From NCBI GenBank assembly GCA_019459485.1, contig JAIBEZ010000028.1:1-64000 (forward strand): a stretch of 64,000 bases of DNA. Direction: 5' to 3'. The stretch is from Prolixibacteraceae bacterium. GTDB lineage: Bacteria > Bacteroidota > Bacteroidia > Bacteroidales > Prolixibacteraceae. The notes beneath the pieces were generated by a model, which was given only the letters and a program-made list of their open reading frames with translations, ran no database searches and was not told where the DNA came from. Below are positions 1 through 64,000 of the stretch, in pieces. How positions within the stretch are numbered: position 1 is the stretch's first letter; every line of letters begins with the position of its first letter. The position numbers were made by a program, and so were the translations under genes.

Positions 1-1811
1 GCCCAACGCCCAGCATCAGCCACAGCGTGTTGCCCACCAGTTCTGGAAGAACGAATTCGGTCAGGTTTCGACCAATTACCCGAAAGAGTGGCATTGTTGT
101 ATTCACCGTAATACAAATTCAGAATGCTGCCTGCAAAATCGGCATCTTCCTTTTTCATGTCGGGCGGAATCGTTGAATGTGTCACCCAGCTTTTCCGTTC
201 GTCATTCGGAACCGGAAATATTTTCAGGAAATCACCTCTGAATATCTGATAACAAATGTTTACACGTTCATCGACATTGATGATTTCCTTGTCGAATTTG
301 TTCCTTGTGGTTTGGCTTTTATTGTACGATTGCTGAACCAGATCGTTGAGCCGATAGTTTCCGGCCTGATCGAACATTTGGTTGAATGATATAAAATCTC
401 CCGAAATTCCAAGTACTTTCCTTAACTCCGGATTGCCCACTTTCACTGTCGGAACGTTTTTCCATTTGTCAGGATTGGCGCTCATTTCCACAAAAAATTC
501 AACCGGCGAAAGTCCTTCCCAATTGTCTTTTTTTGTGATTTTGCGCAACAGATCTGAAGCCAGCGTATTAACCGGCTCAATCCTTCCCTGATTGTCGAGT
601 ACCAGTAATTTTCCGAAAGCAGAAATGTGTTGTTTTTTCGTAACATTCGCGCCAAAAGCATCATTTGCCGTCCAGCTCAAACCCAATATAGCTACAAGCA
701 ATAACAATGTTTTTCCGGTCTTGCGCATATTCTGAAGTTTCGAACTGAGGCGAATAAGTGTCTGAAAGCGGCTGGCTGGGCTGAAAAGGGTGAAAACCAT
801 TCCAAGCGTCATCAGGAAATAGCCAAGGTACGAAAGCATTGTACCCCAATAATCCTGATTAACCGAAAGTATAGTGCCTTTTTCGTCCTGATCAAAGGAC
901 GATTGAAAGAAGCGGTATCCGTTGTATTTAAGGATGTTGTTCATGTATATACGAAACGGACGTTCGACTGAAGACGCAGGATCCTTCAAAGTTATTTCGC
1001 TCGCGTACGACGATGGGCTGTTTGAACCTGGATACCTTTCGAGCTGAAATTCGCGGAGATAAATGCTGAATGGCAGTTCGCGGATGATCGATCCGTAGGA
1101 AATGCTGATGTCAATGCCATTGATAGTGCCGGTTGCCGGTTCGTATATGTTTCCGTCGCGGCCAAAAACATTTAGTCGCGTAGTTTCGTTTCCTGAAGTG
1201 ATTTTTGCAGTAAAAGCATCTATTCCGCCCTGACCGGTTTTGTCAGGAATCTGAACCAGCGAACGAAATCCATTTGCATCCACCATGCGTGTTTCAGCGG
1301 CATTCGGAACAAATAATTCATTTTCAACAGTCAGCGTTTTTCCGGCGATTTCTATTGTTTCCTTGTACCTGTTATTTGTATTTGGTGTGAATTTTACTCT
1401 TGTGCGGGCTGTTTCTTCCTGTCCGTTTACGCTTGCTTTCAGGGTAATATAGGATTCAGTTGATACAATCTGATTGTTTGATTCTCCTTCGCGAATGTGC
1501 ATACTTCCTTCGAAACCCACATAGCGGGTGACTCCGGCTCCGATTATTATCGCAATAAAAGCGAGGTGGAACAACAGAATTGCCCATTTCTTCCGGTTGA
1601 CCAGTTTGTACTTGAATACACTTCCGGCCAGATTAACTGCGCCCAGTACAAGTAGCAGTTCGAACCACCACGATTGATATATAAGCGCCTGTGCAGTAGC
1701 TGTTCCGTAATCGTTCTCGATAAAAGTTGCATACGCAATAGCGATTGCAAATATCATCAGCAATAAAACTGAGGTTAGCATCGAGAAAAGCACTTCTTTC
1801 AAAATTTTCAT
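1..1811 (-). CDS. Cytochrome c biogenesis protein, ResB/CcsA (CcsBA) fusion type, 3'-truncated by window edge
   Basis: Open frame from ATG at 1811: MKILKEVLFSMLTSVLLLMIFAIAIAYATFIENDYGTATAQALIYQSWWFELLLVLGAVNLAGS...; ResB-like TM and periplasmic domain; adjacent to multiheme cytochromes. Confidence 0.8.
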   Translation of the reverse strand, partial: MKILKEVLFSMLTSVLLLMIFAIAIAYATFIENDYGTATAQALIYQSWWFELLLVLGAVNLAGSVFKYKLVNRKKWAILLFHLAFIAIIIGAGVTRYVGFEGSMHIREGESNNQIVSTESYITLKASVNGQEETARTRVKFTPNTNNRYKETIEIAGKTLTVENELFVPNAAETRMVDANGFRSLVQIPDKTGQGGIDAFTAKITSGNETTRLNVFGRDGNIYEPATGTINGIDISISYGSIIRELPFSIYLREFQLERYPGSNSPSSYASEITLKDPASSVERPFRIYMNNILKYNGYRFFQSSFDQDEKGTILSVNQDYWGTMLSYLGYFLMTLGMVFTLFSPASRFQTLIRLSSKLQNMRKTGKTLLLLVAILGLSWTANDAFGANVTKKQHISAFGKLLVLDNQGRIEPVNTLASDLLRKITKKDNWEGLSPVEFFVEMSANPDKWKNVPTVKVGNPELRKVLGISGDFISFNQMFDQAGNYRLNDLVQQSYNKSQTTRNKFDKEIINVDERVNICYQIFRGDFLKIFPVPNDERKSWVTHSTIPPDMKKEDADFAGSILNLYYGEYNNATLSGNWSKPDRIRSSRTGGQHAVADAGRW

Positions 1812-1841
1812 ATCTTATTCTTTCAAATTTCTGAATAAATT

Positions 1842-1872
1842 AAAAGGCTGTCGGTGAGAACAGCCTTTTTTT
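1842..1872 (-). terminator. Rho-independent-type terminator hairpin
   Basis: AAAAGGCTGTcggtgagaACAGCCTTTTTTT. Confidence 0.6.
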
Positions 1873-1964
1873 GAGCGATTAAAAATAGCAATAATAATTA
1901 GTTAAGCTCTTGTGATGAAGGGCAATTGGTAATAAGAATTGCAAAATATTGTTAATGGTTTTTT

Positions 1965-3461
1965 TTAATACAATTTATAATGACAATCGGCACACAGTTT
2001 CGTTCTCCATTCTTCATTTATCTCTATCGGATGCTTGAATTCCAGCGGATTGAAAGAATTTGAAATCTGCATTTCATCATTGGTTCCCTGTGCAACAATA
2101 CTGTGGCACAAATCACAATCGCGCGAAATTACCTTGCCGCTTTCCGAGGTGTGACGGTCGTTGTGGCAACGGAAGCAGCCATTTGTTTCCATGTGGCCGA
2201 TGTGATTCGGGTAGGCTGTCCATTTAACTTTCATCTCAGGGAAGAAATTCTGACTGTAGCCTTCCTGCATTCCTGCAATCGCTTTTTCAATCTCTTTTTT
2301 ACTGGTTTCAAGTAATTCAGGATACATCGCCGAATAATATTCATCAACTTGTGTTTTTATTGCCATCAGGGCGCTGTCGGAAGTTGAATAATCCTGGCTC
2401 AGTACATCCATGGCCACTATTTTCACATCAGGCAATTCATGAGGTATTTTCCCGGCAGTAATCAATTCATCAATAAAATTTTGCGGTGCCTGATAATTGT
2501 GCGAAGGCCGGTTGTGACAGTCGATACAATCCATTGTCCGGATTGCCAGTGTATCGTGTTGAGTTGCTGTGAGTTTTTCGTCGTTGTCTTCAAATATGGT
2601 TACTTCGCCGGTTTTTAGGTTGGTGTATTTCACCCATGGAATTTTTTCGCGGTTGCGAACCGATGAAATGTATTCGATTTTCACATCCTTGTTGATGTGC
2701 CAGTGAATTCCCTGCGCATTTCCCTGCGCGCTGTTACTGGCGCTTGTTTTCATTTGAAGGTGAACATTCCATGCAGTGGTGGCTTCATCTGCCAGATAGG
2801 AAATGATATTTCTTTGTTTGCGGTCGTAAAACTTTTCAGGCCAGTGACAATGTTCACAGGTTTCCATGGCCGGGCGTAAACTTTCGATTGGAGTGAGAAT
2901 CGGACGCGGAACCTGACCTGTAATGACAGCATAAACCTGGTACAAGCCTGTAATTTTGCTTCGTACATACCAGCCAGCTCCCGATCCCACGTGGCACTCC
3001 ACACAATTTACCCTTGAGTGGGGAGAATTTTGGTAGGCGGTATATTCAGGTTTCATCACTTTGTGGCAAAGCTTTCCGCAAAATTCGTTCGATTCGGTAA
3101 TGTGAAATGCCTGAAAACTTCCGATGGACGAAAGGATTACCAAAAAGACTGTTCCAACCAGAAAAATGATCGCGGCATTTCGTGTCGATGGTTTGTTAAA
3201 ATCGAAAAGCGGGTATTGGGGAGCACCTTCAACTTTTCGTTTTTCCTGTCTTTTTGCCCTGATCATTCCGATTGGAATTAAAAGCAAGCCAAAAACCATT
3301 AATGCCGGAAGCACCATGTAAATAAAAATTCCGAGAAACGAATTGTTTGATTCAAATAAGGTTGAAATAAAGAACAGTAGCAGGATAATCAGGAAACTTA
3401 TAATGGCGATGGTTGTTCCGGCAATGGTCAGCAGGTTTTTTGTAGATTTTGGCAAGTTCAT
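1965..3461 (-). CDS. NapC/NirT-family heptaheme inner-membrane cytochrome c (ImcH-like)
   Basis: ~3 N-terminal TM segments, then ESNEFCGKLCHKVMKPEYTAYQNSPHSRVNCVECH...; heme motifs CGKLCH (CX3CH), CVECH, CEHCH, CIDCH, CFRCH, CDLCH, CADCH. Confidence 0.85.
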   Translation of the reverse strand: MNLPKSTKNLLTIAGTTIAIISFLIILLLFFISTLFESNNSFLGIFIYMVLPALMVFGLLLIPIGMIRAKRQEKRKVEGAPQYPLFDFNKPSTRNAAIIFLVGTVFLVILSSIGSFQAFHITESNEFCGKLCHKVMKPEYTAYQNSPHSRVNCVECHVGSGAGWYVRSKITGLYQVYAVITGQVPRPILTPIESLRPAMETCEHCHWPEKFYDRKQRNIISYLADEATTAWNVHLQMKTSASNSAQGNAQGIHWHINKDVKIEYISSVRNREKIPWVKYTNLKTGEVTIFEDNDEKLTATQHDTLAIRTMDCIDCHNRPSHNYQAPQNFIDELITAGKIPHELPDVKIVAMDVLSQDYSTSDSALMAIKTQVDEYYSAMYPELLETSKKEIEKAIAGMQEGYSQNFFPEMKVKWTAYPNHIGHMETNGCFRCHNDRHTSESGKVISRDCDLCHSIVAQGTNDEMQISNSFNPLEFKHPIEINEEWRTKLCADCHYKLY

Positions 3462-3510
3462 AGTTTTCGGATTAGAAAGTTAAGCGGTTGGCAGAAATAA
3501 AAAAAAAAAA

Positions 3511-3544
3511 CAAGAACTGAAACTATTTTCAGTTTCAGTTCTTG
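3511..3544 (-). terminator. Strong intrinsic terminator
   Basis: CAAGAACTGAAACT-attttc-AGTTTCAGTTCTTG with long T-run on minus strand. Confidence 0.75.
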
Positions 3545-3556
3545 TCAAACAAAGAA

Positions 3557-3979
3557 TTATTTGAGGGTGCGAATGTAATTTACAATCGCCCAACGGTCTT
3601 CTTCTTCAAGGATTTTTTTATCAAAGGCCGGCATTTCATCACGTCCGATAATTGCCTGATAATAAATTTCGCCATCGGATTGTGCCTGAAATTTTACATT
3701 CTTTAATGATCCGATTTTGGTTTTCATGCTCGATGCTTTTGGTCCGTCGCCTTCACCTACATTGCCATGGCATGATTTGCAATGTTTTGCATACAGAAGT
3801 TTTCCCAGCTTTTCAGAGGCAGCGTCACCCTTGAAGGTATTTTTCATTGCTTTGTATTTTGCCGGAATCTCCCAGGCTGCGGCAGTTTTTTGATCCTGCG
3901 GAACTACAAAAGCAGAAAGTGCAACGAAACAAAAAATAATAGCTACACTCCAAAATAGTTTACTTAATTGCTTTTTCAT
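3557..3979 (-). CDS. Periplasmic class I monoheme cytochrome c
   Basis: Signal peptide, KLLYAKHCKSCHGNVGEGDGPKA...; GRDEMPAFDKKI; paralog of 5861..6280. Confidence 0.85.
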   Translation of the reverse strand: MKKQLSKLFWSVAIIFCFVALSAFVVPQDQKTAAAWEIPAKYKAMKNTFKGDAASEKLGKLLYAKHCKSCHGNVGEGDGPKASSMKTKIGSLKNVKFQAQSDGEIYYQAIIGRDEMPAFDKKILEEEDRWAIVNYIRTLK

Positions 3980-4150
3980 GATTAGTTTATTTATGATTAA
4001 ATTTCACTTTCGCACTAACTTTATATTTGATAGCAAGGAATGTATAAAAGTAAAAAGTTTATCAGACTATATGAGTTCGAGGCTATTGATATAAGTGAAC
4101 TCATTAATTGATATTAAATAAATCATAAATAGGGGGGAGAATGAAAAAAA

Positions 4151-4203
4151 ATACGAAGAAATATCCTGATTAAGAAGGTTTCAATCAGGATATTTCTTCG
4201 TAT
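4151..4203 (-). terminator. Intrinsic terminator, 21-bp perfect arms
   Basis: ATACGAAGAAATATCCTGATT ... AATCAGGATATTTCTTCGTAT plus T-run on minus strand. Confidence 0.75.
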
Positions 4204-4220
4204 GGTATTATTGAATACGG

Positions 4221-4850
4221 TTAATGACCGCTAATATCGTGATAACCGTTGACAATGCTTTTAAAGTTGTCGGCCGGATTTTTTCCGATGGACGCAACAT
4301 ACAAATGCACAATAAGAAAAATTGAAACCAGAAACCCCAGACTGGAATGTAAAACCGCAGTCAGAAAAATTCCACTAAATGAATATACTTCTTCGATGAT
4401 GGTTTCAGGAAAAAGCAGAGCCAGACCGGTGAAAATTAAACCGGGAACGAACAAATACATCACCGATAGATAGGCCACTTTCTGCATTGGATTAAATTTA
4501 CGTTTTTCCGACAATGGGAACGGAGCCTGCTGATGTTTGAACATACCAGAAGTATAATATATGACTTGTAATTTTAATCTTTTAGTCAAACCTTTTAGTT
4601 TCAGGCGGTAATATTTTTTGTTTGTGGTTAATATATTCCCGATGAAAAACAGCAAATAGTTTACCGAAACCAGAATTCCAAATATGTTGTGAAGATTGAC
4701 GGCCAATTCAAAATCCATCAGTTTAAAGTTAGGATTTGAATATTGCATGTTTATACCGGTAAAGATTAAAATCAAAATGCCCAACGCATTGATTCCGTGC
4801 CAGATTCTTAGCCAAATAGGATAAAAATAGATTTTGCTTTCTGAACTCAT
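4221..4850 (-). CDS. Membrane cytochrome b (cytochrome b561/thiosulfate-reductase gamma-like)
   Basis: Multiple TM helices with His: RIWHGINALGILILIFTGINM, NLHNIFGILV, VLHSSLGFLVSIFLIVHLYVA. Confidence 0.7.
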   Translation of the reverse strand: MSSESKIYFYPIWLRIWHGINALGILILIFTGINMQYSNPNFKLMDFELAVNLHNIFGILVSVNYLLFFIGNILTTNKKYYRLKLKGLTKRLKLQVIYYTSGMFKHQQAPFPLSEKRKFNPMQKVAYLSVMYLFVPGLIFTGLALLFPETIIEEVYSFSGIFLTAVLHSSLGFLVSIFLIVHLYVASIGKNPADNFKSIVNGYHDISGH

Positions 4851-4854
4851 GAAT

Positions 4855-5793
4855 TTACTTTTTTATGATTCTAAAAATCAAATGAATACCAATTCCGGCC
4901 AGAGCCATCAGAAATATAAGAATGCTGATGTTGTTTAACAAGGGATTCTGGTATGCTCCGATCACATACGACTTGTTGGCAATAATGGTATTTAATTTGC
5001 CTTCTGATGTGCGGTTCTGCAGGTTTTCGTATTTATACAGCGACGCAATCAGCATCGAATTTTTCGAATGGCATTCCACACAATTCCTTAAAGCTTGTTC
5101 TTTTGGAAGAATGTTGTGTGAAACCGACAATGAATCTACAACTTCGGTATGACATTCAATGCATCTTATGTTTCTGAAATGAAGTTCCTGATTGGGTAGC
5201 CAGTCATGAATTTTATTGAGTTCCGGTTTAATTTCATCCGAAATCAAATGAAATTTATTATTGTTGCTGTGGCACGACATGCACATTTCGTTGCTGAAAC
5301 CCACGATTTCGCTTACTTCGGAACTTGTTCTCGATTTTGCCTGATAATAGTGCTGATCGTGGCATTTTGAACAGGTGAAACTTTCTCCGCTTTTCTGAAA
5401 ATGAACACTTTTCTGGAATTCTTCGTCAATTTTTTCAAATTGGTAGGCTGCATATTGTTCGTCGCCTCCGTGGCAGTCCAGACAAGTGCTCAAAGGTTCC
5501 AGTTTTAGTTCTGCATTGTGAGGATAAGTTTCGTAGTCAGAGGAGTGGCAATCGGTACATTTAAATTTTCCGTGTACTCCCGACGCAAAATGATCTTTGT
5601 TCATGATATAAAGCGGATTCATCATCCGTTTATCTTCAGCATCAGTCAAAGTATTTTGAAAGGTAAAGGTTTGATTGGTGTGGCATTTCAGGCACAATTC
5701 ATTTTCAGGTGTCATTGGCTTTTCCTGTGCCTTGATTCCGGAAATAGAACAAATAGAAATAATGAATACAAATAATTGAAAATAGCTTCGCAT
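4855..5793 (-). CDS. Heptaheme cytochrome c with C-terminal membrane anchor
   Basis: CLKCH, CTDCH, CLDCH, CSKCH, CMSCH, CIECH, CVECH; signal peptide MRSYFQLFVFIISICSISG; C-terminal ISILIFLMALAGIGIHLIFRIIKK. Confidence 0.8.
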   Translation of the reverse strand: MRSYFQLFVFIISICSISGIKAQEKPMTPENELCLKCHTNQTFTFQNTLTDAEDKRMMNPLYIMNKDHFASGVHGKFKCTDCHSSDYETYPHNAELKLEPLSTCLDCHGGDEQYAAYQFEKIDEEFQKSVHFQKSGESFTCSKCHDQHYYQAKSRTSSEVSEIVGFSNEMCMSCHSNNNKFHLISDEIKPELNKIHDWLPNQELHFRNIRCIECHTEVVDSLSVSHNILPKEQALRNCVECHSKNSMLIASLYKYENLQNRTSEGKLNTIIANKSYVIGAYQNPLLNNISILIFLMALAGIGIHLIFRIIKK

Positions 5794-5810
5794 AGCCCGG
5801 CTGTTAAATA

Positions 5811-5847
5811 AAAATGCCGGAGTTCGGATTTCGGACTCCAGCATTTT
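5811..5847 (-). terminator. Terminator-like hairpin
   Basis: AAAATGCCGGAGT...ACTCCAGCATTTTT. Confidence 0.55.
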
Positions 5848-5860
5848 TATAAATGATTGT

Positions 5861-6280
5861 TTATTTTAATGTCCGCATGTAATGTACGATCGCCCAACGA
5901 TCTTCTTCATCAAGAATTTTTTTCTCGAAATTTGGCATTTCATCACGGCCAACAAACGACTGGTAATAAATTACGCCATCACTTTGAGCCTGAAATTTAG
6001 CACCTTTAAATGATTGCATTTTAGTTTTCATGCTGGCTGCTTTTGGTCCGTCACCTTCGCCAACACCACCATGGCACGATTTGCAATGTTTTGCATAAAG
6101 TAATTTGCCAACCTTTTCTGTTTCAGGGGTAGCTTTTATACTTTTCATGCTTTTGTAATTTGCAGGTACGTTCCATGCAGCGCCAACTTTCTGATCCTGT
6201 GGCACAACAAAGGCAAAAAGTGCGATTGTCATCGCGAACATTCCCAATACACTGAATAAATTTGATAATCCTTTTTTCAT
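5861..6280 (-). CDS. Periplasmic class I monoheme cytochrome c (paralog of 3557..3979)
   Basis: KLLYAKHCKSCHGGVGEGDGPKAASMKTKM...; highly similar to 3557..3979. Confidence 0.85.
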   Translation of the reverse strand: MKKGLSNLFSVLGMFAMTIALFAFVVPQDQKVGAAWNVPANYKSMKSIKATPETEKVGKLLYAKHCKSCHGGVGEGDGPKAASMKTKMQSFKGAKFQAQSDGVIYYQSFVGRDEMPNFEKKILDEEDRWAIVHYMRTLK

Positions 6281-6353
6281 GATTCAATTTTTTAAAATTA
6301 ATACTTGGCTAAAGCTAGCAATTATCTGGCCAAATTTGCAATACCCTGTTATG

Positions 6354-7268
6354 CTAAAATCCCCACAAGCGTGTGATGGTAAATCCTATTGCAAAATTAT
6401 CCTTGCTGATGCTTTTTTGGTTCCACATCATGTTCTCCTGAGGCAGAAAACTGCCTGCATTTCCTGCATAAATCTGAAATGCATGTGTGCTGGTCGAAAT
6501 TTCGTATCCGAATGATAAACTTGGTTCCGGATGGTTAGTCCATTCGAGTTGCTCCGAAATGTCCTTTATTTTTAGTGGGGCATCGTAGGTGAAAATAATC
6601 GAGCCCTGAGGCGACACTTTTATCCTGCCGTTACCATGAACGCCAACTTTATCATGGTCGTACAGAACACCAACGGCATTGTAATGGGTAAAACTTACCC
6701 CTGCCTGAAGTGAGAACCAGTCGGTAAATTTCCGGCCAACGATTAATTGAGAGAAATAGCTCAAACGGTCGGGAAACTTGAAGCTGCCAACCGGACCTGA
6801 ATAAGCTTCCCTAATTTGTCCTGTTTCAAAAGCGCTGATATTTCTGCCGTCGATGGCCATAACACCATACAAAGCAACAGCAACAGGAATGGTGTTTTCA
6901 CGGGTTTGTTCCAGAATAGTCCATTTGGCATTCACGTCGGTAGCCATTTTCGTTTTTGTGATACCTGCGCCAATCTGAAAGTTTTTCACTGGCACATAGT
7001 TCAATCCTATTCGTATGTTTGCCGGTGCATAAATACCCCACAAATCGGAATGTCCGTTTTCGATGGTGCCGAATTTATGCTGAATGACCATTTCAAGCGT
7101 ATTTGGATTCGGGATAACTGTTGTTTGTGCGTCAATCAGGTATCCGCTTTCAAAAGGAGATCTTACTGGTTTATCTTTTGTCTCTGCGACTGCCGTCGTA
7201 TCTTCCTGCGCGAATGTGACAAGGGAAATTAGTGACAGAAGAATTATGAATAGCATTTTATTTTTCAT
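6354..7268 (-). CDS. DUF5777-type predicted outer-membrane beta-barrel protein
   Basis: Signal peptide MKNKMLFIILLSLISLVTFAQ; alternating amphipathic strands; C-terminal FAIGFTITRLWGF; flanked by cytochromes. Confidence 0.6.
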   Translation of the reverse strand: MKNKMLFIILLSLISLVTFAQEDTTAVAETKDKPVRSPFESGYLIDAQTTVIPNPNTLEMVIQHKFGTIENGHSDLWGIYAPANIRIGLNYVPVKNFQIGAGITKTKMATDVNAKWTILEQTRENTIPVAVALYGVMAIDGRNISAFETGQIREAYSGPVGSFKFPDRLSYFSQLIVGRKFTDWFSLQAGVSFTHYNAVGVLYDHDKVGVHGNGRIKVSPQGSIIFTYDAPLKIKDISEQLEWTNHPEPSLSFGYEISTSTHAFQIYAGNAGSFLPQENMMWNQKSISKDNFAIGFTITRLWGF

Positions 7269-7293
7269 TTCTGCGAGTATTAATTTGTTTGCA

Positions 7294-7671
7294 CTAATTA
7301 TCTTTAGCTCCTTCGGTAATCCATAAAAGAATAATTGCAGCTTGTGATGCAGATATCGAAGCATAATGAGTGCCTGATTTTGCTACAGTATAAATTTTAC
7401 TGCTTTCAGGACTTGCAGTATTGACATGATTTGGGACAAGTTGTGCAAAAGCATTGGCTGCAGTCAAATCAGGGGATTTATCTCCAGGCTTATGGCATGC
7501 AGTGCATTTGTTGCCAGTTGAAAAAATTGGAGCTACTTGGGTTGAAAAGCTGATAGGTTCGCCACCATTATCAATAGGAGGAACGACTTCCGGTAAAATA
7601 AAGTCGTATTTGCAGCTATTCAGGAACAGTGAAAACAAAATCAGAATAAGGAATATTGTACGTTTTTTCAT
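7294..7671 (-). CDS. Monoheme cytochrome c-like lipoprotein
   Basis: MKKRTIFLILILFSLFLNSCKYDF lipobox; NKCTACHKPGDKSPDL heme motif. Confidence 0.75.
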   Translation of the reverse strand: MKKRTIFLILILFSLFLNSCKYDFILPEVVPPIDNGGEPISFSTQVAPIFSTGNKCTACHKPGDKSPDLTAANAFAQLVPNHVNTASPESSKIYTVAKSGTHYASISASQAAIILLWITEGAKDN

Positions 7672-7696
7672 GGTGCTCAATTTTTAAATATTTTAT

Positions 7697-7737
7697 AAAA
7701 AAAGGCTTCAATTTTTAAAAAGAGAAGCCTTTTTTAT
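7697..7737 (-). terminator. Terminator hairpin
   Basis: AAAAAAGGCTTC...GAAGCCTTTTTT. Confidence 0.65.
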
Positions 7738-7755
7738 ATCTTTTCACGTTATACC

Positions 7756-8808
7756 TTATTTATTAAGCGCTTCAAGGGTATTCACCAATAAAGCTTTTAC
7801 ATATTTTGGATTGTGTACACCCAAACTACGATCTTCTTCAATACCGAAATAGTTGAAAACTGCTTGTGCCTGAACCATCGGAACTGATTTCTTATCAGCT
7901 GGAGTGTATGTATCTACACCTTCAGCTGTTGTTTTCTTCATCGCTCCTAATTCCACAAGTTTGTCGCGAAGTTGAACGAGTTTGTCATGAGTATCTGATT
8001 GGATGCCGCCATAATTGTAATTGGTAATGTCGGTTCCTTCATGGCAGGAATTACATTTAGCTACACTGGGGATGTATGAGTGTCCACCTTGTTTGGCTGC
8101 GAATGTTGCCATGTGACAACCAACGCATGATCCGCCGGTCATGGTAAGGTGAGCGGAAGTTCCTTTGGTTGGATAGGCAACTGAACCTGGAATTTCAGCA
8201 AAACCATTTCCATAAACTAAATTTCCTTGTGGTCCGTGGTGTGGTCCGGTACGTACAGACAATGTGTAATTTTCTCCCGGTTTTTCTGTACCTGGTTCTG
8301 CAGTTCTTGATTGGTGGCAGGTTCCGCATAAATTACTTCCGCCTTTTAAATCCATTGTTCCATTGGCAGCAGCTGCAGGAACAACCGGAGCATTTATTCT
8401 AAGAGCATAATCAACGCCTTCAAAAGTTTTGTGAATTCCGTGACAGGTTGAACATTCCCATGCACTTGGATTGGTTATGGCCAAATCGTTAATGCCTAAC
8501 TCCACATAACCTACAAATCCTTCATGTGAATGACATCTGGCGCATCCGGCGCGGCCTCCGGCATATTCAACTGCAATTGCTCCCGAACTGTGTGCCGACA
8601 TTGCAAACTCAGCTGCTTTTTGAGCCATATTTGTACCTGAGTGGCAAGCCAAACAAGTTACACTGCCCGTAGCTCCATCAGTTCCATTGGTTCCGTCGGT
8701 TCCATTATCACCGGCAGGCCCCATTGGACCTTCTTTAACACATGAGGGAGCTGTAAACATGATTACAGATGCAAGAAGCGCAAGCTGGATAAAGTTTTTA
8801 AGTTTCAT
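7756..8808 (-). CDS. Hexaheme cytochrome c lipoprotein with short collagen-like (Gly-X-Y) linker
   Basis: Lipobox ...TAPSCVKEGPMGPAGDNGTDGTNGTDGATG; CLACH, CARCH, CSTCH, CGTCH, CVGCH, CNSCH. Confidence 0.8.
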   Translation of the reverse strand: MKLKNFIQLALLASVIMFTAPSCVKEGPMGPAGDNGTDGTNGTDGATGSVTCLACHSGTNMAQKAAEFAMSAHSSGAIAVEYAGGRAGCARCHSHEGFVGYVELGINDLAITNPSAWECSTCHGIHKTFEGVDYALRINAPVVPAAAANGTMDLKGGSNLCGTCHQSRTAEPGTEKPGENYTLSVRTGPHHGPQGNLVYGNGFAEIPGSVAYPTKGTSAHLTMTGGSCVGCHMATFAAKQGGHSYIPSVAKCNSCHEGTDITNYNYGGIQSDTHDKLVQLRDKLVELGAMKKTTAEGVDTYTPADKKSVPMVQAQAVFNYFGIEEDRSLGVHNPKYVKALLVNTLEALNK

Positions 8809-8963
8809 AAAATAAGTATGTTAAGGTTACTATTGTTGATAACTCTCTGTGAAGCTCCTTTGGTGGTTTTTCACGTTGCTAAAATAGAAACCTTACTTCA
8901 TTATTTTAAGTTTGAGTCATTGATGTTTACAAGGAAAAGTGATGATTAATGACAGTGCATGAA

Positions 8964-8977
8964 TTGATATATATCAA
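8964..8977. promoter_or_regulatory. FNR/CRP-family palindromic binding site
   Basis: TTGATATATATCAA, exact TTGAT-N4-ATCAA palindrome between the Crp/Fnr gene and the cytochrome cluster. Confidence 0.6.
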
Positions 8978-8997
8978 TAATGGAATTTTGAAATAAA

Positions 8998-9723
8998 TCA
9001 GCCCTTTCTACTTATCAGGTTAAGAGCCTCTTCATCTAAAATGTGGATAGTAGTGCCTTCAACAGAAATAATTCCGGCCAGTTTGAATTCTTTCAGAATG
9101 CGGATAAAACTTTCCATGGTCATGCTGGTCATGTCAGCCAGTTCCTGCCGCGAAAGCCGGGTGTCGAAAGGATTTGTCTGGAAGATTTTATTTTTTAAAT
9201 AAAGTAATAAATCGGATACCCTTCCGGGCATATACTTTTGGGTAATTCCTACCAGATTGTTCAACATCTCCATGTTTTGCCGGTTGTTCAGCTTTAAAAG
9301 TTCAAAAGCAAATTGGCTGTTTCTTGAAACCAGTTCGTATATTTTGTCCGAATCAATAAAACAACAATCAACAGCAGTTACCGCCTGAATAGTGAAATGC
9401 CTGATTTCGTCAATAAAAAGTCCTCCACCGGTTAGTATGGAATGGCTTGCGACCAGTCGTAGTATCAATTTTTTGTCTCCGTTGCCTTCGGCTAAAATTT
9501 TTGCCAATCCGCGTTTTACACATACCACATGGCTTGCCGATGTGTTTTGCTTTAATATGGTTTCTCCGGCCTTAAAGTGAATATGTCTTTTCTCTTTAAC
9601 CAATAGTTCCAATTCGTCGGTTGTCAGGCAGTTGAAAATGCTGTCTTCTCCATCGTCAAAACAACGGGAACAACAATTTTCTTTACATTTATCGCAAACT
9701 TCCTCTAATTTTCTTGATTCCAT
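8998..9723 (-). CDS. Crp/Fnr family transcriptional regulator with N-terminal Cys-rich segment
   Basis: cNMP-binding-like domain, C-terminal HTH RLSRQELADMTSMTMESFIRILKEF; N-terminus CDKCKENCCSRCF. Confidence 0.85.
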   Translation of the reverse strand: MESRKLEEVCDKCKENCCSRCFDDGEDSIFNCLTTDELELLVKEKRHIHFKAGETILKQNTSASHVVCVKRGLAKILAEGNGDKKLILRLVASHSILTGGGLFIDEIRHFTIQAVTAVDCCFIDSDKIYELVSRNSQFAFELLKLNNRQNMEMLNNLVGITQKYMPGRVSDLLLYLKNKIFQTNPFDTRLSRQELADMTSMTMESFIRILKEFKLAGIISVEGTTIHILDEEALNLISRKG

Positions 9724-10052
9724 AATTCTGATATAATCGATACTCAGACTAATTTATGCTGTGTCTTCATTCCTGAAAAAGCAAAAAACAATGTTTTTTT
9801 AAGGCGCCTCAAGATACTTAATCTATTTATAAATACAAATGAATATATAGATATGAAGACTATTTTGTTGGGAGCATAAAATTAGAAAAGATTTAGAAAA
9901 TAAAATACCTCAAGCTCCTTTTATTTTATTACCTGAATAGTTATTCTGAAATTTTAAATAAATTCAGCTTACAGGACAGCAAAGGATACAAAACATGTCA
10001 ACAATGGTTTATTTTGTATTACTATTCAGGAACTTCAAAAAAGCTATATACA

Positions 10053-11285
10053 ATGAACAAACGATCCATTTTTGCAGCCTTTCCGGAAATGCCGGTTTTA
10101 TTGGCTGAAGCTAAAGGCAAATCAACAAATACGCTGCTGGTAAACGGGCATTTTCATACCCCGTTTTCATTCAGTGCATTTACCGAAATCGAGCAGGTAT
10201 TCAAAATGGCCGAAGCCGAAGGCGTTCAGGTACTTGGAATTAACGATTTTTACACCACCGATGGTTATTCCGAGTTTGCTGACCTTGCCGCGAAGTATAA
10301 AATATTTCCGCTGTTCAACATCGAGTTTATGTCGTTGCAGAAAGATCTTCAGGAAGCCAATGTGCGTGTGAATGATCCGGCCAACCCTGGACGTACTTAT
10401 ATGAGTGGAAAGGGTTTGAGTTTTCCTTTTAAAATCGGAAAACCGGAAAAGGCATTGCTTGAACAGGTTCAGCATGAAAGCAATGTTCAGACTGCCGAAA
10501 TGGTTGAAAAACTCAATGCATTTCTTGCTGAAATCAATGTTGGATTCAGCTTTACTTTTGACGAACTGAAAACCAGGTATGCCAAAAATATGTTGCGGGA
10601 ACGCCACATTGCAAAGGCTTTGCGCATTGCCATTGATGAAAAAATCAGCACTCCGGAAGAAAAGAAAGCATTTTATACGCTGGTTTTCTCCGGAAAGGAA
10701 CTCAAATCGAAATTAACAGACTTCACCGGAATCGAGAATGAAATTCGTGCCAACCTGTTGAAAACCGGAGGTCGGGCTTTTGTTCCTGAAGATCCGAAAG
10801 CGTTTCTAAGTCTGGATCAGGTTATTCAGGTCATTATCAGCGCTGGGGGAATTCCTTGCTATCCGGTATTGCTCGATGATGCAAAAGGGTTTTTTACCGA
10901 TTACGAAGGTAATTTCGTTAAGCTATACGAAACGCTTATCAGTAAAGGGATCTATAGCATCGAACTTATTCCGGGACGAAACACTTTTGCGGTTCTGAAA
11001 GACTTTGTGACTTTTTTCCGCTCAAAAAATTTCCTGATCACCTTCGGAACCGAGCACAACACTCCGCAACTCGATCCTGTAAAAGTTACATGCAGTGGCG
11101 GAGTTGAGCTGGACGAAGAACTGGAACGGATTGGATACGAAGGAGCCTGTATCATTGCAGCGCATCAATACCTGATTGCCAAAGGCGAAGAGGGTTTTCT
11201 GGATGCCGCTGGCATAGCCAAAACAAAAAAATACGCTGCATTTGTTGAATTGGGACAGGCGGTAATTAATCATTTTATAAAATAG
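10053..11285 (+). CDS. PHP-like metal-dependent hydrolase family protein
   Basis: NGHFHTPFSFSAFTEIEQVFKMAEAEGVQVLGINDFYTTDGYSEFADLAAKYKIFPLFNIE resembles PHP N-terminus. Confidence 0.5.
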   Translation: MNKRSIFAAFPEMPVLLAEAKGKSTNTLLVNGHFHTPFSFSAFTEIEQVFKMAEAEGVQVLGINDFYTTDGYSEFADLAAKYKIFPLFNIEFMSLQKDLQEANVRVNDPANPGRTYMSGKGLSFPFKIGKPEKALLEQVQHESNVQTAEMVEKLNAFLAEINVGFSFTFDELKTRYAKNMLRERHIAKALRIAIDEKISTPEEKKAFYTLVFSGKELKSKLTDFTGIENEIRANLLKTGGRAFVPEDPKAFLSLDQVIQVIISAGGIPCYPVLLDDAKGFFTDYEGNFVKLYETLISKGIYSIELIPGRNTFAVLKDFVTFFRSKNFLITFGTEHNTPQLDPVKVTCSGGVELDEELERIGYEGACIIAAHQYLIAKGEEGFLDAAGIAKTKKYAAFVELGQAVINHFIK

Positions 11286-11289
11286 GATG

Positions 11290-11317
11290 GTAGAGACGCA
11301 CGATCATGCGTCTCTAC
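11290..11317. repeat. Short palindromic repeat between operon genes
   Basis: GTAGAGACGCA-cgatca-TGCGTCTCTAC. Confidence 0.6.
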
Positions 11318-11332
11318 GAAAAATAAAATATC

Positions 11333-13303
11333 ATGAAACGAGAAATTCAGGAATTAATCGAAGTGTCGCGATTTTACGGCAGCAAAAAAGATTTTGTAAT
11401 TGCCGGCGGTGGAAACACTTCGTATAAAGATGACGAACGAATATATGTAAAAGCCAGCGGCGTGAGCCTGGCGACCATCGACGAAAACGGTTTTGCCGTG
11501 CTCGACCGTAAATTAATGAAAACCATTTCAGAAAAAACATATTCGGACGACGTGATGGAGCGCGAAAACCAGATCAAACACGATTTGCTGAATGCACGTT
11601 TTAATCCTGAAAAGGGATTGCGTCCGTCGGTGGAAGCTTCGCTGCATGATTTGATAGCATTCCGTTTTGTGGTTCACACCCACAGCACCAAAGTTAACGG
11701 ACTGATGTGTGGAAAAGACGCTGAAAAACTGACCGCTGAATTATTTGGCGACGAAGTGGTTTACGTTCCGTACGTCGATCCGGGATATATTCTTTTTAAG
11801 GAAGTGGAAACCCGCATCACAGCCTACAAAACAAAAACCCGAAAAGAACCGCAAATCATTCTGCTTCAAAACCACGGAATCTTCGTTGCTGCCGATTCGG
11901 TAGCCGAAATTCATTCCATATACAATAAGGTAATAGCCAAACTTGATGCTTTTATTGGTGAACTTGCTGAAGTGGAAGCCCTTCCAATTGACCCGGCGAT
12001 TGTGAAAATAGTACCTGCCGTGCGGATGATGCTTTCAGGAAATGGCCTGAAAACGGTTAAAGTGATCAATAATTCGCTGATCAGCCGTTTCATTTCTTCG
12101 GAAAATGAATATCAAAAAATAGCATTGCCGTTTATTCCTGATGGAATTGTGTATTGCAATTCGTCGTTCATTTATGCCGAATTTACGGGCGATACAGAAG
12201 CTTTGCTGAATGATCTTTCCCGCAAAATTCAGGATTACAACCAAACACAATCCAAAGCTCCGAAAATCATTTTCATCAAGGGAATTGGTTGTTTGCTGGC
12301 AAGTGATCATGCTCAGGGTGTTGCAACGCTCGAAGAGGTGATCATGGATACCTGCATGGTGAGCATGTATTCCGAAAAATTTGGCGGCCAAAGTCCGATG
12401 ACCGCCGAACAGGTTCGGTTTATCGATACCTGGGAAGTGGAACAATACCGCAGTGCGGTGGCAATGGGCGCAACAGGCGGTCGTGCCGACAAACGCATTG
12501 CGATTGTTACCGGCGGAGCCCAGGGATTTGGCGCCGGAATCGTTGAAAACCTGATGGAAAACGGTGCCAATGTGGTGATTGCCGATCTCAACGAAGAAAA
12601 AGGACTTGAATTTGCGGCTTCGCTGAACAGCGGCAAAGGGAAAAACAAAGCTTATTTTGTGAAAGCTGATGTGTCGAATGCTGTCTCGGTTGAAAGTCTT
12701 GTATTTCAAACGGTTTGCGAATTTGGCGGGCTGGATGTATTCATCAGCAATGCAGGTATTTTACGCGCCGGCGGACTGGACGAAATGACTCCTGAAACTT
12801 TCGAACTGATGACCAAAGTGAACTATTCAGCCTATTTCATTTGTGCCAAATATGCATCGGCAGTATTGAAACTTCAGAATAAATATAAACCCGACCATTT
12901 TACGGATATTATCCAGATCAATTCAAAATCGGGATTGAAAGGCAGTAATCGCAACTTTGCATATGCCGGTGGTAAGTTTGGCGGGATTGGCCTCACCCAG
13001 TCGTTCGCGCTGGAACTGATGCCATCTAAAATAAAAGTGAATTCGGTATGTCCGGGGAATTTCTTCGACGGGCCGCTTTGGGCCGATCCTGAAAACGGTT
13101 TGTTTGTGCAGTATTTGCGTGCCGGAAAAGTTCCCGGAGCCAAAACTCTTGACGATGTGAAACGTTTTTATGAAGCACAGGTTCCGGCAGGGCGTGGCTG
13201 TACTCCGTTGGATGTGATGCGTGCGGTGTATTACATCATCGAACAGGAATACGAAACCGGACAGGCAGTGCCGGTCACCGGCGGGCAAAATATGTTGAAC
13301 TAG
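11333..13303 (+). CDS. Bifunctional class II aldolase / short-chain dehydrogenase (RhaD-like fusion)
   Basis: N-terminal class II aldolase (GGGNTSYK, VHTHSTKVNGLM), C-terminal SDR (IAIVTGGAQGFGAGI, YAGGKFG). Confidence 0.8.
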   Translation: MKREIQELIEVSRFYGSKKDFVIAGGGNTSYKDDERIYVKASGVSLATIDENGFAVLDRKLMKTISEKTYSDDVMERENQIKHDLLNARFNPEKGLRPSVEASLHDLIAFRFVVHTHSTKVNGLMCGKDAEKLTAELFGDEVVYVPYVDPGYILFKEVETRITAYKTKTRKEPQIILLQNHGIFVAADSVAEIHSIYNKVIAKLDAFIGELAEVEALPIDPAIVKIVPAVRMMLSGNGLKTVKVINNSLISRFISSENEYQKIALPFIPDGIVYCNSSFIYAEFTGDTEALLNDLSRKIQDYNQTQSKAPKIIFIKGIGCLLASDHAQGVATLEEVIMDTCMVSMYSEKFGGQSPMTAEQVRFIDTWEVEQYRSAVAMGATGGRADKRIAIVTGGAQGFGAGIVENLMENGANVVIADLNEEKGLEFAASLNSGKGKNKAYFVKADVSNAVSVESLVFQTVCEFGGLDVFISNAGILRAGGLDEMTPETFELMTKVNYSAYFICAKYASAVLKLQNKYKPDHFTDIIQINSKSGLKGSNRNFAYAGGKFGGIGLTQSFALELMPSKIKVNSVCPGNFFDGPLWADPENGLFVQYLRAGKVPGAKTLDDVKRFYEAQVPAGRGCTPLDVMRAVYYIIEQEYETGQAVPVTGGQNMLN

Positions 13304-13314
13304 AGAAGCCCGAG

Positions 13315-13345
13315 CCTCCCCCGATCCCTCCGAAGGAGGGGAGAA
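13315..13345. repeat. C/G-rich short palindromic repeat
   Basis: CCTCCCCCGATCCCTCCGAAGGAGGGGAG. Confidence 0.5.
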
Positions 13346-13385
13346 CGGAAAGATCACTTGTATATTTTCATTTAGTGTTAACTTA

Positions 13386-13498
13386 ATGATCTTTTTACGC
13401 AGCGTCATGCCGAACTTGTTTCGGCATCCCTTATATGTGGGACCCCGAAATAAATTCGGGGTGACTGGGATCCGACAAAATCGAGTTAACACAATAGT
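13386..13498. repeat. ~110-bp hairpin repeat, copy A
   Basis: ATGATCTTTTTACGCAGCGTCATGCCGAACTTGTTTCGGCATCCC...GACAAAATCGAGTTAACACA; matches copy B at 14863..14985. Confidence 0.7.
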
Positions 13499-13533
13499 AG
13501 TTTTTGATATGGAATTTTATAAATATAAAAGTT

Positions 13534-14856
13534 ATGAGCAATAATATTATTAATATCGGTTCCCAGAACCCTCCCCTTCGGGGAGGGCAGGGAGGGGCTA
13601 TCACCCGCGCAGTTCGGTTTTACGGAAAAGAAGATTTGAGACTCGAAGAGTTTGAACTTCCGGCAATAAAAAGTGACGAGATTCTGGCCAAAGTGGTTTC
13701 AGACAGTATTTGCATGTCGAGTTACAAAGCAGCCAAGCAGGCTACCGACCACAAGCGCATTCCGCAGGATGTGGCCGAAAACCCGATCATCATCGGTCAT
13801 GAGTTTAGTGGAGAACTGGTTGAAATTGGAGCCGACTGGCAGCACAAATTCAAGGCCGGACAGAAATTCTCCATTCAGCCAGCCATTTATTACAACGACG
13901 GACCTGTTGGCGTGTTGAGCGCTCCGGGTTATTCATACCAGTACATTGGTGGCGATGCGACTTATGTGATTATTCCAAAAGATGTATTGGTTCAGGATTG
14001 TTTGCTGGCCTACGATGGACCGGGCTATTATCCTGCATCGCTGGCAGAGCCGCTTTCGTGCGTGATTGGCGCCATGCACGCCAACTATCACACCACTCCG
14101 GGTTCATACATTCACAACATGGAAATTGTGGCCGATGGCAAAATGGCAATCCTTGCAGGCGTTGGCCCGATGGGACTGGCAGCCATCAACTATGTGATTC
14201 GCCGTGCCGACCGCAAACCAAAACTTTGTGTGGTCACCGATATCGATCAGACCCGCCTCGACCGCGCCGCTTCGATTTACACAGTTGCCGAGGCTGCGAA
14301 ACGTGGCATCGAACTGATTTACCTGAATACAAAAATTGAAGATCCGGTTGCTGAATTGAAACGACTTTCAGGAGATACCGGATACGACGATGTATTCGTA
14401 TTTGCACCTGTTGCGCCGGTTATCGAGCAGGGTGATGCAATCCTGGCTTTCGATGGCTGCCTGAACTTTTTTGCGGGCCCGTCTGATCCAAATTTGAGCG
14501 CCAAAATGAATTTCTACAATGTTCATTATGCCTACACGCACATTGTCGGCACTTCAGGCGGAAATACCGATGACATGAAGGAAGCCTTGGACGTGATGAC
14601 TGCCGGTCTCGATCCTGCCGGACTGGTTACACACATTGGCGGACTGAATGCAGTGATTGAAACAACATTGCACCTTCCTGAAATTCCCGGAGGAAAGAAA
14701 CTGATTTATACGCACCTCGAAATGCCATTGACAGCCATTTCTGATTTTCAGGAAAAAGGAAAAACCGATCCATTGTTTGCGAAACTGGCCGAAATATGCG
14801 ACCGCCATCAGGGATTGTGGTCGGTGGAAGCAGAAGAATATTTGCTTGCGAATTAA
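13534..14856 (+). CDS. Zinc-binding alcohol/polyol dehydrogenase (L-sorbose-1-phosphate reductase-like)
   Basis: TRAVRFYGKEDLRLEEFELPAIKSDEILAKVVSDSICMSSYK...IIIGHEFSGELVEIG; MDR fold. Confidence 0.75.
   Translation: MSNNIINIGSQNPPLRGGQGGAITRAVRFYGKEDLRLEEFELPAIKSDEILAKVVSDSICMSSYKAAKQATDHKRIPQDVAENPIIIGHEFSGELVEIGADWQHKFKAGQKFSIQPAIYYNDGPVGVLSAPGYSYQYIGGDATYVIIPKDVLVQDCLLAYDGPGYYPASLAEPLSCVIGAMHANYHTTPGSYIHNMEIVADGKMAILAGVGPMGLAAINYVIRRADRKPKLCVVTDIDQTRLDRAASIYTVAEAAKRGIELIYLNTKIEDPVAELKRLSGDTGYDDVFVFAPVAPVIEQGDAILAFDGCLNFFAGPSDPNLSAKMNFYNVHYAYTHIVGTSGGNTDDMKEALDVMTAGLDPAGLVTHIGGLNAVIETTLHLPEIPGGKKLIYTHLEMPLTAISDFQEKGKTDPLFAKLAEICDRHQGLWSVEAEEYLLAN
13566..13598. repeat. Palindromic repeat located inside a coding region
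   Basis: CCCTCCCC-TTC-GGGGAGGG-CAGGGAGGGG read in frame as NPPLRGGQGG. Confidence 0.7.
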
Positions 14857-14862
14857 TATTGT

Positions 14863-14985
14863 GTTAATGATCTTATGACGCAGCGTCATGCCGTTCCGAG
14901 ACCTCGGGATCGGCATCCCTTCGATGATGGGATCCCGAAACAAGTTCGGGATGAATGGGACTCGACAAAATCGAGTTAACAAAAC
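14863..14985. repeat. ~110-bp hairpin repeat, copy B
   Basis: ATGATCTTATGACGCAGCGTCATGCCG...GGGATCCCGAAACAAGTTCGGGATGAATGGGACTCGACAAAATCGAGTTAAC. Confidence 0.7.
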
Positions 14986-15078
14986 AGGTAAGAAATAAGG
15001 AATACCAAAGTTTTCGTTCCTTATTTCTTATTTCTGGTTTCTTATTCGTTATTTTTACCTTTTTTTAATATTTAGATT

Positions 15079-15744
15079 ATGATATACATGGCAGACACAG
15101 CCGACCTGGACGAACTCAGGGCGCTGTACTCATTTTTCCCTTTGGAGGGAGTAACAACCAATCCAACAATTCTGAGTCATGCCGGTAACCGTCTTTCTGT
15201 TGCCATCGAAGGTATTCAGGAATTGGTTGGCACTGGAATGGTTCACGTACAAATGATTTCGGCTGAATCGGACGACATGGTTCGTGAGGCTAAAAAGTAC
15301 CGAAGCTATTTCGATTTCGGTGATAATTTTTATGCCAAAATACCGGTTACCGCCAATGGTTACAGGGCAATGCGCATACTGAAAGATGCCGGGATAAATG
15401 TTACGGCTACCGCAATTTTTACCCAGCAGCAGGCTTTGGTGGCCATGAAAGCAGGCGCCGATTTCGTTGCTCCGTATGTCAGCCGCCTCGATAATATTTC
15501 ATCCCACGGAATTGAAGTGGTGGAAAACATCGTCCAGAATATTTTTGAATACGGACTGCATGGCAAAGTGCTTGCTGCAAGTTTTAAAACAGTTGACCAG
15601 ATTTACCGAACCAGTATGGCGGGAGCACATTCTGCAACTATTAGTCCCGAATTGCTTTACCAGCTCATCAAACATCCGATGACCGATATCGGGGTGAAAC
15701 AATTCGAAATTGACGCCGAAGGTTTGTACGACATTGAGTTTTAA
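15079..15744 (+). CDS. Fructose-6-phosphate aldolase / small transaldolase family
   Basis: MADTADLDELRALYSFFPLEGVTTNPTILSHAG...; KIPVTANGYRAMRILKDAGINVTATAIFTQQQ. Confidence 0.85.
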   Translation: MIYMADTADLDELRALYSFFPLEGVTTNPTILSHAGNRLSVAIEGIQELVGTGMVHVQMISAESDDMVREAKKYRSYFDFGDNFYAKIPVTANGYRAMRILKDAGINVTATAIFTQQQALVAMKAGADFVAPYVSRLDNISSHGIEVVENIVQNIFEYGLHGKVLAASFKTVDQIYRTSMAGAHSATISPELLYQLIKHPMTDIGVKQFEIDAEGLYDIEF

Positions 15745-16013
15745 AGGTGAAAGTCATCGGATCAATTTTTCGAATTGAAACTATTCTGTTCAGAAGATGA
15801 AGAGCTTTTTTCAGAAGCCTGATCCGATGACGGAAAAGTTGAGTTCAGTAAATTATCCGATGAAGGTAATGACAAAGCCGTGGGCATGTATAAGGTAGAT
15901 AAGGTTGTGATCTGGGGGCTATTACCAAGTTACTAAGGTGAAAATAAAAAAGTAAGGTTCTAAAAAATTATTGTTGACTTGCTTTGCATTGTCCACAAGA
16001 ATGTCAGTTGATT

Positions 16014-16060
16014 CAAAGCCGTTTTGCAGTATCCATATCACTGCAAAACGGCTTTTTTCA
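16014..16060 (+). terminator. Intrinsic terminator after aldolase operon
   Basis: AAAGCCGTTTTGCAGT-atccatatc-ACTGCAAAACGGCTTTTTT. Confidence 0.75.
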
Positions 16061-16080
16061 GGAAATAAAATAATATGAAT

Positions 16081-16250
16081 ATCCGTAATATTACCCAATG
16101 TCATAAAAGTAGTTCCCTGAGCCTGCCGAAGGGCATTCAATTGTCATTTGGTAGTCATTTAGTTGTCTGGAAATTACAACTTAATGACAATAAATGACCA
16201 CAAATGACTGACGAAAAATGTCAAATGGGAAAGTAATCGATCAATCATAT
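16081..16250. repeat. Dispersed hairpin repeat, copy 1 (with nested second repeat)
   Basis: ATCCGTAATATTACCCAATGTCATAAAAG...TTGTCATTTGGTAGTCATT...AATGACAATAAATGACCACAAATGACTGACG. Confidence 0.75.
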
Positions 16251-16324
16251 AAAAAAAATCTTCGGATGCATTGAACTTTTTCTACCTTCGTGCGCTTTAC
16301 ATGAACGTATATAGAATATTAGAT

Positions 16325-17038
16325 ATGAAACGAATCTTTTTGACATTGCTGATTTTAGTTGCGCTTATGATTGACTTGAGCGCGCAGGTTGCACAAAATG
16401 TAAATGCCGTCAAATTCAAAGAGTTGATAGCCGCTGGAGATGCAATTGTTCTGGATGTACGCACACCGGGCGAATACAGCCGGGGAAATATTTCGGGGTC
16501 AACCCTGATTAATATAGCCGATCAGAATTTTGCATCGAAAATAAGTATGCTGCAAAAAGACAAAACCATTTTGGTTTATTGCCTCACCGGAAGCCGCAGC
16601 GCTGTTGCAGCCAATTACATGACCCGAATGGGTTTTAAGAAAATCGTTAACCTTCAGCAGGGCATTATGGACTGGAACCGGCAGGGATTTCCCGTCGTAC
16701 AGAGCAATCAGGCTGTTGCCAGTGCCAGCACTTCTTATACCGAACAGACCTTTTCGAAATTATTACAGGCCAATAAACTGGTGCTGGTTGATTTTCATGC
16801 AGTATGGTGTGCGCCCTGCAAAGCCATGAATCCGGTTATCGACAAGGTTTCCGCCGATTTCAAAGGAAAAGCCAAAGTAGAGAAAGTGGATGTTGAAAAC
16901 AATAAATTGATCACCACAGCCTATCAGGTGCAGACAGTGCCGGGTTTTGTACTCTTTAAAGAGGGCAAAAAGGTTTGGAGCCACACAGGCATCATCAGCT
17001 ACAATGATTTAGCGGTGGTGATCAGGAAATATCTATAA
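16325..17038 (+). CDS. Rhodanese-thioredoxin fusion protein, secreted
   Basis: Rhodanese domain (VLDVRTPGEYSRGNISGSTLINI, VYCLTGSRS) then thioredoxin domain (VDFHAVWCAPCKAMNPVIDK). Confidence 0.85.
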   Translation: MKRIFLTLLILVALMIDLSAQVAQNVNAVKFKELIAAGDAIVLDVRTPGEYSRGNISGSTLINIADQNFASKISMLQKDKTILVYCLTGSRSAVAANYMTRMGFKKIVNLQQGIMDWNRQGFPVVQSNQAVASASTSYTEQTFSKLLQANKLVLVDFHAVWCAPCKAMNPVIDKVSADFKGKAKVEKVDVENNKLITTAYQVQTVPGFVLFKEGKKVWSHTGIISYNDLAVVIRKYL

Positions 17039-17043
17039 TTCTG

Positions 17044-17511
17044 TTATTGTTTTTCGAACAGATAAGTTTCGGTTACATCGCCAAATGATGACGAGACTTT
17101 TACGACTACCTTCAGGTTATTTTCCTCAGTTTGGTAGGTTTCGTTAATGGTCATCTCCCCACCGTCCTGCATCGGAATTTTGGAAGTGATGATCAGTGAT
17201 TTTTCGTCAGCCGACCAAACCGCAGTCGATTTCTTTTCTGTATCCATCCATCCTGCATTGATACACTCTTTTCCATCGAGCGTAAATTTGTCGGTCATGG
17301 TATAATCCTGATCCTGAAAACTGCCGTGTTTTTCAACAGCAAGACCATCATTGTTCTGGATCAGAATGATCTGGTTTGGAGCCATGCTAAACTGTTCGTT
17401 GAGGGTACTTTTTGATTTGTTCAGGTTCCATGTTCCTGAAAAATCTACAACTTCTCCCATTGAAGAAACTGAGATCAGCGAAAAAACGAGCACATAAAGA
17501 ATTTGTTTCAT
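17044..17511 (-). CDS. Hypothetical secreted protein
   Basis: Signal peptide; ORF of 155 aa; no family recognised with confidence. Confidence 0.5.
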   Translation of the reverse strand: MKQILYVLVFSLISVSSMGEVVDFSGTWNLNKSKSTLNEQFSMAPNQIILIQNNDGLAVEKHGSFQDQDYTMTDKFTLDGKECINAGWMDTEKKSTAVWSADEKSLIITSKIPMQDGGEMTINETYQTEENNLKVVVKVSSSFGDVTETYLFEKQ

Positions 17512-17912
17512 TGCGATAAGTTTTATGATTGTGAATTATGAAACGAATATCGTAAAAATAAATGAAACATTGTTCATAATTTTCAGCAGTGAAATATATT
17601 TTTAAATGTGTGAATTATGTAAATTTTTGCCAAAAATGTATAACTTTTTATAGGAGGTTCATCCTATTTTTGTGCCGCTACCAGCATTGACCCGCGGAAA
17701 TATAAATCTTGTTGTTTATTAACAACAATAGGCAGATTGTTCATAAATTATCGGTTTTAAAATATTCTGTAAAATTAAATACTTACCTTTGAGCGTTCGT
17801 ACTTCTTTATTAAGAGTAGCTTAAGCTGTTTAGATTCATTTAGAGATAGAATAAATTTGAAGGATAGGGATTAAAGCTTCGGTAAAAAATTGGCAGTTTT
17901 AATTTCTATGAT

Positions 17913-18278
17913 ATGAAAAATTATTTTGTTTTACTGATTTTCCTTTCTTTTTTCTCCTTTACCACCATTACCGAAAAGGTTGAAAACAATGCCCGTCCCG
18001 GATTTTACATTTCGGTGGAAGATTTTACCGACCGTTCGAACCACGAATTCATTGTGGAGTCGAAAGATTCAGTTAATATTATTTTCGAGCAGTTTTTCAG
18101 TTCCGAACTTGAGCTGGGTAATGTTGACCGCCCGATTACTATTTTCAACGGGAAGCGTAATTTTTACATTGCAAGGGTTACTGTTTCTGAAAAACCAAAT
18201 GGTGAATTAAGTTTCAGGCACCTGAAATACCCGAATGTGTATGTTAAACGATCGAAATTGACGCCTGCCGTTTTTTAG
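17913..18278 (+). CDS. Hypothetical protein
   Basis: 121-aa ORF with signal-like N-terminus. Confidence 0.4.
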   Translation: MKNYFVLLIFLSFFSFTTITEKVENNARPGFYISVEDFTDRSNHEFIVESKDSVNIIFEQFFSSELELGNVDRPITIFNGKRNFYIARVTVSEKPNGELSFRHLKYPNVYVKRSKLTPAVF

Positions 18279-19189
18279 TCAATTCGTAAACGCGATTGTA
18301 CCAACGTTGGTTTGCGGCTTTTGCGGCTAATCAGGTAAACACCTGCCAGAACAATTGCCATACAAAGAAGGTGGAGAAGTGTCACTTTTTCGCCATCGAA
18401 TACTCCCCACATAATGGCAAAAACCGGGATGATGTAGGTGACCGACGAGGCTGCAACCGCCGATGAGTAGCGGATCAGGCTGTTCATCAGCATCATGGCC
18501 AAAGCGGTTCCAACGATTCCAAGGGCAGCCAGGGCGAGCAAATGGACCGGCCACGACGGGTTGGCCAAAACCGGTGCAAAATCGGTGGTGAGCAGATAAG
18601 CCAATGCCACCGGACCAATAAACAGAAACGACAGTGAAGTAACCTGAATACCTGTGAGATGCGTCAGTTTCGATTTGATCTGGTTGATGCTGATGGCATA
18701 AAAACAGGTGGCCAGCACAATGTAAAACGCATAACTGTTCACAGTTCCAAGGCTGAAACCGTCTCCGGCAAGGATCAATCCTGAAGCGCCTGCCAGTCCG
18801 AGCGACAAACCCACCACCTGCATCCAGCGGAAAGCCGTTTTGTGAAAGAGTAACCCAACAATCAGCGTAAAAACCGGTGTGAGTGAATTGAGCATTCCGG
18901 CCAGCGAGCTGTTGATTTGCGTTTCGGCTTTCATAAACAGGAATGCAGGGAAAAAGCTGCCGATAAAACCGGCAATCAGCAGGCTTTTCAAATCTTTCTT
19001 CTGAAGGTTTTTCAGTTGTGCGATCGAAATGGGAAGCAGCACCAGCGAGGCCAGAATAATACGCAAAGCGCCCGCCTGTTCGGGGCTGAAACTCTTCAAT
19101 CCGATTTTCATCAGAATAAACGAACTGCCCCACACAAAGGCAAGCACCATCAGAATGGCAAACTGAAACCAGCGTTTTTCCCAGATCAT
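18275..19189 (-). CDS. EamA/DMT family transporter
   Basis: ~10 TM segments; LAFVWGSSFILMKIGLKSFSPEQAGALRIILASLVLLPI. Confidence 0.85.
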   Translation of the reverse strand: MIWEKRWFQFAILMVLAFVWGSSFILMKIGLKSFSPEQAGALRIILASLVLLPISIAQLKNLQKKDLKSLLIAGFIGSFFPAFLFMKAETQINSSLAGMLNSLTPVFTLIVGLLFHKTAFRWMQVVGLSLGLAGASGLILAGDGFSLGTVNSYAFYIVLATCFYAISINQIKSKLTHLTGIQVTSLSFLFIGPVALAYLLTTDFAPVLANPSWPVHLLALAALGIVGTALAMMLMNSLIRYSSAVAASSVTYIIPVFAIMWGVFDGEKVTLLHLLCMAIVLAGVYLISRKSRKPTLVQSRLRID

Positions 19190-19246
19190 TGAATGTGGAT
19201 TTTTGAGGGCGGAAAGATAATGGAAAAGTTTAGGAGGAGAAAAAAG

Positions 19247-19510
19247 GCTAATTTTTTAATTGTGATGAACGCTGGCAAAGTTGAATGAATGCTAATATTC
19301 AACCTTATTTCACTGAACCACAAAGCTAGACTGCTCAAATATTAAAAACCTTATTTTCAATTTTTCACCTTAGTAGCTGGAATGAATCATAGACACACCA
19401 CCTTATTTACCTTATTTAATTCATTGAACCACAAAGCTAGACTGCTCAAATATTAAAAACCTTATTTTCAATTTTTCACCTTAGTAGCTGGGATGAATCA
19501 TAGACACACA
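19247..19510. repeat. RAYT-associated repeat array, left part
   Basis: Two copies of CACTGAACCACAAAGCTAGACTGCTCAAATATTAAAAACCTTATTTTCAATTTTTCACCTTAGTAGC (or ATTGAACC variant). Confidence 0.8.
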
Positions 19511-19513
19511 ACC

Positions 19514-19951
19514 TTATTTATTCAGGGTATCCTGATAATGTTTCAGAAATTTTTCATATTCCTCAGCAAAGCTAACTTTCCGGTGATGTTCCGGTTGATT
19601 CAAAATGTATTTACAAATCCGGTCAATATCCGATTTTGAAACCGAAAATGCAGAAGCTGATTGTTGCCATTTGAATGGTGCCAGGGTAAGCTTGTTTTCA
19701 TTGATAAAATTTTCTGAACTGGCTGCAATAATCGAGGCGAGTTCTTCCTCCGATAATTCCGGTGATTTTGATATTAAAAAATGTACATGTTCGGGATTGG
19801 CATAAATGGCATAGAGTTTTGACGAGTTTCTATTTACAATTCCTGTGATGTATTTTTCAATTCTAATTCTGCTTTTCTCCGGAATTACTGGTTGTCGTCC
19901 AAGTGTAGTGAAAACGAAATGGGTGTAAAGATTATTGAATTCAATTTTCAT
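19514..19951 (-). mobile_element. REP-associated tyrosine transposase (Y1/IS200-like, RAYT)
   Basis: MKIEFNNLYTHFVFTTLGRQPVIPEKSR...YAIYANPEHVHFLISKSP (HxH motif)...ICKYILNQPEHHRKVSFAEEYEKFLKHY. Confidence 0.85.
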
Positions 19952-20049
19952 ATTAATAAGGTAAATAAGGTGGGTTAATGTGTTGATGTTTAATTTGCTA
20001 CTAAGGTTTAAAAAATAAAAATAAGGTTTATTAAAACCAAAAACAACAA

Positions 20050-20181
20050 TGGCTAAATTTTTAATTGTGATGAAAGCTGGCAAAGTTGAATGAATGCTAA
20101 TATTCAACCTTATTTCACTGAACCACAGAGCAAGTTCGCTCAAATTTAAAAACCTTATTTTCAAATTTTCACCTTAGTAGC
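20050..20181. repeat. RAYT-associated repeat array, copy matching 19247..19378
   Basis: TTTTTAATTGTGATGAAAGCTGGCAAAGTTGAATGAATGCTAATATTCAACC...CACTGAACCACAGAGCAAG...CACCTTAGTAGC. Confidence 0.8.
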
Positions 20182-20186
20182 AGAGA

Positions 20187-20345
20187 CAAATGTATTTACA
20201 AATCCGGTCAATATCCGATTTTGAAATCGAAAACGCAGACGATTATTGAATTCAATTTTCATATTAATAAGGTAAATAAGGTGGGTTAATGTGTTGATGT
20301 TTTTTCTACTAAAGTTTAAGAAAAATAAAAATAAGGTTTATTAAA
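20187..20345 (-). pseudogene. Internally deleted derivative of the RAYT gene plus its upstream region
   Basis: AAATGTATTTACAAATCCGGTCAATATCCGATTTTGAAATCGAAAACGCAGA joined to GATTATTGAATTCAATTTTCATATTAATAAGGTAAATAAGGTGGGTTAATGTGTTGATGTT; both halves match the intact gene. Confidence 0.8.
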
Positions 20346-20428
20346 ACCAAAAATGAATGATTTCAAAACTAAAATTCTTACCCGAAAATATATTGTATTT
20401 GGTTGAGGTTTTTTTTAACCTTATTAAC

Positions 20429-20560
20429 CTTATTCATTTCACTGAACCACAGAGCAAGATTGCCAAAATATTAAAAACCTTATTTTCAAATTTTCACCTT
20501 AGTAGCGCAGGAACAAATCATCGGAACACAACCTTATTTACCTTATTTTTTTCATCAAAC
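20429..20560. repeat. RAYT-associated repeat array, right copy
   Basis: CACTGAACCACAGAGCAAGATTGCCAAAATATTAAAAACCTTATTTTCAAATTTTCACCTTAGTAGC. Confidence 0.75.
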
Positions 20561-20628
20561 TGCCCCAAACCCCCGCAATAAATCAACCTCCCTATCATTC
20601 CTGAATCCGAAACTCCATCCCCAAACAA

Positions 20629-20674
20629 AAAAAAACCGACGCCACAGAGTTTTATCCGGGAGGTCGGTTTTGTT
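20629..20674 (-). terminator. Terminator-like hairpin
   Basis: AAAACCGAC...GTCGGTTTT. Confidence 0.5.
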
Positions 20675-20694
20675 GATGTGGGTTTATATTATTG

Positions 20695-21402
20695 TCAGTC
20701 GGGTAGGGGCTCATCATCTGATTTTGGCGCTTCGTCGTCGGTGAGCAGGAATAAGTTGTACCGGGCGGCATCGTTCTGAAACACCAGCTTGGCGCACTGA
20801 CACACGGTAGCCATTTTTTCCCATACAGCGTTCATCATTTCAATACGAATAATTGCAGCCTGCGAACGTGCTTTTTTTGCATTCTGCTGTACGTTATCCT
20901 GTTCAACGATATCTCCGGCCAGATTATCCAGCATCTCTATTTCTTCTTCAGTCAGTCCTTTGGCCAGCAATGCCGGTTTGTGGGCTTCCTTCGAAGCCTG
21001 GTTGTACATCGAGCGAAGTACCATCGGCAATTTCAGCTGACTGTTGCGGGCCTCATGATAGTCCTGTTGCCCAAACAGATTCTGAGCCTTCGCGTTGTCG
21101 GGGAAAGCAAGTTTTACATACAGCATTACGCTCTGGAAGAGGTTTCGGCCCTCATCCATCAGGTTTTCCAAAATTTGGGTCTCGTTGGCTTGTTCGTTTA
21201 TTGCTTCGAAGTCGGGAATAAATCTCCGGGCTACGCTGGTCGCTTCGGTCCATCCGTCGGCAAACGGATCGGCCAGGTCTGGAAAACGGACAACAAACGG
21301 TTCTTTGTTTTCCTGAAACGAATCGATTAATACGTCTGATTGTTGCAACATCTCTTCATCCGGTTTTGTGAAGAGTCGCTTCACTTCCTCTGGTTTTTTC
21401 AT
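20695..21402 (-). CDS. Hypothetical protein
   Basis: 235-aa ORF, acidic C-terminus; no family recognised. Confidence 0.55.
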   Translation of the reverse strand: MKKPEEVKRLFTKPDEEMLQQSDVLIDSFQENKEPFVVRFPDLADPFADGWTEATSVARRFIPDFEAINEQANETQILENLMDEGRNLFQSVMLYVKLAFPDNAKAQNLFGQQDYHEARNSQLKLPMVLRSMYNQASKEAHKPALLAKGLTEEEIEMLDNLAGDIVEQDNVQQNAKKARSQAAIIRIEMMNAVWEKMATVCQCAKLVFQNDAARYNLFLLTDDEAPKSDDEPLPD

Positions 21403-21619
21403 CTTTTTAAGTGAGTTTAAATGTTAATAAATAGGATAACTATATCCTGCCAGATCTTTGGTGACTAAATTTACTGAATAAAAAGTTAATTACAATCAGC
21501 CAGATGTAAAAATTTTTGAAAAAAATTTAAGTTAACTGCGTATCTTCTTTCCTGAAGAAAGGTTAAAGCGTTTTCACCGGAGAGCAGAACCCATCGATTT
21601 GCGGAAAGAGCCGCTGTCG

Positions 21620-21710
21620 CGGCACACAGAAGCAGTTCTGCACCACACAGAAGCAATTTTCCACCACTTAGAAGCAGTTTTCCACGCGGGAAAACTGCTT
21701 CTAAGTGGTG
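21620..21710. repeat. Tandem ~21-bp repeats merging into a 22-bp-arm perfect inverted repeat
   Basis: CACACAGAAGCAGTTCTG / CACCACACAGAAGCAATTTTC / CACCACTTAGAAGCAGTTTTCC-acgcg-GGAAAACTGCTTCTAAGTGGTG. Confidence 0.85.
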
Positions 21711-21930
21711 CAGCGAGTCAACTAAGTGGTGAGCTTAATCAGCTATGCGATGCAAAATTTCTGCTGACAGGCGATCAACGTCAGCGGAGGGGTGGAGGAA
21801 AGGAGCGGAGTGGTGGAAGCTTGCATCTACTGTATTTGCGGAGCCTTCACTTGTGTTTGAGTTGGCTGACAGGCGGATAAGGAATCGGTTAAGGGACAGG
21901 ATCTTGGCCTGAATTTATGAATACTACCCT

Positions 21931-22257
21931 TTAAACATTCAAACTTTTCATTGTTTGTAGTTTTACAAAAAAGCCACTGATTGATTTCAATTCCTTCTTT
22001 TGAAGGTTGGTGTTTTCAAGTATTTCAACAGATTCAAATTCATACCACGAACAATCATCTTTGTACCGATGAAACTTGAATTTTTTGATTTCTACCTGAT
22101 CCGGATAAAAATATTCATGATCGATCAGATTTTCACGAATCTTTTGAGCGATTTCTTCAATGGTTAACTGTTCGGGATTTGAAAATAGTTTGCTTCCAAA
22201 CTTTTTCCAATTGCCGGAATCGCGGTGCAGATAATTAAAACGAATTACTTCACTCAT
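21931..22257 (-). CDS. Hypothetical protein
   Basis: 108-aa ORF. Confidence 0.45.
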   Translation of the reverse strand: MSEVIRFNYLHRDSGNWKKFGSKLFSNPEQLTIEEIAQKIRENLIDHEYFYPDQVEIKKFKFHRYKDDCSWYEFESVEILENTNLQKKELKSISGFFVKLQTMKSLNV

Positions 22258-22326
22258 GGCTTTTTAACCAAAGGAAGTAAGTTTGAGGATGCTGGTCAAC
22301 GGACTATGAGTCACGTTTTAGATTTT

Positions 22327-23097
22327 TTATCCTTTAAACACCGTATCCATATGAAATTGTAAAAACTCTTTTTTGGGGAAATATTTTTGAGGAAGTTGAA
22401 GAGTAAAACTGCTCAAACCACCAAAGGTCTGCGGAAAGTATTCTTTATTTACCTTGGTTTTAAGTTCCGTAGAAAGTATAATTTGAAACTTTTCAGTAAT
22501 TCCAATCAAACCTTTGTCGTATGCCCGATCATACAATGCCGAAAGACAAATTCCATTTTCAGGATTGAGCCGTTCTTCTTCATTTTGAGACCAAGGGATA
22601 ATATGGCTTGCGACCAATAGATCAGGTATGTCGATTCCGGTAATTGCACATTTTCTACTGTAATTTGCTAGAACTATCTGTCGGAATAGGTTTTGATTCA
22701 CCCTTGTTTTAACTTCTCTGATTTTCGTTTCACCTTTTAGGTTTTCAGTTCCAGATAAAATCTCTGCAAACTTTGTTTCAATGGTTTGTTTTTCAAGATC
22801 GGCTAAAATCTTCTCACTTTCAAAAAGGAGGTCTTCTTTGTTGTTGATGAACTCATTCCAAATTGGCTCTACTTGTTTGATCCCACCTTTCAAACCTTTG
22901 ATTCCTCTTCCCTGATGATAGGGGTCAACGCTTGCGAAATTGCTTAACCGCATTGATACGGCATTTGGCACCCGTTTAATAATCTCAGCTAAATAAATAA
23001 TCTCGGGATTGCTATGATGAATTTTCCCGAAAGGTATTCTCAAGTAAAGATTTAAAGCAAGAATTAGTTCTTCTCGTGTCCAAAGTCGTCGTTCCAT
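22327..23097 (-). CDS. HNH endonuclease (orphan restriction-endonuclease-like)
   Basis: C-terminal RKCAITGIDIPDLLVASHIIPWSQNEEERLNPENGICLSALYDRAYDKG = HNH_2-type. Confidence 0.8.
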   Translation of the reverse strand: MERRLWTREELILALNLYLRIPFGKIHHSNPEIIYLAEIIKRVPNAVSMRLSNFASVDPYHQGRGIKGLKGGIKQVEPIWNEFINNKEDLLFESEKILADLEKQTIETKFAEILSGTENLKGETKIREVKTRVNQNLFRQIVLANYSRKCAITGIDIPDLLVASHIIPWSQNEEERLNPENGICLSALYDRAYDKGLIGITEKFQIILSTELKTKVNKEYFPQTFGGLSSFTLQLPQKYFPKKEFLQFHMDTVFKG

Positions 23098-23677
23098 AAA
23101 TGATCATTTAATTGACCATAAATATGAGGAATTTAATTGAGAAATATCCTTTTTATCCGGCTCATGTTGTAACTGCGTATTTCGGTAGGGTGCACGTCGG
23201 TCATGAGCGTAAAGTTAGCGGTTTTCAACGAATCCGGAGGATTCAATGTTAGTCACCCCCAATAAAATTGGGGGATAATATTCGGGCACCCGTCCCCAAC
23301 CCCGAAAGGGGTTGAACGGAAATTAAACCTCCCTGGAAGATTCAACCCACTCGGGGTTGGCTTTTGCCTGCATTTCCTTTTCCTCCGGCCTTGCCGAAGG
23401 TCATCAATAGTAAACTCCTTCGGAGTTTTAAGCAAACATTTCAGGTTGGGCGATGCCCTCACCAACCATGGTTCGACAGGCTCACCAGCCATGGTTCGAC
23501 CGACTCACTAAGCTAATGGGCAGGGGATCGATCATAGCAGTTCAGAAAGTTTGATCCTTACAGAAAATACTTTAAATATCGGTTGTCATCTTGTCAACTA
23601 TTATATAACTTCGCATCGGAAAGGATTTTACAAGTTAGAAAAAAAGCTTTGACTTTATTTAAACCAATTAATTGGCT

Positions 23678-23971
23678 ATGAGGATTATCTCATCAAAAGT
23701 ATTCAGGGAATTTGCAATGAAGCATCCTGATTGCGGCAAACAGTTAAATTTGTTAAAGAAAGATCTGGAAAAAAAGTCTTTTGAAAACTCAAATCAGGTT
23801 AAAGATTATTTTCCATATATAAGTATTTTGAAGGATAATCGCGTCGTATTTAATATTCATGGAAACGAATACCGGCTCGTAATAAAATTCAACTTTAACT
23901 CTAAAATAGCTTTTGTCCGATTTTTGGGAACACATACTGACTATGATAAAATTGATGCCAATAGCATCTGA
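23678..23971 (+). CDS. higB: HigB-type mRNA interferase toxin
   Basis: MRIISSKVFREFAMKHPDCGKQLN...VVFNIHGNEYRLVIKFNFNSKIAFVRFLGTHTDYDKI. Confidence 0.85.
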   Translation: MRIISSKVFREFAMKHPDCGKQLNLLKKDLEKKSFENSNQVKDYFPYISILKDNRVVFNIHGNEYRLVIKFNFNSKIAFVRFLGTHTDYDKIDANSI

Positions 23972-24015
23972 TTCTGACGCATTTGAGTTAGATCATAAAT
24001 TTTAAAAATTGAACA

Positions 24016-24372
24016 ATGATTAAAAGTCTTATAAAAACAGATGCTGAATACGAAAGTATTTTAGCGAGGATTGAGATGATTATGGACGCTCTGCCAAATA
24101 CTCCTGAAGGTGATGAATTGCAGTTATTGTCGGTTCTGGTTGAGAAATACGAAAATGAAAACTACCCGCTACCCGATGCTGATCCGATAGATGTAATTCA
24201 GTATTTCATTGAGCAAAGAGGATTGAAAGCAAAAGATCTGGTAGGTATTATCGGCGATAAGGCAATTGTGTCAAAAGTGATGAGCCGGGAACGAAAATTA
24301 AACTTGCGGATGGTTCGAAATCTCCATCAAAAGGCAAAAATACCTTATAGTCTGTTGATCAAGGAATATTAA
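24016..24372 (+). CDS. higA: HigA-type antitoxin, XRE family
   Basis: Immediately downstream of higB; LPDADPIDVIQYFIEQRGLKAKDLVGIIGDKAIVSKVMSRERKLNLRMVRNLH. Confidence 0.85.
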   Translation: MIKSLIKTDAEYESILARIEMIMDALPNTPEGDELQLLSVLVEKYENENYPLPDADPIDVIQYFIEQRGLKAKDLVGIIGDKAIVSKVMSRERKLNLRMVRNLHQKAKIPYSLLIKEY

Positions 24373-24800
24373 AATCCCTTCCACTCCCTTCTGATATTTA
24401 AGCAGATGCCCTCACGCCCCGACTGAGCGGGTGACTGTTTTTAATTCAATGATTTAAAGATTGAGCCCACTCCGATAACTATTTTTCTGCCACCAAAACA
24501 CAGCCTGCCCCGAAAACCTCGGGGGAAACACTAAATTTCACCAAAATGAATCCATTTAATTTTGGTTTTTTGTGCAATTTGGTGTCTTGGAGATTTGGTT
24601 GCATCTTATTTTTTTTGACTTTTCAGAGTGGACTCAAGATTCCGGTTTCTGAAAGTTTTGTTCCAAAAAAGCGTATCAAAAGTTGTCCTGCAGGATTCAA
24701 AGTCCTCCTTTGTGTTGCCTGACCCTGTCGAAGGAGGGATTTAGGGGGCTTTTATTTGGCTGGTTGATTAACTTTGCGCCCATACAGAAAACAGTTTGCA

Positions 24801-25562
24801 ATGGATGACTATCAGCGGCAGGTACAATTGGAATTAACGGTTTGGCAAAAGCAAATGCTTCAGCGGCCCTCGCTTATTAGCAAGCTTTCAAAATCGCTGC
24901 AGACAAAAATCAATACGTGGATTCCTGAAAAAATCCATCGGGTCATCACGGCAACCATCAAGCAAATGATACGCGGGGTTTTGTTCGGCGCCAATTATAT
25001 TACCGCCAAACCGTTGACTGACCTGTCATTGCAATCGCGTGAAGCCCTTGTTCAGCAAAGAATAGAAACATACAAAACCACCGCTGCTTTCGAAGGGGGA
25101 ATAACCGGGGCAGGCGGCATATTACTGGGATTTGCTGACTTTCCGATTTTAATTGGCCTGAAACTGAAATTGCTGTTTGACATTGCTTCGATGTATGGCT
25201 TTAACGCAGCCGATTATAAAGAACGGGTTTACCTGCTGCATATTTTTGAACTCGCATTTTCCAGTGATGAACACAGGCGCAAAATTTATCTGGAAATGGT
25301 TGACTGGGATCAGAAGAGCAAAGATCTTCCGGACGATATCCATCAGTTTGACTGGCGAAATTTCCAGCAGGAATACCGCGACTACATCGACCTAGCAAAA
25401 ATGGCCCAACTGATACCCATCATCGGTGCGCCTGTCGGGTTCGTGGTCAACTCCCGCCTGATTAAAAAATTGGGAAAAACTGCGATGAATGCTTACCGAA
25501 TGAGGCTATTATTCACAACTCACCCCGAAGTCCGCAGGCGGCCTTCCCCCCTCTCTTTTTGA
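24801..25562 (+). CDS. EcsC family protein
   Basis: TAAFEGGITGAGGILLGFADFPILIGLKLKLLFDIASMYGFN; C-terminal residues encoded by a palindromic repeat. Confidence 0.75.
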   Translation: MDDYQRQVQLELTVWQKQMLQRPSLISKLSKSLQTKINTWIPEKIHRVITATIKQMIRGVLFGANYITAKPLTDLSLQSREALVQQRIETYKTTAAFEGGITGAGGILLGFADFPILIGLKLKLLFDIASMYGFNAADYKERVYLLHIFELAFSSDEHRRKIYLEMVDWDQKSKDLPDDIHQFDWRNFQQEYRDYIDLAKMAQLIPIIGAPVGFVVNSRLIKKLGKTAMNAYRMRLLFTTHPEVRRRPSPLSF

Positions 25563-25600
25563 AAGAGAGGGGGAGAGCATCGCAGATGCGACGGGGTGAG
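25515..25600. repeat. Palindromic repeat covering a gene 3' end
   Basis: CTCACCCCG...CCCCCCTCTCTTT-ttg-AAAGAGAGGGGG...CGGGGTGAG. Confidence 0.75.
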
Positions 25601-25618
25601 TAAACAATTTCAATATAT

Positions 25619-28282
25619 TTAAACTCCCTTTTTTCTATTGCGGGCCCTGATAAATATTTTCAAAATCTCGTTGAAGAATAGCGGAACCAAACCCAGTAAA
25701 ATGGCCATTATCCAACCCTGAAGGTCGAGCATCTGCAAATGAAAAGCGCGTTGCATAAAAGGAATCTCTATGACGAATAATTGAAGAAATATACCGAGCA
25801 AAATAGCGCCTACCAGGTATTTATTTGTGAAAATGCCTACCTGGAATATTGATTTTGAACTGTGTCGCATCGCCAGCGAATAAAACAACTGGCACATTAC
25901 CAGAACCATAAAGGCCATGGTACGTGCATATTCCACTATTTCTGCCGGAACGGAATGATCAAACGGGCTGTATCCGTGTTCGTAATATCCGAACCAAAAA
26001 GCCAGAATGGTCAATGCTCCGATTAAGAACCCCCCAAGGATCAGATGAAATGCTGCTCCGCCTGCAAAGAAACTCTCTTTCGAATTGCGCGGTTTTTCTT
26101 TCATCACATCCGGACTTCCGGGATCCATGCCCAGTGCAACTGCCGGAAACGAATCGGTGATAAGGTTGATCCAAAGAAGCTGAGTAGCAATCAGCGGCGC
26201 TTCCCAGCCAATCAGAATTGCTGCGAACATGGTAACTACTTCGCCAAGGTTACAGGTAAGCAAAAAGATGACCGACTTCTTAATGTTGTTGTAAATATTC
26301 CGGCCATGCTCGATGGCCGACACAATGGTGGCAAAGTTATCATCGGTCAGAATCATATCCGACGCACCTTTGGCAACATCGGTGCCTGTAATTCCCATGG
26401 CGACACCAATATCGGCGGCATTCAGCGAAGGCGCATCGTTCACCCCGTCGCCCGTCATGGAGACAATGTTTCCGTGAGATTTCAGGGCATGCACAATGCG
26501 TACCTTGTGCTCGGGCGATACACGTGCAAATACACGAAACCCGACCGCTTTTTCAGTAAATTCAGCTTCCGGAAAATCTTCAATATCCTGACCGGTAATT
26601 GCCTGATCGATGTTTTCTGCAATCCCCAATTCTTTTGCAATGGCGAATGCGGTGTTTTTGTGATCGCCGGTAATCATGATGGTGGTGATTCCGGCTTGCT
26701 TTGCTTTCAGAATCGATTCCTTCACTTCCGATCGGGGAGGGTCGATCATTCCGACAACCCCGATAAGTACCAGATCTTTCTCCATTTCAGTAGCAGGAAT
26801 GGCAGAACTTACCTCTTTAAAAGCCACGCCCAGCGTACGAAGCGCATTGTTCGACATGGCATCGGTAGCGTCGTTGTATTTTGATTTGTGCTCATCGGTA
26901 ATGGGAACAATTTCCCCATTCAGCAAAACATGTGTCGAAATTTTTAACAGGTTGCCGATGGCGCCTTTTGTGTAAACAGTAAACTTTCCATTGTTTTCGT
27001 TGAGGGTTGACATCAACTTGCGGTCGGAATCGAAGGAATATTCGTCCACCCGTTTGTTTTCGGCATTCACTGTTTTCCGGTCGATTCCCAGATCGTCGCC
27101 CAAAAGCAGCAGGGCAATTTCTGTTGGGTCGCCGGTTCCGTTGCCGTTCTCATAAGTTGCATCGGAGCTAAGCACCATCGCTTTTGCAAGCAGTTTAGCA
27201 TCTTCGGTGGCAGCATTTTCTTTGTCCCGTTCAACTGCTATTTCTCCATCGAGGTTGAAATACCTTTGAACAGTCATTTTGTTCTGCGTTAAGGTTCCGG
27301 TTTTGTCGGAACAAATAATGTTGACAGATCCGAGTGTTTCAACAGCAGGTAATTTTTTGATGATCGCGTTTTTCTTCGACATGCTGGTTACGCCGATTGA
27401 AAGAACTACTGCCACGATGGCTGCAAGTCCTTCAGGAATAGCAGCTACCGCCAGCGAAACCGACATCAGGAACATTTCTACCAACTCGCGGCCCTGAATT
27501 AAAGCAATCAGGAAAATGAAAACACAGATTCCGATGGCAACTTTGCCAAGTGTTTTACCAAGGTCGTCGAGCCGGAGTTCCAGCGGTGTTTTGGTCTTTT
27601 ATTAGCTGTTGATGATGTGCGCGATTTTGCCAACTTCGGTATTCATACCGGTTTCAACCACCACGCCAATGCCTCGTCCGTTTGTAACGAGGGTTGACAT
27701 AAACGCAATGTTATCGCGGTCGCCCAGCGGTGTTTTGGGGTCGGTATAGGCAAGCGCTGCATTTTTTTCAGAAGGAACAGATTCTCCGGTCAATGCCGAT
27801 TCTTCAATTTGCAAATTGGCCGACTCTATTAAACGCATGTCGGCGGCAATGAACCGCCCGGCATCGAGAATAAGAATGTCGCCGGGAACAATATTTTCAG
27901 AATCAACTTCTTTTACCTCACCGTTTCTGCGGACAAGCGCCTTTGGAAACGACATTTTCTGAAGCGCTTCAATCGCCTTTCCGGCTTTCACTTCCTGAAC
28001 AACGCCCAGCACGGCATTTACAATAATTACCAGCAAAATGATGACGGAATCGATGTACTCGCCCATAAACAGGGTAATTACCACCGCCGCAAACAGGATG
28101 TAGATGAGCCATTCCTGAAGCTGGGCAACAAACAGTTGGAGGATGGTTTTCTTTTTTTTGGCAATTAATTTATTCGGGCCGTATTTTTCGAGCCTGATTT
28201 TTGCTTCTTCTTCAGAAAGTCCCTTTAATAAATCGACACCAAGTTCTTTGAGAACCTCTTCATTTGATTTGATAAACCACAT
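25619..28282 (-). pseudogene. Cation-translocating P-type ATPase interrupted by in-frame TAA TAA at 27599..27604
   Basis: ORFs 27602..28282 and 25619..27484 lie in one continuous frame: ...VGKIAHIINS**KTKTPLELRLDDLGKTLGKVAIGICVFIFL...; ICSDKTGTLTQNKM phosphorylation motif in second part. Confidence 0.8.
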
Positions 28283-28369
28283 ATTTTAATTTGATTATCG
28301 CACCTGGCAGGCCGGGTATGCATGATTATTTGCAAAATTATAAAGATATGAGTCAGCAACCTCTAAATC

Positions 28370-28409
28370 TTACACAACTCTTGAAAAGAGTTACATCATT
28401 CACAGATTT
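28370..28409 (-). promoter_or_regulatory. Bipartite stress promoter motif, site 1 (P-type ATPase)
   Basis: AAATCTGTGAATGATGTAACTCTTTTCAAGAGTTGTGTAA, then TATCTTTA 21 nt on. Confidence 0.75.
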
Positions 28410-28450
28410 CCTGGTAATATATCCTTTACAATACAATTGAATGGCGCAAA

Positions 28451-28483
28451 AAACCTCCAAGGTTTCGAAAATCTTGGAGGTTT
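28451..28483. terminator. Palindromic hairpin, terminator-like
   Basis: AAACCTCCAAG...CTTGGAGGTTT. Confidence 0.55.
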
Positions 28484-28511
28484 AATCAATGAATTATTTT
28501 AGTCTAACAAA

Positions 28512-28799
28512 TTAAGGTAGATCTTTCAAATCTTGCATTCCAACAATTGCCATTATCTCAACCATATTATCATTAATTCTATAATATATAGTGTCAGAAC
28601 CACAAGGACATTTTCTATAGCCTTCTTTTATGTAATCCACTGATTCAAAAGAAAATGGTCTTTGAGCAACAATTTCAAAATAATCAAAAAATGTATTAAA
28701 GTATTTGTCTGCTTGAATAATTCCAAACTTTTCGACACCAAAATGATGAATACGAATCAAGTCCTCCTTGGCTGTATTACTTAGTCTATATTCAGCCAT
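28512..28799 (-). CDS. parE: RelE/ParE family toxin
   Basis: MAEYRLSNTAKEDLIRIHHFGVEKFGIIQADKYFNTFFDYFEIVAQRP...RKCPCGSDTIYYRINDNMVEIMAIVGMQD. Confidence 0.85.
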   Translation of the reverse strand: MAEYRLSNTAKEDLIRIHHFGVEKFGIIQADKYFNTFFDYFEIVAQRPFSFESVDYIKEGYRKCPCGSDTIYYRINDNMVEIMAIVGMQDLKDLP

Positions 28800-29031
28800 T
28801 GAGTAAAGACTTTGACTGTTCTAAAATTTGTTCTTTGTTGTCACTAGTAAATCCACTACTTTCGGATTTTTCAAGTTTCGCTCTAATCCAGTCAATGTGA
28901 GCATACTGTTTTCGAGCCTGTCTAATTAAGTCGTTGACAACTTCACTTTTACTGGAATACTCCTCGTTGTTTATTTGAGCTTTTAACCATTCATCATTTA
29001 GTTTCGAGAGAGATATACTTTGTCTTGGCAT
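28792..29031 (-). CDS. parD: ParD-like antitoxin
   Basis: MPRQSISLSKLNDEWLKAQINNEEYSSKSEVVNDLIRQARKQ; overlaps toxin start. Confidence 0.8.
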   Translation of the reverse strand: MPRQSISLSKLNDEWLKAQINNEEYSSKSEVVNDLIRQARKQYAHIDWIRAKLEKSESSGFTSDNKEQILEQSKSLLNG

Positions 29032-29127
29032 AGTTTTTTTATTTTTGATGTAAATTTACACCAAATTGTATCATTTGCAACTATATAATTGTATTATATA
29101 TTTTCTTTTGCTTCAAAAACTAGTCGT

Positions 29128-31431
29128 TTAAAAAGGATATCCAATTGCCACATTCAGAACCAAATTGTCGTTTCTCCAGGTAGAACTTCCGAAGTTGATA
29201 TCGTTGGTTACCCACCTGAAATTATCTTCAGCCTCGGGCAATTTTCTTAATGGCATGGCCAGATCGAAACGTAAAATGAAAAAGGAAACATCAATTCTGA
29301 CACCGACCCCTGCCCCAACAGCCAACTCGTTCATGAATCCGGAGAACTTGAATGGAGTCCCCAGATTTGAAGGATTTGATTTTTGCAGCCATACATTTCC
29401 GGCATCAACAAACAAGGCACCTTTAAAGAAGCGATAAATGCCAAAGCGATATTCAGCATTCATTTCCAGTTTTATATCGCCTCCCAATTGCAGTAAACCC
29501 AAAGTGTCGGGATTTTGAAAGTAAGTTCCCGGCCCCACCGAATTAATTTGAAATGCACGAATACTGTTTGGTCCTCCGCTAAAAAACTGTTTGGTATAAG
29601 GCATTATAGAAGAATTCCCGAACGGTTTGGCTACTCCGGCAAAAAGCCGCATGGCCAGTTTGTTTTTATCCTTAAAATTTAAATAGGTTCGACCATCCAA
29701 ACTTAGTTTTCCGTATTGCGAATAAACAGAACCAACAACCTTTGACGGGTTGGTTGAAGATGGTTTTTCACCACCGATACGTTTTGCCAGTGAAAAAACA
29801 TTTCCGGCAAGCTCCGATTCCAAACGAAAATAGGTTTGCAGTTTTTTCCCGGTTAGCATTTGCTCGTTATAGGTAAACGAGTAGCTTCCGCCAGCAATAA
29901 ATTGTTCTTCGTAACTTTTTTTCAGAAACGGGATGGAATCCAACAAATCGGAAAATGTAGCCGATTGGTTCCCAACTTTTGTAAAACTGATGTCAATTGG
30001 ATTCAATTCATGTTCTTTCCTGATATTTTCTTTCCATTTAAAACCATAAACGAACTGGAACGTGCGCATGTCGAAATAGTTGACACGTTTCATATAGTTG
30101 TATGAAAGCAATAATCGTGTTTTTGGAACATAGAGACTGTTTGAACCTTTAATATTAAACGGAAGATAAAAGCGTGGAAAAGTGAGCTCAACTTGTGGAT
30201 TGTAGGAATAGGAATACAAATTTTCATTTTTGTTGCCTATTTGTGCCTCAAATGAACCGGCCAGATTAATATTGAGCAATTCTGCTCCGCCAAAGGTATT
30301 TCGGTTCAGAATGCTTAAATTCATTCGTGGTCCGGCGTAATTGTTTGATTTGGAAACGAGATCCAGTTCAGCCCTGAATGTTCGTTTTGGCATTGGCGTC
30401 ATCAGGATATTTACATCCAGCAATCCCGGACCGGAATCATTGTTTTCGGCAAAGTTCACCTGTACCAGTTTAAAATTTCCCATCGACATCAAACGGTTTA
30501 GGGTAATGATGTGGCTCTGTCGTGAAAAGACATCGTGTTTTCGCAGGTAAATTGATTTCACCAGTACTTTTGGCCTGATCGCCATTCGCTCTTCCTTCCC
30601 GAAAAACACAATATTGTCATACATTATAGTGTCTTTGAAACTGCGTTCACGCCTCGCGTTCAGCGAATAGTTCTGGTTGATGTTCACATTGTTGATGTGA
30701 TAAACAGTCAAAGCATCTGCCGGAATGCTGTCTTTTAAGGTCAATGTGAATGAAACATCCTGATTGATATTTGAAGTGTCGGCTTTAAAAATTAAATGAT
30801 CGGGATTGAAGTAGAAGTAACCTCTGTTTTTCAGAAAAGCATCGATCCGCATCCGTTCGGTTTTTAAAGCGTCGAGATTGTAATCGTCGCCGGGCTTGAT
30901 CAAAGTTTTGTCTTTTTCCAGCAGTATCAAACGACTTATGCTGTCATCTGAAATATCGTAAAGCAGCTCTTTAACCACGTATGGTTTGTGAAGGTGACTG
31001 GTATAAACTACTTTGGCGCTGTTCTTTTTTTCTTCGGTTTTGTATTCCGTAAAGCTCCTGAATATCCCCATGTTAAACAGTCTGGCGTCAATTATTTCGG
31101 CGGTAACGCTGGGTTTTACACTGCTCATCAGTACAGGAGGTTCGCCTGTTTTCTTCAGCCACTTTTCCAATTTGGTTTTGGGCTCCGGCCCGGCCATATT
31201 GTTCAGCCACAATTTAGGGCGAATGCCAAAAAAACCTTTGTTTGGTGACGGGCGCACAGCGCTACCTGCCGCAGCTTTTATCAGTTTTTTATTTACGTGT
31301 TCTGCCGATTCCAGTTCAATTTCCGCACCGGTATAAAGCTTTTCACCGTTGGGCAAATGCCTTGTACCGCTGCATGATGCCATGAGCAGGGAAATTAAAA
31401 TCAGAAGAAATATGTTATTTAAGTGTTTCAT
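29128..31431 (-). CDS. tamL: TamL/BamA-TamA family outer membrane lipoprotein
   Basis: MASCSGTRHLPNGEKLYTGAEIELES; Omp85 barrel C-terminus; next to TamB. Confidence 0.85.
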   Translation of the reverse strand: MKHLNNIFLLILISLLMASCSGTRHLPNGEKLYTGAEIELESAEHVNKKLIKAAAGSAVRPSPNKGFFGIRPKLWLNNMAGPEPKTKLEKWLKKTGEPPVLMSSVKPSVTAEIIDARLFNMGIFRSFTEYKTEEKKNSAKVVYTSHLHKPYVVKELLYDISDDSISRLILLEKDKTLIKPGDDYNLDALKTERMRIDAFLKNRGYFYFNPDHLIFKADTSNINQDVSFTLTLKDSIPADALTVYHINNVNINQNYSLNARRERSFKDTIMYDNIVFFGKEERMAIRPKVLVKSIYLRKHDVFSRQSHIITLNRLMSMGNFKLVQVNFAENNDSGPGLLDVNILMTPMPKRTFRAELDLVSKSNNYAGPRMNLSILNRNTFGGAELLNINLAGSFEAQIGNKNENLYSYSYNPQVELTFPRFYLPFNIKGSNSLYVPKTRLLLSYNYMKRVNYFDMRTFQFVYGFKWKENIRKEHELNPIDISFTKVGNQSATFSDLLDSIPFLKKSYEEQFIAGGSYSFTYNEQMLTGKKLQTYFRLESELAGNVFSLAKRIGGEKPSSTNPSKVVGSVYSQYGKLSLDGRTYLNFKDKNKLAMRLFAGVAKPFGNSSIMPYTKQFFSGGPNSIRAFQINSVGPGTYFQNPDTLGLLQLGGDIKLEMNAEYRFGIYRFFKGALFVDAGNVWLQKSNPSNLGTPFKFSGFMNELAVGAGVGVRIDVSFFILRFDLAMPLRKLPEAEDNFRWVTNDINFGSSTWRNDNLVLNVAIGYPF

Positions 31432-31518
31432 AATTAAGAAACTATATTGAGTCAAATCAGATTATATATTTTAAAATTCTATATTCGTTCATGCTGAAAT
31501 TCACAACTTGTAGGCCCA

Positions 31519-31656
31519 TTATCCTTTGCCGTTCGCCTTTAGGCAACGGCGTGAAAGCGATGGGATCATCCGGGCTTTAGCCCAAATTTCTGTGGCTAAA
31601 GCCGTGATATGTTCTCGCCAATCTGTCCGTCAGCTAAAGCAGACGGCAAAGGATAA
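31519..31656. repeat. ~138-bp intergenic element bounded by 14-bp inverted repeats
   Basis: TTATCCTTTGCCGT ... ACGGCAAAGGATAA, with internal GGGCTTTAGCCC and GGCTAAAGCC. Confidence 0.7.
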
Positions 31657-31665
31657 GCCTGCCTC

Positions 31666-34600
31666 TTATTTTCCCTCTTCAGGTTCAACAACCGGCTCTA
31701 CTTTTCTTCTATACGGCTTGAAAAATCTCTTCCAGCCATTGAAATCACGCACATATACCAACCCGACTCCGGTTTCGACCAACTGACCTTCAATGGCCCC
31801 TTCGTACTGATTGTGCCTGAATCCCTTCATCCTGAAGGTGCCGTCCTTGTTCAGTTTATATTCTATTGTTACATCACTTGTAATTTCACTTGCCGTATTT
31901 TGTTTGGCCTGATCTCCTTCAACATCCACTGAACCACCCAATTCTACTGACAATCGTTCATTAAAAAGTTGCTTTTTGACACCAATCTCGACTTCCGTTC
32001 TTCCTTTTGCCGACCCGGTCTGATAATCGTCGTAGGATTGTATGTCAAAATTCAATTCCACTCCGGGAATCATCTTTGAGCTCAGCTGATTCAATTGCGC
32101 CGATAAAAATTTGCTGACAGTTGACCGGATGATTGTGGAAGTTCCTCCTGCCGATTCGGTTTGAAAAGGATTTTCCTGGGTAAACCGGCCCAGCACCAGC
32201 AATGCAAAAACCTGCTTGTTCAATGCCGATTCATCTTCATTTAGCATGTTTAGTTTCTGATTCACCGCTCCGCCCAGAATCCCTTTGTCTTCGGGCGATA
32301 ATTGTATTTCGAAACTAATTTCGGGACGAAGTATTTCGCCACGGAGTTTCAGCAAAACCAAGAACGGATACCGCTGTTTATAGCCGCCCTTGTCAACATC
32401 ACTTAGTCCGGATATTTGATCGGCCACAAGGTCGATTGGCGAAGCCCGGACGGTATAGGTTGCATCAATGGATATATTGGCATCCATCGGATCGCCGTTC
32501 CAGATAATCGTACTTCCTGCGTTAATGGCAAATTTCTTTTTGATGACTGATTCCAACGAAACCAGGTAACTTCCGTCACTTAAATTGTAAGCGCCGGTAA
32601 GGCTCATTTTTCCGCTTTGGTCCATGGTGAAACTCAGGGCAGCCTCACCTTTAACTACCAATGAGTCAGTTGATGCAGGATCCATCAATAAACGGAGTGT
32701 TGCTTCCTTGTTAATTTCAATAATGGAGGAGATATCATATCCGGTTGTACCGGTGGTTTGGCCTCCTTTTTTATCATTTCTGGTCAGAATCCGGTGAAAT
32801 TTCGTTTTGTTTACAAATTCAACCACATCCTCACCCTTGTCGGTAGTCAGCTTGTCTTCAGGAACTGAAAAAGTAAAGTTCGATCCTTCTTTCATGGTCA
32901 CCCTTGCATTCACAACCGGAAGGCTCATCGGTCCGGTTACATTAATTTTGCTGTCAACAACCATCCGTCCAAAGAATTCTTTGTTGTTTTTTACTGAAGT
33001 GTTGAACAACAAAAAGTCCTTCGTATTTACCTGTAAGGCAAAAACAAAATCCGAGAATTGATTCATCTGAACCGAACCGTCAATAATGGCGGTATTCTGA
33101 TCGCCATCCAACATGGTAAAAGTGTCGAAATAGATCCCGTCTTTTTTTAGTTGGATTGTTTCATTTTTAATTTCGAGCCGGTTGTTCAGAAAGGAAGGTT
33201 TCAGAAACGCGTTGCTAAAAGTCAGATCTCCTGTAAGTTCCGGCGTTGCTGTTGTGCCTTTGACTGAAAAATTCCCTGTAAGCTTTCCGTCGGCTTCACT
33301 GATTTGTCCCATCGAAAAAGCTTCAATGGTTTTCATCGAAAGCGACTGGATTTCAGTATTAATATTGATCTTATTTGCAACACCGTCAGGGATAAATTGG
33401 CCGTCTATTGTAAGATTGTTGTCAGTTCCTGTCAATTTTACATCAATGTCGAACCCACTTCCTTCCGACCGCTCTGCATTTACAGCTAAATCACCAATTG
33501 GAACTTCTTTGACAATCAGATTATTCACCATTATTTCAGCAATCAATCCATACGATTCGGCAACACGTTTCAGCAAAAAGCTTCCATCAACTGTTCCTTT
33601 CACCATTGCGGTGTCTTTTTCAATGATTCCTGAAATATCGTCGAGCCTGAAATTTATGATTTCAATGATAAGGTCATCGTTGAACCGGTCGTGAACCGAG
33701 CCAACATTGATCTGACTTTCGGCATGATCAAAGAAAAATTTGTGTATCCTGAAACCCTGGTCACCGAATTCGATGGAATTATCGGCAGCGATGTTCCACT
33801 GGTTGTTTACCAGATAGAATTCTTTCGGATCGAGTGTCAGCTTGTAATTCCCATTGTCCTTTGTAACCTGCGACATGATCTGTAGTTTCTTCTTTTTGCC
33901 ATCGGTTGAGGAAACATTTGCAAATAGTATGTCGTTGGCCAGTTTCCCATCCAGCGAAAAATTGTCGAAACTGATTTGTGAATTTGAAATGGCGGCGCTT
34001 GAAAATTTGTAATTCAACGCGGTGTTATCCGAATTTACATCCACCACAAAGTCCTTAATTTCAGTCGATCCGTAAACTATTTTTTTCATTGAAGCATTCA
34101 GCTTCAGGTCGTTTTTCTCGCTGTCAAAACTTCCCTGAATAACTCCCGGTTCGAATTCCAACAGTTCAGGCAAAAGTACTTTCGACAGAATGGGATGGTT
34201 GTGAAATTGTATCTCGAAATTGAAATTTGACTGGTCGGTTTCCTTTACCTGCTGTATTGAATCGGATACCGGGAAATAATTGTTTATGAATCGGTTGAGT
34301 AAAGCAGGCAGGGCAATGGGAGAGACTGTTCCTGAATATTTGATGTCTATCAGCGCACTGCTGACATTGATTTCGCTTTTGTTGGGTTCGTTTACCGAAG
34401 CAGTTAAAAACGAATCGAGTAAGTATTTTTTTCCTCCGCGGGCAACGATGATTTTGTTGATTCCGGCAGTACCGTTCATCTTGTCAACCGATCCGCCTTT
34501 TAAATCGGCTGCCGAAATAAAACTTATCTGCACATCTGCTTCTGTTAATTTTAGTTGCTTGAGGTCTGCACCCAGCACGTTCAGCTTAAATTTATACTGT

Positions 34601-36636
34601 TCCTGGTTGGGATTCAGGTTCACCAAACCATCGAAATCGATTTCCGCATTTTCATCGTCCAGCTTTGCTGTCCCCTCGAATTGTTTACCGTTAACAGTTC
34701 CATCAACACTCAGATTGTGATAGTTGTATTTGTTCAGGTATATTTCCGATGCGTCAGCCTTGATTTTCGCTTTCATCGTGTTCATATCCAATCCCTGTCC
34801 AATAGCTTCGGCGGTGAGCGATACCGGACCATACATTACCGTATCTTTTAAGAACAGGCCAACATTGAGATTACTCAGGATCACTTTTCCGTTGAAATTT
34901 TCCGCCGGGTCGATGGAGGCAATCAGATTGGCAGCTCCAAAACTGCTGGTCACATTCGCGGTGGTTGCAAACTCCTTTATCTTTCCCTTGAAAGCCATTT
35001 CCAGATTGAAATTTTCAGGAATTTCTATGTTTTCGGGAAGGTAGGGGCCTGCAAAGGTCACCAAATCCTTTTTGCCTGAAATGAATTTCAGATTGGGAAA
35101 ATCATAAAAAGCGGTTTCATAATCAGGAAAACCTTTGATATGAAAATCGGTTTTTAACACCGTATTGGTGCCGGTTTTAACCGACAGATTTTTCGCTTTC
35201 AGATTATTCAGCGATCCATTCACTTTTCCTGAAGCGGTTGTGACGTTCGACCTGTTTTTAAAGAACGGCTGTGCAATCAATTCAGGATTAAAATACAACA
35301 GATCGGAGTTTCTGAAACGTAAATTACGAAGCGCCAAATCCAGATGCCTGAATTCCAGCGAATCAATCAATGTGTTCAGTGATGAAAATTGGATGTTAAA
35401 ATCAGCATTAATGCTGGAATTAGCGGTGGTGAATTTCAGTTTGTTGGTGGTAATGGAATTCGGTTCCATACTGAAATCGGTTTCAAGATGGGTGAAGGCG
35501 AAGTTGTTCTGATCGATTGCACTGAATTCTTTGACAGAAGCTTTTGTCAGGATTGATGAATAAAAGAAATCGGTTGCCACGAGATCCAAATGATTGAATG
35601 TTAAGTTTTTGGGATCGAATAAACCTTTTAGTTCAGGCAAATTGCCGATTTTATAAACAAACACATTGTCCAGCATTTCAAGGCTTTTTGCCGAAACCTG
35701 CCAGTTATTTCCTGAAGTTGCAACAACTGAATCCAAAGGCAATTCGGGCGAAAAATCGTGATAGCGGATCTGACTTTCCGCCAGGTTAATTGATTCAATA
35801 TTCAGCAGTTCGGTTTGCAAGTCGATGGAAAAAACTTCCAGTTCCGAATCATACAGCATTGCGTTGACTGACAGGTTGCCAATTGAATCGGCAAAACTTA
35901 CGCTGGAATTTTTGATCTGAATGTTATTTGCGATTATTTTGGGCAGAACGCTTTCCGGATTGCCTGTTGAAATGTTTTCGGTTTTTATTCTCCTGACAAT
36001 AGCGGTCAATCCTTTTACAAGCATTTCATCGAATTGATACATTGATTTTCCCGGATCAATAATATCCACGGCGATTTCCGCACTTTCTACTGCGGCAAAA
36101 ACATTCATTCCCGCATATTCATCGTGGTAGGTGAACCGGATGTTTTCCAATGATATTTCATCGAGACTGAATGTCCATTTTGATGCCGAAAGTGTGTCTG
36201 TTTTTACCTGGCTAGTTGTGTCGCCAAACGCTGTAAGCAGGAAATTGTAATTGAACAGCGGATCGGTTTGGGTGCTGTGCAGCTTAACAGTCGCGTTTTC
36301 CAGATCGAACGAACTGATGGCGATCTTACTCTTTAATAAGTCGTAAAGGGCAATGTTTACCTTCGCCTTTCCGGCGTAAATTAAAGTATCCTGATTGAGG
36401 TCTTCAAGATAAAGACCTTCGAGAACCACTGATTTGGGAAATGCAATGCTGACACTGCCGATTTCAACTTTTGTATTGGTTTTGTCGCTGATAAAGGAAG
36501 TGGCAAAATGAACGATCTTTGTTTGAATGGAAGGTTTTTGAATAAGCAGGGCAACTGTCAGAAATAAAACCACAAAGATAAGGACGACCCAAATGATCGT
36601 CTTTATCGTTACCCTGATCACTGATTTTACACTCAT
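31666..36636 (-). CDS. tamB: Translocation/assembly module TamB (DUF490)
   Basis: 1656 aa; N-terminal TM, AsmA-like repeats, C-terminal DUF490 region. Confidence 0.85.
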   Translation of the reverse strand: MSVKSVIRVTIKTIIWVVLIFVVLFLTVALLIQKPSIQTKIVHFATSFISDKTNTKVEIGSVSIAFPKSVVLEGLYLEDLNQDTLIYAGKAKVNIALYDLLKSKIAISSFDLENATVKLHSTQTDPLFNYNFLLTAFGDTTSQVKTDTLSASKWTFSLDEISLENIRFTYHDEYAGMNVFAAVESAEIAVDIIDPGKSMYQFDEMLVKGLTAIVRRIKTENISTGNPESVLPKIIANNIQIKNSSVSFADSIGNLSVNAMLYDSELEVFSIDLQTELLNIESINLAESQIRYHDFSPELPLDSVVATSGNNWQVSAKSLEMLDNVFVYKIGNLPELKGLFDPKNLTFNHLDLVATDFFYSSILTKASVKEFSAIDQNNFAFTHLETDFSMEPNSITTNKLKFTTANSSINADFNIQFSSLNTLIDSLEFRHLDLALRNLRFRNSDLLYFNPELIAQPFFKNRSNVTTASGKVNGSLNNLKAKNLSVKTGTNTVLKTDFHIKGFPDYETAFYDFPNLKFISGKKDLVTFAGPYLPENIEIPENFNLEMAFKGKIKEFATTANVTSSFGAANLIASIDPAENFNGKVILSNLNVGLFLKDTVMYGPVSLTAEAIGQGLDMNTMKAKIKADASEIYLNKYNYHNLSVDGTVNGKQFEGTAKLDDENAEIDFDGLVNLNPNQEQYKFKLNVLGADLKQLKLTEADVQISFISAADLKGGSVDKMNGTAGINKIIVARGGKKYLLDSFLTASVNEPNKSEINVSSALIDIKYSGTVSPIALPALLNRFINNYFPVSDSIQQVKETDQSNFNFEIQFHNHPILSKVLLPELLEFEPGVIQGSFDSEKNDLKLNASMKKIVYGSTEIKDFVVDVNSDNTALNYKFSSAAISNSQISFDNFSLDGKLANDILFANVSSTDGKKKKLQIMSQVTKDNGNYKLTLDPKEFYLVNNQWNIAADNSIEFGDQGFRIHKFFFDHAESQINVGSVHDRFNDDLIIEIINFRLDDISGIIEKDTAMVKGTVDGSFLLKRVAESYGLIAEIMVNNLIVKEVPIGDLAVNAERSEGSGFDIDVKLTGTDNNLTIDGQFIPDGVANKININTEIQSLSMKTIEAFSMGQISEADGKLTGNFSVKGTTATPELTGDLTFSNAFLKPSFLNNRLEIKNETIQLKKDGIYFDTFTMLDGDQNTAIIDGSVQMNQFSDFVFALQVNTKDFLLFNTSVKNNKEFFGRMVVDSKINVTGPMSLPVVNARVTMKEGSNFTFSVPEDKLTTDKGEDVVEFVNKTKFHRILTRNDKKGGQTTGTTGYDISSIIEINKEATLRLLMDPASTDSLVVKGEAALSFTMDQSGKMSLTGAYNLSDGSYLVSLESVIKKKFAINAGSTIIWNGDPMDANISIDATYTVRASPIDLVADQISGLSDVDKGGYKQRYPFLVLLKLRGEILRPEISFEIQLSPEDKGILGGAVNQKLNMLNEDESALNKQVFALLVLGRFTQENPFQTESAGGTSTIIRSTVSKFLSAQLNQLSSKMIPGVELNFDIQSYDDYQTGSAKGRTEVEIGVKKQLFNERLSVELGGSVDVEGDQAKQNTASEITSDVTIEYKLNKDGTFRMKGFRHNQYEGAIEGQLVETGVGLVYVRDFNGWKRFFKPYRRKVEPVVEPEEGK

Positions 36637-36656
36637 ATTTATTTTAAATGGTAGCT

Positions 36657-36796
36657 ATAATATTACCCAATGTCATAAAAGTCATTCATAGTCATTTTGT
36701 AGTCATTGAGTTGCGGGGAAGTGACAACTTAATGACAATAAATGACCACAACTGGCTGATGCATAATGCCGAATAGGTATCCAAACGGACAATCAT
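36657..36796. repeat. Dispersed hairpin repeat, copy 2
   Basis: ATAATATTACCCAATGTCATAAAAGTCATTCATAGTCATTTTGTAGTCATTGAGTTG...AATGACAATAAATGACCACAACTGGCTGA...CAAACGGACAATC. Confidence 0.8.
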
Positions 36797-36806
36797 ATTA
36801 ATTTTA

Positions 36807-37109
36807 TCAGATACCGTTATAGCCATACAGGTATCGCTTGTTTTGTAATGAAGTCATTTTATCACACATTTCATTCACCCGGCGAAACAAATGTTTGATG
36901 GTATCAATTCCTTCAAGATTAATATTCAACTCATAATAAAACCGAATATACCTATCCAATTCCATTAATTGCTCAAAATTGAAAAATTTGGTTTCTTCAA
37001 TTTTTGTAATTTTTATCAATCCGTTTTGTTCCAGAGAATTAACAAATGAAATTTCGATGTCGTTATTTTTACAAAACGTTTCTACCTCGAATAATTTTTG
37101 CGTTTCCAT
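36807..37109 (-). CDS. CbpM-like chaperone modulator (MerR-like)
   Basis: VETFCKNNDIEISFVNSLEQNGLIKITKIEETKFFNFEQLMELDRYIRFYYELNINLEGIDTIKHL. Confidence 0.65.
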   Translation of the reverse strand: METQKLFEVETFCKNNDIEISFVNSLEQNGLIKITKIEETKFFNFEQLMELDRYIRFYYELNINLEGIDTIKHLFRRVNEMCDKMTSLQNKRYLYGYNGI

Positions 37110-37131
37110 AATCTTTAAATTTGAAAGTTTT

Positions 37132-38208
37132 TTAATACCTGACTTTTAATGCAATGTTTCCAAAAGACTTAAATTCTTCCTGATCGGTAAATATTGCGCG
37201 GCCTTTTTTAGAAATGACTTCCCAGGCAATCTCGCTGGTAATGTCATCAATCACACCAGGCAGGGTAACATCATCAACCGGATAAAATGAATATTGTCCA
37301 TTCATTTTTACTGCCTGATGATAGTCATCGCGGGTAATCAGCAAATCTCCCCTTCCAGCCTGAACTGCAAGGAAAATATCAAGTAAATCGGTAATAACTT
37401 TACCATCTCCTACCGCTTTTTTCATTTCCTGAATGGCTTTGGCCCTGCCTTTTTCCTGAAGTTCACTTACTATTTGCCAGGCTTCGGCTGCAATCGACTG
37501 ACCTGCAGAATCGCTGCTGTTTATGTTGAAGTTTCCAATGTAAATGGAAGGTTTGTCAGCAACCTGCAATAGGCGGCTCCAATTTTTTTCGGTGCAAATT
37601 ACCACCACATTCATGGCAGTTTTATTATGAATCTTCACCACAGCTTTGTCAATCTGATTGAAAAATTCACGGACCATGTTATCAATCTGCTTGCCATCGC
37701 TCGATTTGTCAAGGTTGGTCAGGAAATATGGGTTATCGGCAAATTCGAAATCTTCACCTTTTACTTCTCCGGCTATGCTGTCATTAATGGCACGCAGCAA
37801 CCTGACATCTGACTGGGAAAGCACAAGGATAAGGTACTCTTCAATGCGGTTGAAATCTTTAATCAGAGGTTTGATCACAAAATTTTCGGCAACAGAAACA
37901 ACATTTTTCACAACCGGCCACGACGATTTAACTATCTCTGTAGTTGAATCAGAAAGAAAGATATGGATACTTTCCAAATTGTAGTTAAAATCTATTTCCT
38001 GCTCCAGATTGTTAATTTTGGCAAGCAAATTATTTACCTCATGCTGGCCAAATTCATTTACCACATGACCGTGAGCCTCTTTCATGAGTTTCTTTAATTC
38101 AGCAACATCTTTCTGGCTATCGGGAAATGTCCGTTGAGTGTTCATCGAAATTGTCACACATGGGTTGCCTCTTTCAGAAGCCAGTTTTTCTATTTTATCT
38201 TTTTGCAT
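37132..38208 (-). CDS. baeRF-family (bacterial eRF1-like) protein
   Basis: GNPCVTISMNTQRTFPDSQKDVAELKKLMKEAHGHV...; similar layout to 45022..46179. Confidence 0.6.
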   Translation of the reverse strand: MQKDKIEKLASERGNPCVTISMNTQRTFPDSQKDVAELKKLMKEAHGHVVNEFGQHEVNNLLAKINNLEQEIDFNYNLESIHIFLSDSTTEIVKSSWPVVKNVVSVAENFVIKPLIKDFNRIEEYLILVLSQSDVRLLRAINDSIAGEVKGEDFEFADNPYFLTNLDKSSDGKQIDNMVREFFNQIDKAVVKIHNKTAMNVVVICTEKNWSRLLQVADKPSIYIGNFNINSSDSAGQSIAAEAWQIVSELQEKGRAKAIQEMKKAVGDGKVITDLLDIFLAVQAGRGDLLITRDDYHQAVKMNGQYSFYPVDDVTLPGVIDDITSEIAWEVISKKGRAIFTDQEEFKSFGNIALKVRY

Positions 38209-38301
38209 CCTTTGTAATTTATGTAAACGCCGCGTCTGGCGGATCAGTTATTTCAATTTTAAATGACCACATAAAGATAAATTGTTTGCTCGCACCTAGC
38301 G

Positions 38302-38341
38302 TTACACAACTTTGGTAATAAGTTACATTATTCACACATTT
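38302..38341 (-). promoter_or_regulatory. Bipartite stress promoter motif, site 2
   Basis: AAATGTGTGAATAATGTAACTTATTACCAAAGTTGTGTAA, TATCTTTA 22 nt on. Confidence 0.8.
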
Positions 38342-38367
38342 GGAGTAGAATTTCCGATTTGCAGGTG

Positions 38368-39765
38368 TTATTTTGCAGGACCGATCATATCACGGGGGAC
38401 AATCCATTCATCAAATTGTTGTTCAGTTAAAAGGCCCAGCTTCAAAGCAGCTTCTTTTAACCCTGTGTTTTCGGCATAAGCCTTTTTTGCAATTCGTGCA
38501 GCATTTTCATAACCGATGTGAGGGTTTAACGCAGTAACCAGCATCAGCGAATTTTGGAGGTTTTCTTCAATCCGTTCCTGATTGGGTTCTATTCCGACGG
38601 CACAATGATCGTTGAATGACTTGCAGGCATCGGCAATAAGTGTAGCCGATTGCAAAAGGGCATTTATCATTACCGGTTTAAATACATTCAGTTCAAAGTG
38701 CCCGGCTGAACCTGCAATGGAAATCGTCGTGTCGTTCCCCATCACCTGAACACAAACCATTGTCAGTGCTTCAATTTGCGTTGGGTTTACTTTTCCCGGC
38801 ATGATGGATGAACCCGGTTCGTTTGCCGGAATGGTTATTTCGCCGATTCCCGAACGGGGTCCTGAAGCCAGCATTCGGATGTCGTTTGCAATTTTCATCA
38901 GACTAACGGCCAGTTGTTTTATTGCCCCATGGGTTTCAACAATGGCATCATTTGCCGCCAGTGCTTCGAACTTGTTTTCGGCAGTAATAAATGGCAGGTT
39001 GGTTAGGCGGGCAATGGTTGCGGCAACTTCAATGTCGTAACCATCAGGAGTATTCAACCCTGTTCCAACAGCGCTTCCGCCCATTGCCAATTCCGAAAGA
39101 TGAGGCAGCGTATTTTTCAATGCGCTTAATCCATGAGCCAATTGCGACACATAGCCTGAGAATTCCTGTCCAAGCGAAATCGGGGTTGCGTCCATAAAAT
39201 GGGTACGCCCAATTTTTACGATTTCGGCCATTGCCGCTGATTTTTCAGCCAGTGTATTTTTCAGTGTTTCTATTGAAGGTAGGGTACTTTCAACAATTTT
39301 CAGGTAGGCGGCAATGTGCATGGCCGTGGGGAAAGTGTCGTTCGACGATTGCGACCTGTTTACATCGTCGTTCGGATGAATCAACCGGTTGCCTTCGCCC
39401 AGTTTATTGCCCAGCAAAACATGCGACCGGTTTGCAATAACCTCGTTGCAATTCATGTTGGTATGGGTTCCGGAGCCAGTTTGCCAGATAACCAGAGGAA
39501 ACTGATCGTCCAATTTTCCTGAAATAATTTCATCGCACACCTGCGAGATGACTGTCATTTTATCGGTTGACAATAAACCGAGTTTATGATTCGTAATGGC
39601 GGCAGCTTTTTTCAAATGGCCAAACGCATGAATAATTTCGATGGGCATGGATGCAGCCGGACCAATTCGGAAATTCTGCATCGACCGCTGAGTTTGCGCC
39701 CCCCAGTATTTATCGGCAGGTACTTCAATCATGCCCATGGTGTCGGTTTCTATCCTGAAATTCAT
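38368..39765 (-). CDS. fumC: Class II fumarate hydratase
   Basis: [39 protein letters not shown] signature. Confidence 0.95.
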
Positions 39766-39897
39766 GATCCAATAAATCTTTTTGGAAGTTCGACAAAATT
39801 CTGTTAATCAGTTACCAACTGCTTTTTGAAATCCTGAAGGGATTTAATGTCAATAGCCCCGGATGGAATCCGAGGTAAAATAATGATAAAAAACAGC

Positions 39898-39953
39898 AAC
39901 CCTGCAAAGGGTTGAATTTGTTCATCTCTAATATTCAACCCTTTGCAGGGTTG
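39898..39953. repeat. Nested palindrome repeat
   Basis: CAACCCTGCAAAGGGTTGAA ... TTCAACCCTTTGCAGGGTTG, 20-bp perfect arms, each arm itself palindromic. Confidence 0.8.
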
Positions 39954-40147
39954 CGAAGCAAATCTTGCTCTTATCCCCTGAGTCTCACTCAGGACTATTT
40001 ATATTCAACCACTCGTGGTTGTTTTTACACACACATTTTTTTAGAACCTTTAACATTACAAATTCTTTATTCAGAACAATTTAATCCATGAGCTTGTTCT
40101 GTGTTTGATAGGTAGAAAATTCATTCTAAACGTTTAAAACTGAAACT

Positions 40148-40435
40148 ATGAAACCATTCACAGAACATGAAGTCAAAGAATTTCTGACAAAAAATTTGAA
40201 AGGCTGGACATTTGAGATGAATACCCTTAACAGGGATTTTAAATTCAAAACATTTGTCGAAGCCTTTTCGTTTATGACTGCCATTGCATTGGTTGCCGAG
40301 AAATTAGATCATCATCCGGATTGGAGCAATTCATACAATAAAGTGAGCATATCGTTGACCAACCACGAAGCCAAAGGAATTACCCAACTGGACTTTGATC
40401 TGGCCAAAACCATCGATCAGATTTTCGAAAAGTAA
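40148..40435 (+). CDS. 4a-hydroxytetrahydrobiopterin dehydratase
   Basis: LVAEKLDHHPDWSNSYNKVSISLTNHEAKGITQLDFDLAKTIDQI. Confidence 0.9.
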   Translation: MKPFTEHEVKEFLTKNLKGWTFEMNTLNRDFKFKTFVEAFSFMTAIALVAEKLDHHPDWSNSYNKVSISLTNHEAKGITQLDFDLAKTIDQIFEK

Positions 40436-40448
40436 CCGCTTTTTGCTG

Positions 40449-40961
40449 TTATTCCGGTATGTTGAGCAATTTGCAAACGTCTTTGTACGGCATACTTCTA
40501 AGCTCTTTTTCGCTCATTTTCTCCATTGATGCCGATTTTAATGTTTCGATGTTACCCGGAATTGCGATGAATCTAAAGGAATTGCCCGTAGTAAACGGTT
40601 GTGAAATCATATCCGAAGTAAACTCTATAATTTCGTAATCCGGAACCAGAAAACTCCAGTTTGCCCCAACAGCCCAAGCCGGTAAAGGTCTCACTGCAGC
40701 TTCATATATATCGTCAGCAAGCGACACGTAGGCCAGAATTACTCCACTCTCTACAACATCCGCCGTTAAATCGGGTGCAACAACGCTGAAATACCAATCA
40801 CCCGAATTGCCCGACCATGCTGACGGAGTAATCCATTCGGAATAATAAACAGTGGCATCGAGGCCATCAAGTCCATCGTCCCCGTCTTTTCCTTTACATC
40901 CGGTAAAAACAAGGATTGAAAATGCTATCAGCAAATAGATAATGTTAATTTTTGCTTTCAT
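40449..40961 (-). CDS. Hypothetical lipoprotein with short Gly-X-Y stretch
   Basis: Lipobox LVFTGCKGKDGDDGLDGLDATVYYSEWITPSAWSG. Confidence 0.65.
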   Translation of the reverse strand: MKAKINIIYLLIAFSILVFTGCKGKDGDDGLDGLDATVYYSEWITPSAWSGNSGDWYFSVVAPDLTADVVESGVILAYVSLADDIYEAAVRPLPAWAVGANWSFLVPDYEIIEFTSDMISQPFTTGNSFRFIAIPGNIETLKSASMEKMSEKELRSMPYKDVCKLLNIPE

Positions 40962-41089
40962 GTGTTTCTGTTTTAATGAATTTTTAAAATTGAAAATCTG
41001 CTTGAATATTCTTCATGTAAGATAGATATCCATAGCAAAGAGCATATACAATTTACCCGGATTTTCAGCGGGGAATTAAATTCAGCTAA

Positions 41090-41190
41090 TGCTATGAAAG
41101 TCATTCTATGTCATTTGTTGGTCGTTGAGTTGCAGTAAAATTACACCAGAATGACAACAAATGACAAGAATTGACTGACAAAATTCATCT
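41090..41190. repeat. Dispersed hairpin repeat, copy 3 (divergent)
   Basis: GCTATGAAAGTCATTCTATGTCATTTGTTGGTCGTTGAGTTGCAG...AGAATGACAACAAATGACAAGAATTGACTGAC. Confidence 0.7.
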
Positions 41191-41282
41191 GTTTATAATT
41201 GTTTTTTTAATTGACAGATGGAACTCCCATATAATCATCGCCCTGTGTGATGAATATTTTCTCATGGTCGTTTCATGATATG

Positions 41283-41804
41283 TTATTCCATATCTCTGCG
41301 ACGAAAAGTATTTTTAAATTCTTCACGATTATAAAATTCATCAGAATCGGAACTTTGAATTGTGTTGTCTCCCCTGTAGTGGCGAACTAGATTCAATTCG
41401 TAATCAAAATCAAGTACATCTCCCTTTCTGAATCTTTTGGCTTTGGCAAAGGTCAAGCTGTCAATTTGCTTTGTAATTACCTCTTTGTTTTCATCATCTA
41501 TATCCGCCATTCCAATGGGAATAATCAGGTGATTTTCGCCATCCTTGTTTAAAAACTGATGCACTCCGTCGCTTACCCGGGTTTCATAAGTGTTGTGCCC
41601 GTTTTCTATCAATGCTTCATCTACTTCAACATCCAGATAAACCACGCGTTCGGCAGTTTTATTTACCAGTAAATGGTCCACTTTCCCAATGGTGCGGTCA
41701 TTTGCATCTTTTACATCCCAGCCTCTTACATCACTGTAATCATCGGCCACTTTATAACCTGACAATTCATCCAGGTTAAAAAGATTTTTATTTGTATCTG
41801 TCAT
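41283..41804 (-). CDS. PRC-barrel domain protein
   Basis: DVRGWDVKDANDRTIGKVDHLLVNKTAERVVYLDVEV. Confidence 0.8.
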   Translation of the reverse strand: MTDTNKNLFNLDELSGYKVADDYSDVRGWDVKDANDRTIGKVDHLLVNKTAERVVYLDVEVDEALIENGHNTYETRVSDGVHQFLNKDGENHLIIPIGMADIDDENKEVITKQIDSLTFAKAKRFRKGDVLDFDYELNLVRHYRGDNTIQSSDSDEFYNREEFKNTFRRRDME

Positions 41805-41825
41805 CTTTTTATTTTTTAAGAATAA

Positions 41826-42428
41826 TTAATTCATTTTTTCAAGTAGGTCAGCAGCTTTTGCAAAGTAATTCTTCACTGCGTCTTTCTGTTCAAGTGTATT
41901 CACAGAAGGATCAATTGCGGTTGAAGCACTTTTTAATTCTTCAACTTCATTTGTCAACGTTGGATATTTAGCCAATTGCATGTTTTGCAATGATGTGGTT
42001 GATATATCAGTTGCATTTCTGATATTTTTAGCCTTCGAGGTTTCAAACGGTTCATTGGCAATCATCGATGTCGATTCTGTTATCAAATCCGAATCTGCAC
42101 GACCATCATAGCCAATTTCTTCAGCCATAGCATTTGTTGCTGCCGTTAACTTTGTAAACGCTTCGTTTGTGTAAGCATTGTCTAAACTGACCCTGTTGGT
42201 GTCATTTTCCACAAAACTTATAAAAGCTGCCACTGTGCTGTTGTTTTCCTTCACGTCCAAAAGGTTGCTTTCATTCTCATCGGAAATATAGTTTTCTTCA
42301 GTAGCTACCTCTGTTGTGTTGTCATCGTCGTTATCCATCAGGAAATAAATAACCAACGCTGCTACAACAAGTCCTGCCAATATCCATGGCCAAACCTGTT
42401 TTTTTTGTTCAATTTTAATTTCTGCCAT
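41826..42428 (-). CDS. Hypothetical single-TM stress protein
   Basis: One TM segment; preceded by motif site 3. Confidence 0.5.
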   Translation of the reverse strand: MAEIKIEQKKQVWPWILAGLVVAALVIYFLMDNDDDNTTEVATEENYISDENESNLLDVKENNSTVAAFISFVENDTNRVSLDNAYTNEAFTKLTAATNAMAEEIGYDGRADSDLITESTSMIANEPFETSKAKNIRNATDISTTSLQNMQLAKYPTLTNEVEELKSASTAIDPSVNTLEQKDAVKNYFAKAADLLEKMN

Positions 42429-42493
42429 AATAATTTTCTTTTTAATTGGTGAATATTGAAAGTGTAAAGTTCAGGGCTTTGAGATGAAAAATG

Positions 42494-42533
42494 TTACACA
42501 ACTTTTGTAAATGTTTACATCAATCACACATTT
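42494..42533 (-). promoter_or_regulatory. Bipartite stress promoter motif, site 3
   Basis: AAATGTGTGATTGATGTAAACATTTACAAAAGTTGTGTAA. Confidence 0.8.
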
Positions 42534-42545
42534 GAGAGGAACCGA

Positions 42546-43658
42546 TTATTTCGCAAACCGCTTTTTTATTTTTTCCCACCAGGCTGAAATCTTTCCATTT
42601 CCATCGCTTTCATCTTTATTATGCTCACCCAGGATTAGCGCAACTGGTTTAAGTTCATCGAATTCTTTGCAAATAACTCTTAGCATGGCGGCAAACGGCA
42701 AAAAAAGAATCATGCCGGCAATGCCCCAAACAGATGCACCAATAAACAAACTAAGAATGACCGTTAAAGCATTAATCTTTAAACTGCCACCTACGATTTT
42801 TGGAGCCAGAAAATTATCGGTAACCAGTTGGATAAAATAAAATAAAATAGCCACCGCCACTGGCATCCAGGTAGAATCGTACGATACAAAAGCGTAAATA
42901 ATTGGAATTACGGCTCCCATTACAGCCCCTACGTAAGGGATTATAGCCAGAATAGCGCCTAAGAATCCGAATAGGAAAGGATTGTCGATGCCTATTATCA
43001 ATAATCCAATACTGTTGGCCAATCCAATAACAACGGTAAGAAATAACATTCCAGACAAATATTTCTGTCCAACCTGCTGAACCGATTTAAACATTTTTAA
43101 AACCTGTGGTCTTTTGTTTTCGGGCGAAAAAGCCAGAAATGCTTCTGTCAATCCATCTCTGTAAATGAGGAAAAGAAAAATGAATACAATTGTTGCAAAC
43201 AATCCGGCAATGAAAGTTGCCGTACTGTTAACGGTTTGGCTTATCAAAAATCCCGTCGAACTAGTAAGCCATTCTTTCATTTTATTAAGAAGTTCATCCC
43301 TTTCCAGGTTTTCAACAAAACTCACATTGTTGTTGATATACACTGTAACATCTGCAAAAGCATTGACAATCTTATCCTTAAAATCAGTGAATTCATTCGA
43401 TAGGCTAATAATCTGAGTCGAAAAAAAGTACACAACCCCCACGATGATTAATATCACAGAAAAAATGGACAGAAACGCGGCAAATTCTCTGTTGATTTTC
43501 CATGCCTCAAACTTTTTTGCCAGCGGGAAAAGTATAAACGATATAAGCAAAGCAATACTAAGCGGAATGAGAATGGTTTTAGCTAAAACCATTATTGCGA
43601 AAAGCGCAAATACAGTAGCAATTGCATAAAATAGTTTTTGAAACGACAGGTTCATCAT
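42546..43658 (-). CDS. AI-2E family transporter
   Basis: PFLFGFLGAILAIIPYVGAVMGAVIPIIYAF; VTDNFLAPKIVGGSLKINALTVI. Confidence 0.9.
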   Translation of the reverse strand: MMNLSFQKLFYAIATVFALFAIMVLAKTILIPLSIALLISFILFPLAKKFEAWKINREFAAFLSIFSVILIIVGVVYFFSTQIISLSNEFTDFKDKIVNAFADVTVYINNNVSFVENLERDELLNKMKEWLTSSTGFLISQTVNSTATFIAGLFATIVFIFLFLIYRDGLTEAFLAFSPENKRPQVLKMFKSVQQVGQKYLSGMLFLTVVIGLANSIGLLIIGIDNPFLFGFLGAILAIIPYVGAVMGAVIPIIYAFVSYDSTWMPVAVAILFYFIQLVTDNFLAPKIVGGSLKINALTVILSLFIGASVWGIAGMILFLPFAAMLRVICKEFDELKPVALILGEHNKDESDGNGKISAWWEKIKKRFAK

Positions 43659-43693
43659 TGTTTTTTGAAACAGACAGTGAAAAATATATATGG

Positions 43694-43838
43694 GTATCCG
43701 TAATATTAGCCAATGTCACAAAAGTCATTCAATTGTCATTTGGTAGTCATTAAGTTGCCAGTAAATGACTACCGAATGACAATAAATGACCACAACTGAC
43801 TGACGTAAAATGTCAAATAGGTATGCAAACGGACAATC
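43694..43838. repeat. Dispersed hairpin repeat, copy 4
   Basis: TATCCGTAATATTAGCCAATGTCACAAAAGTCATTCAATTGTCATTTGGTAGTCATTAAGTTGCCAGTAAATGACTACCGAATGACAATAAATGACCACAACTGACTGACG...CAAACGGACAATC. Confidence 0.85.
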
Positions 43839-43873
43839 TTAAAAAAACAACTGGGAAATTTAAACTTCACCGT

Positions 43874-44725
43874 TTATTTCTCTGCGAATTTGATCAGTTC
43901 AGAATTGAACTTTTTGGTTTCCTCAAGGAATAAACTATGCCCGCTTTTTTCGAAAGCAACCAGTTTTGAATTTTTAATTCCTGCTTGCGCCTGTTCCGCA
44001 AGGTCGAAAGCGCATATTTTGTCTTTTTTGCCATGCATTATCAAAGTCGGAATGGTGATTTTCTCCAGATCTGGTCTCAGGTCTGTATCGCGCAAGGCTA
44101 CCAGGCATTCTGCCGTTGCGTGTGACGAAGCACTCAACCCAATGCCGTTCAGCCAATTGCCAATTCCTTCGTTCAAAGCAGTTTCGGTAGCCGAGAATAT
44201 TTTTGCAAAATCAGCCAGAAGCTTTGGGCGATCCGTGTAATTCTGTTTAATCAGTTCGTCAACTGCTTTTTGAGGAAGGTTATATGGAAAATCTTCGCGT
44301 TGTGTCCAACTCGGAACTGCAGCCGCGGCCAAAACCAATTTAGATACCTGATCTTCATTGTAAGCTGCTACAAATCGGACGGCAATTGCTCCACCCATTG
44401 AAAAGCCAACGAGCATGGCATCTTTGATGTCCAGTTTATCCAAAACCCGCTTGATATCCAATGCATGTACGTCGTAAGTATAAGCGCCGAAAGGTTTGTC
44501 AGATTTGCCAAAACCTCTTAATGTGATGCCGATTACGCGGAAATTTTTATTTACCAGATCGTTGTACTGGTACTCGTACATTTCGTCGCTTAACGGCCAT
44601 CCGTGAATTAGCACAATGGCTTTGCCTTCGCCTGCATCGGTAAGGTGAAGGTTCACATTGGTTTCTACTTTAATAAATTCAGCCCTGGCCTTGCCAGCAT
44701 GTGCTTTTTCTTTGATTTCTTCCAT
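43874..44725 (-). CDS. Alpha/beta hydrolase
   Basis: IVLIHGWPLSDEMYEYQ; MLVGFSMGGAIAVRF. Confidence 0.9.
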   Translation of the reverse strand: MEEIKEKAHAGKARAEFIKVETNVNLHLTDAGEGKAIVLIHGWPLSDEMYEYQYNDLVNKNFRVIGITLRGFGKSDKPFGAYTYDVHALDIKRVLDKLDIKDAMLVGFSMGGAIAVRFVAAYNEDQVSKLVLAAAAVPSWTQREDFPYNLPQKAVDELIKQNYTDRPKLLADFAKIFSATETALNEGIGNWLNGIGLSASSHATAECLVALRDTDLRPDLEKITIPTLIMHGKKDKICAFDLAEQAQAGIKNSKLVAFEKSGHSLFLEETKKFNSELIKFAEK

Positions 44726-44781
44726 TGTTGTATTTATTAAATTATTGATGAAATTTGATCGAACCCAAGCCGATCATGGTT

Positions 44782-45009
44782 TTATTTTGAGCTTTTGGGA
44801 TGTTCCAATTTGTATTTGCTCAACATCGAATTCAGCGATTCATAATAAGCGCTCAAATTCTTCAGCGTTATCTCCACATTTTTTTCTGATGGGATTGTTG
44901 CAGGCATTTCTTCTAAAAAATCGGACAATTCAGGATACTGCTCCTTGATTGTCATTGTAACTTTCAGAATCTTTGAGTTTAAATCCTTTTCAATTTCTTC
45001 GTTTTTCAT
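44782..45009 (-). CDS. Hypothetical small protein
   Basis: 75-aa ORF between stress genes. Confidence 0.5.
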   Translation of the reverse strand: MKNEEIEKDLNSKILKVTMTIKEQYPELSDFLEEMPATIPSEKNVEITLKNLSAYYESLNSMLSKYKLEHPKSSK

Positions 45010-45021
45010 ACTATCAATTAT

Positions 45022-46179
45022 TTAATATCTGAATATTGCTGCCAGTCCTGTTTCCGAAGGTATTTTTTCAGTTGGCAGAACCATCACCTGACCTCCCATT
45101 TTCGTTACCAATTCTGCCATATCGTCAAGCAGATCATCTACTTTAGGATTTGTTAAATCTTTTTTTTGCGTATTGCCGGTAACCAAATTTGTTATCCGAA
45201 CCGCAATCATCCGATCGGCTTCAATCAAAAGTGTATCAACTCTCCCTTCAACAGCAGCAGTAGCTACTTCCTTAATGTCATCACTGCCTTTCCCATTTGC
45301 CTTTGCTTGCTCAAACCCGGACACAAAACTGTCAAGCTTCAGTAAATACTCTGGTTCCATTATTTCCCAGGCAAGATTTACAAGCTTATCTGTTGAAACA
45401 GACGTCGGGTTGATTGCAATGCTATCGGAAAGCAGCAACGGATTTTTATTTACTTTTTGAAACAGGCTATGGTGCTCGGGTAAAGCAGCAAGAATCAGAG
45501 GCCAACCTGTAGGTTTTGAATATCTTTCATAAATATTATTCGCAACCACACGAAAGAACCGCTCAGCGTCTTTTTCCACTTCGTCTTTTCTACCACCATG
45601 ACCGTGGTGCATGCTCGTACTTTCTCCCCCTGTACCGCCATAAGATGCAATCGTTGAATGCTTGTCGGTCAATTCATCTCCCAGTGCATCTGTCATGGTC
45701 ACGGGAATATCAGACTGTAGTTCTATCTCAACAAGCGAATGGCGGTTACCTTCAAAAAGCCGGATATCATGAAGACTTAAACCCAAAATGTGATAGCGGT
45801 CAGTCGATTGCAGATATTGCCTCAGTGGCTTCGTGTGGAAACTATCGGCCGCCATTGCCAATTCGTCAACTAATACCGGCAATCCCACCACTTTAAACAA
45901 GCCGTCAGCACTAAAAACAGCCAGACCATTAGATGTGTGATTCCATAAACTGTCATCGTTAACCAGGGCTTCCAAGGGTTCAATATGTTTTTTCACTTCA
46001 CCGGCTGAATGTTTTTGTAAAAGTGATTCTTCCAATTGCCTTAAAAGATTTTTAAACCTGATTGGATCCTGAATATTTTCAGGATGACTTCGGTGAGTAG
46101 GCATGTAAAGAGAAAGACATGGTTCCTGATCTATTGTCAGGAGTTCCTGAATGAGTTCTTTGCTGAGTAATTCCATCAT
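45022..46179 (-). CDS. baeRF-family (bacterial eRF1-like) protein
   Basis: EPCLSLYMPTHRSHPENIQDPIRFKNLLRQLEESL...HHGHGGRKDEVEKDAERFFRVV. Confidence 0.7.
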   Translation of the reverse strand: MMELLSKELIQELLTIDQEPCLSLYMPTHRSHPENIQDPIRFKNLLRQLEESLLQKHSAGEVKKHIEPLEALVNDDSLWNHTSNGLAVFSADGLFKVVGLPVLVDELAMAADSFHTKPLRQYLQSTDRYHILGLSLHDIRLFEGNRHSLVEIELQSDIPVTMTDALGDELTDKHSTIASYGGTGGESTSMHHGHGGRKDEVEKDAERFFRVVANNIYERYSKPTGWPLILAALPEHHSLFQKVNKNPLLLSDSIAINPTSVSTDKLVNLAWEIMEPEYLLKLDSFVSGFEQAKANGKGSDDIKEVATAAVEGRVDTLLIEADRMIAVRITNLVTGNTQKKDLTNPKVDDLLDDMAELVTKMGGQVMVLPTEKIPSETGLAAIFRY

Positions 46180-46237
46180 ATTGTTCTTTTTTTAAATTTC
46201 ATGGGATCTAAGTTAGGAGTATGTGACACTCCAGATG

Positions 46238-46277
46238 TTACATAATTTATGGAAAAAGTTACATCATTCCCATATTC
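46238..46277 (-). promoter_or_regulatory. Bipartite stress promoter motif, site 4
   Basis: GAATATGGGAATGATGTAACTTTTTCCATAAATTATGTAA, TAACTTAG 22 nt on. Confidence 0.8.
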
Positions 46278-46429
46278 CTTTCTAAATAGCTTCTGCTTTA
46301 AGTTCAGATAGTTTTACGAGATCCGCCGGTTCATCCCGAAATCAAAGATGCCACTCGGTGGGTTCAAAATCATCATACAATTTTGTGGAAGATCTTCAGC
46401 ATTCCCATTTCTGAACAATTGGGCAGTCA

Positions 46430-46467
46430 AAGTGAGAATCGTGTAAATATTCTTAAAGATTGTGTAA
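46430..46467 (+). promoter_or_regulatory. Bipartite stress promoter motif, site 5
   Basis: AAGTGAGAATCGTGTAAATATTCTTAAAGATTGTGTAA. Confidence 0.65.
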
Positions 46468-46534
46468 AAACTTCGACAATGAAAAACTTCTACTTTGTAT
46501 CGCAGCAAGTCAGCTGCAAATAATTTTTTCTTAA

Positions 46535-46746
46535 ATGGATAAAAATAAAAACGACAATCACATTCAGCAAAACGAAGAATTGTCAAAAGGAAAAGCCTTT
46601 CAGGTAAATAATTCTAAGAGTGTAAAAATTAAAAGATGATCAGGAGTATTTAAGCCTGCAGCAACAAAACTTGATATACGCGCAACGTGCTTTATTGAAA
46701 ATTGACCACAATAAGGTGAAATTTTTGCGCGATGCGCTGGAATAAG
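46535..46746 (+). pseudogene. Small stress-regulon gene with a frameshift
   Basis: MDKNKNDNHIQQNEELSKGKAFQVNNSKSVKIKR* then, in another frame, KDDQEYLSLQQQNLIYAQRALLKIDHNKVKFLRDALE*. Confidence 0.5.
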
Positions 46747-46869
46747 GCATATGGCCTAATATAGCGGGTTCTGATTCATGGGAATTGATCAGGACCCGTT
46801 TTCATTTTTAAAGACTGATTTCGTTCTTTGACTTTGAAAAACGGGGAACCCAATTTAATTTTTTGATCT

Positions 46870-47051
46870 ATGAATCTTATAACAGGTTATCCATGTTGGC
46901 TTGTTAATGCAGGTTATGGTGAATGCTTCAGGTTATGAGATTACCGAATTTATTGAAAAGCGATTTTTCAAAATTATTTCCTGAAATTGAGCTCATTCAC
47001 GAGTTTAGCTGGACCGGGACATTTGGCAGTATCAAGGATGCACTGCCATAA
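46870..47051 (+). pseudogene. Fossil of an FAD-dependent oxidoreductase paralogous to 54129..55340
   Basis: MNLITGYPCWLVNAGYG / VNASGYEITEFIEK / DFSKLFPEIELIHEFSWTGTFGSIKDALP, in three frames and in paralog order. Confidence 0.85.
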
Positions 47052-47056
47052 TCAAA

Positions 47057-47230
47057 TTATTTATTTCCCCTCATTTTACTAAAAAGGAAAATTACAAGCC
47101 CAACTACTATTATTGTAATAATAACACCGATCCCCATTCCGGTTTTGAATATTCCACCTATAATTTCACAACCTGATAGGGTTGAAAGGAGCGTAATAAG
47201 TATTGTGGATAAAAATGTTTGTTTTCTCAT
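47057..47230 (-). CDS. Small membrane lipoprotein
   Basis: MRKQTFLSTILITLLSTLSGCEIIGGIFKTGMGIGVIITIIVVGLVIFLFSKMRGNK. Confidence 0.6.
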   Translation of the reverse strand: MRKQTFLSTILITLLSTLSGCEIIGGIFKTGMGIGVIITIIVVGLVIFLFSKMRGNK

Positions 47231-47426
47231 AATGGAACTTTTAAAATGTAAAAAACGAAAAAAATACCTGCTTTGCTTAACTTTCAATAACAAACATAAA
47301 TTAGGGGGGCAATATCTTAGTGATCAATTGCCCACCCTAATTCCATTGTACCTCAAGTAATGTCATATATCTTGTCGTACATGTTTTGTTTTTTATTTAA
47401 TTTAGCATTACTATTAATGTTAAGAC

Positions 47427-47518
47427 TTAATACCCGTTGTTTTTTACCGCCTGCTCAGCTGCTTCAACATTGATTGATTCCGCGACGGCAGACAATGCTG
47501 CATCGGCTTCTTTTTCAT
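47427..47518 (-). pseudogene. Remnant of a small ORF
   Basis: HEKEADAALSAVAESINVEAAEQAVKNNGY* with no in-frame start; downstream of motif site 6. Confidence 0.4.
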
Positions 47519-47598
47519 GTTGTGATTTTTAAATGTTTAAATTGTAACCATGCATTAATTTGATAATGCAAAGTTGTACATAGTGCCAATGGTAATTC

Positions 47599-47638
47599 TT
47601 ACACAATTTTGAGATTAATTTACATTATTTCCACAATT
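47599..47638 (-). promoter_or_regulatory. Bipartite stress promoter motif, site 6
   Basis: GAAATTGTGGAAATAATGTAAATTAATCTCAAAATTGTGTAA, CAACTTTG 22 nt on. Confidence 0.7.
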
Positions 47639-47725
47639 TCCGGGTGTAGAATCGATTCCATTTTGTTCTTGTAAATACCGTCAGGACTCACTCGACTCTG
47701 GGAATAATTGAGGCGCCTATTCATT

Positions 47726-49888
47726 CTAAGCAGGCACCTTACCTGGTTTTTCGCGTTCCCAGAAACGATGCTGCGCGATGGCCTTAATAAATTCGTCCGG
47801 ACTATGGTCAATTAACACTCCGGCTTCAGTGATCTTTTCACCCGCGTTACCTTCACCATGCAGTTTACTTCCAACGGCAGATAGTTCTGTCAGTTTTGCA
47901 CCAGCTCCATTGGCGGCGATGGCTTTACAATGTTTATATGCTTCATTAACAAAGTGAACAGCATCGGGTTCTCCCTGAAGCAAGGCAGCGCTTTTAGTTC
48001 CGTCAGCCACATACACTGCGTCGAATAACACGGAAGCCGATGTCAGGAAACTCTGATCAACTTTGATCTTATTGCCATTTGCATCAGCAATGAATCCCAA
48101 ATGAGGTGCAACAATCTTTGTTTTCGCCCCCGCTGCTTCCAGCGCCAGTTTCATGGTATTCAGCGAGTCGCCGTCAACGCCATCTGCCGCGAGTATGGCT
48201 ATCTGCCTTGTTTTAATGGTATTCTTCACGGTAGCTGCCATGCTCAGTGCTTTCGAAATTTTCAATTCAGGATTTACATCGAAAGGTTGAAAATCAGCAG
48301 GATCTCCATCAGCCGGGATGTTTTGATTCAGATTCTCAGCAGGCTTGGGTACCGGCATACCAAGTCCTTCAGCAACTTTTTCAGCAAGCGTTTTATCAAC
48401 CCGTGTAAGCATACCAACCACGCGTTCGCGGATGGCTGGCGTTTCGAGTTTACCTAATTCGAACCTGAATGCATTGATGATATGATTTTTTTCCGGTACA
48501 CTCTGGCTGTTGAAAAAGAGCGTGGCCTGGCTGAAATGATCAAAGAAACTATGGCTCCGCGCCCGTACTTTTTGTGCATCTATCCGTTCGTGGTAAGAAA
48601 CAAATCCGCCTTCGGCTGCTTTGGCCTGAAATGGACAGCCTCCTCCGGTTGTGTTGGGATGATAGCTCGATTGGCCTGTGTTGATGGTTTGCCGCATGTG
48701 CCCGTCGCGCTGATTATTATGCACGGGCGCTATCGGACGATTGATCGGTATTTCATGAAAGTTGGGACTGCCTAACCTGCTCAATTGCGTATCGGTGTAC
48801 GAAAATAAGCGTCCCTGTAGTAAAGGATCGTTACTGAAATCAATTCCTGAAACAACATGACCCGGATGAAATGCCACCTGCTCCGTTTCGGCAAAGAAAT
48901 TATCGGGATTGCGGTTCAGCGTCATCTTACCAATAATTTGCACCGGGACAATTTCTTCGGGAATAAGCTTTGTAGGGTCAAGCAGATCAAAGTCAAATTT
49001 GAATTCGTCTTTTTCTTCAACAATCTGAACGCCAAAATTCCATTCAGGAAAATTGCCGGATTCAATTGCTTCCCATAAATCCCTGCGGTGAAAATCAGAG
49101 TCCTTTCCCGATAAATTCTGGGCTTCATCCCATGCAAGCGAATGCACTCCCAACACTGGTTTCCAGTGAAATTTTACAAATACTGACTCATTATTTTCAT
49201 TTACAAAACGGAAAGTGTGCACGCCAAAACCTTCCATCATGCGCAAACTTCGCGGAATGGCGCGGTCGCTCATAGCCCACATGATGGTATGCATGCTTTC
49301 AGGAGTTAAGGAAATAAAATCCCAAAATGTATCATGAGCAGAAGCAGCCTGGGGCATTTCGTGATTCGGTTCAGGTTTAACCGCATGAATCAAGTCGGGG
49401 AATTTAACTGCATCCTGGATAAAGAAAACCGGCACATTATTCCCGACCAGGTCAAAGTTTCCTTCTTCGGTATAAAACTTAACCGCGAAGCCCCTTACAT
49501 CACGCGCCAGATCTGAGGAACCACGTGAACCTGCCACTGTACTGAACCGTACAAATACGGGTGTTTTGGTGCCCGGAGTTTGAAGGAATCCGGCTTTCGT
49601 ATATTTTGACAGCGATTCTGTAAGTTCAAAAACACCGTGAGCACCGCTTCCCCTCGCATGTACAATGCGCTCCGGAATTCGTTCATGATCGAAATGCATA
49701 ATTTTCTCACGAAGTTGAAAATCTTCCAAAAGGGTTGGGCCACGCTCTCCGGCTTTCAATGAATTTTGATCATCATTGATGCGCAAACCCTGATTGGTTG
49801 TCATAAATTCGTCTTGCCCGCTTTCTGTGTCTTTAGCAAGATCATCGGTCTTGGCATTTTCATGCACTCCTTTTTTTGTTGGTTCCAT
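47726..49888 (-). CDS. katE: Large-subunit (HPII-type) catalase with C-terminal GATase-like domain
   Basis: [50 protein letters not shown]-terminal [38 protein letters not shown]. Confidence 0.95.
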
Positions 49889-49987
49889 ATTTATAATTTT
49901 AAGTGATTGTTATTGCCTTTCGTTTTTATAATGTATTCATTATGAATTTTATGTGGACTAATTTAGGAGATAGACACCCTGCATGTG

Positions 49988-50026
49988 TTACAGAATTTTC
50001 GAAAAAAATTACATCATTCACACATC
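49988..50026 (-). promoter_or_regulatory. Bipartite stress promoter motif, site 7 (catalase)
   Basis: AGATGTGTGAATGATGTAATTTTTTTCGAAAATTCTGTAA, TAAATTAG 22 nt on. Confidence 0.85.
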
Positions 50027-50099
50027 TTCCTATTTTGAGTTTTTTGAAAAACTGTTATTTTTTTATCGCGAATCCCTATGTTATTTATACCGTCAGCAA

Positions 50100-50137
50100 A
50101 AGTGAGAATCATGTAAAATTTTCCCGGAATTCTGTAA
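50100..50137 (+). promoter_or_regulatory. Bipartite stress promoter motif, site 8
   Basis: AAAGTGAGAATCATGTAAAATTTTCCCGGAATTCTGTAA, GATATTTG 22 nt on. Confidence 0.75.
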
Positions 50138-50214
50138 GGACAATCCAGTTACCGACTCCGATATTTGTATCTGGAATTAGTATTTAATTATTGAACCTTT
50201 AAAAATTAATGATC

Positions 50215-50370
50215 ATGGGAAATTTACTTTACATCATCGCCGTCATACTGATTATCGGATGGCTTATTGGATTTGTAGGATACGGCACAGGAGGGATCAT
50301 TCACATTTTACTTGTTATTGCTATCATAGCAGTACTGATAAATGTTATACAAGGAAGACGGTCTATTTAA
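50215..50370 (+). CDS. lmo0937-like small membrane protein (missed by the ORF track)
   Basis: MGNLLYIIAVILIIGWLIGFVGYGTGGIIHILLVIAIIAVLINVIQGRRSI*. Confidence 0.85.
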   Translation: MGNLLYIIAVILIIGWLIGFVGYGTGGIIHILLVIAIIAVLINVIQGRRSI

Positions 50371-50483
50371 ATCATCTGTTTATGGTGAAAATGGTTTGAT
50401 ATTTTCGTGTAATTGTATAACGAATTTTGGAAGCCCGTGGGCTAAATATGTCGGAAATTTAATCACATTTAAAAATTTAAAAC

Positions 50484-50669
50484 ATGAACACAACAGAAAT
50501 GAAAGGAAACTGGAATGAGCTGAAAGGAAAGCTCAAAAAAAGCTATGCGGAATTAACTGATAATGACCTGTTATATGAAGAAGGCCGTGAAGATGAACTA
50601 TACGGCAGACTGCAACAGAAGCTGGGAAAAACCAAAGAAGAAGTGAAAAAGCTTTTTGAGGATCTCTAG
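50484..50669 (+). CDS. CsbD family protein
   Basis: MNTTEMKGNWNELKGKLKKSYAELTDNDLLYEEGREDELYGRLQQKLGKTKEEVKK. Confidence 0.9.
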   Translation: MNTTEMKGNWNELKGKLKKSYAELTDNDLLYEEGREDELYGRLQQKLGKTKEEVKKLFEDL

Positions 50670-50759
50670 TGATGGGTGTTAATGAGCCGTTTAAACCAAA
50701 TTTGGTTAAGCGGCTCATTAAAATAGAATAAAAATTCGAAACAATTAAAACTAAAAATC

Positions 50760-51050
50760 ATGAGCTCAAAAAAAGTAATCGTCGGAGTTGTTGCCGGAGT
50801 CGTTGCGGGTGTCGCAACCGGTGCATTGTTAGGTTTATTATTTGCCCCGAAAAGAGGTTCTGAAACCCGGGCAAAAATAAAGACGCTGGGAAATGAATAT
50901 GCGAATGTGGTTAAAGATAAATTCAATGAATTTCTTGATGGGATCATTGAAAAGTTTGAAAAGGGGAAGGACGAAGTTTCAGAATTAACCCAAAAGGTTG
51001 AAACTAAAATTGAAGATGAATTTAATGGTGTTCCAGGTCAATTTTCTTAA
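50760..51050 (+). CDS. YtxH domain-containing protein
   Basis: VGVVAGVVAGVATGALLGLLFAPKRGSETRAKI. Confidence 0.85.
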   Translation: MSSKKVIVGVVAGVVAGVATGALLGLLFAPKRGSETRAKIKTLGNEYANVVKDKFNEFLDGIIEKFEKGKDEVSELTQKVETKIEDEFNGVPGQFS

Positions 51051-51145
51051 ATATTTAATTGAAGCAAAAGAAGCGGGAGGAAAGTTCCCGCTCAAAAGGA
51101 CAATTAGGTATCACAGGTTGTCTTCCTTTTCAATTTCTTCGTTTG

Positions 51146-51970
51146 TCATTTTAATCTTACTGATGAAACAAATTTTTCGAGGTGGATATTGAATTCATAC
51201 GAATTTTCGATGTTGCTCAAATGACCGGCATTTTCAATCACATTCAGGATTGAACCTTTGATATTTTTGTGCATTTGCCTTGCCGCTACCGGAGGGGTAA
51301 TTTTATCATCTTCTCCAACAAGAATCAGCACCGGCACTTTTATTTCGGCCAGTTTGCTGCAGGTTTCTTTTCGCAAGGTCAAAGCAAGCAATGTGGCCGA
51401 GAGCGATGGCACAGTAGCTTTCATGATCATCTCTTTTACAACTGCAATTTTTTCCTGGTTTGTAACAAACGATATCGGCGCAAAAAGATTTTTAATGCTT
51501 TCATTTGCGAATGGTTCTACCCCATATTTGTCGATCTTCTCAATGGTTACCATCCTTTTTTCGACAGCCTCGGGGGTATCGGCCACACAATTGGTATCGC
51601 ACAGTATCAACGCGCTGAATCGTTTCGGGTAATTTTCAATCGCATTTAAGGCAATGTATCCGCCCATAGACAAGCCACAAAGCATGGCTTTTTCAATTTT
51701 GAGGACATCCATCAGGCCGAGCAGATCGCTTACGAAAAGATCAACAGTAAAATCGGAAGTTCCGGCTTCGGAGTTACCAAATCCGCGGACGTCATATGCG
51801 ATCACCCTGAAATTTTCCGTTAACATTTCCATTTGATCGTTCCACATTGATTTGTTGAATGGAAATCCATGAATCAGAATGATTACAGGTGCGCCGTTTG
51901 GTCCTTCATCGCTGTAGCTTACTGTTTGATTTTTTACCGTTATTTTAAGGTTTGTTCCTTTGTTTCGCAT
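51146..51970 (-). CDS. Alpha/beta hydrolase
   Basis: VIILIHGFPFNKSMW; AMLCGLSMGGYIALN. Confidence 0.9.
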   Translation of the reverse strand: MRNKGTNLKITVKNQTVSYSDEGPNGAPVIILIHGFPFNKSMWNDQMEMLTENFRVIAYDVRGFGNSEAGTSDFTVDLFVSDLLGLMDVLKIEKAMLCGLSMGGYIALNAIENYPKRFSALILCDTNCVADTPEAVEKRMVTIEKIDKYGVEPFANESIKNLFAPISFVTNQEKIAVVKEMIMKATVPSLSATLLALTLRKETCSKLAEIKVPVLILVGEDDKITPPVAARQMHKNIKGSILNVIENAGHLSNIENSYEFNIHLEKFVSSVRLK

Positions 51971-52045
51971 AGTTGTGTGTTTTTTAATATTTTGTCGGAA
52001 GTCCGAAGTTCGAAGACCGAAGTAATCTTCCGATTTCCGACTCTT

Positions 52046-52717
52046 TTATATTTTTTCTGTTGTGATTGAGTTTTTATCAATACCAAGCATTGTCAGTTGC
52101 TTTTGTATTGCTTCCATCATGGGTGGAGGGCCGCATATATAATACTGCTGGTCGAAACCGGCAATGTTTTCTTTTAAAAATTCTTCGTCTATTTGTCCGT
52201 GGGCAAATTCATCCGTCAGTTCATCAGATAAGATGTTGATGAAATTTTCTCCCAGCAACTCTTTAAATTCCAAAGCAAGTATGATGTCATCTTTTGTTTT
52301 GTTGGCGAAAATCAGCTTGTTTCCACCGGTCTCATTTTTGGATTGAAGGTATCTGAAAATGCAAATATACGGTGTGACTCCTGCACCTCCTGCGATAAAT
52401 ACGCCCTCGCCTTTGTATTCAATTGCGCCAAAAACATCGTGCAGAATCAGTTCATCGTTTTTGCCAAGTTGCAGAAGTTCGTTTGTTACCCCCTTGTGCG
52501 CAGGATAAGTTTTGATGATAAATTCAAGAAAATCGTTTTCTGGCAGCGAAGTGAAAGTGAATGGTCTCTTCTCATCCGTCCAGCCGTCTTTGTTTATTGC
52601 AATTTCGGTAGCCTGTCCGGGGGTGAAGTTGTACATCTGAGGTCTTTCGGTTACAATTTGTAAAACATCGTGGGTAACGTGTTTAATTGATTTGATTTTT
52701 ACGAGATGTTGCTTCAT
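52046..52717 (-). CDS. FAD-binding ferredoxin/flavodoxin reductase-like oxidoreductase
   Basis: DEKRPFTFTSLPEN; GVFIAGGAGVTPYICIFRYL; YYICGPPPMMEAIQKQL. Confidence 0.85.
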   Translation of the reverse strand: MKQHLVKIKSIKHVTHDVLQIVTERPQMYNFTPGQATEIAINKDGWTDEKRPFTFTSLPENDFLEFIIKTYPAHKGVTNELLQLGKNDELILHDVFGAIEYKGEGVFIAGGAGVTPYICIFRYLQSKNETGGNKLIFANKTKDDIILALEFKELLGENFINILSDELTDEFAHGQIDEEFLKENIAGFDQQYYICGPPPMMEAIQKQLTMLGIDKNSITTEKI

Positions 52718-52858
52718 GGTAATCTGTTTTATTTTAAACTTGTGCTGCCGCAGTTTATCAGCAGTGCTTTATTTCAACTTTATAGGGGAAATCAATTTTT
52801 GATATTGCTACTAATGATGGCATTGCTTTAGATTAAAATCATACGTATTCAATTCTTG

Positions 52859-53500
52859 TTATCCTCCCAATGTGACATCCTGATCGTTGTACCACTTTAA
52901 TGCGTTGTAAAAATGTTCGGGATTAAAATCGGGCCAAAAGTCATCCAACACATAGAAATCTGAATAAATAGATTGTACCGGCAGAAAACCACTTAAGCGG
53001 CGTCGACCACCCCAACGTATAATCAGATCTATTCTGGAAACATCAAAGGATTTAATATTACTGGTGATATTTTTTTTAGCAGAATCAGCCAGTTTTAAAT
53101 TATTTAAGTCCCATTCCCAACCATAGTTAACTAAAAAATTTACTTTAATTCCTCCATTTCCGAAGGTCTGTCGGGTGGTATATTTGTTCAACTCTTTGGG
53201 AAACATCGGCGATTCAAAATCTCCAACAACCAATAATTCAGCTTCTTCTTTTGACAAAATATTTACTGCATTTACACAGGCTTTGGTGAAGGCTTCACGC
53301 TGTTTTACCGGCCTTTTCACATTATCAGTAGTAAATCCATAATAAGTTACTTCTTTAATTCCAACCTCTTTGCACAATTTAAAAAGTACCAAACCAGGAT
53401 CCAAACCATTCTCATAACCCTTTTCTTTTGTCATTCTTTTTTCTTCAGCCCATCTCCTGTTCCCGTCGGGTATTATTCCAATATGTTTTGGTGTTCTCAT
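52859..53500 (-). CDS. Undecaprenyl diphosphate synthase family (cis-prenyltransferase), short form
   Basis: HIGIIPDGNRRWAEEKRMTKEKGYENG; DLIIRWGGRRRLSGFLPVQSIYSDFYVLDDFWPDF. Confidence 0.8.
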   Translation of the reverse strand: MRTPKHIGIIPDGNRRWAEEKRMTKEKGYENGLDPGLVLFKLCKEVGIKEVTYYGFTTDNVKRPVKQREAFTKACVNAVNILSKEEAELLVVGDFESPMFPKELNKYTTRQTFGNGGIKVNFLVNYGWEWDLNNLKLADSAKKNITSNIKSFDVSRIDLIIRWGGRRRLSGFLPVQSIYSDFYVLDDFWPDFNPEHFYNALKWYNDQDVTLGG

Positions 53501-53527
53501 GCTTAATCCCTCCTGATGATTGAATAT

Positions 53528-54007
53528 TCAGCTTGCTGGATTGTCAATTTGATTGACCAAATAATTTTCCAGACCCATCTGATCGATTTGAGCACGTTGA
53601 ATCTCAGCCCAATCGACATGGCCTTCTTCCATTTTCAGTATTTTGGTTAATAAGTCAACAGTTACCTGATCTCCGACTTCGCGGGCCAGTTTAATGGCAT
53701 CGTTATAAGCATGTACTGCATCAAGTTCATCGCCATTGTCGTTACTAATCATTTCTGATACAGTTTTGCCAATCTTTACCCCATTGAGTTTCGATACTGT
53801 TGGTACACCATCAAAAAACAGGATTCGCTCTATTAACCATTCTGCATGGTGCATTTCGTCCATCGCTTGTTTTCGGATGGCATTATGAAGTTTTCCGTAA
53901 CCCCAGTTTTCGCACATTTCCGAATGAACCATATATTGATTTATGGCAGTTAATTCATCTGCCAACAGCGAATTCAAGACTGTAAGTAATTCTTCGTTCC
54001 CTTTCAT
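53528..54007 (-). CDS. Bacterioferritin / ferritin-like protein
   Basis: LTAINQYMVHSEMCENWGYGKLHNAIRKQAMDEMHHAEWLIERILF; EEGHVDWAEIQ. Confidence 0.9.
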   Translation of the reverse strand: MKGNEELLTVLNSLLADELTAINQYMVHSEMCENWGYGKLHNAIRKQAMDEMHHAEWLIERILFFDGVPTVSKLNGVKIGKTVSEMISNDNGDELDAVHAYNDAIKLAREVGDQVTVDLLTKILKMEEGHVDWAEIQRAQIDQMGLENYLVNQIDNPAS

Positions 54008-54070
54008 TTGTATGGTTTTGATGAATGAATTTTGTGGGAATAAAGTTAGGAATCTGCGACTCTGCAAGTG

Positions 54071-54110
54071 TTACAAAACTTTTGCGAATAGTTACATCAT
54101 TCACACATTA
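54071..54110 (-). promoter_or_regulatory. Bipartite stress promoter motif, site 9 (ferritin)
   Basis: AATGTGTGAATGATGTAACTATTCGCAAAAGTTTTGTAA, TAACTTTA 22 nt on. Confidence 0.85.
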
Positions 54111-54128
54111 TTCCCCGAATAAATAATC

Positions 54129-55340
54129 TTATCTGTTAAATGAGTAAAGCAATGCGTCTTTATTTTTTTTTCCTGTAATCATGTCGCATATTATTTCGGC
54201 GGCAATTACACTGAAGGTAATTCCATTTCCACCGAAACCCAGAGCATAATAGGTATGAGGTGTTTTAGCGTATGTTCCGATGTATGGCAGCGCATCTTTT
54301 GTCGAGCCGAATGTTCCTGTCCAGCAAAATTCGGGAATGAGTTCCGTTGCGGGAAATAATTTTGAAAAGTCGTTTTTTAGTAATGCAGATTTTTTTTTGA
54401 TTAGTTTATCCCGTTTGCCGGGGCTGTAAAAATCTTCGTCTCTTCCGCCAATAATTATTCTATTGTCGGTGGTTAATCGCATGTATAAATAAGGGTCAGC
54501 CGTATTCCACAACAACGTTTTATCCTTCCAGACCGGCATTGGCGATTGTATATGTTCTGATGCAAGTGCATAGGTTGAATGAAGGTTTACGATTTTCTTT
54601 TCCAAAAATTCTGTTATCTCGTAACCTGATGCGTTCACAATTTTATTTGCAGTGATAATGTGCCCCTTTTCCGTAATTAATTTCACTCCCGTTTTTTTAT
54701 ATTCTATTCCTGAAATTACAGTCCGGTCAAATACCTGAAGTCCTTTTTTTATACTTGCTTTAAGCAAAGCATGGGTAAACATGTATGCATCAGTGGTGGC
54801 ACCTTGCTCCGAGAGGATAGCTGCCGGAGAAGAGAACCCGAATTGTTGCTGTATTTCTTTTTCACCCAATAATTGAACTTGAAATCCTGATTTTTTACGA
54901 ATTAAAAATTCTTTTTCAATCAGTTTTTTATCTTTTTTATATGCAGCGAAAAACAAACTCTTTTGTTTTTCAAATGGGGTGAATTTAATTTTCTGTGATA
55001 TGCTTTGCAGGGTGTCAATAGATTCAGAACACATCCTGTATGATCGTACCGCAGTTTGCAAACCGATTTGGTTTGCAAGCTCGCACAATGGTTTGTCTAA
55101 TTCATATTGCAGTAATGATGTGCTTGCGCATGTGCTGCCTAAGCCAACAGTTCGCGCGTCAACGACAATACAATTTAAGCCGGCATTTACAAGATAATAA
55201 GCAGTTAAAGCTCCGGAAATTCCGCCACCGATTATTGCAACATCTGTTTTAACAGACTGTTCCAACTTTGGATAGTTGGCTTGCAATCCGCTGTTTATTA
55301 GCCAATATGGATAACCTGTTGTAAGATTCATAACAGACAA
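54129..55340 (-). CDS. FAD-dependent oxidoreductase (DAO family)
   Basis: TDVAIIGGGISGALTAYYLVNAGLNCIVVDARTVGLGSTCASTSLLQYELD. Confidence 0.9.
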   Translation of the reverse strand: MSVMNLTTGYPYWLINSGLQANYPKLEQSVKTDVAIIGGGISGALTAYYLVNAGLNCIVVDARTVGLGSTCASTSLLQYELDKPLCELANQIGLQTAVRSYRMCSESIDTLQSISQKIKFTPFEKQKSLFFAAYKKDKKLIEKEFLIRKKSGFQVQLLGEKEIQQQFGFSSPAAILSEQGATTDAYMFTHALLKASIKKGLQVFDRTVISGIEYKKTGVKLITEKGHIITANKIVNASGYEITEFLEKKIVNLHSTYALASEHIQSPMPVWKDKTLLWNTADPYLYMRLTTDNRIIIGGRDEDFYSPGKRDKLIKKKSALLKNDFSKLFPATELIPEFCWTGTFGSTKDALPYIGTYAKTPHTYYALGFGGNGITFSVIAAEIICDMITGKKNKDALLYSFNR

Positions 55341-55417
55341 TATAAATGCTCCTTTTTGAACAGCCCACGGAGCATTATTGTGATTCTTTTGTTCACCCTC
55401 CGGCCCTTCTTTGATAC

Positions 55418-55705
55418 CTATTTTTTTGTTTCGGATGAACCTTTTTGCTTATCCCAGTATTCCTTTGCTTCCGTTTCCAATTTTGATAATCTTGAATAAT
55501 AATCAGGAAACTCCTTTAAATGAGCCCAGGCAATTTTCCCCGTCAAAATTTTATCATCATTTGTAACATTGGTTTCAGGAAACTTTGTCCCGTGTTCGAA
55601 CTCAACATTTATACCTTTTGTGAATTCCTCCAACTTAACCTCATTCCAATCGATACCGATATCTTCACCGATTTCTTTTGCATCCTTTGCATCTAATTTC
55701 TTCAT
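55418..55705 (-). CDS. DUF5661-like small protein
   Basis: KLDAKDAKEIGEDIGIDWNEVKLEEFTKGINVEFEHGTKFPETNVTNDD...GKIAWAHLKEFPDYYSRL. Confidence 0.6.
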   Translation of the reverse strand: MKKLDAKDAKEIGEDIGIDWNEVKLEEFTKGINVEFEHGTKFPETNVTNDDKILTGKIAWAHLKEFPDYYSRLSKLETEAKEYWDKQKGSSETKK

Positions 55706-55741
55706 ATTCAGTTTTTATTTTTGTTGTTTATAAGCCATTTT

Positions 55742-57121
55742 CTACAATACGCGCATGAATGCAACCAAATTGGCCTTTTCAGGGGCTGTCAGTCGTAATT
55801 CCTGAACGAGGTTAAAGTATTCAACAACATCTTCCAAAGTAAAACATCTGCCATCGTGCAAATAGGGAGGCGAGTCTTTGATGCCTCTTAACGGAAAAGT
55901 TTTAATCATGCCATCATGCGCCATCATCATGCCATTGGCCATTTCCTGTTTGTAGAAACGTTCTGCCTTTAAATTGTGCATGTTGTTATCAGTGTAGTAG
56001 GGGGCAGGGTGACAGGTTGAGCATCGTCCTTTGCCGTTGAAAATTGCTTCTCCCTGCAATTCGGCCTGGGTTGCTTTGGTTTTATCCAACGCGCCATAAA
56101 TATTGAGCTTTGGCGCTGGTGGAAAATCTAAAATAGCCATGAATTCGGCCATAAAATGAACTTGCGAACCACGATCTAAAATGTTGACTCCCTTTTTTGC
56201 TGCCATTACATGATCGCCATCAAAGTAAGCTGCCCGTTGTTCGAATTCGGTGAAATCTTCAACGGATTTAAGTCCCCGTTGCGAACCGAAGAGCCGCTGG
56301 ATACTTACTCCCCGCAAACTCGGAGTTTCTATGCGGTGCCTGAATTCCTGCGGGCGAATGTCACCAACCAGGTGGTTTGCCCCGTTGGAGTGGCCGTTGG
56401 CATGACAATCGAAACAGGTTACGCCTAACTTGCCATCGGGCCTGTCAGTTCGCCGGTCTTCGGTAGCATTAAACTGTTGTTGTGGAAACTGGGTAACCAG
56501 CAATCGCAATCCTTCAAGTTGTTTTGGATTTAAAAGTCCATTAAAAATTTCGTAATAATTATCGATGGTAATTAACCGGCCTTTCGATACATCACCCAAA
56601 TCGGGGCGAGTTGTCAGAAAAATGGGAGGTGCACGATCAGGTAGAATATGTTCCGGAAGATCAAAATCCAGATCGAAACGAATAAGCCGCGGAAGCGAAT
56701 CTGTAATCATTAGCGGGAAAAGCATTCCACCCTCGGCATGGTCGGCAAAGGGCAAAGGCTTGTAGGGAAAAATGTCCTTCGATTTAATTTGCTCAGGACT
56801 TAACTTGTCCAGATCTGCCCAGGTTACACCTTTAAGCTTGGCTGTAGGGCCCACGGGTATGGGTTTTCCTCCCGACATAACAACATCCGGAGATGTTTTT
56901 TTTGCAAGATCGTACCGGGCATTTAGCAGATCTTTGTGTTCTTTTGCCCGCTCGGCTTTTACCTTCATTCTGTCAGCTTTAATCTGATCAAAGGTTACAT
57001 CCTGGTTGACCGGTCCGTAAGAAGAAACAACTTTCGCTTTCTGAGCGAAAGCAACATCGAAATTGATTGTTAAAATCAACGAAATGCAAAAATAAATTAG
57101 TTTGTTTTGGAACTGTTTCAT
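55742..57121 (-). CDS. Di-heme cytochrome c peroxidase-like protein
   Basis: Two heme motifs GVTCFDCHANGHSNG and GRCSTCHPAPYYTDNNMHNL; signal peptide. Confidence 0.75.
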   Translation of the reverse strand: MKQFQNKLIYFCISLILTINFDVAFAQKAKVVSSYGPVNQDVTFDQIKADRMKVKAERAKEHKDLLNARYDLAKKTSPDVVMSGGKPIPVGPTAKLKGVTWADLDKLSPEQIKSKDIFPYKPLPFADHAEGGMLFPLMITDSLPRLIRFDLDFDLPEHILPDRAPPIFLTTRPDLGDVSKGRLITIDNYYEIFNGLLNPKQLEGLRLLVTQFPQQQFNATEDRRTDRPDGKLGVTCFDCHANGHSNGANHLVGDIRPQEFRHRIETPSLRGVSIQRLFGSQRGLKSVEDFTEFEQRAAYFDGDHVMAAKKGVNILDRGSQVHFMAEFMAILDFPPAPKLNIYGALDKTKATQAELQGEAIFNGKGRCSTCHPAPYYTDNNMHNLKAERFYKQEMANGMMMAHDGMIKTFPLRGIKDSPPYLHDGRCFTLEDVVEYFNLVQELRLTAPEKANLVAFMRVL

Positions 57122-57201
57122 TTTTTAGTCCTCCATTTTGATGTTAGTTTTAATGATTTTTTTTGAGAGAACTAAGTTTATGAACTTTAGCCGTTAATGG
57201 G

Positions 57202-57240
57202 TTACAGAATTTTGAGGAAAATTTACATCATTCACACATT
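57202..57240 (-). promoter_or_regulatory. Bipartite stress promoter motif, site 10
   Basis: AATGTGTGAATGATGTAAATTTTCCTCAAAATTCTGTAA, AAACTTAG 22 nt on; overlaps 3' end of upstream gene. Confidence 0.85.
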
Positions 57241-57615
57241 CCACTGTATGAGATATACAATCAGGAATATACTGACCAGGAAAATAAATCCGGTAAGGAT
57301 TGTTATTAGCAATGAAGAATGCCTGTATTGGTTGTTATTTAATTGATATTCAGTATTTTTGTAGCGTATGTAAGAGAGAATCGAAGTAATTGTGCCCACC
57401 AGCACAAGTACAATCCCCATTATTGAAGAAGACTCTGTTGGTTGGATTGCGGGTTCATTTCCAAGTAGTAACGAAATTTGTTTTACAAATAAAGAAAACT
57501 TGACAACCACGAAACCGAAGGCCATAATTCCTATGCTTGTGCGAACCCATGCCAGATAGGTACGTTCATTTGCCAAATGATCGCTTGCGGCTGCTTGTTT
57601 CTTTTCTTCCTGCAT
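57232..57615 (-). CDS. YidH/DUF202 family membrane protein
   Basis: ASDHLANERTYLAWVRTSIGIMAFGFVVVKF. Confidence 0.9.
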   Translation of the reverse strand: MQEEKKQAAASDHLANERTYLAWVRTSIGIMAFGFVVVKFSLFVKQISLLLGNEPAIQPTESSSIMGIVLVLVGTITSILSYIRYKNTEYQLNNNQYRHSSLLITILTGFIFLVSIFLIVYLIQWNV

Positions 57616-57644
57616 ATACCAGTTATAATTATCTATTAAATTAC

Positions 57645-57780
57645 TTAATTCATTGAAGTCATCAAATTGTCATTCGATGATCATTAAGTTGCCATGAAAT
57701 TACAACAATTACAACAATTGACAACAACTGACCATGATTGACTTCCACAAAATACCAAACAGGTAAGCAACCGGACAATC
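57645..57780. repeat. Dispersed hairpin repeat, copy 5
   Basis: TTAATTCATTGAAGTCATCAAATTGTCATTCGATGATCATTAAGTTGCCATGAAATTAC...GACAACAACTGACCATGATTGAC...AAACAGGTAAGCAACCGGACAATC. Confidence 0.75.
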
Positions 57781-57784
57781 CTGT

Positions 57785-58378
57785 TTAACTATCCTTTTCG
57801 TTGTGTGCAATTCGCGCAATTTCTTTGGCAATATCCTCAGGCGAAAGAATAAAATCGATGCACCCGCTTGCTATTGCACTTTCCGGCATGTCAGGCTGTG
57901 CTGCTGTTTCCGGCTTTTGAGCGATGGTAATCCCCCCAACTTCTTTAATACCGCAAAGTGCGTCTGCACCATCGCCATCGAAGCCCGAAACTATTACTGC
58001 GACTAATTTTCCGTCCCAGTTCTCGGTGAGGGAACGCATAAAAACAGTAATCACATCGGGCCATCCCCATGGTTTTGAGATCGGCTTCAAACTAAACTCG
58101 CCATTAAGAACATGCAAATCGCGTTTTTCAGGAATTATAAAAACGTGGTTGGGTAGGATGTCTAATTTCTCTGTGATTAGTTCAACGGGCATATCGGTAT
58201 AACGGGGTAGAATTTCGTGAAGAAATGTGGCCACCTGTCTCAGGTGATTAACGATTACTATTGCAACACCCATGTCGGATGGCAGATTTTTAAGTAGCCG
58301 GGTATAAGCATCAAGGCCTCCGGCCGATCCGCCCACGCATACAATTGGAAAATCTTTTGCAGAGTTCTTGGTTTTCAT
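57785..58378 (-). CDS. Stand-alone CheB methylesterase domain protein
   Basis: FPIVCVGGSAGGLDAYTRLLKNLPSDMGVAIVIVNHL; VIVSGFDGDGADALCGIKEVGG. Confidence 0.85.
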   Translation of the reverse strand: MKTKNSAKDFPIVCVGGSAGGLDAYTRLLKNLPSDMGVAIVIVNHLRQVATFLHEILPRYTDMPVELITEKLDILPNHVFIIPEKRDLHVLNGEFSLKPISKPWGWPDVITVFMRSLTENWDGKLVAVIVSGFDGDGADALCGIKEVGGITIAQKPETAAQPDMPESAIASGCIDFILSPEDIAKEIARIAHNEKDS

Positions 58379-58382
58379 ATAT

Positions 58383-59405
58383 TTATTTTGTTTCCATCCC
58401 GGAATCGTATTCGCCAAGGCGTGCAGCATAGTTGCACCTGGCCCGGTGATAAAGTGCTTTTTGTGCCTCCTGAACATTTGCATCCAGTCCCAGCCATGTT
58501 TCCAAAGCTGGTTGCTGAAGGGCCCGGCCATAGGAAAAGGACAACTCCCAGGGCAATTTTGATTTGAACCGGCTATTCATGGCATTCAACCGCGCTGAGG
58601 CCAGTTCTGCCGATTGTCCACCCGACAAAAAAGTAATCCCGGGAACAGCAGCAGGTACTGATCGCATCAGGCATTTGACGGTAGCATCAGCCACTTCATT
58701 GTTTAATTCCTGTATTGAACAGCTTAAACCGGGGACAACCATATTTGGTTTTAGGATCATGCCTTCAGGCAAAACTCCCTGCAGGTATAGTTGATTGAAA
58801 ACTGTCCGAAGTACTTCTTCTGTAACTTCGAAGCATCGCTCCATGGTATGGTCGCCGTCCATCAAAACCTCGGGCTCTACGATTGGAACAAGGCCAGCCT
58901 CCTGACTTAATGCAGCATAGATGGCAAGTGTTTGCGCATTGGCTTCAATGCCTGCCCTGGTGGGAATGCCATCGCCAATTACAATTACAGCCCGCCATTT
59001 TGCGAAACGTGCGCCCATCTGATAGTATTCTTCCAGACGGTCACGCAATCCGTCGAGACCTTCTGTTATTTTCTCTCCGGGATGTCCTGCCAAATCTTTT
59101 GTCCCGGTGTCAACCTTTATTCCCGGTATAATTCCGGCATTGGTGAGGACATTAATAAATGGAATACCATCTTTGGTTTTTTGGCGAATGGTTTCGTCAA
59201 ATAGTATCGCTCCGCTGATGAAATCACTGAGTCCCGGTGTAGTAACAAGCATCTCCCGATAGGCTCGCCTTGCCTCCTCTGTCTGAGGAATGTTCAATTT
59301 TGCAAATCGTTTGTTGCAGGTTGGAAAACTTTCATCCATCGCCAAAATCCCTTTGTTTTCATCGACCAACAATCTTGCTGTACTGATAAGTTCCTGTTTT
59401 TTCAT
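58383..59405 (-). CDS. Class I fructose-bisphosphate aldolase
   Basis: ENKGILAMDESFPTCNKRFAKLNI; EPEVLMDGDHTMERC; GGQSAELASARLNAMN. Confidence 0.95.
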   Translation of the reverse strand: MKKQELISTARLLVDENKGILAMDESFPTCNKRFAKLNIPQTEEARRAYREMLVTTPGLSDFISGAILFDETIRQKTKDGIPFINVLTNAGIIPGIKVDTGTKDLAGHPGEKITEGLDGLRDRLEEYYQMGARFAKWRAVIVIGDGIPTRAGIEANAQTLAIYAALSQEAGLVPIVEPEVLMDGDHTMERCFEVTEEVLRTVFNQLYLQGVLPEGMILKPNMVVPGLSCSIQELNNEVADATVKCLMRSVPAAVPGITFLSGGQSAELASARLNAMNSRFKSKLPWELSFSYGRALQQPALETWLGLDANVQEAQKALYHRARCNYAARLGEYDSGMETK

Positions 59406-59410
59406 ATACT

Positions 59411-59887
59411 CTATTTTATTGGGATCGTGAACAACGGAACCTGGGTTTGTTTCATAACATCCTCTGTAACGCTTCCAGCCAGGATGTTTTCCAGCCATTT
59501 TTGGGTACGCGATCCCAGAACAATAACATCTGCATTCATTTCTTTGGCAGTCTCCAAAATTGTTTCTGCTATATCTCCTTCATTTACAACTGTGTGAATG
59601 TTCGTGTCGTCTAAATGACGTTTGGTTTTGTCGAGGAAATGTTGGGCTGCATTTCTGAGTCCGTCAACAGTATCCAGTTGAATCTGGGCGGTTTCGATAT
59701 AACCACCTATACCCAAAATGGGGGAGAATTCGGTGGATGCATAATACGTCGGATCTGTTATTACATGCAGCAAAGTAACTTCGGCGCCCATTGATTTGGC
59801 CAGTGAATAACCTTGTTCTGCTACCATTTGAGCCGTTGGGTCATAATCTACGGCAACTAGTACATGTTTGATCTGATTTGTCTTCAT
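59411..59887 (-). CDS. Universal stress protein UspA family
   Basis: HVLVAVDYDPTAQMVAEQGYSLAKSMGAEVTLLHV; DVIVLGSRTQKWLENILAGSVTEDVMKQTQVPLFTI. Confidence 0.9.
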   Translation of the reverse strand: MKTNQIKHVLVAVDYDPTAQMVAEQGYSLAKSMGAEVTLLHVITDPTYYASTEFSPILGIGGYIETAQIQLDTVDGLRNAAQHFLDKTKRHLDDTNIHTVVNEGDIAETILETAKEMNADVIVLGSRTQKWLENILAGSVTEDVMKQTQVPLFTIPIK

Positions 59888-59961
59888 AACGGTTGATTTA
59901 ATTTCAAAATTAATGATGAGTTTTATGAGTACTAAATTATACTGTATTTGAAGGTTGGCTG

Positions 59962-60000
59962 TTACAGAACTCTTAGAAAGAGTTACATGATTCACACATT
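59962..60000 (-). promoter_or_regulatory. Bipartite stress promoter motif, site 11 (uspA)
   Basis: AATGTGTGAATCATGTAACTCTTTCTAAGAGTTCTGTAA, TAATTTAG 22 nt on. Confidence 0.85.
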
Positions 60001-60006
60001 TTTAAA

Positions 60007-60128
60007 GTCAGAAGACGGAAGACGGAAGACGGAAGACCGGAGACGGGAGACCGAAGACGGGAGATGGAAAGTCAGAAGTCAGAAGTCAGAAGTCCGAAGT
60101 AGGAAGCCAGGAGCCAGAAAGCCGGAAG
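60007..60128. repeat. Degenerate heptamer tandem array (GGAAGAC / AGAAGTC type)
   Basis: AGTCAGAAGACGGAAGACGGAAGACGGAAGACCGGAGACGGGAGACCGAAGACGGG...AGTCAGAAGTCAGAAGTCAGAAGTCCGAAG. Confidence 0.9.
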
Positions 60129-60140
60129 CCGAACTATTGA

Positions 60141-60179
60141 AATGTGCGAATGATGTAAGTTATTTTTGGAATTCTGTAA
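60141..60179 (+). promoter_or_regulatory. Bipartite stress promoter motif, site 12
   Basis: AATGTGCGAATGATGTAAGTTATTTTTGGAATTCTGTAA, CATCTTTG 22 nt on. Confidence 0.85.
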
Positions 60180-60216
60180 CGGTTTTGAATTCAGGTTGTA
60201 ACATCTTTGGCACCCT

Positions 60217-61827
60217 ATGAGACGAAATATAATATTAAAAATTTCAATTGGAATCGTTGCTTTTGTGCTATTGTTCATGCTTCTAACAACGTTGTTTATT
60301 GAGCCATGGGCTGCGAAAAAAATTCAGACAGCATTTAATAAAAGTTCGGATAAATATCACCTGGAAATAGGGAAGGTCAATATCTCCATCATAAAATCAG
60401 GAATTGAGCTCGAGGATATTGTCCTGAGCCCGAAACTGCAAAATGACAGCCTGGCTGATTTTAAAGGTGAAATTGCATCTGTAAAACTCATGGGTATCAA
60501 ACTGTTTAAAGTGCTGTTTAAAAATGATATCGATGTAAGGGAAGTCAACATCTTCAACAGCCATTTTGCAGGGGAATTGCCACTTCAGGAGAAGAAACCC
60601 GGGCCTGCGAAACTTTCGCCGTTAAACATCAGTATTGACAGCCTTGTTTTTGACCGGTTGGTCGTGAATGTAAAAGACAGGCTAACTTCACAGGCATATT
60701 CGCTGAATGATGCTGTTTTGAAAGTGTATGATATCCAGGTTGCAAAACAGGATACAATTTCTCCAGAAATAATCAGGCAATTTGATTTCAATGCGCAGAA
60801 ATATGCATCGGTTTCGGCTGACAGCATGTACACCATGACGGCCATTGGCATTGACTATGCTGCCACTTCGAATAGCTTGTCAGTCGATAGCTTTTCAGTT
60901 CACCCGAATTACAGCAATTATGAATTTACAGACAGGGATAAATTTGAAACTGATCGTATTGAAGCCGGTCTCAACCAAATAGTATTTCACGATTTTTCTG
61001 CCATCGATTTTATAAAATCGGGAAGCCTGACAAGTTCATACATCGAAATCGGGAAACTGGAGATGAACATTTTTCGCGATAAGCGCAAGGAATTCAATCA
61101 CGTGAACAAACCTGCATTTCAGGATATGCTTTACAACTATCCGGAAAAGGTCAATATTGATTCAATCGGCATTTTGTTTGGGAACGTAACTTATACAGAA
61201 CACGCGGAAGGCGCAACCGAGCCCGGTGTTATCAGGTTTAATGAATTGAATGCGCTGGTTTTCAATATTACCAACGACACTATTTACAAAACTGAAAAAG
61301 CTTATCTTGGATTTAATGCTGAAGCTCTTTTAATGGGAAAAGCCAAAATGACTGTTCAAATGAAAGGCAGGCTGTTCGACGGTCAGAACACATTTGCAGT
61401 AAATGGTAACCTTTCAGGAATGGAAGTGATGGAACTGAACCCAATGCTGGAGAAAAATGCTTTTATATATGCGACAGCAGGAAGGATATATGCGATGAAT
61501 TTCAGTTTTACCGCGAACAACACCAAGTCATCCGGCCAAATGAACCTGCGTTACGATGGATTAAATGTTGCCGTGAAGAATAAACAAACGGATGATACAA
61601 CCGCCGTAAAAGAACGCGTGATTTCTGTAATTGCCAATATGAAAATAATGAATTCGAACCCGATTCCGGGCGAGGAGTTGAGACAGGGAGTTATTGATTT
61701 TGAAAGGGATCCTGAAAAAAGCTTTTTTAATTATTGCGCCAAATCAATCATTTCGGGTATGAAAAGTAGTGTTCTAAAAACCCCGGAAACACGAAAGGAA
61801 AGCAGGAAACAAAGAAGGGACAAATAG
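60217..61827 (+). CDS. AsmA/DUF748-like membrane-anchored protein
   Basis: N-terminal TM; KYHLEIGKVNISIIKSGIELEDIVLSPKL; AsmA-like repeats. Confidence 0.5.
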   Translation: MRRNIILKISIGIVAFVLLFMLLTTLFIEPWAAKKIQTAFNKSSDKYHLEIGKVNISIIKSGIELEDIVLSPKLQNDSLADFKGEIASVKLMGIKLFKVLFKNDIDVREVNIFNSHFAGELPLQEKKPGPAKLSPLNISIDSLVFDRLVVNVKDRLTSQAYSLNDAVLKVYDIQVAKQDTISPEIIRQFDFNAQKYASVSADSMYTMTAIGIDYAATSNSLSVDSFSVHPNYSNYEFTDRDKFETDRIEAGLNQIVFHDFSAIDFIKSGSLTSSYIEIGKLEMNIFRDKRKEFNHVNKPAFQDMLYNYPEKVNIDSIGILFGNVTYTEHAEGATEPGVIRFNELNALVFNITNDTIYKTEKAYLGFNAEALLMGKAKMTVQMKGRLFDGQNTFAVNGNLSGMEVMELNPMLEKNAFIYATAGRIYAMNFSFTANNTKSSGQMNLRYDGLNVAVKNKQTDDTTAVKERVISVIANMKIMNSNPIPGEELRQGVIDFERDPEKSFFNYCAKSIISGMKSSVLKTPETRKESRKQRRDK

Positions 61828-61832
61828 AGGAA

Positions 61833-61881
61833 GAACTTTCCCAAAGTTTTTTTCAAGTTTAAATAAACTTTGGGAAAGTTC
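61833..61881. terminator. Terminator-like hairpin between convergent genes
   Basis: AACTTTCCCAAAGTTT...AAACTTTGGGAAAGTT. Confidence 0.7.
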
Positions 61882-61893
61882 TAACACACAACA

Positions 61894-62013
61894 CTAACTA
61901 CACTGCCCAAGTATAAGCCAGATAATTACAAAAACTACAATGGTACCGAAACAGCCTCCGCCTAATTTGGAAGCTCCGTAACCTGAAATTAATCCTCTGA
62001 ATAAATTGTTCAT
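61894..62013 (-). CDS. Small membrane protein, 39 aa (missed by the ORF track)
   Basis: MNNLFRGLISGYGASKLGGGCFGTIVVFVIIWLILGQCS*. Confidence 0.65.
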   Translation of the reverse strand: MNNLFRGLISGYGASKLGGGCFGTIVVFVIIWLILGQCS

Positions 62014-62047
62014 TTTATTTTGTTTTAAGGTTTGATACTAAAACTGA

Positions 62048-62950
62048 TTAATTGCGTTTGCTTTGAATCTCTTTTCTGGCAACTTCGTTTGGCGCTATTT
62101 TCCCGTAATACTCATCGGCATAGGCGCGTGTAAATTCGGCGCCGTAAAAAACGATCATGGAAGAGTATGAAACCCAAAGCATGATTAAAATAACTGAACC
62201 TGCCGTGCCGTATCCAATACCTGGGTTTACTTTTCCGAAATACAAACCCAGTGCAAGTTTCCCAATATCGAACAGAAGTGCAGTAACCAGAGAGCCAATC
62301 CACACATGCCTCCATTTTATTTTTGCATCGGGTAAAAATTTAAACATCAATGCAAACAGTACCGCGAGTATGACCAATGATAGAACGAAATTTACCACTT
62401 GTAAAACTACCAGCAGTGATTCGGAAAAATTACCTGATATCCAGTTGCCAAATGCCGCAAGCAATGCCGAAATTAAAAGTGAAATTATAAGCAAAAATGC
62501 AATGGAAACAATCAGCCCGAATGAAAACAAGCGGATCCGGATCAGAAGCCAGATGCCTGATTTTGTTTCATCGGTCTTTACTTCCCAAATGGTATTCAAT
62601 GATTTCTGAAACTGTGCAAACACGCCGGTTGCGCCAATAATTATTGTTGCAATGCCGATGATGGTTGCCCAAAAAGAATTTTTCATTTTACTTGCCTCCA
62701 CAATCATTTTCTGAATTTGTTCAGCAGTATCGGCTCCCATCGTAGAAGAGAATTCTGCTGCCACATGATTGTTTACGGCATCGCGTCCGAAGAAATATCC
62801 GGCAAGGGTCAGAATTACCACGAGCAATCCGGGCAATGAAAAAATTGCATAATAAGCAATAACAGCGCTTTCGCGAAACGGATCTTTTACCCACCATCCA
62901 TTGAATGCTTTTTTCAGAACTGTAAAAATCTTCTTAAATCGTAGTTTCAT
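62048..62950 (-). CDS. YihY/virulence factor BrkB family membrane protein
   Basis: WWVKDPFRESAVIAYYAIFSLPGLLVVILTLAGYFFG; GATGVFAQFQKSLNTIWEVK. Confidence 0.9.
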   Translation of the reverse strand: MKLRFKKIFTVLKKAFNGWWVKDPFRESAVIAYYAIFSLPGLLVVILTLAGYFFGRDAVNNHVAAEFSSTMGADTAEQIQKMIVEASKMKNSFWATIIGIATIIIGATGVFAQFQKSLNTIWEVKTDETKSGIWLLIRIRLFSFGLIVSIAFLLIISLLISALLAAFGNWISGNFSESLLVVLQVVNFVLSLVILAVLFALMFKFLPDAKIKWRHVWIGSLVTALLFDIGKLALGLYFGKVNPGIGYGTAGSVILIMLWVSYSSMIVFYGAEFTRAYADEYYGKIAPNEVARKEIQSKRN

Positions 62951-63000
62951 CACTTTCTTTTCGCTAACCAATCAGACTGTCGGGCAGGCTGAATCTGTTA

Positions 63001-63801
63001 TTATTTCTTTCCGGTGTAATATTTCAAAGCTTCAGGCATAAACTGATTTAGCTTTCTCATTCTTGTATCATCAGACGGGTGAGTACTCAAAAATTCGGGT
63101 TGTTTTGCTCCGCCTGCCGCCGACATACGTTGCCAGAAAGGAATGGCTTCACGGGGATCGTATCCGGCCATCGCGGCGAATATCAACCCAAACTGGTCAG
63201 CCTCGGTTTCCTGCTGGCGTGACCATGGCAACATGGCTCCAACCTGACTTCCAATACCGTATGAGGTCATAAATAAATCTCTGGTCTGCTGAGGTTTTTG
63301 CGACAAAGCGACTTCCAAAGCGGTTCCACCCAATTGCTGAACCATCGCTCTGCTCATTCTTTCGCTGCCATGTTTGGCAATGGCGTGGGCAATTTCATGC
63401 CCCATAACAATGGCAAGCGCAGTTTCGGTTTGGGTTACTGGCAACAGACCTGTGTAAACCACTACTTTTCCACCAGGCATACACCAGGCATTAACGTCTT
63501 TACTGTCAACTGTATTGAATTCCCATTTATAACCTTCCAGCACTGCTCCCTGGCCTTTGGCGGTATAATATTTTGTAATTGCATTTGCAATGCGCCCACC
63601 AACCCGGTCAACCATTGCAGCACTGCTGTTGCTGTTGCTTAAAGTCTTGTTTTCCGTCAAAAATGCATTGTACTGGGCTAAGGCCATAACCTGTAATTCT
63701 GATTCCTGTACCAGGCTCAGCTGGTTACGACCTGTTACAAGATTCATCGCGCAACCTCCTAAAAGACCGGCGATTAGAATTAGAAATAGAATGTTTTTCA
63801 T
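63001..63801 (-). CDS. M48 family metallopeptidase lipoprotein (LoiP/YcaL-like)
   Basis: GLLGGCAMNLVTGRNQLSLV; ALAIVMGHEIAHAIAKHGSERMSRA; QQETEADQFGLIFAAMAGYDPR. Confidence 0.95.
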   Translation of the reverse strand: MKNILFLILIAGLLGGCAMNLVTGRNQLSLVQESELQVMALAQYNAFLTENKTLSNSNSSAAMVDRVGGRIANAITKYYTAKGQGAVLEGYKWEFNTVDSKDVNAWCMPGGKVVVYTGLLPVTQTETALAIVMGHEIAHAIAKHGSERMSRAMVQQLGGTALEVALSQKPQQTRDLFMTSYGIGSQVGAMLPWSRQQETEADQFGLIFAAMAGYDPREAIPFWQRMSAAGGAKQPEFLSTHPSDDTRMRKLNQFMPEALKYYTGKK

Positions 63802-63874
63802 TGGGCATTGTTTTAGTTAATTATTAATAAACTGATTGACAGGTCAAAGTTAAAAACTGCCGTCGAAATAAGAA

Positions 63875-63913
63875 TTACACAACTTTTTATTTTAATTACA
63901 ACATTCACACATT
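63875..63913 (-). promoter_or_regulatory. Bipartite stress promoter motif, site 13 (M48 peptidase)
   Basis: AATGTGTGAATGTTGTAATTAAAATAAAAAGTTGTGTAA, TAACTTTG 22 nt on. Confidence 0.85.
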
Positions 63914-64000
63914 GATTGTTCAAATTAATGCTATTCGATCATCATTGGGTTAACTAAATTTTCATAATCAATAAGCTTGAGGTGTATTTTTCCAACAATG

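Follow-up and report, generated by a model that had tools for sequence, protein, structure and literature searches.

How did a 182-bp piece of an FAD-dependent oxidoreductase gene come to lie at positions 46870-47051, 7 kb from an intact gene of the same family, and was it a single gene that was lost there? The window, meaning the whole stretch of 64,000 nucleotides that was analyzed, comprises positions 1-64000 of contig C17 in a genome assembly of 5.53 Mb in 114 contigs, with an estimated contamination of 3.67%. The piece was initially explained by a partial, inverted duplication of the window's own island, followed by decay. We conclude instead that it is very probably the oxidoreductase part of a second stress-gene cluster of the type found intact on another contig, C15, which collapsed by serial deletions. 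The features are listed in Table 1.

Table 1 Features of the fossil locus and its surroundings, in window coordinates.
Feature	Position	Strand	Remarks
Variable segment (baeRF, fossil, catalase, CsbD, YtxH)	45011..51123	.	Absent from G012, where the flanks meet
Direct repeats, ~26 bp	about 45010-44985 and about 51149-51124	-	ATGAAAAACGAAGAAATTGAAAAGGA and ATGACAAACGAAGAAATTGAAAAGGA; segment borders
TGTAA-N16-TGTAA promoter element of dead DUF6799 gene	46442..46467	+	Surviving
Whole collapsed remnant	46453..47647	+	Collinear with C15:3252-9277
DUF6799 gene (gene A), 5' end	46535..46634	+	C15:3337-3433
DUF2383/PA2169-family gene (gene C), 3' end, 38 codons	46629..46742	+	C15:4827-4940; 70% amino acid identity
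DAO fossil block 1	46870..46908	+	Codons 1-13
DAO fossil block 1b (LVNAGY)	46900..46917	+	Codons 47-52; 17/18 identical to C15:5203-5220
DAO fossil block 2	46916..46954	+	Codons ~231-243; 82% to C15:5755-5819
DAO fossil block 3	46953..47050	+	Codons ~318-350; 87% to C15:6016-6113, E 2e-27
Intact 57-codon lipoprotein-like frame	47060..47230	-	Begins MRKQTFLSTILITLLSTLSGCEIIGGIFK; 70% amino acid identity to C15:7543-7376
Possible acidic-protein gene, 5' end	47361..47395	-	C15:8172-8206; 27/35, 31 bits, E 0.02
DUF892 (YciF-like) gene, 3' end	47448..47511	-	90% over 69 bp, C15:8589-8657, E 9e-20
DUF892 gene, 5' end and promoter	47512..47647	-	79% over 136 bp, C15:9143-9277, E 8e-27
TGTAA-N16-TGTAA promoter element of dead DUF892 gene	47599..47624	-	Surviving; points towards lipoprotein frame
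Intact large catalase, adjoins fossil	47726..49888	-	82% amino acid identity to C15:16048-18207; 84% to G006
Intact CsbD-like gene	50484..50669	+	61% amino acid identity to C15:12704-12886; PF05532; also in C15-type cluster
Intact DAO paralog	54129..55340	-	403 aa; orthologue of G012:C107 24081-25286

The DAO fossil and its intact relatives

The piece is a fossil of a gene of the DAO family (PF01266), and the initial annotation had its coordinates and peptides right. A genome-wide search with the protein encoded at 54129-55340 recovered it (E 1e-10), and blastn of 46840-47120 against that gene returned the three blocks previously described, collinear and on one strand, with 31 of 33 positions identical in block 1 (94%, E 1e-10), 37 of 45 in block 2 (82%, E 4e-9) and 79 of 101 in block 3 (78%, E 2e-20; window 54283-54383). 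Nucleotide similarity to an intact gene, which ranges from E 2e-20 to 4e-9 and marks the fossil as a pseudogene, was thus found in these blocks. To the three blocks a fourth, block 1b, has to be added, so that what had been taken for a single first junction is in fact two, with block 1b between them. It overlaps block 1 at the junction and is too short for significance by itself, and is supported by its order and frame. While the DAO copies at 54129-55340 and on C15 are intact, in the fossil only about 62 of 400 codons are left, in four pieces, which agrees with the large internal deletions proposed before, and the reading frame is destroyed by frame changes and stops. Codons 14-46 are missing and with them the nucleotide-binding region, and no full-length FAD-binding domain is present.

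A repeated GGTTATG had also been noted at the first junction. Its reading as the scar of a single deletion was rejected, as each copy is native to the block in which it stands, with GCAGGTTAT at codons 50-52 and CCGGTTATG at codons 234-236 of the C15 gene. The junction lies between the two copies, whereas a deletion between repeats leaves only one.

The gene at 54129-55340 is indeed an intact paralog, encoding a full-length PF01266 domain with an FAD-binding motif (E 6e-54). It falls below the cut-off of each named NCBIfam enzyme, scoring 89 bits against glycine oxidase ThiO (cut-off 251) and 93 bits against pipecolate oxidase (cut-off 600). It is 91% identical to the copy in the related genome G012 and 74% identical to a third copy in its own genome, also intact, which the whole-genome protein search located on C15 from 5065 to about 6264-6267. 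The longest block of the fossil is 87% identical to this C15 gene, compared to 78% for the window gene, and synonymous divergence over the same DAO codons is also lower (dS 0.58 versus 0.92). Because it is closer to the C15 copy, the fossil did not arise by decay of a copy of the gene at 54129-55340; judged by both measures, its nearest intact relative is the C15 gene and not the one 7 kb away.

A larger remnant collinear with contig C15

The assembly is a draft, and C15 is regarded as a putative member of the same genome on the basis of its similar composition, with a GC content of 0.391 versus 0.407 and tetranucleotide usage correlated with that of window 40-64 kb (r 0.87). Comparison of 46150-47730 with C15 showed that the fossil is part of a remnant of 1,195 bp, which corresponds to 6,026 bp of C15 in the same order and the same orientation. 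The matches are collinear and score 187, 141, 119, 116, 102, 94 and 59 bits, and the blocks have E values of 8e-48 to 3e-9, one weak block apart. Single matches of dinucleotide shuffles of 46453-47647 against C15 never exceeded 37 bits.

Gene families were assigned using Pfam and NCBIfam. The intact cluster on C15 reads DUF6799, YflT-like, DUF2383, DAO, YetF/DUF421, lipoprotein, acidic protein and DUF892, and remnants of gene A, gene C, the DAO gene, the lipoprotein gene and the DUF892 gene follow in this order in the window, with no trace of the YflT-like and YetF genes. By similarity, the remnant carries pieces of DUF6799, DUF2383, DAO and DUF892/YciF genes, hence of four genes at least, with a weak fifth, the acidic-protein block, for which order is the only support. 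The gene A piece together with its upstream region is 78% identical to C15 over 186 bp (E 1e-33), intact gene C on C15 belongs to TIGR02284/PF09537, and the start of the DAO gene is preceded by its spacer, as it is on C15.

Stress clusters with CsbD, YtxH, DUF892/YciF, DUF2383, Dps-like ferritin, catalase and PRC-barrel genes occur as overlapping sets on C15, in window 40-64 kb and on contig C120 of genome G110; what distinguishes the fossil site is that one such cluster has been largely destroyed. C15 itself has two DUF2383/PA2169-family genes (L016/L043; C15:4491-4943 and 18288-18737), which are 67% identical and flank its stress cluster.

Deletions and the course of decay

Relative to C15, the remnant has gaps of about 1,399, 105, 535, 224, 1,250, 497, 339 and 490 bp, of which the second and third form a single 644-bp gap that the short block 1b divides. 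About eight deletions took out 80% of the cluster, and approximately 20% is kept. Exact microhomology at the junctions has a mean of 3.25 bp versus 2.0 for random breakpoints (p about 0.002), with precision limited by the fact that breakpoints are read against a diverged copy, and it stands out at only three of the eight junctions (TTAAAA, TTTTC and TTGA).

The ratio dN/dS between the remnant and C15 is 0.22 over the pooled codons and 0.095 in the DAO blocks (14 synonymous and 7 nonsynonymous changes); in the 24 codons of gene A it is above 1, with too few sites to interpret. The mainly synonymous divergence of the DAO blocks (dN/dS ~0.1) suggests that most of it arose while both copies were still working, and that the parent gene was functional for a long time and collapsed late. 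With the copies from the window and G012 as outgroups, 5 nonsynonymous and 4 synonymous changes fall on the fossil branch, and 1 and 5, respectively, on the branch of C15. The numbers are small, and their direction is that expected if constraint was lost late.

A second cluster of the C15 type would thus once have stood between baeRF and the catalase gene, worked for a long time and then become dispensable, probably since related genes remained on C15. At least seven, and probably eight, deletions of approximately 100 to 1,400 bp would have left 1.2 kb of the original ~6.0 kb, mostly sparing gene ends and spacers. Some of them may have ended at the short direct repeats TTAAAA, TTTTC and TTGA, which would fit replication slippage or RecA-independent end joining. 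We infer the order of the deletions as well as redundancy as their cause. Since C15 is a paralog that has diverged (dS about 0.54), the gene content of the fossil site before decay, and with it the complete ancestor, is likewise a reconstruction, and the YflT-like and YetF genes may never have been present there.

Fast deletion of bacterial pseudogenes is well documented (Kuo and Ochman 2010, PMC2916853), and a 'deletional bias' has been described in bacteria (Mira, Ochman and Moran 2001, as cited in PMC3899985). Known deletion-eroded pseudogenes likewise show large internal deletions and have related intact copies in the genome. In this case, however, several neighboring genes collapsed jointly, and an intact collinear copy in the genome makes nearly every deletion mappable. 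The decay is ordinary deletion-biased pseudogene erosion and otherwise shows nothing beyond the known pattern. Another strongly shortened gene was seen in G012 (L042:2011-2145), where a baeRF remnant of ~135 bp adjoins a PRC-barrel gene; it may represent a similar loss in the same lineage.

Genomic setting, promoter elements and alternative readings

The remnant lies in a variable segment of 6.1 kb that is absent from G012 (window 45009 corresponds to G012 18268, and window 51124 to G012 18293), in a region where contig C107 of that genome is syntenic with window 25.6-63.8 kb, the main blocks being 81-90% identical. In G012, the sequence of the border repeats, ATGAMAAACGAAGAAATTGAAAAGGA, is present once and opens an uninterrupted 75-aa gene. 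The segment was either gained with a duplication of the repeat or lost in G012 by recombination between the repeats. In G080 and G143, baeRF adjoins hydrolase genes, so at least the baeRF part looks ancestral. In addition to the fossil, intact genes for baeRF, catalase, CsbD and YtxH lie in the segment. The C15 homologue of the catalase gene differs from it in orientation and order; a recent duplication from C15 was rejected as its source, because the window catalase is slightly closer to that of G006. Of the 140 family genomes, only 4 have close relatives of the DAO and likewise only 4 of the catalase, which indicates accessory gene content.

An intact second copy, for which the initial annotation had proposed to check related genomes, was found at this site in none of the relatives searched (61 genomes with the fossil DNA; 140 family genomes with C15 DNA or the DAO protein). 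No other genome searched in the family has the intact C15 cluster at the nucleotide level, and G012 lacks the segment. This limits what may be concluded about the ancestor, not the homology. Contig records yielded only JAHEYU010000034.1 (the G012 record) and one remote match, the DAO homologues in plasmid records were without exception remote, with identities below 60%, and the 64-kb window contains no tRNA that would link the segment to integration.

Two copies of a TGTAA-N16-TGTAA direct repeat with a 21-bp period survive in the remnant. The window has 16 sites in the TRTAA form versus 0.7 expected, including those at 28370, 38302, 42494, 46238, 46442, 47599, 49988, 50112, 54071, 57202, 59962, 60154 and 63875. 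Sites also occur on C15 (locus L016) and in G012 (locus L041), and several of the window sites are conserved in G012. Genome-wide, the TGTAAC form has 22 matches compared to 9 for the reversed control. Many sites are followed by an AACTTTG- or AACTTAG-like (-7) box about 20-25 bp downstream and by a gene start 55-100 bp downstream. The genes behind the element include those for baeRF, a Dps-like ferritin, catalase, a cytochrome c peroxidase-like protein, a universal stress protein and an M48-like peptidase, which suggests that it is probably the operator of a stress regulon. No report of a TGTAAC direct-repeat site in Bacteroidetes was met in the literature collection searched. Other repeats in the window include a dispersed intergenic family of ~150 bp (36658-36806, 43701-43841, 41078-41186, 57636-57780 and 16067-16262), which matches the genome at about 40 places, in most cases with 72-87% identity, and has members in G012. 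In addition, a stretch of ~39-54 bp at 61833-61886 matches four successive copies spaced by 45 bp in G012 (L041:12004-12192), possibly a short tandem array.

Several other readings of the remnant were considered. Chance similarity or an artefact of the draft assembly has practically no probability, as the bit scores lie far above those of the shuffles, the remnant differs from C15 by roughly 10-28%, which excludes chimeric C15 reads, and it lies in the interior of a 298-kb contig. An inverted duplication of the window's island from the side of 54129-55340, followed by decay, would explain why the DAO blocks match that gene on the other strand, yet it is highly improbable. Beyond its closer relationship to C15, the fossil has neighbors that match C15 collinearly and not the surroundings of 54129-55340, where only the DAO blocks and a promoter element of ~80 bp are in common; these are also the only matches of the remnant in the genome outside C15. 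Furthermore, the gene at 54129-55340 is orthologous to the G012 copy, yet G012 lacks the fossil. Since the remnant is collinear with C15, no inverted duplication is needed, and the opposite orientation of the fossil is just how the second cluster lies. The remnant could also have arrived already short, for example in a horizontally acquired segment between the direct repeats, with the deletions having occurred in the donor or during integration. The uninterrupted 75-aa gene of G012, whose first ~26 bp flank the segment here, the rearrangement of catalase and CsbD genes relative to C15 and the sparse distribution of DAO and catalase would fit this, but deletion between the direct repeats explains G012 equally, the baeRF part looks ancestral and no mobile-element gene was recognized among the main proteins of the segment, so that we regard such an arrival as unlikely.

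The remaining readings concern retained function. The lipoprotein-like frame, which has no Pfam or NCBIfam match, is the one gene frame of the remnant that is unbroken. Relatives of it occur in G110 and G016, and, to judge from its sequence, it may be a working gene. It is possible, if rather doubtful, that selection kept the remnant as a locus in which the YciF-type promoter drives this gene and the rest is leader sequence. The frame is intact amid broken genes, it has a surviving TGTAA-N16-TGTAA element with a -7-like box upstream on its own strand, and C15 reads YciF, acidic protein and lipoprotein on the same strand; however, selection is only weakly indicated by a dN/dS of 0.38 across the 57 codons, and about 369 bp separate the element from the frame. 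A collapse that was not passive, with deletions tolerated only around the two regulon promoters and the lipoprotein gene, would make the remnant a compact stress-induced lipoprotein locus or a set of spare operator sites for the regulator of the TGTAA-N16-TGTAA element, and is distinctly unlikely.

The collapse of a second C15-type cluster therefore remains the preferred reading. It gives the fossil a corrected origin and places the loss at the level of a cluster rather than a single gene, providing a small worked example of how accessory genes that functioned for long are removed by large deletions. Through the conserved promoter element that outlasted two of these genes, the regulon of the stress genes could become directly testable.
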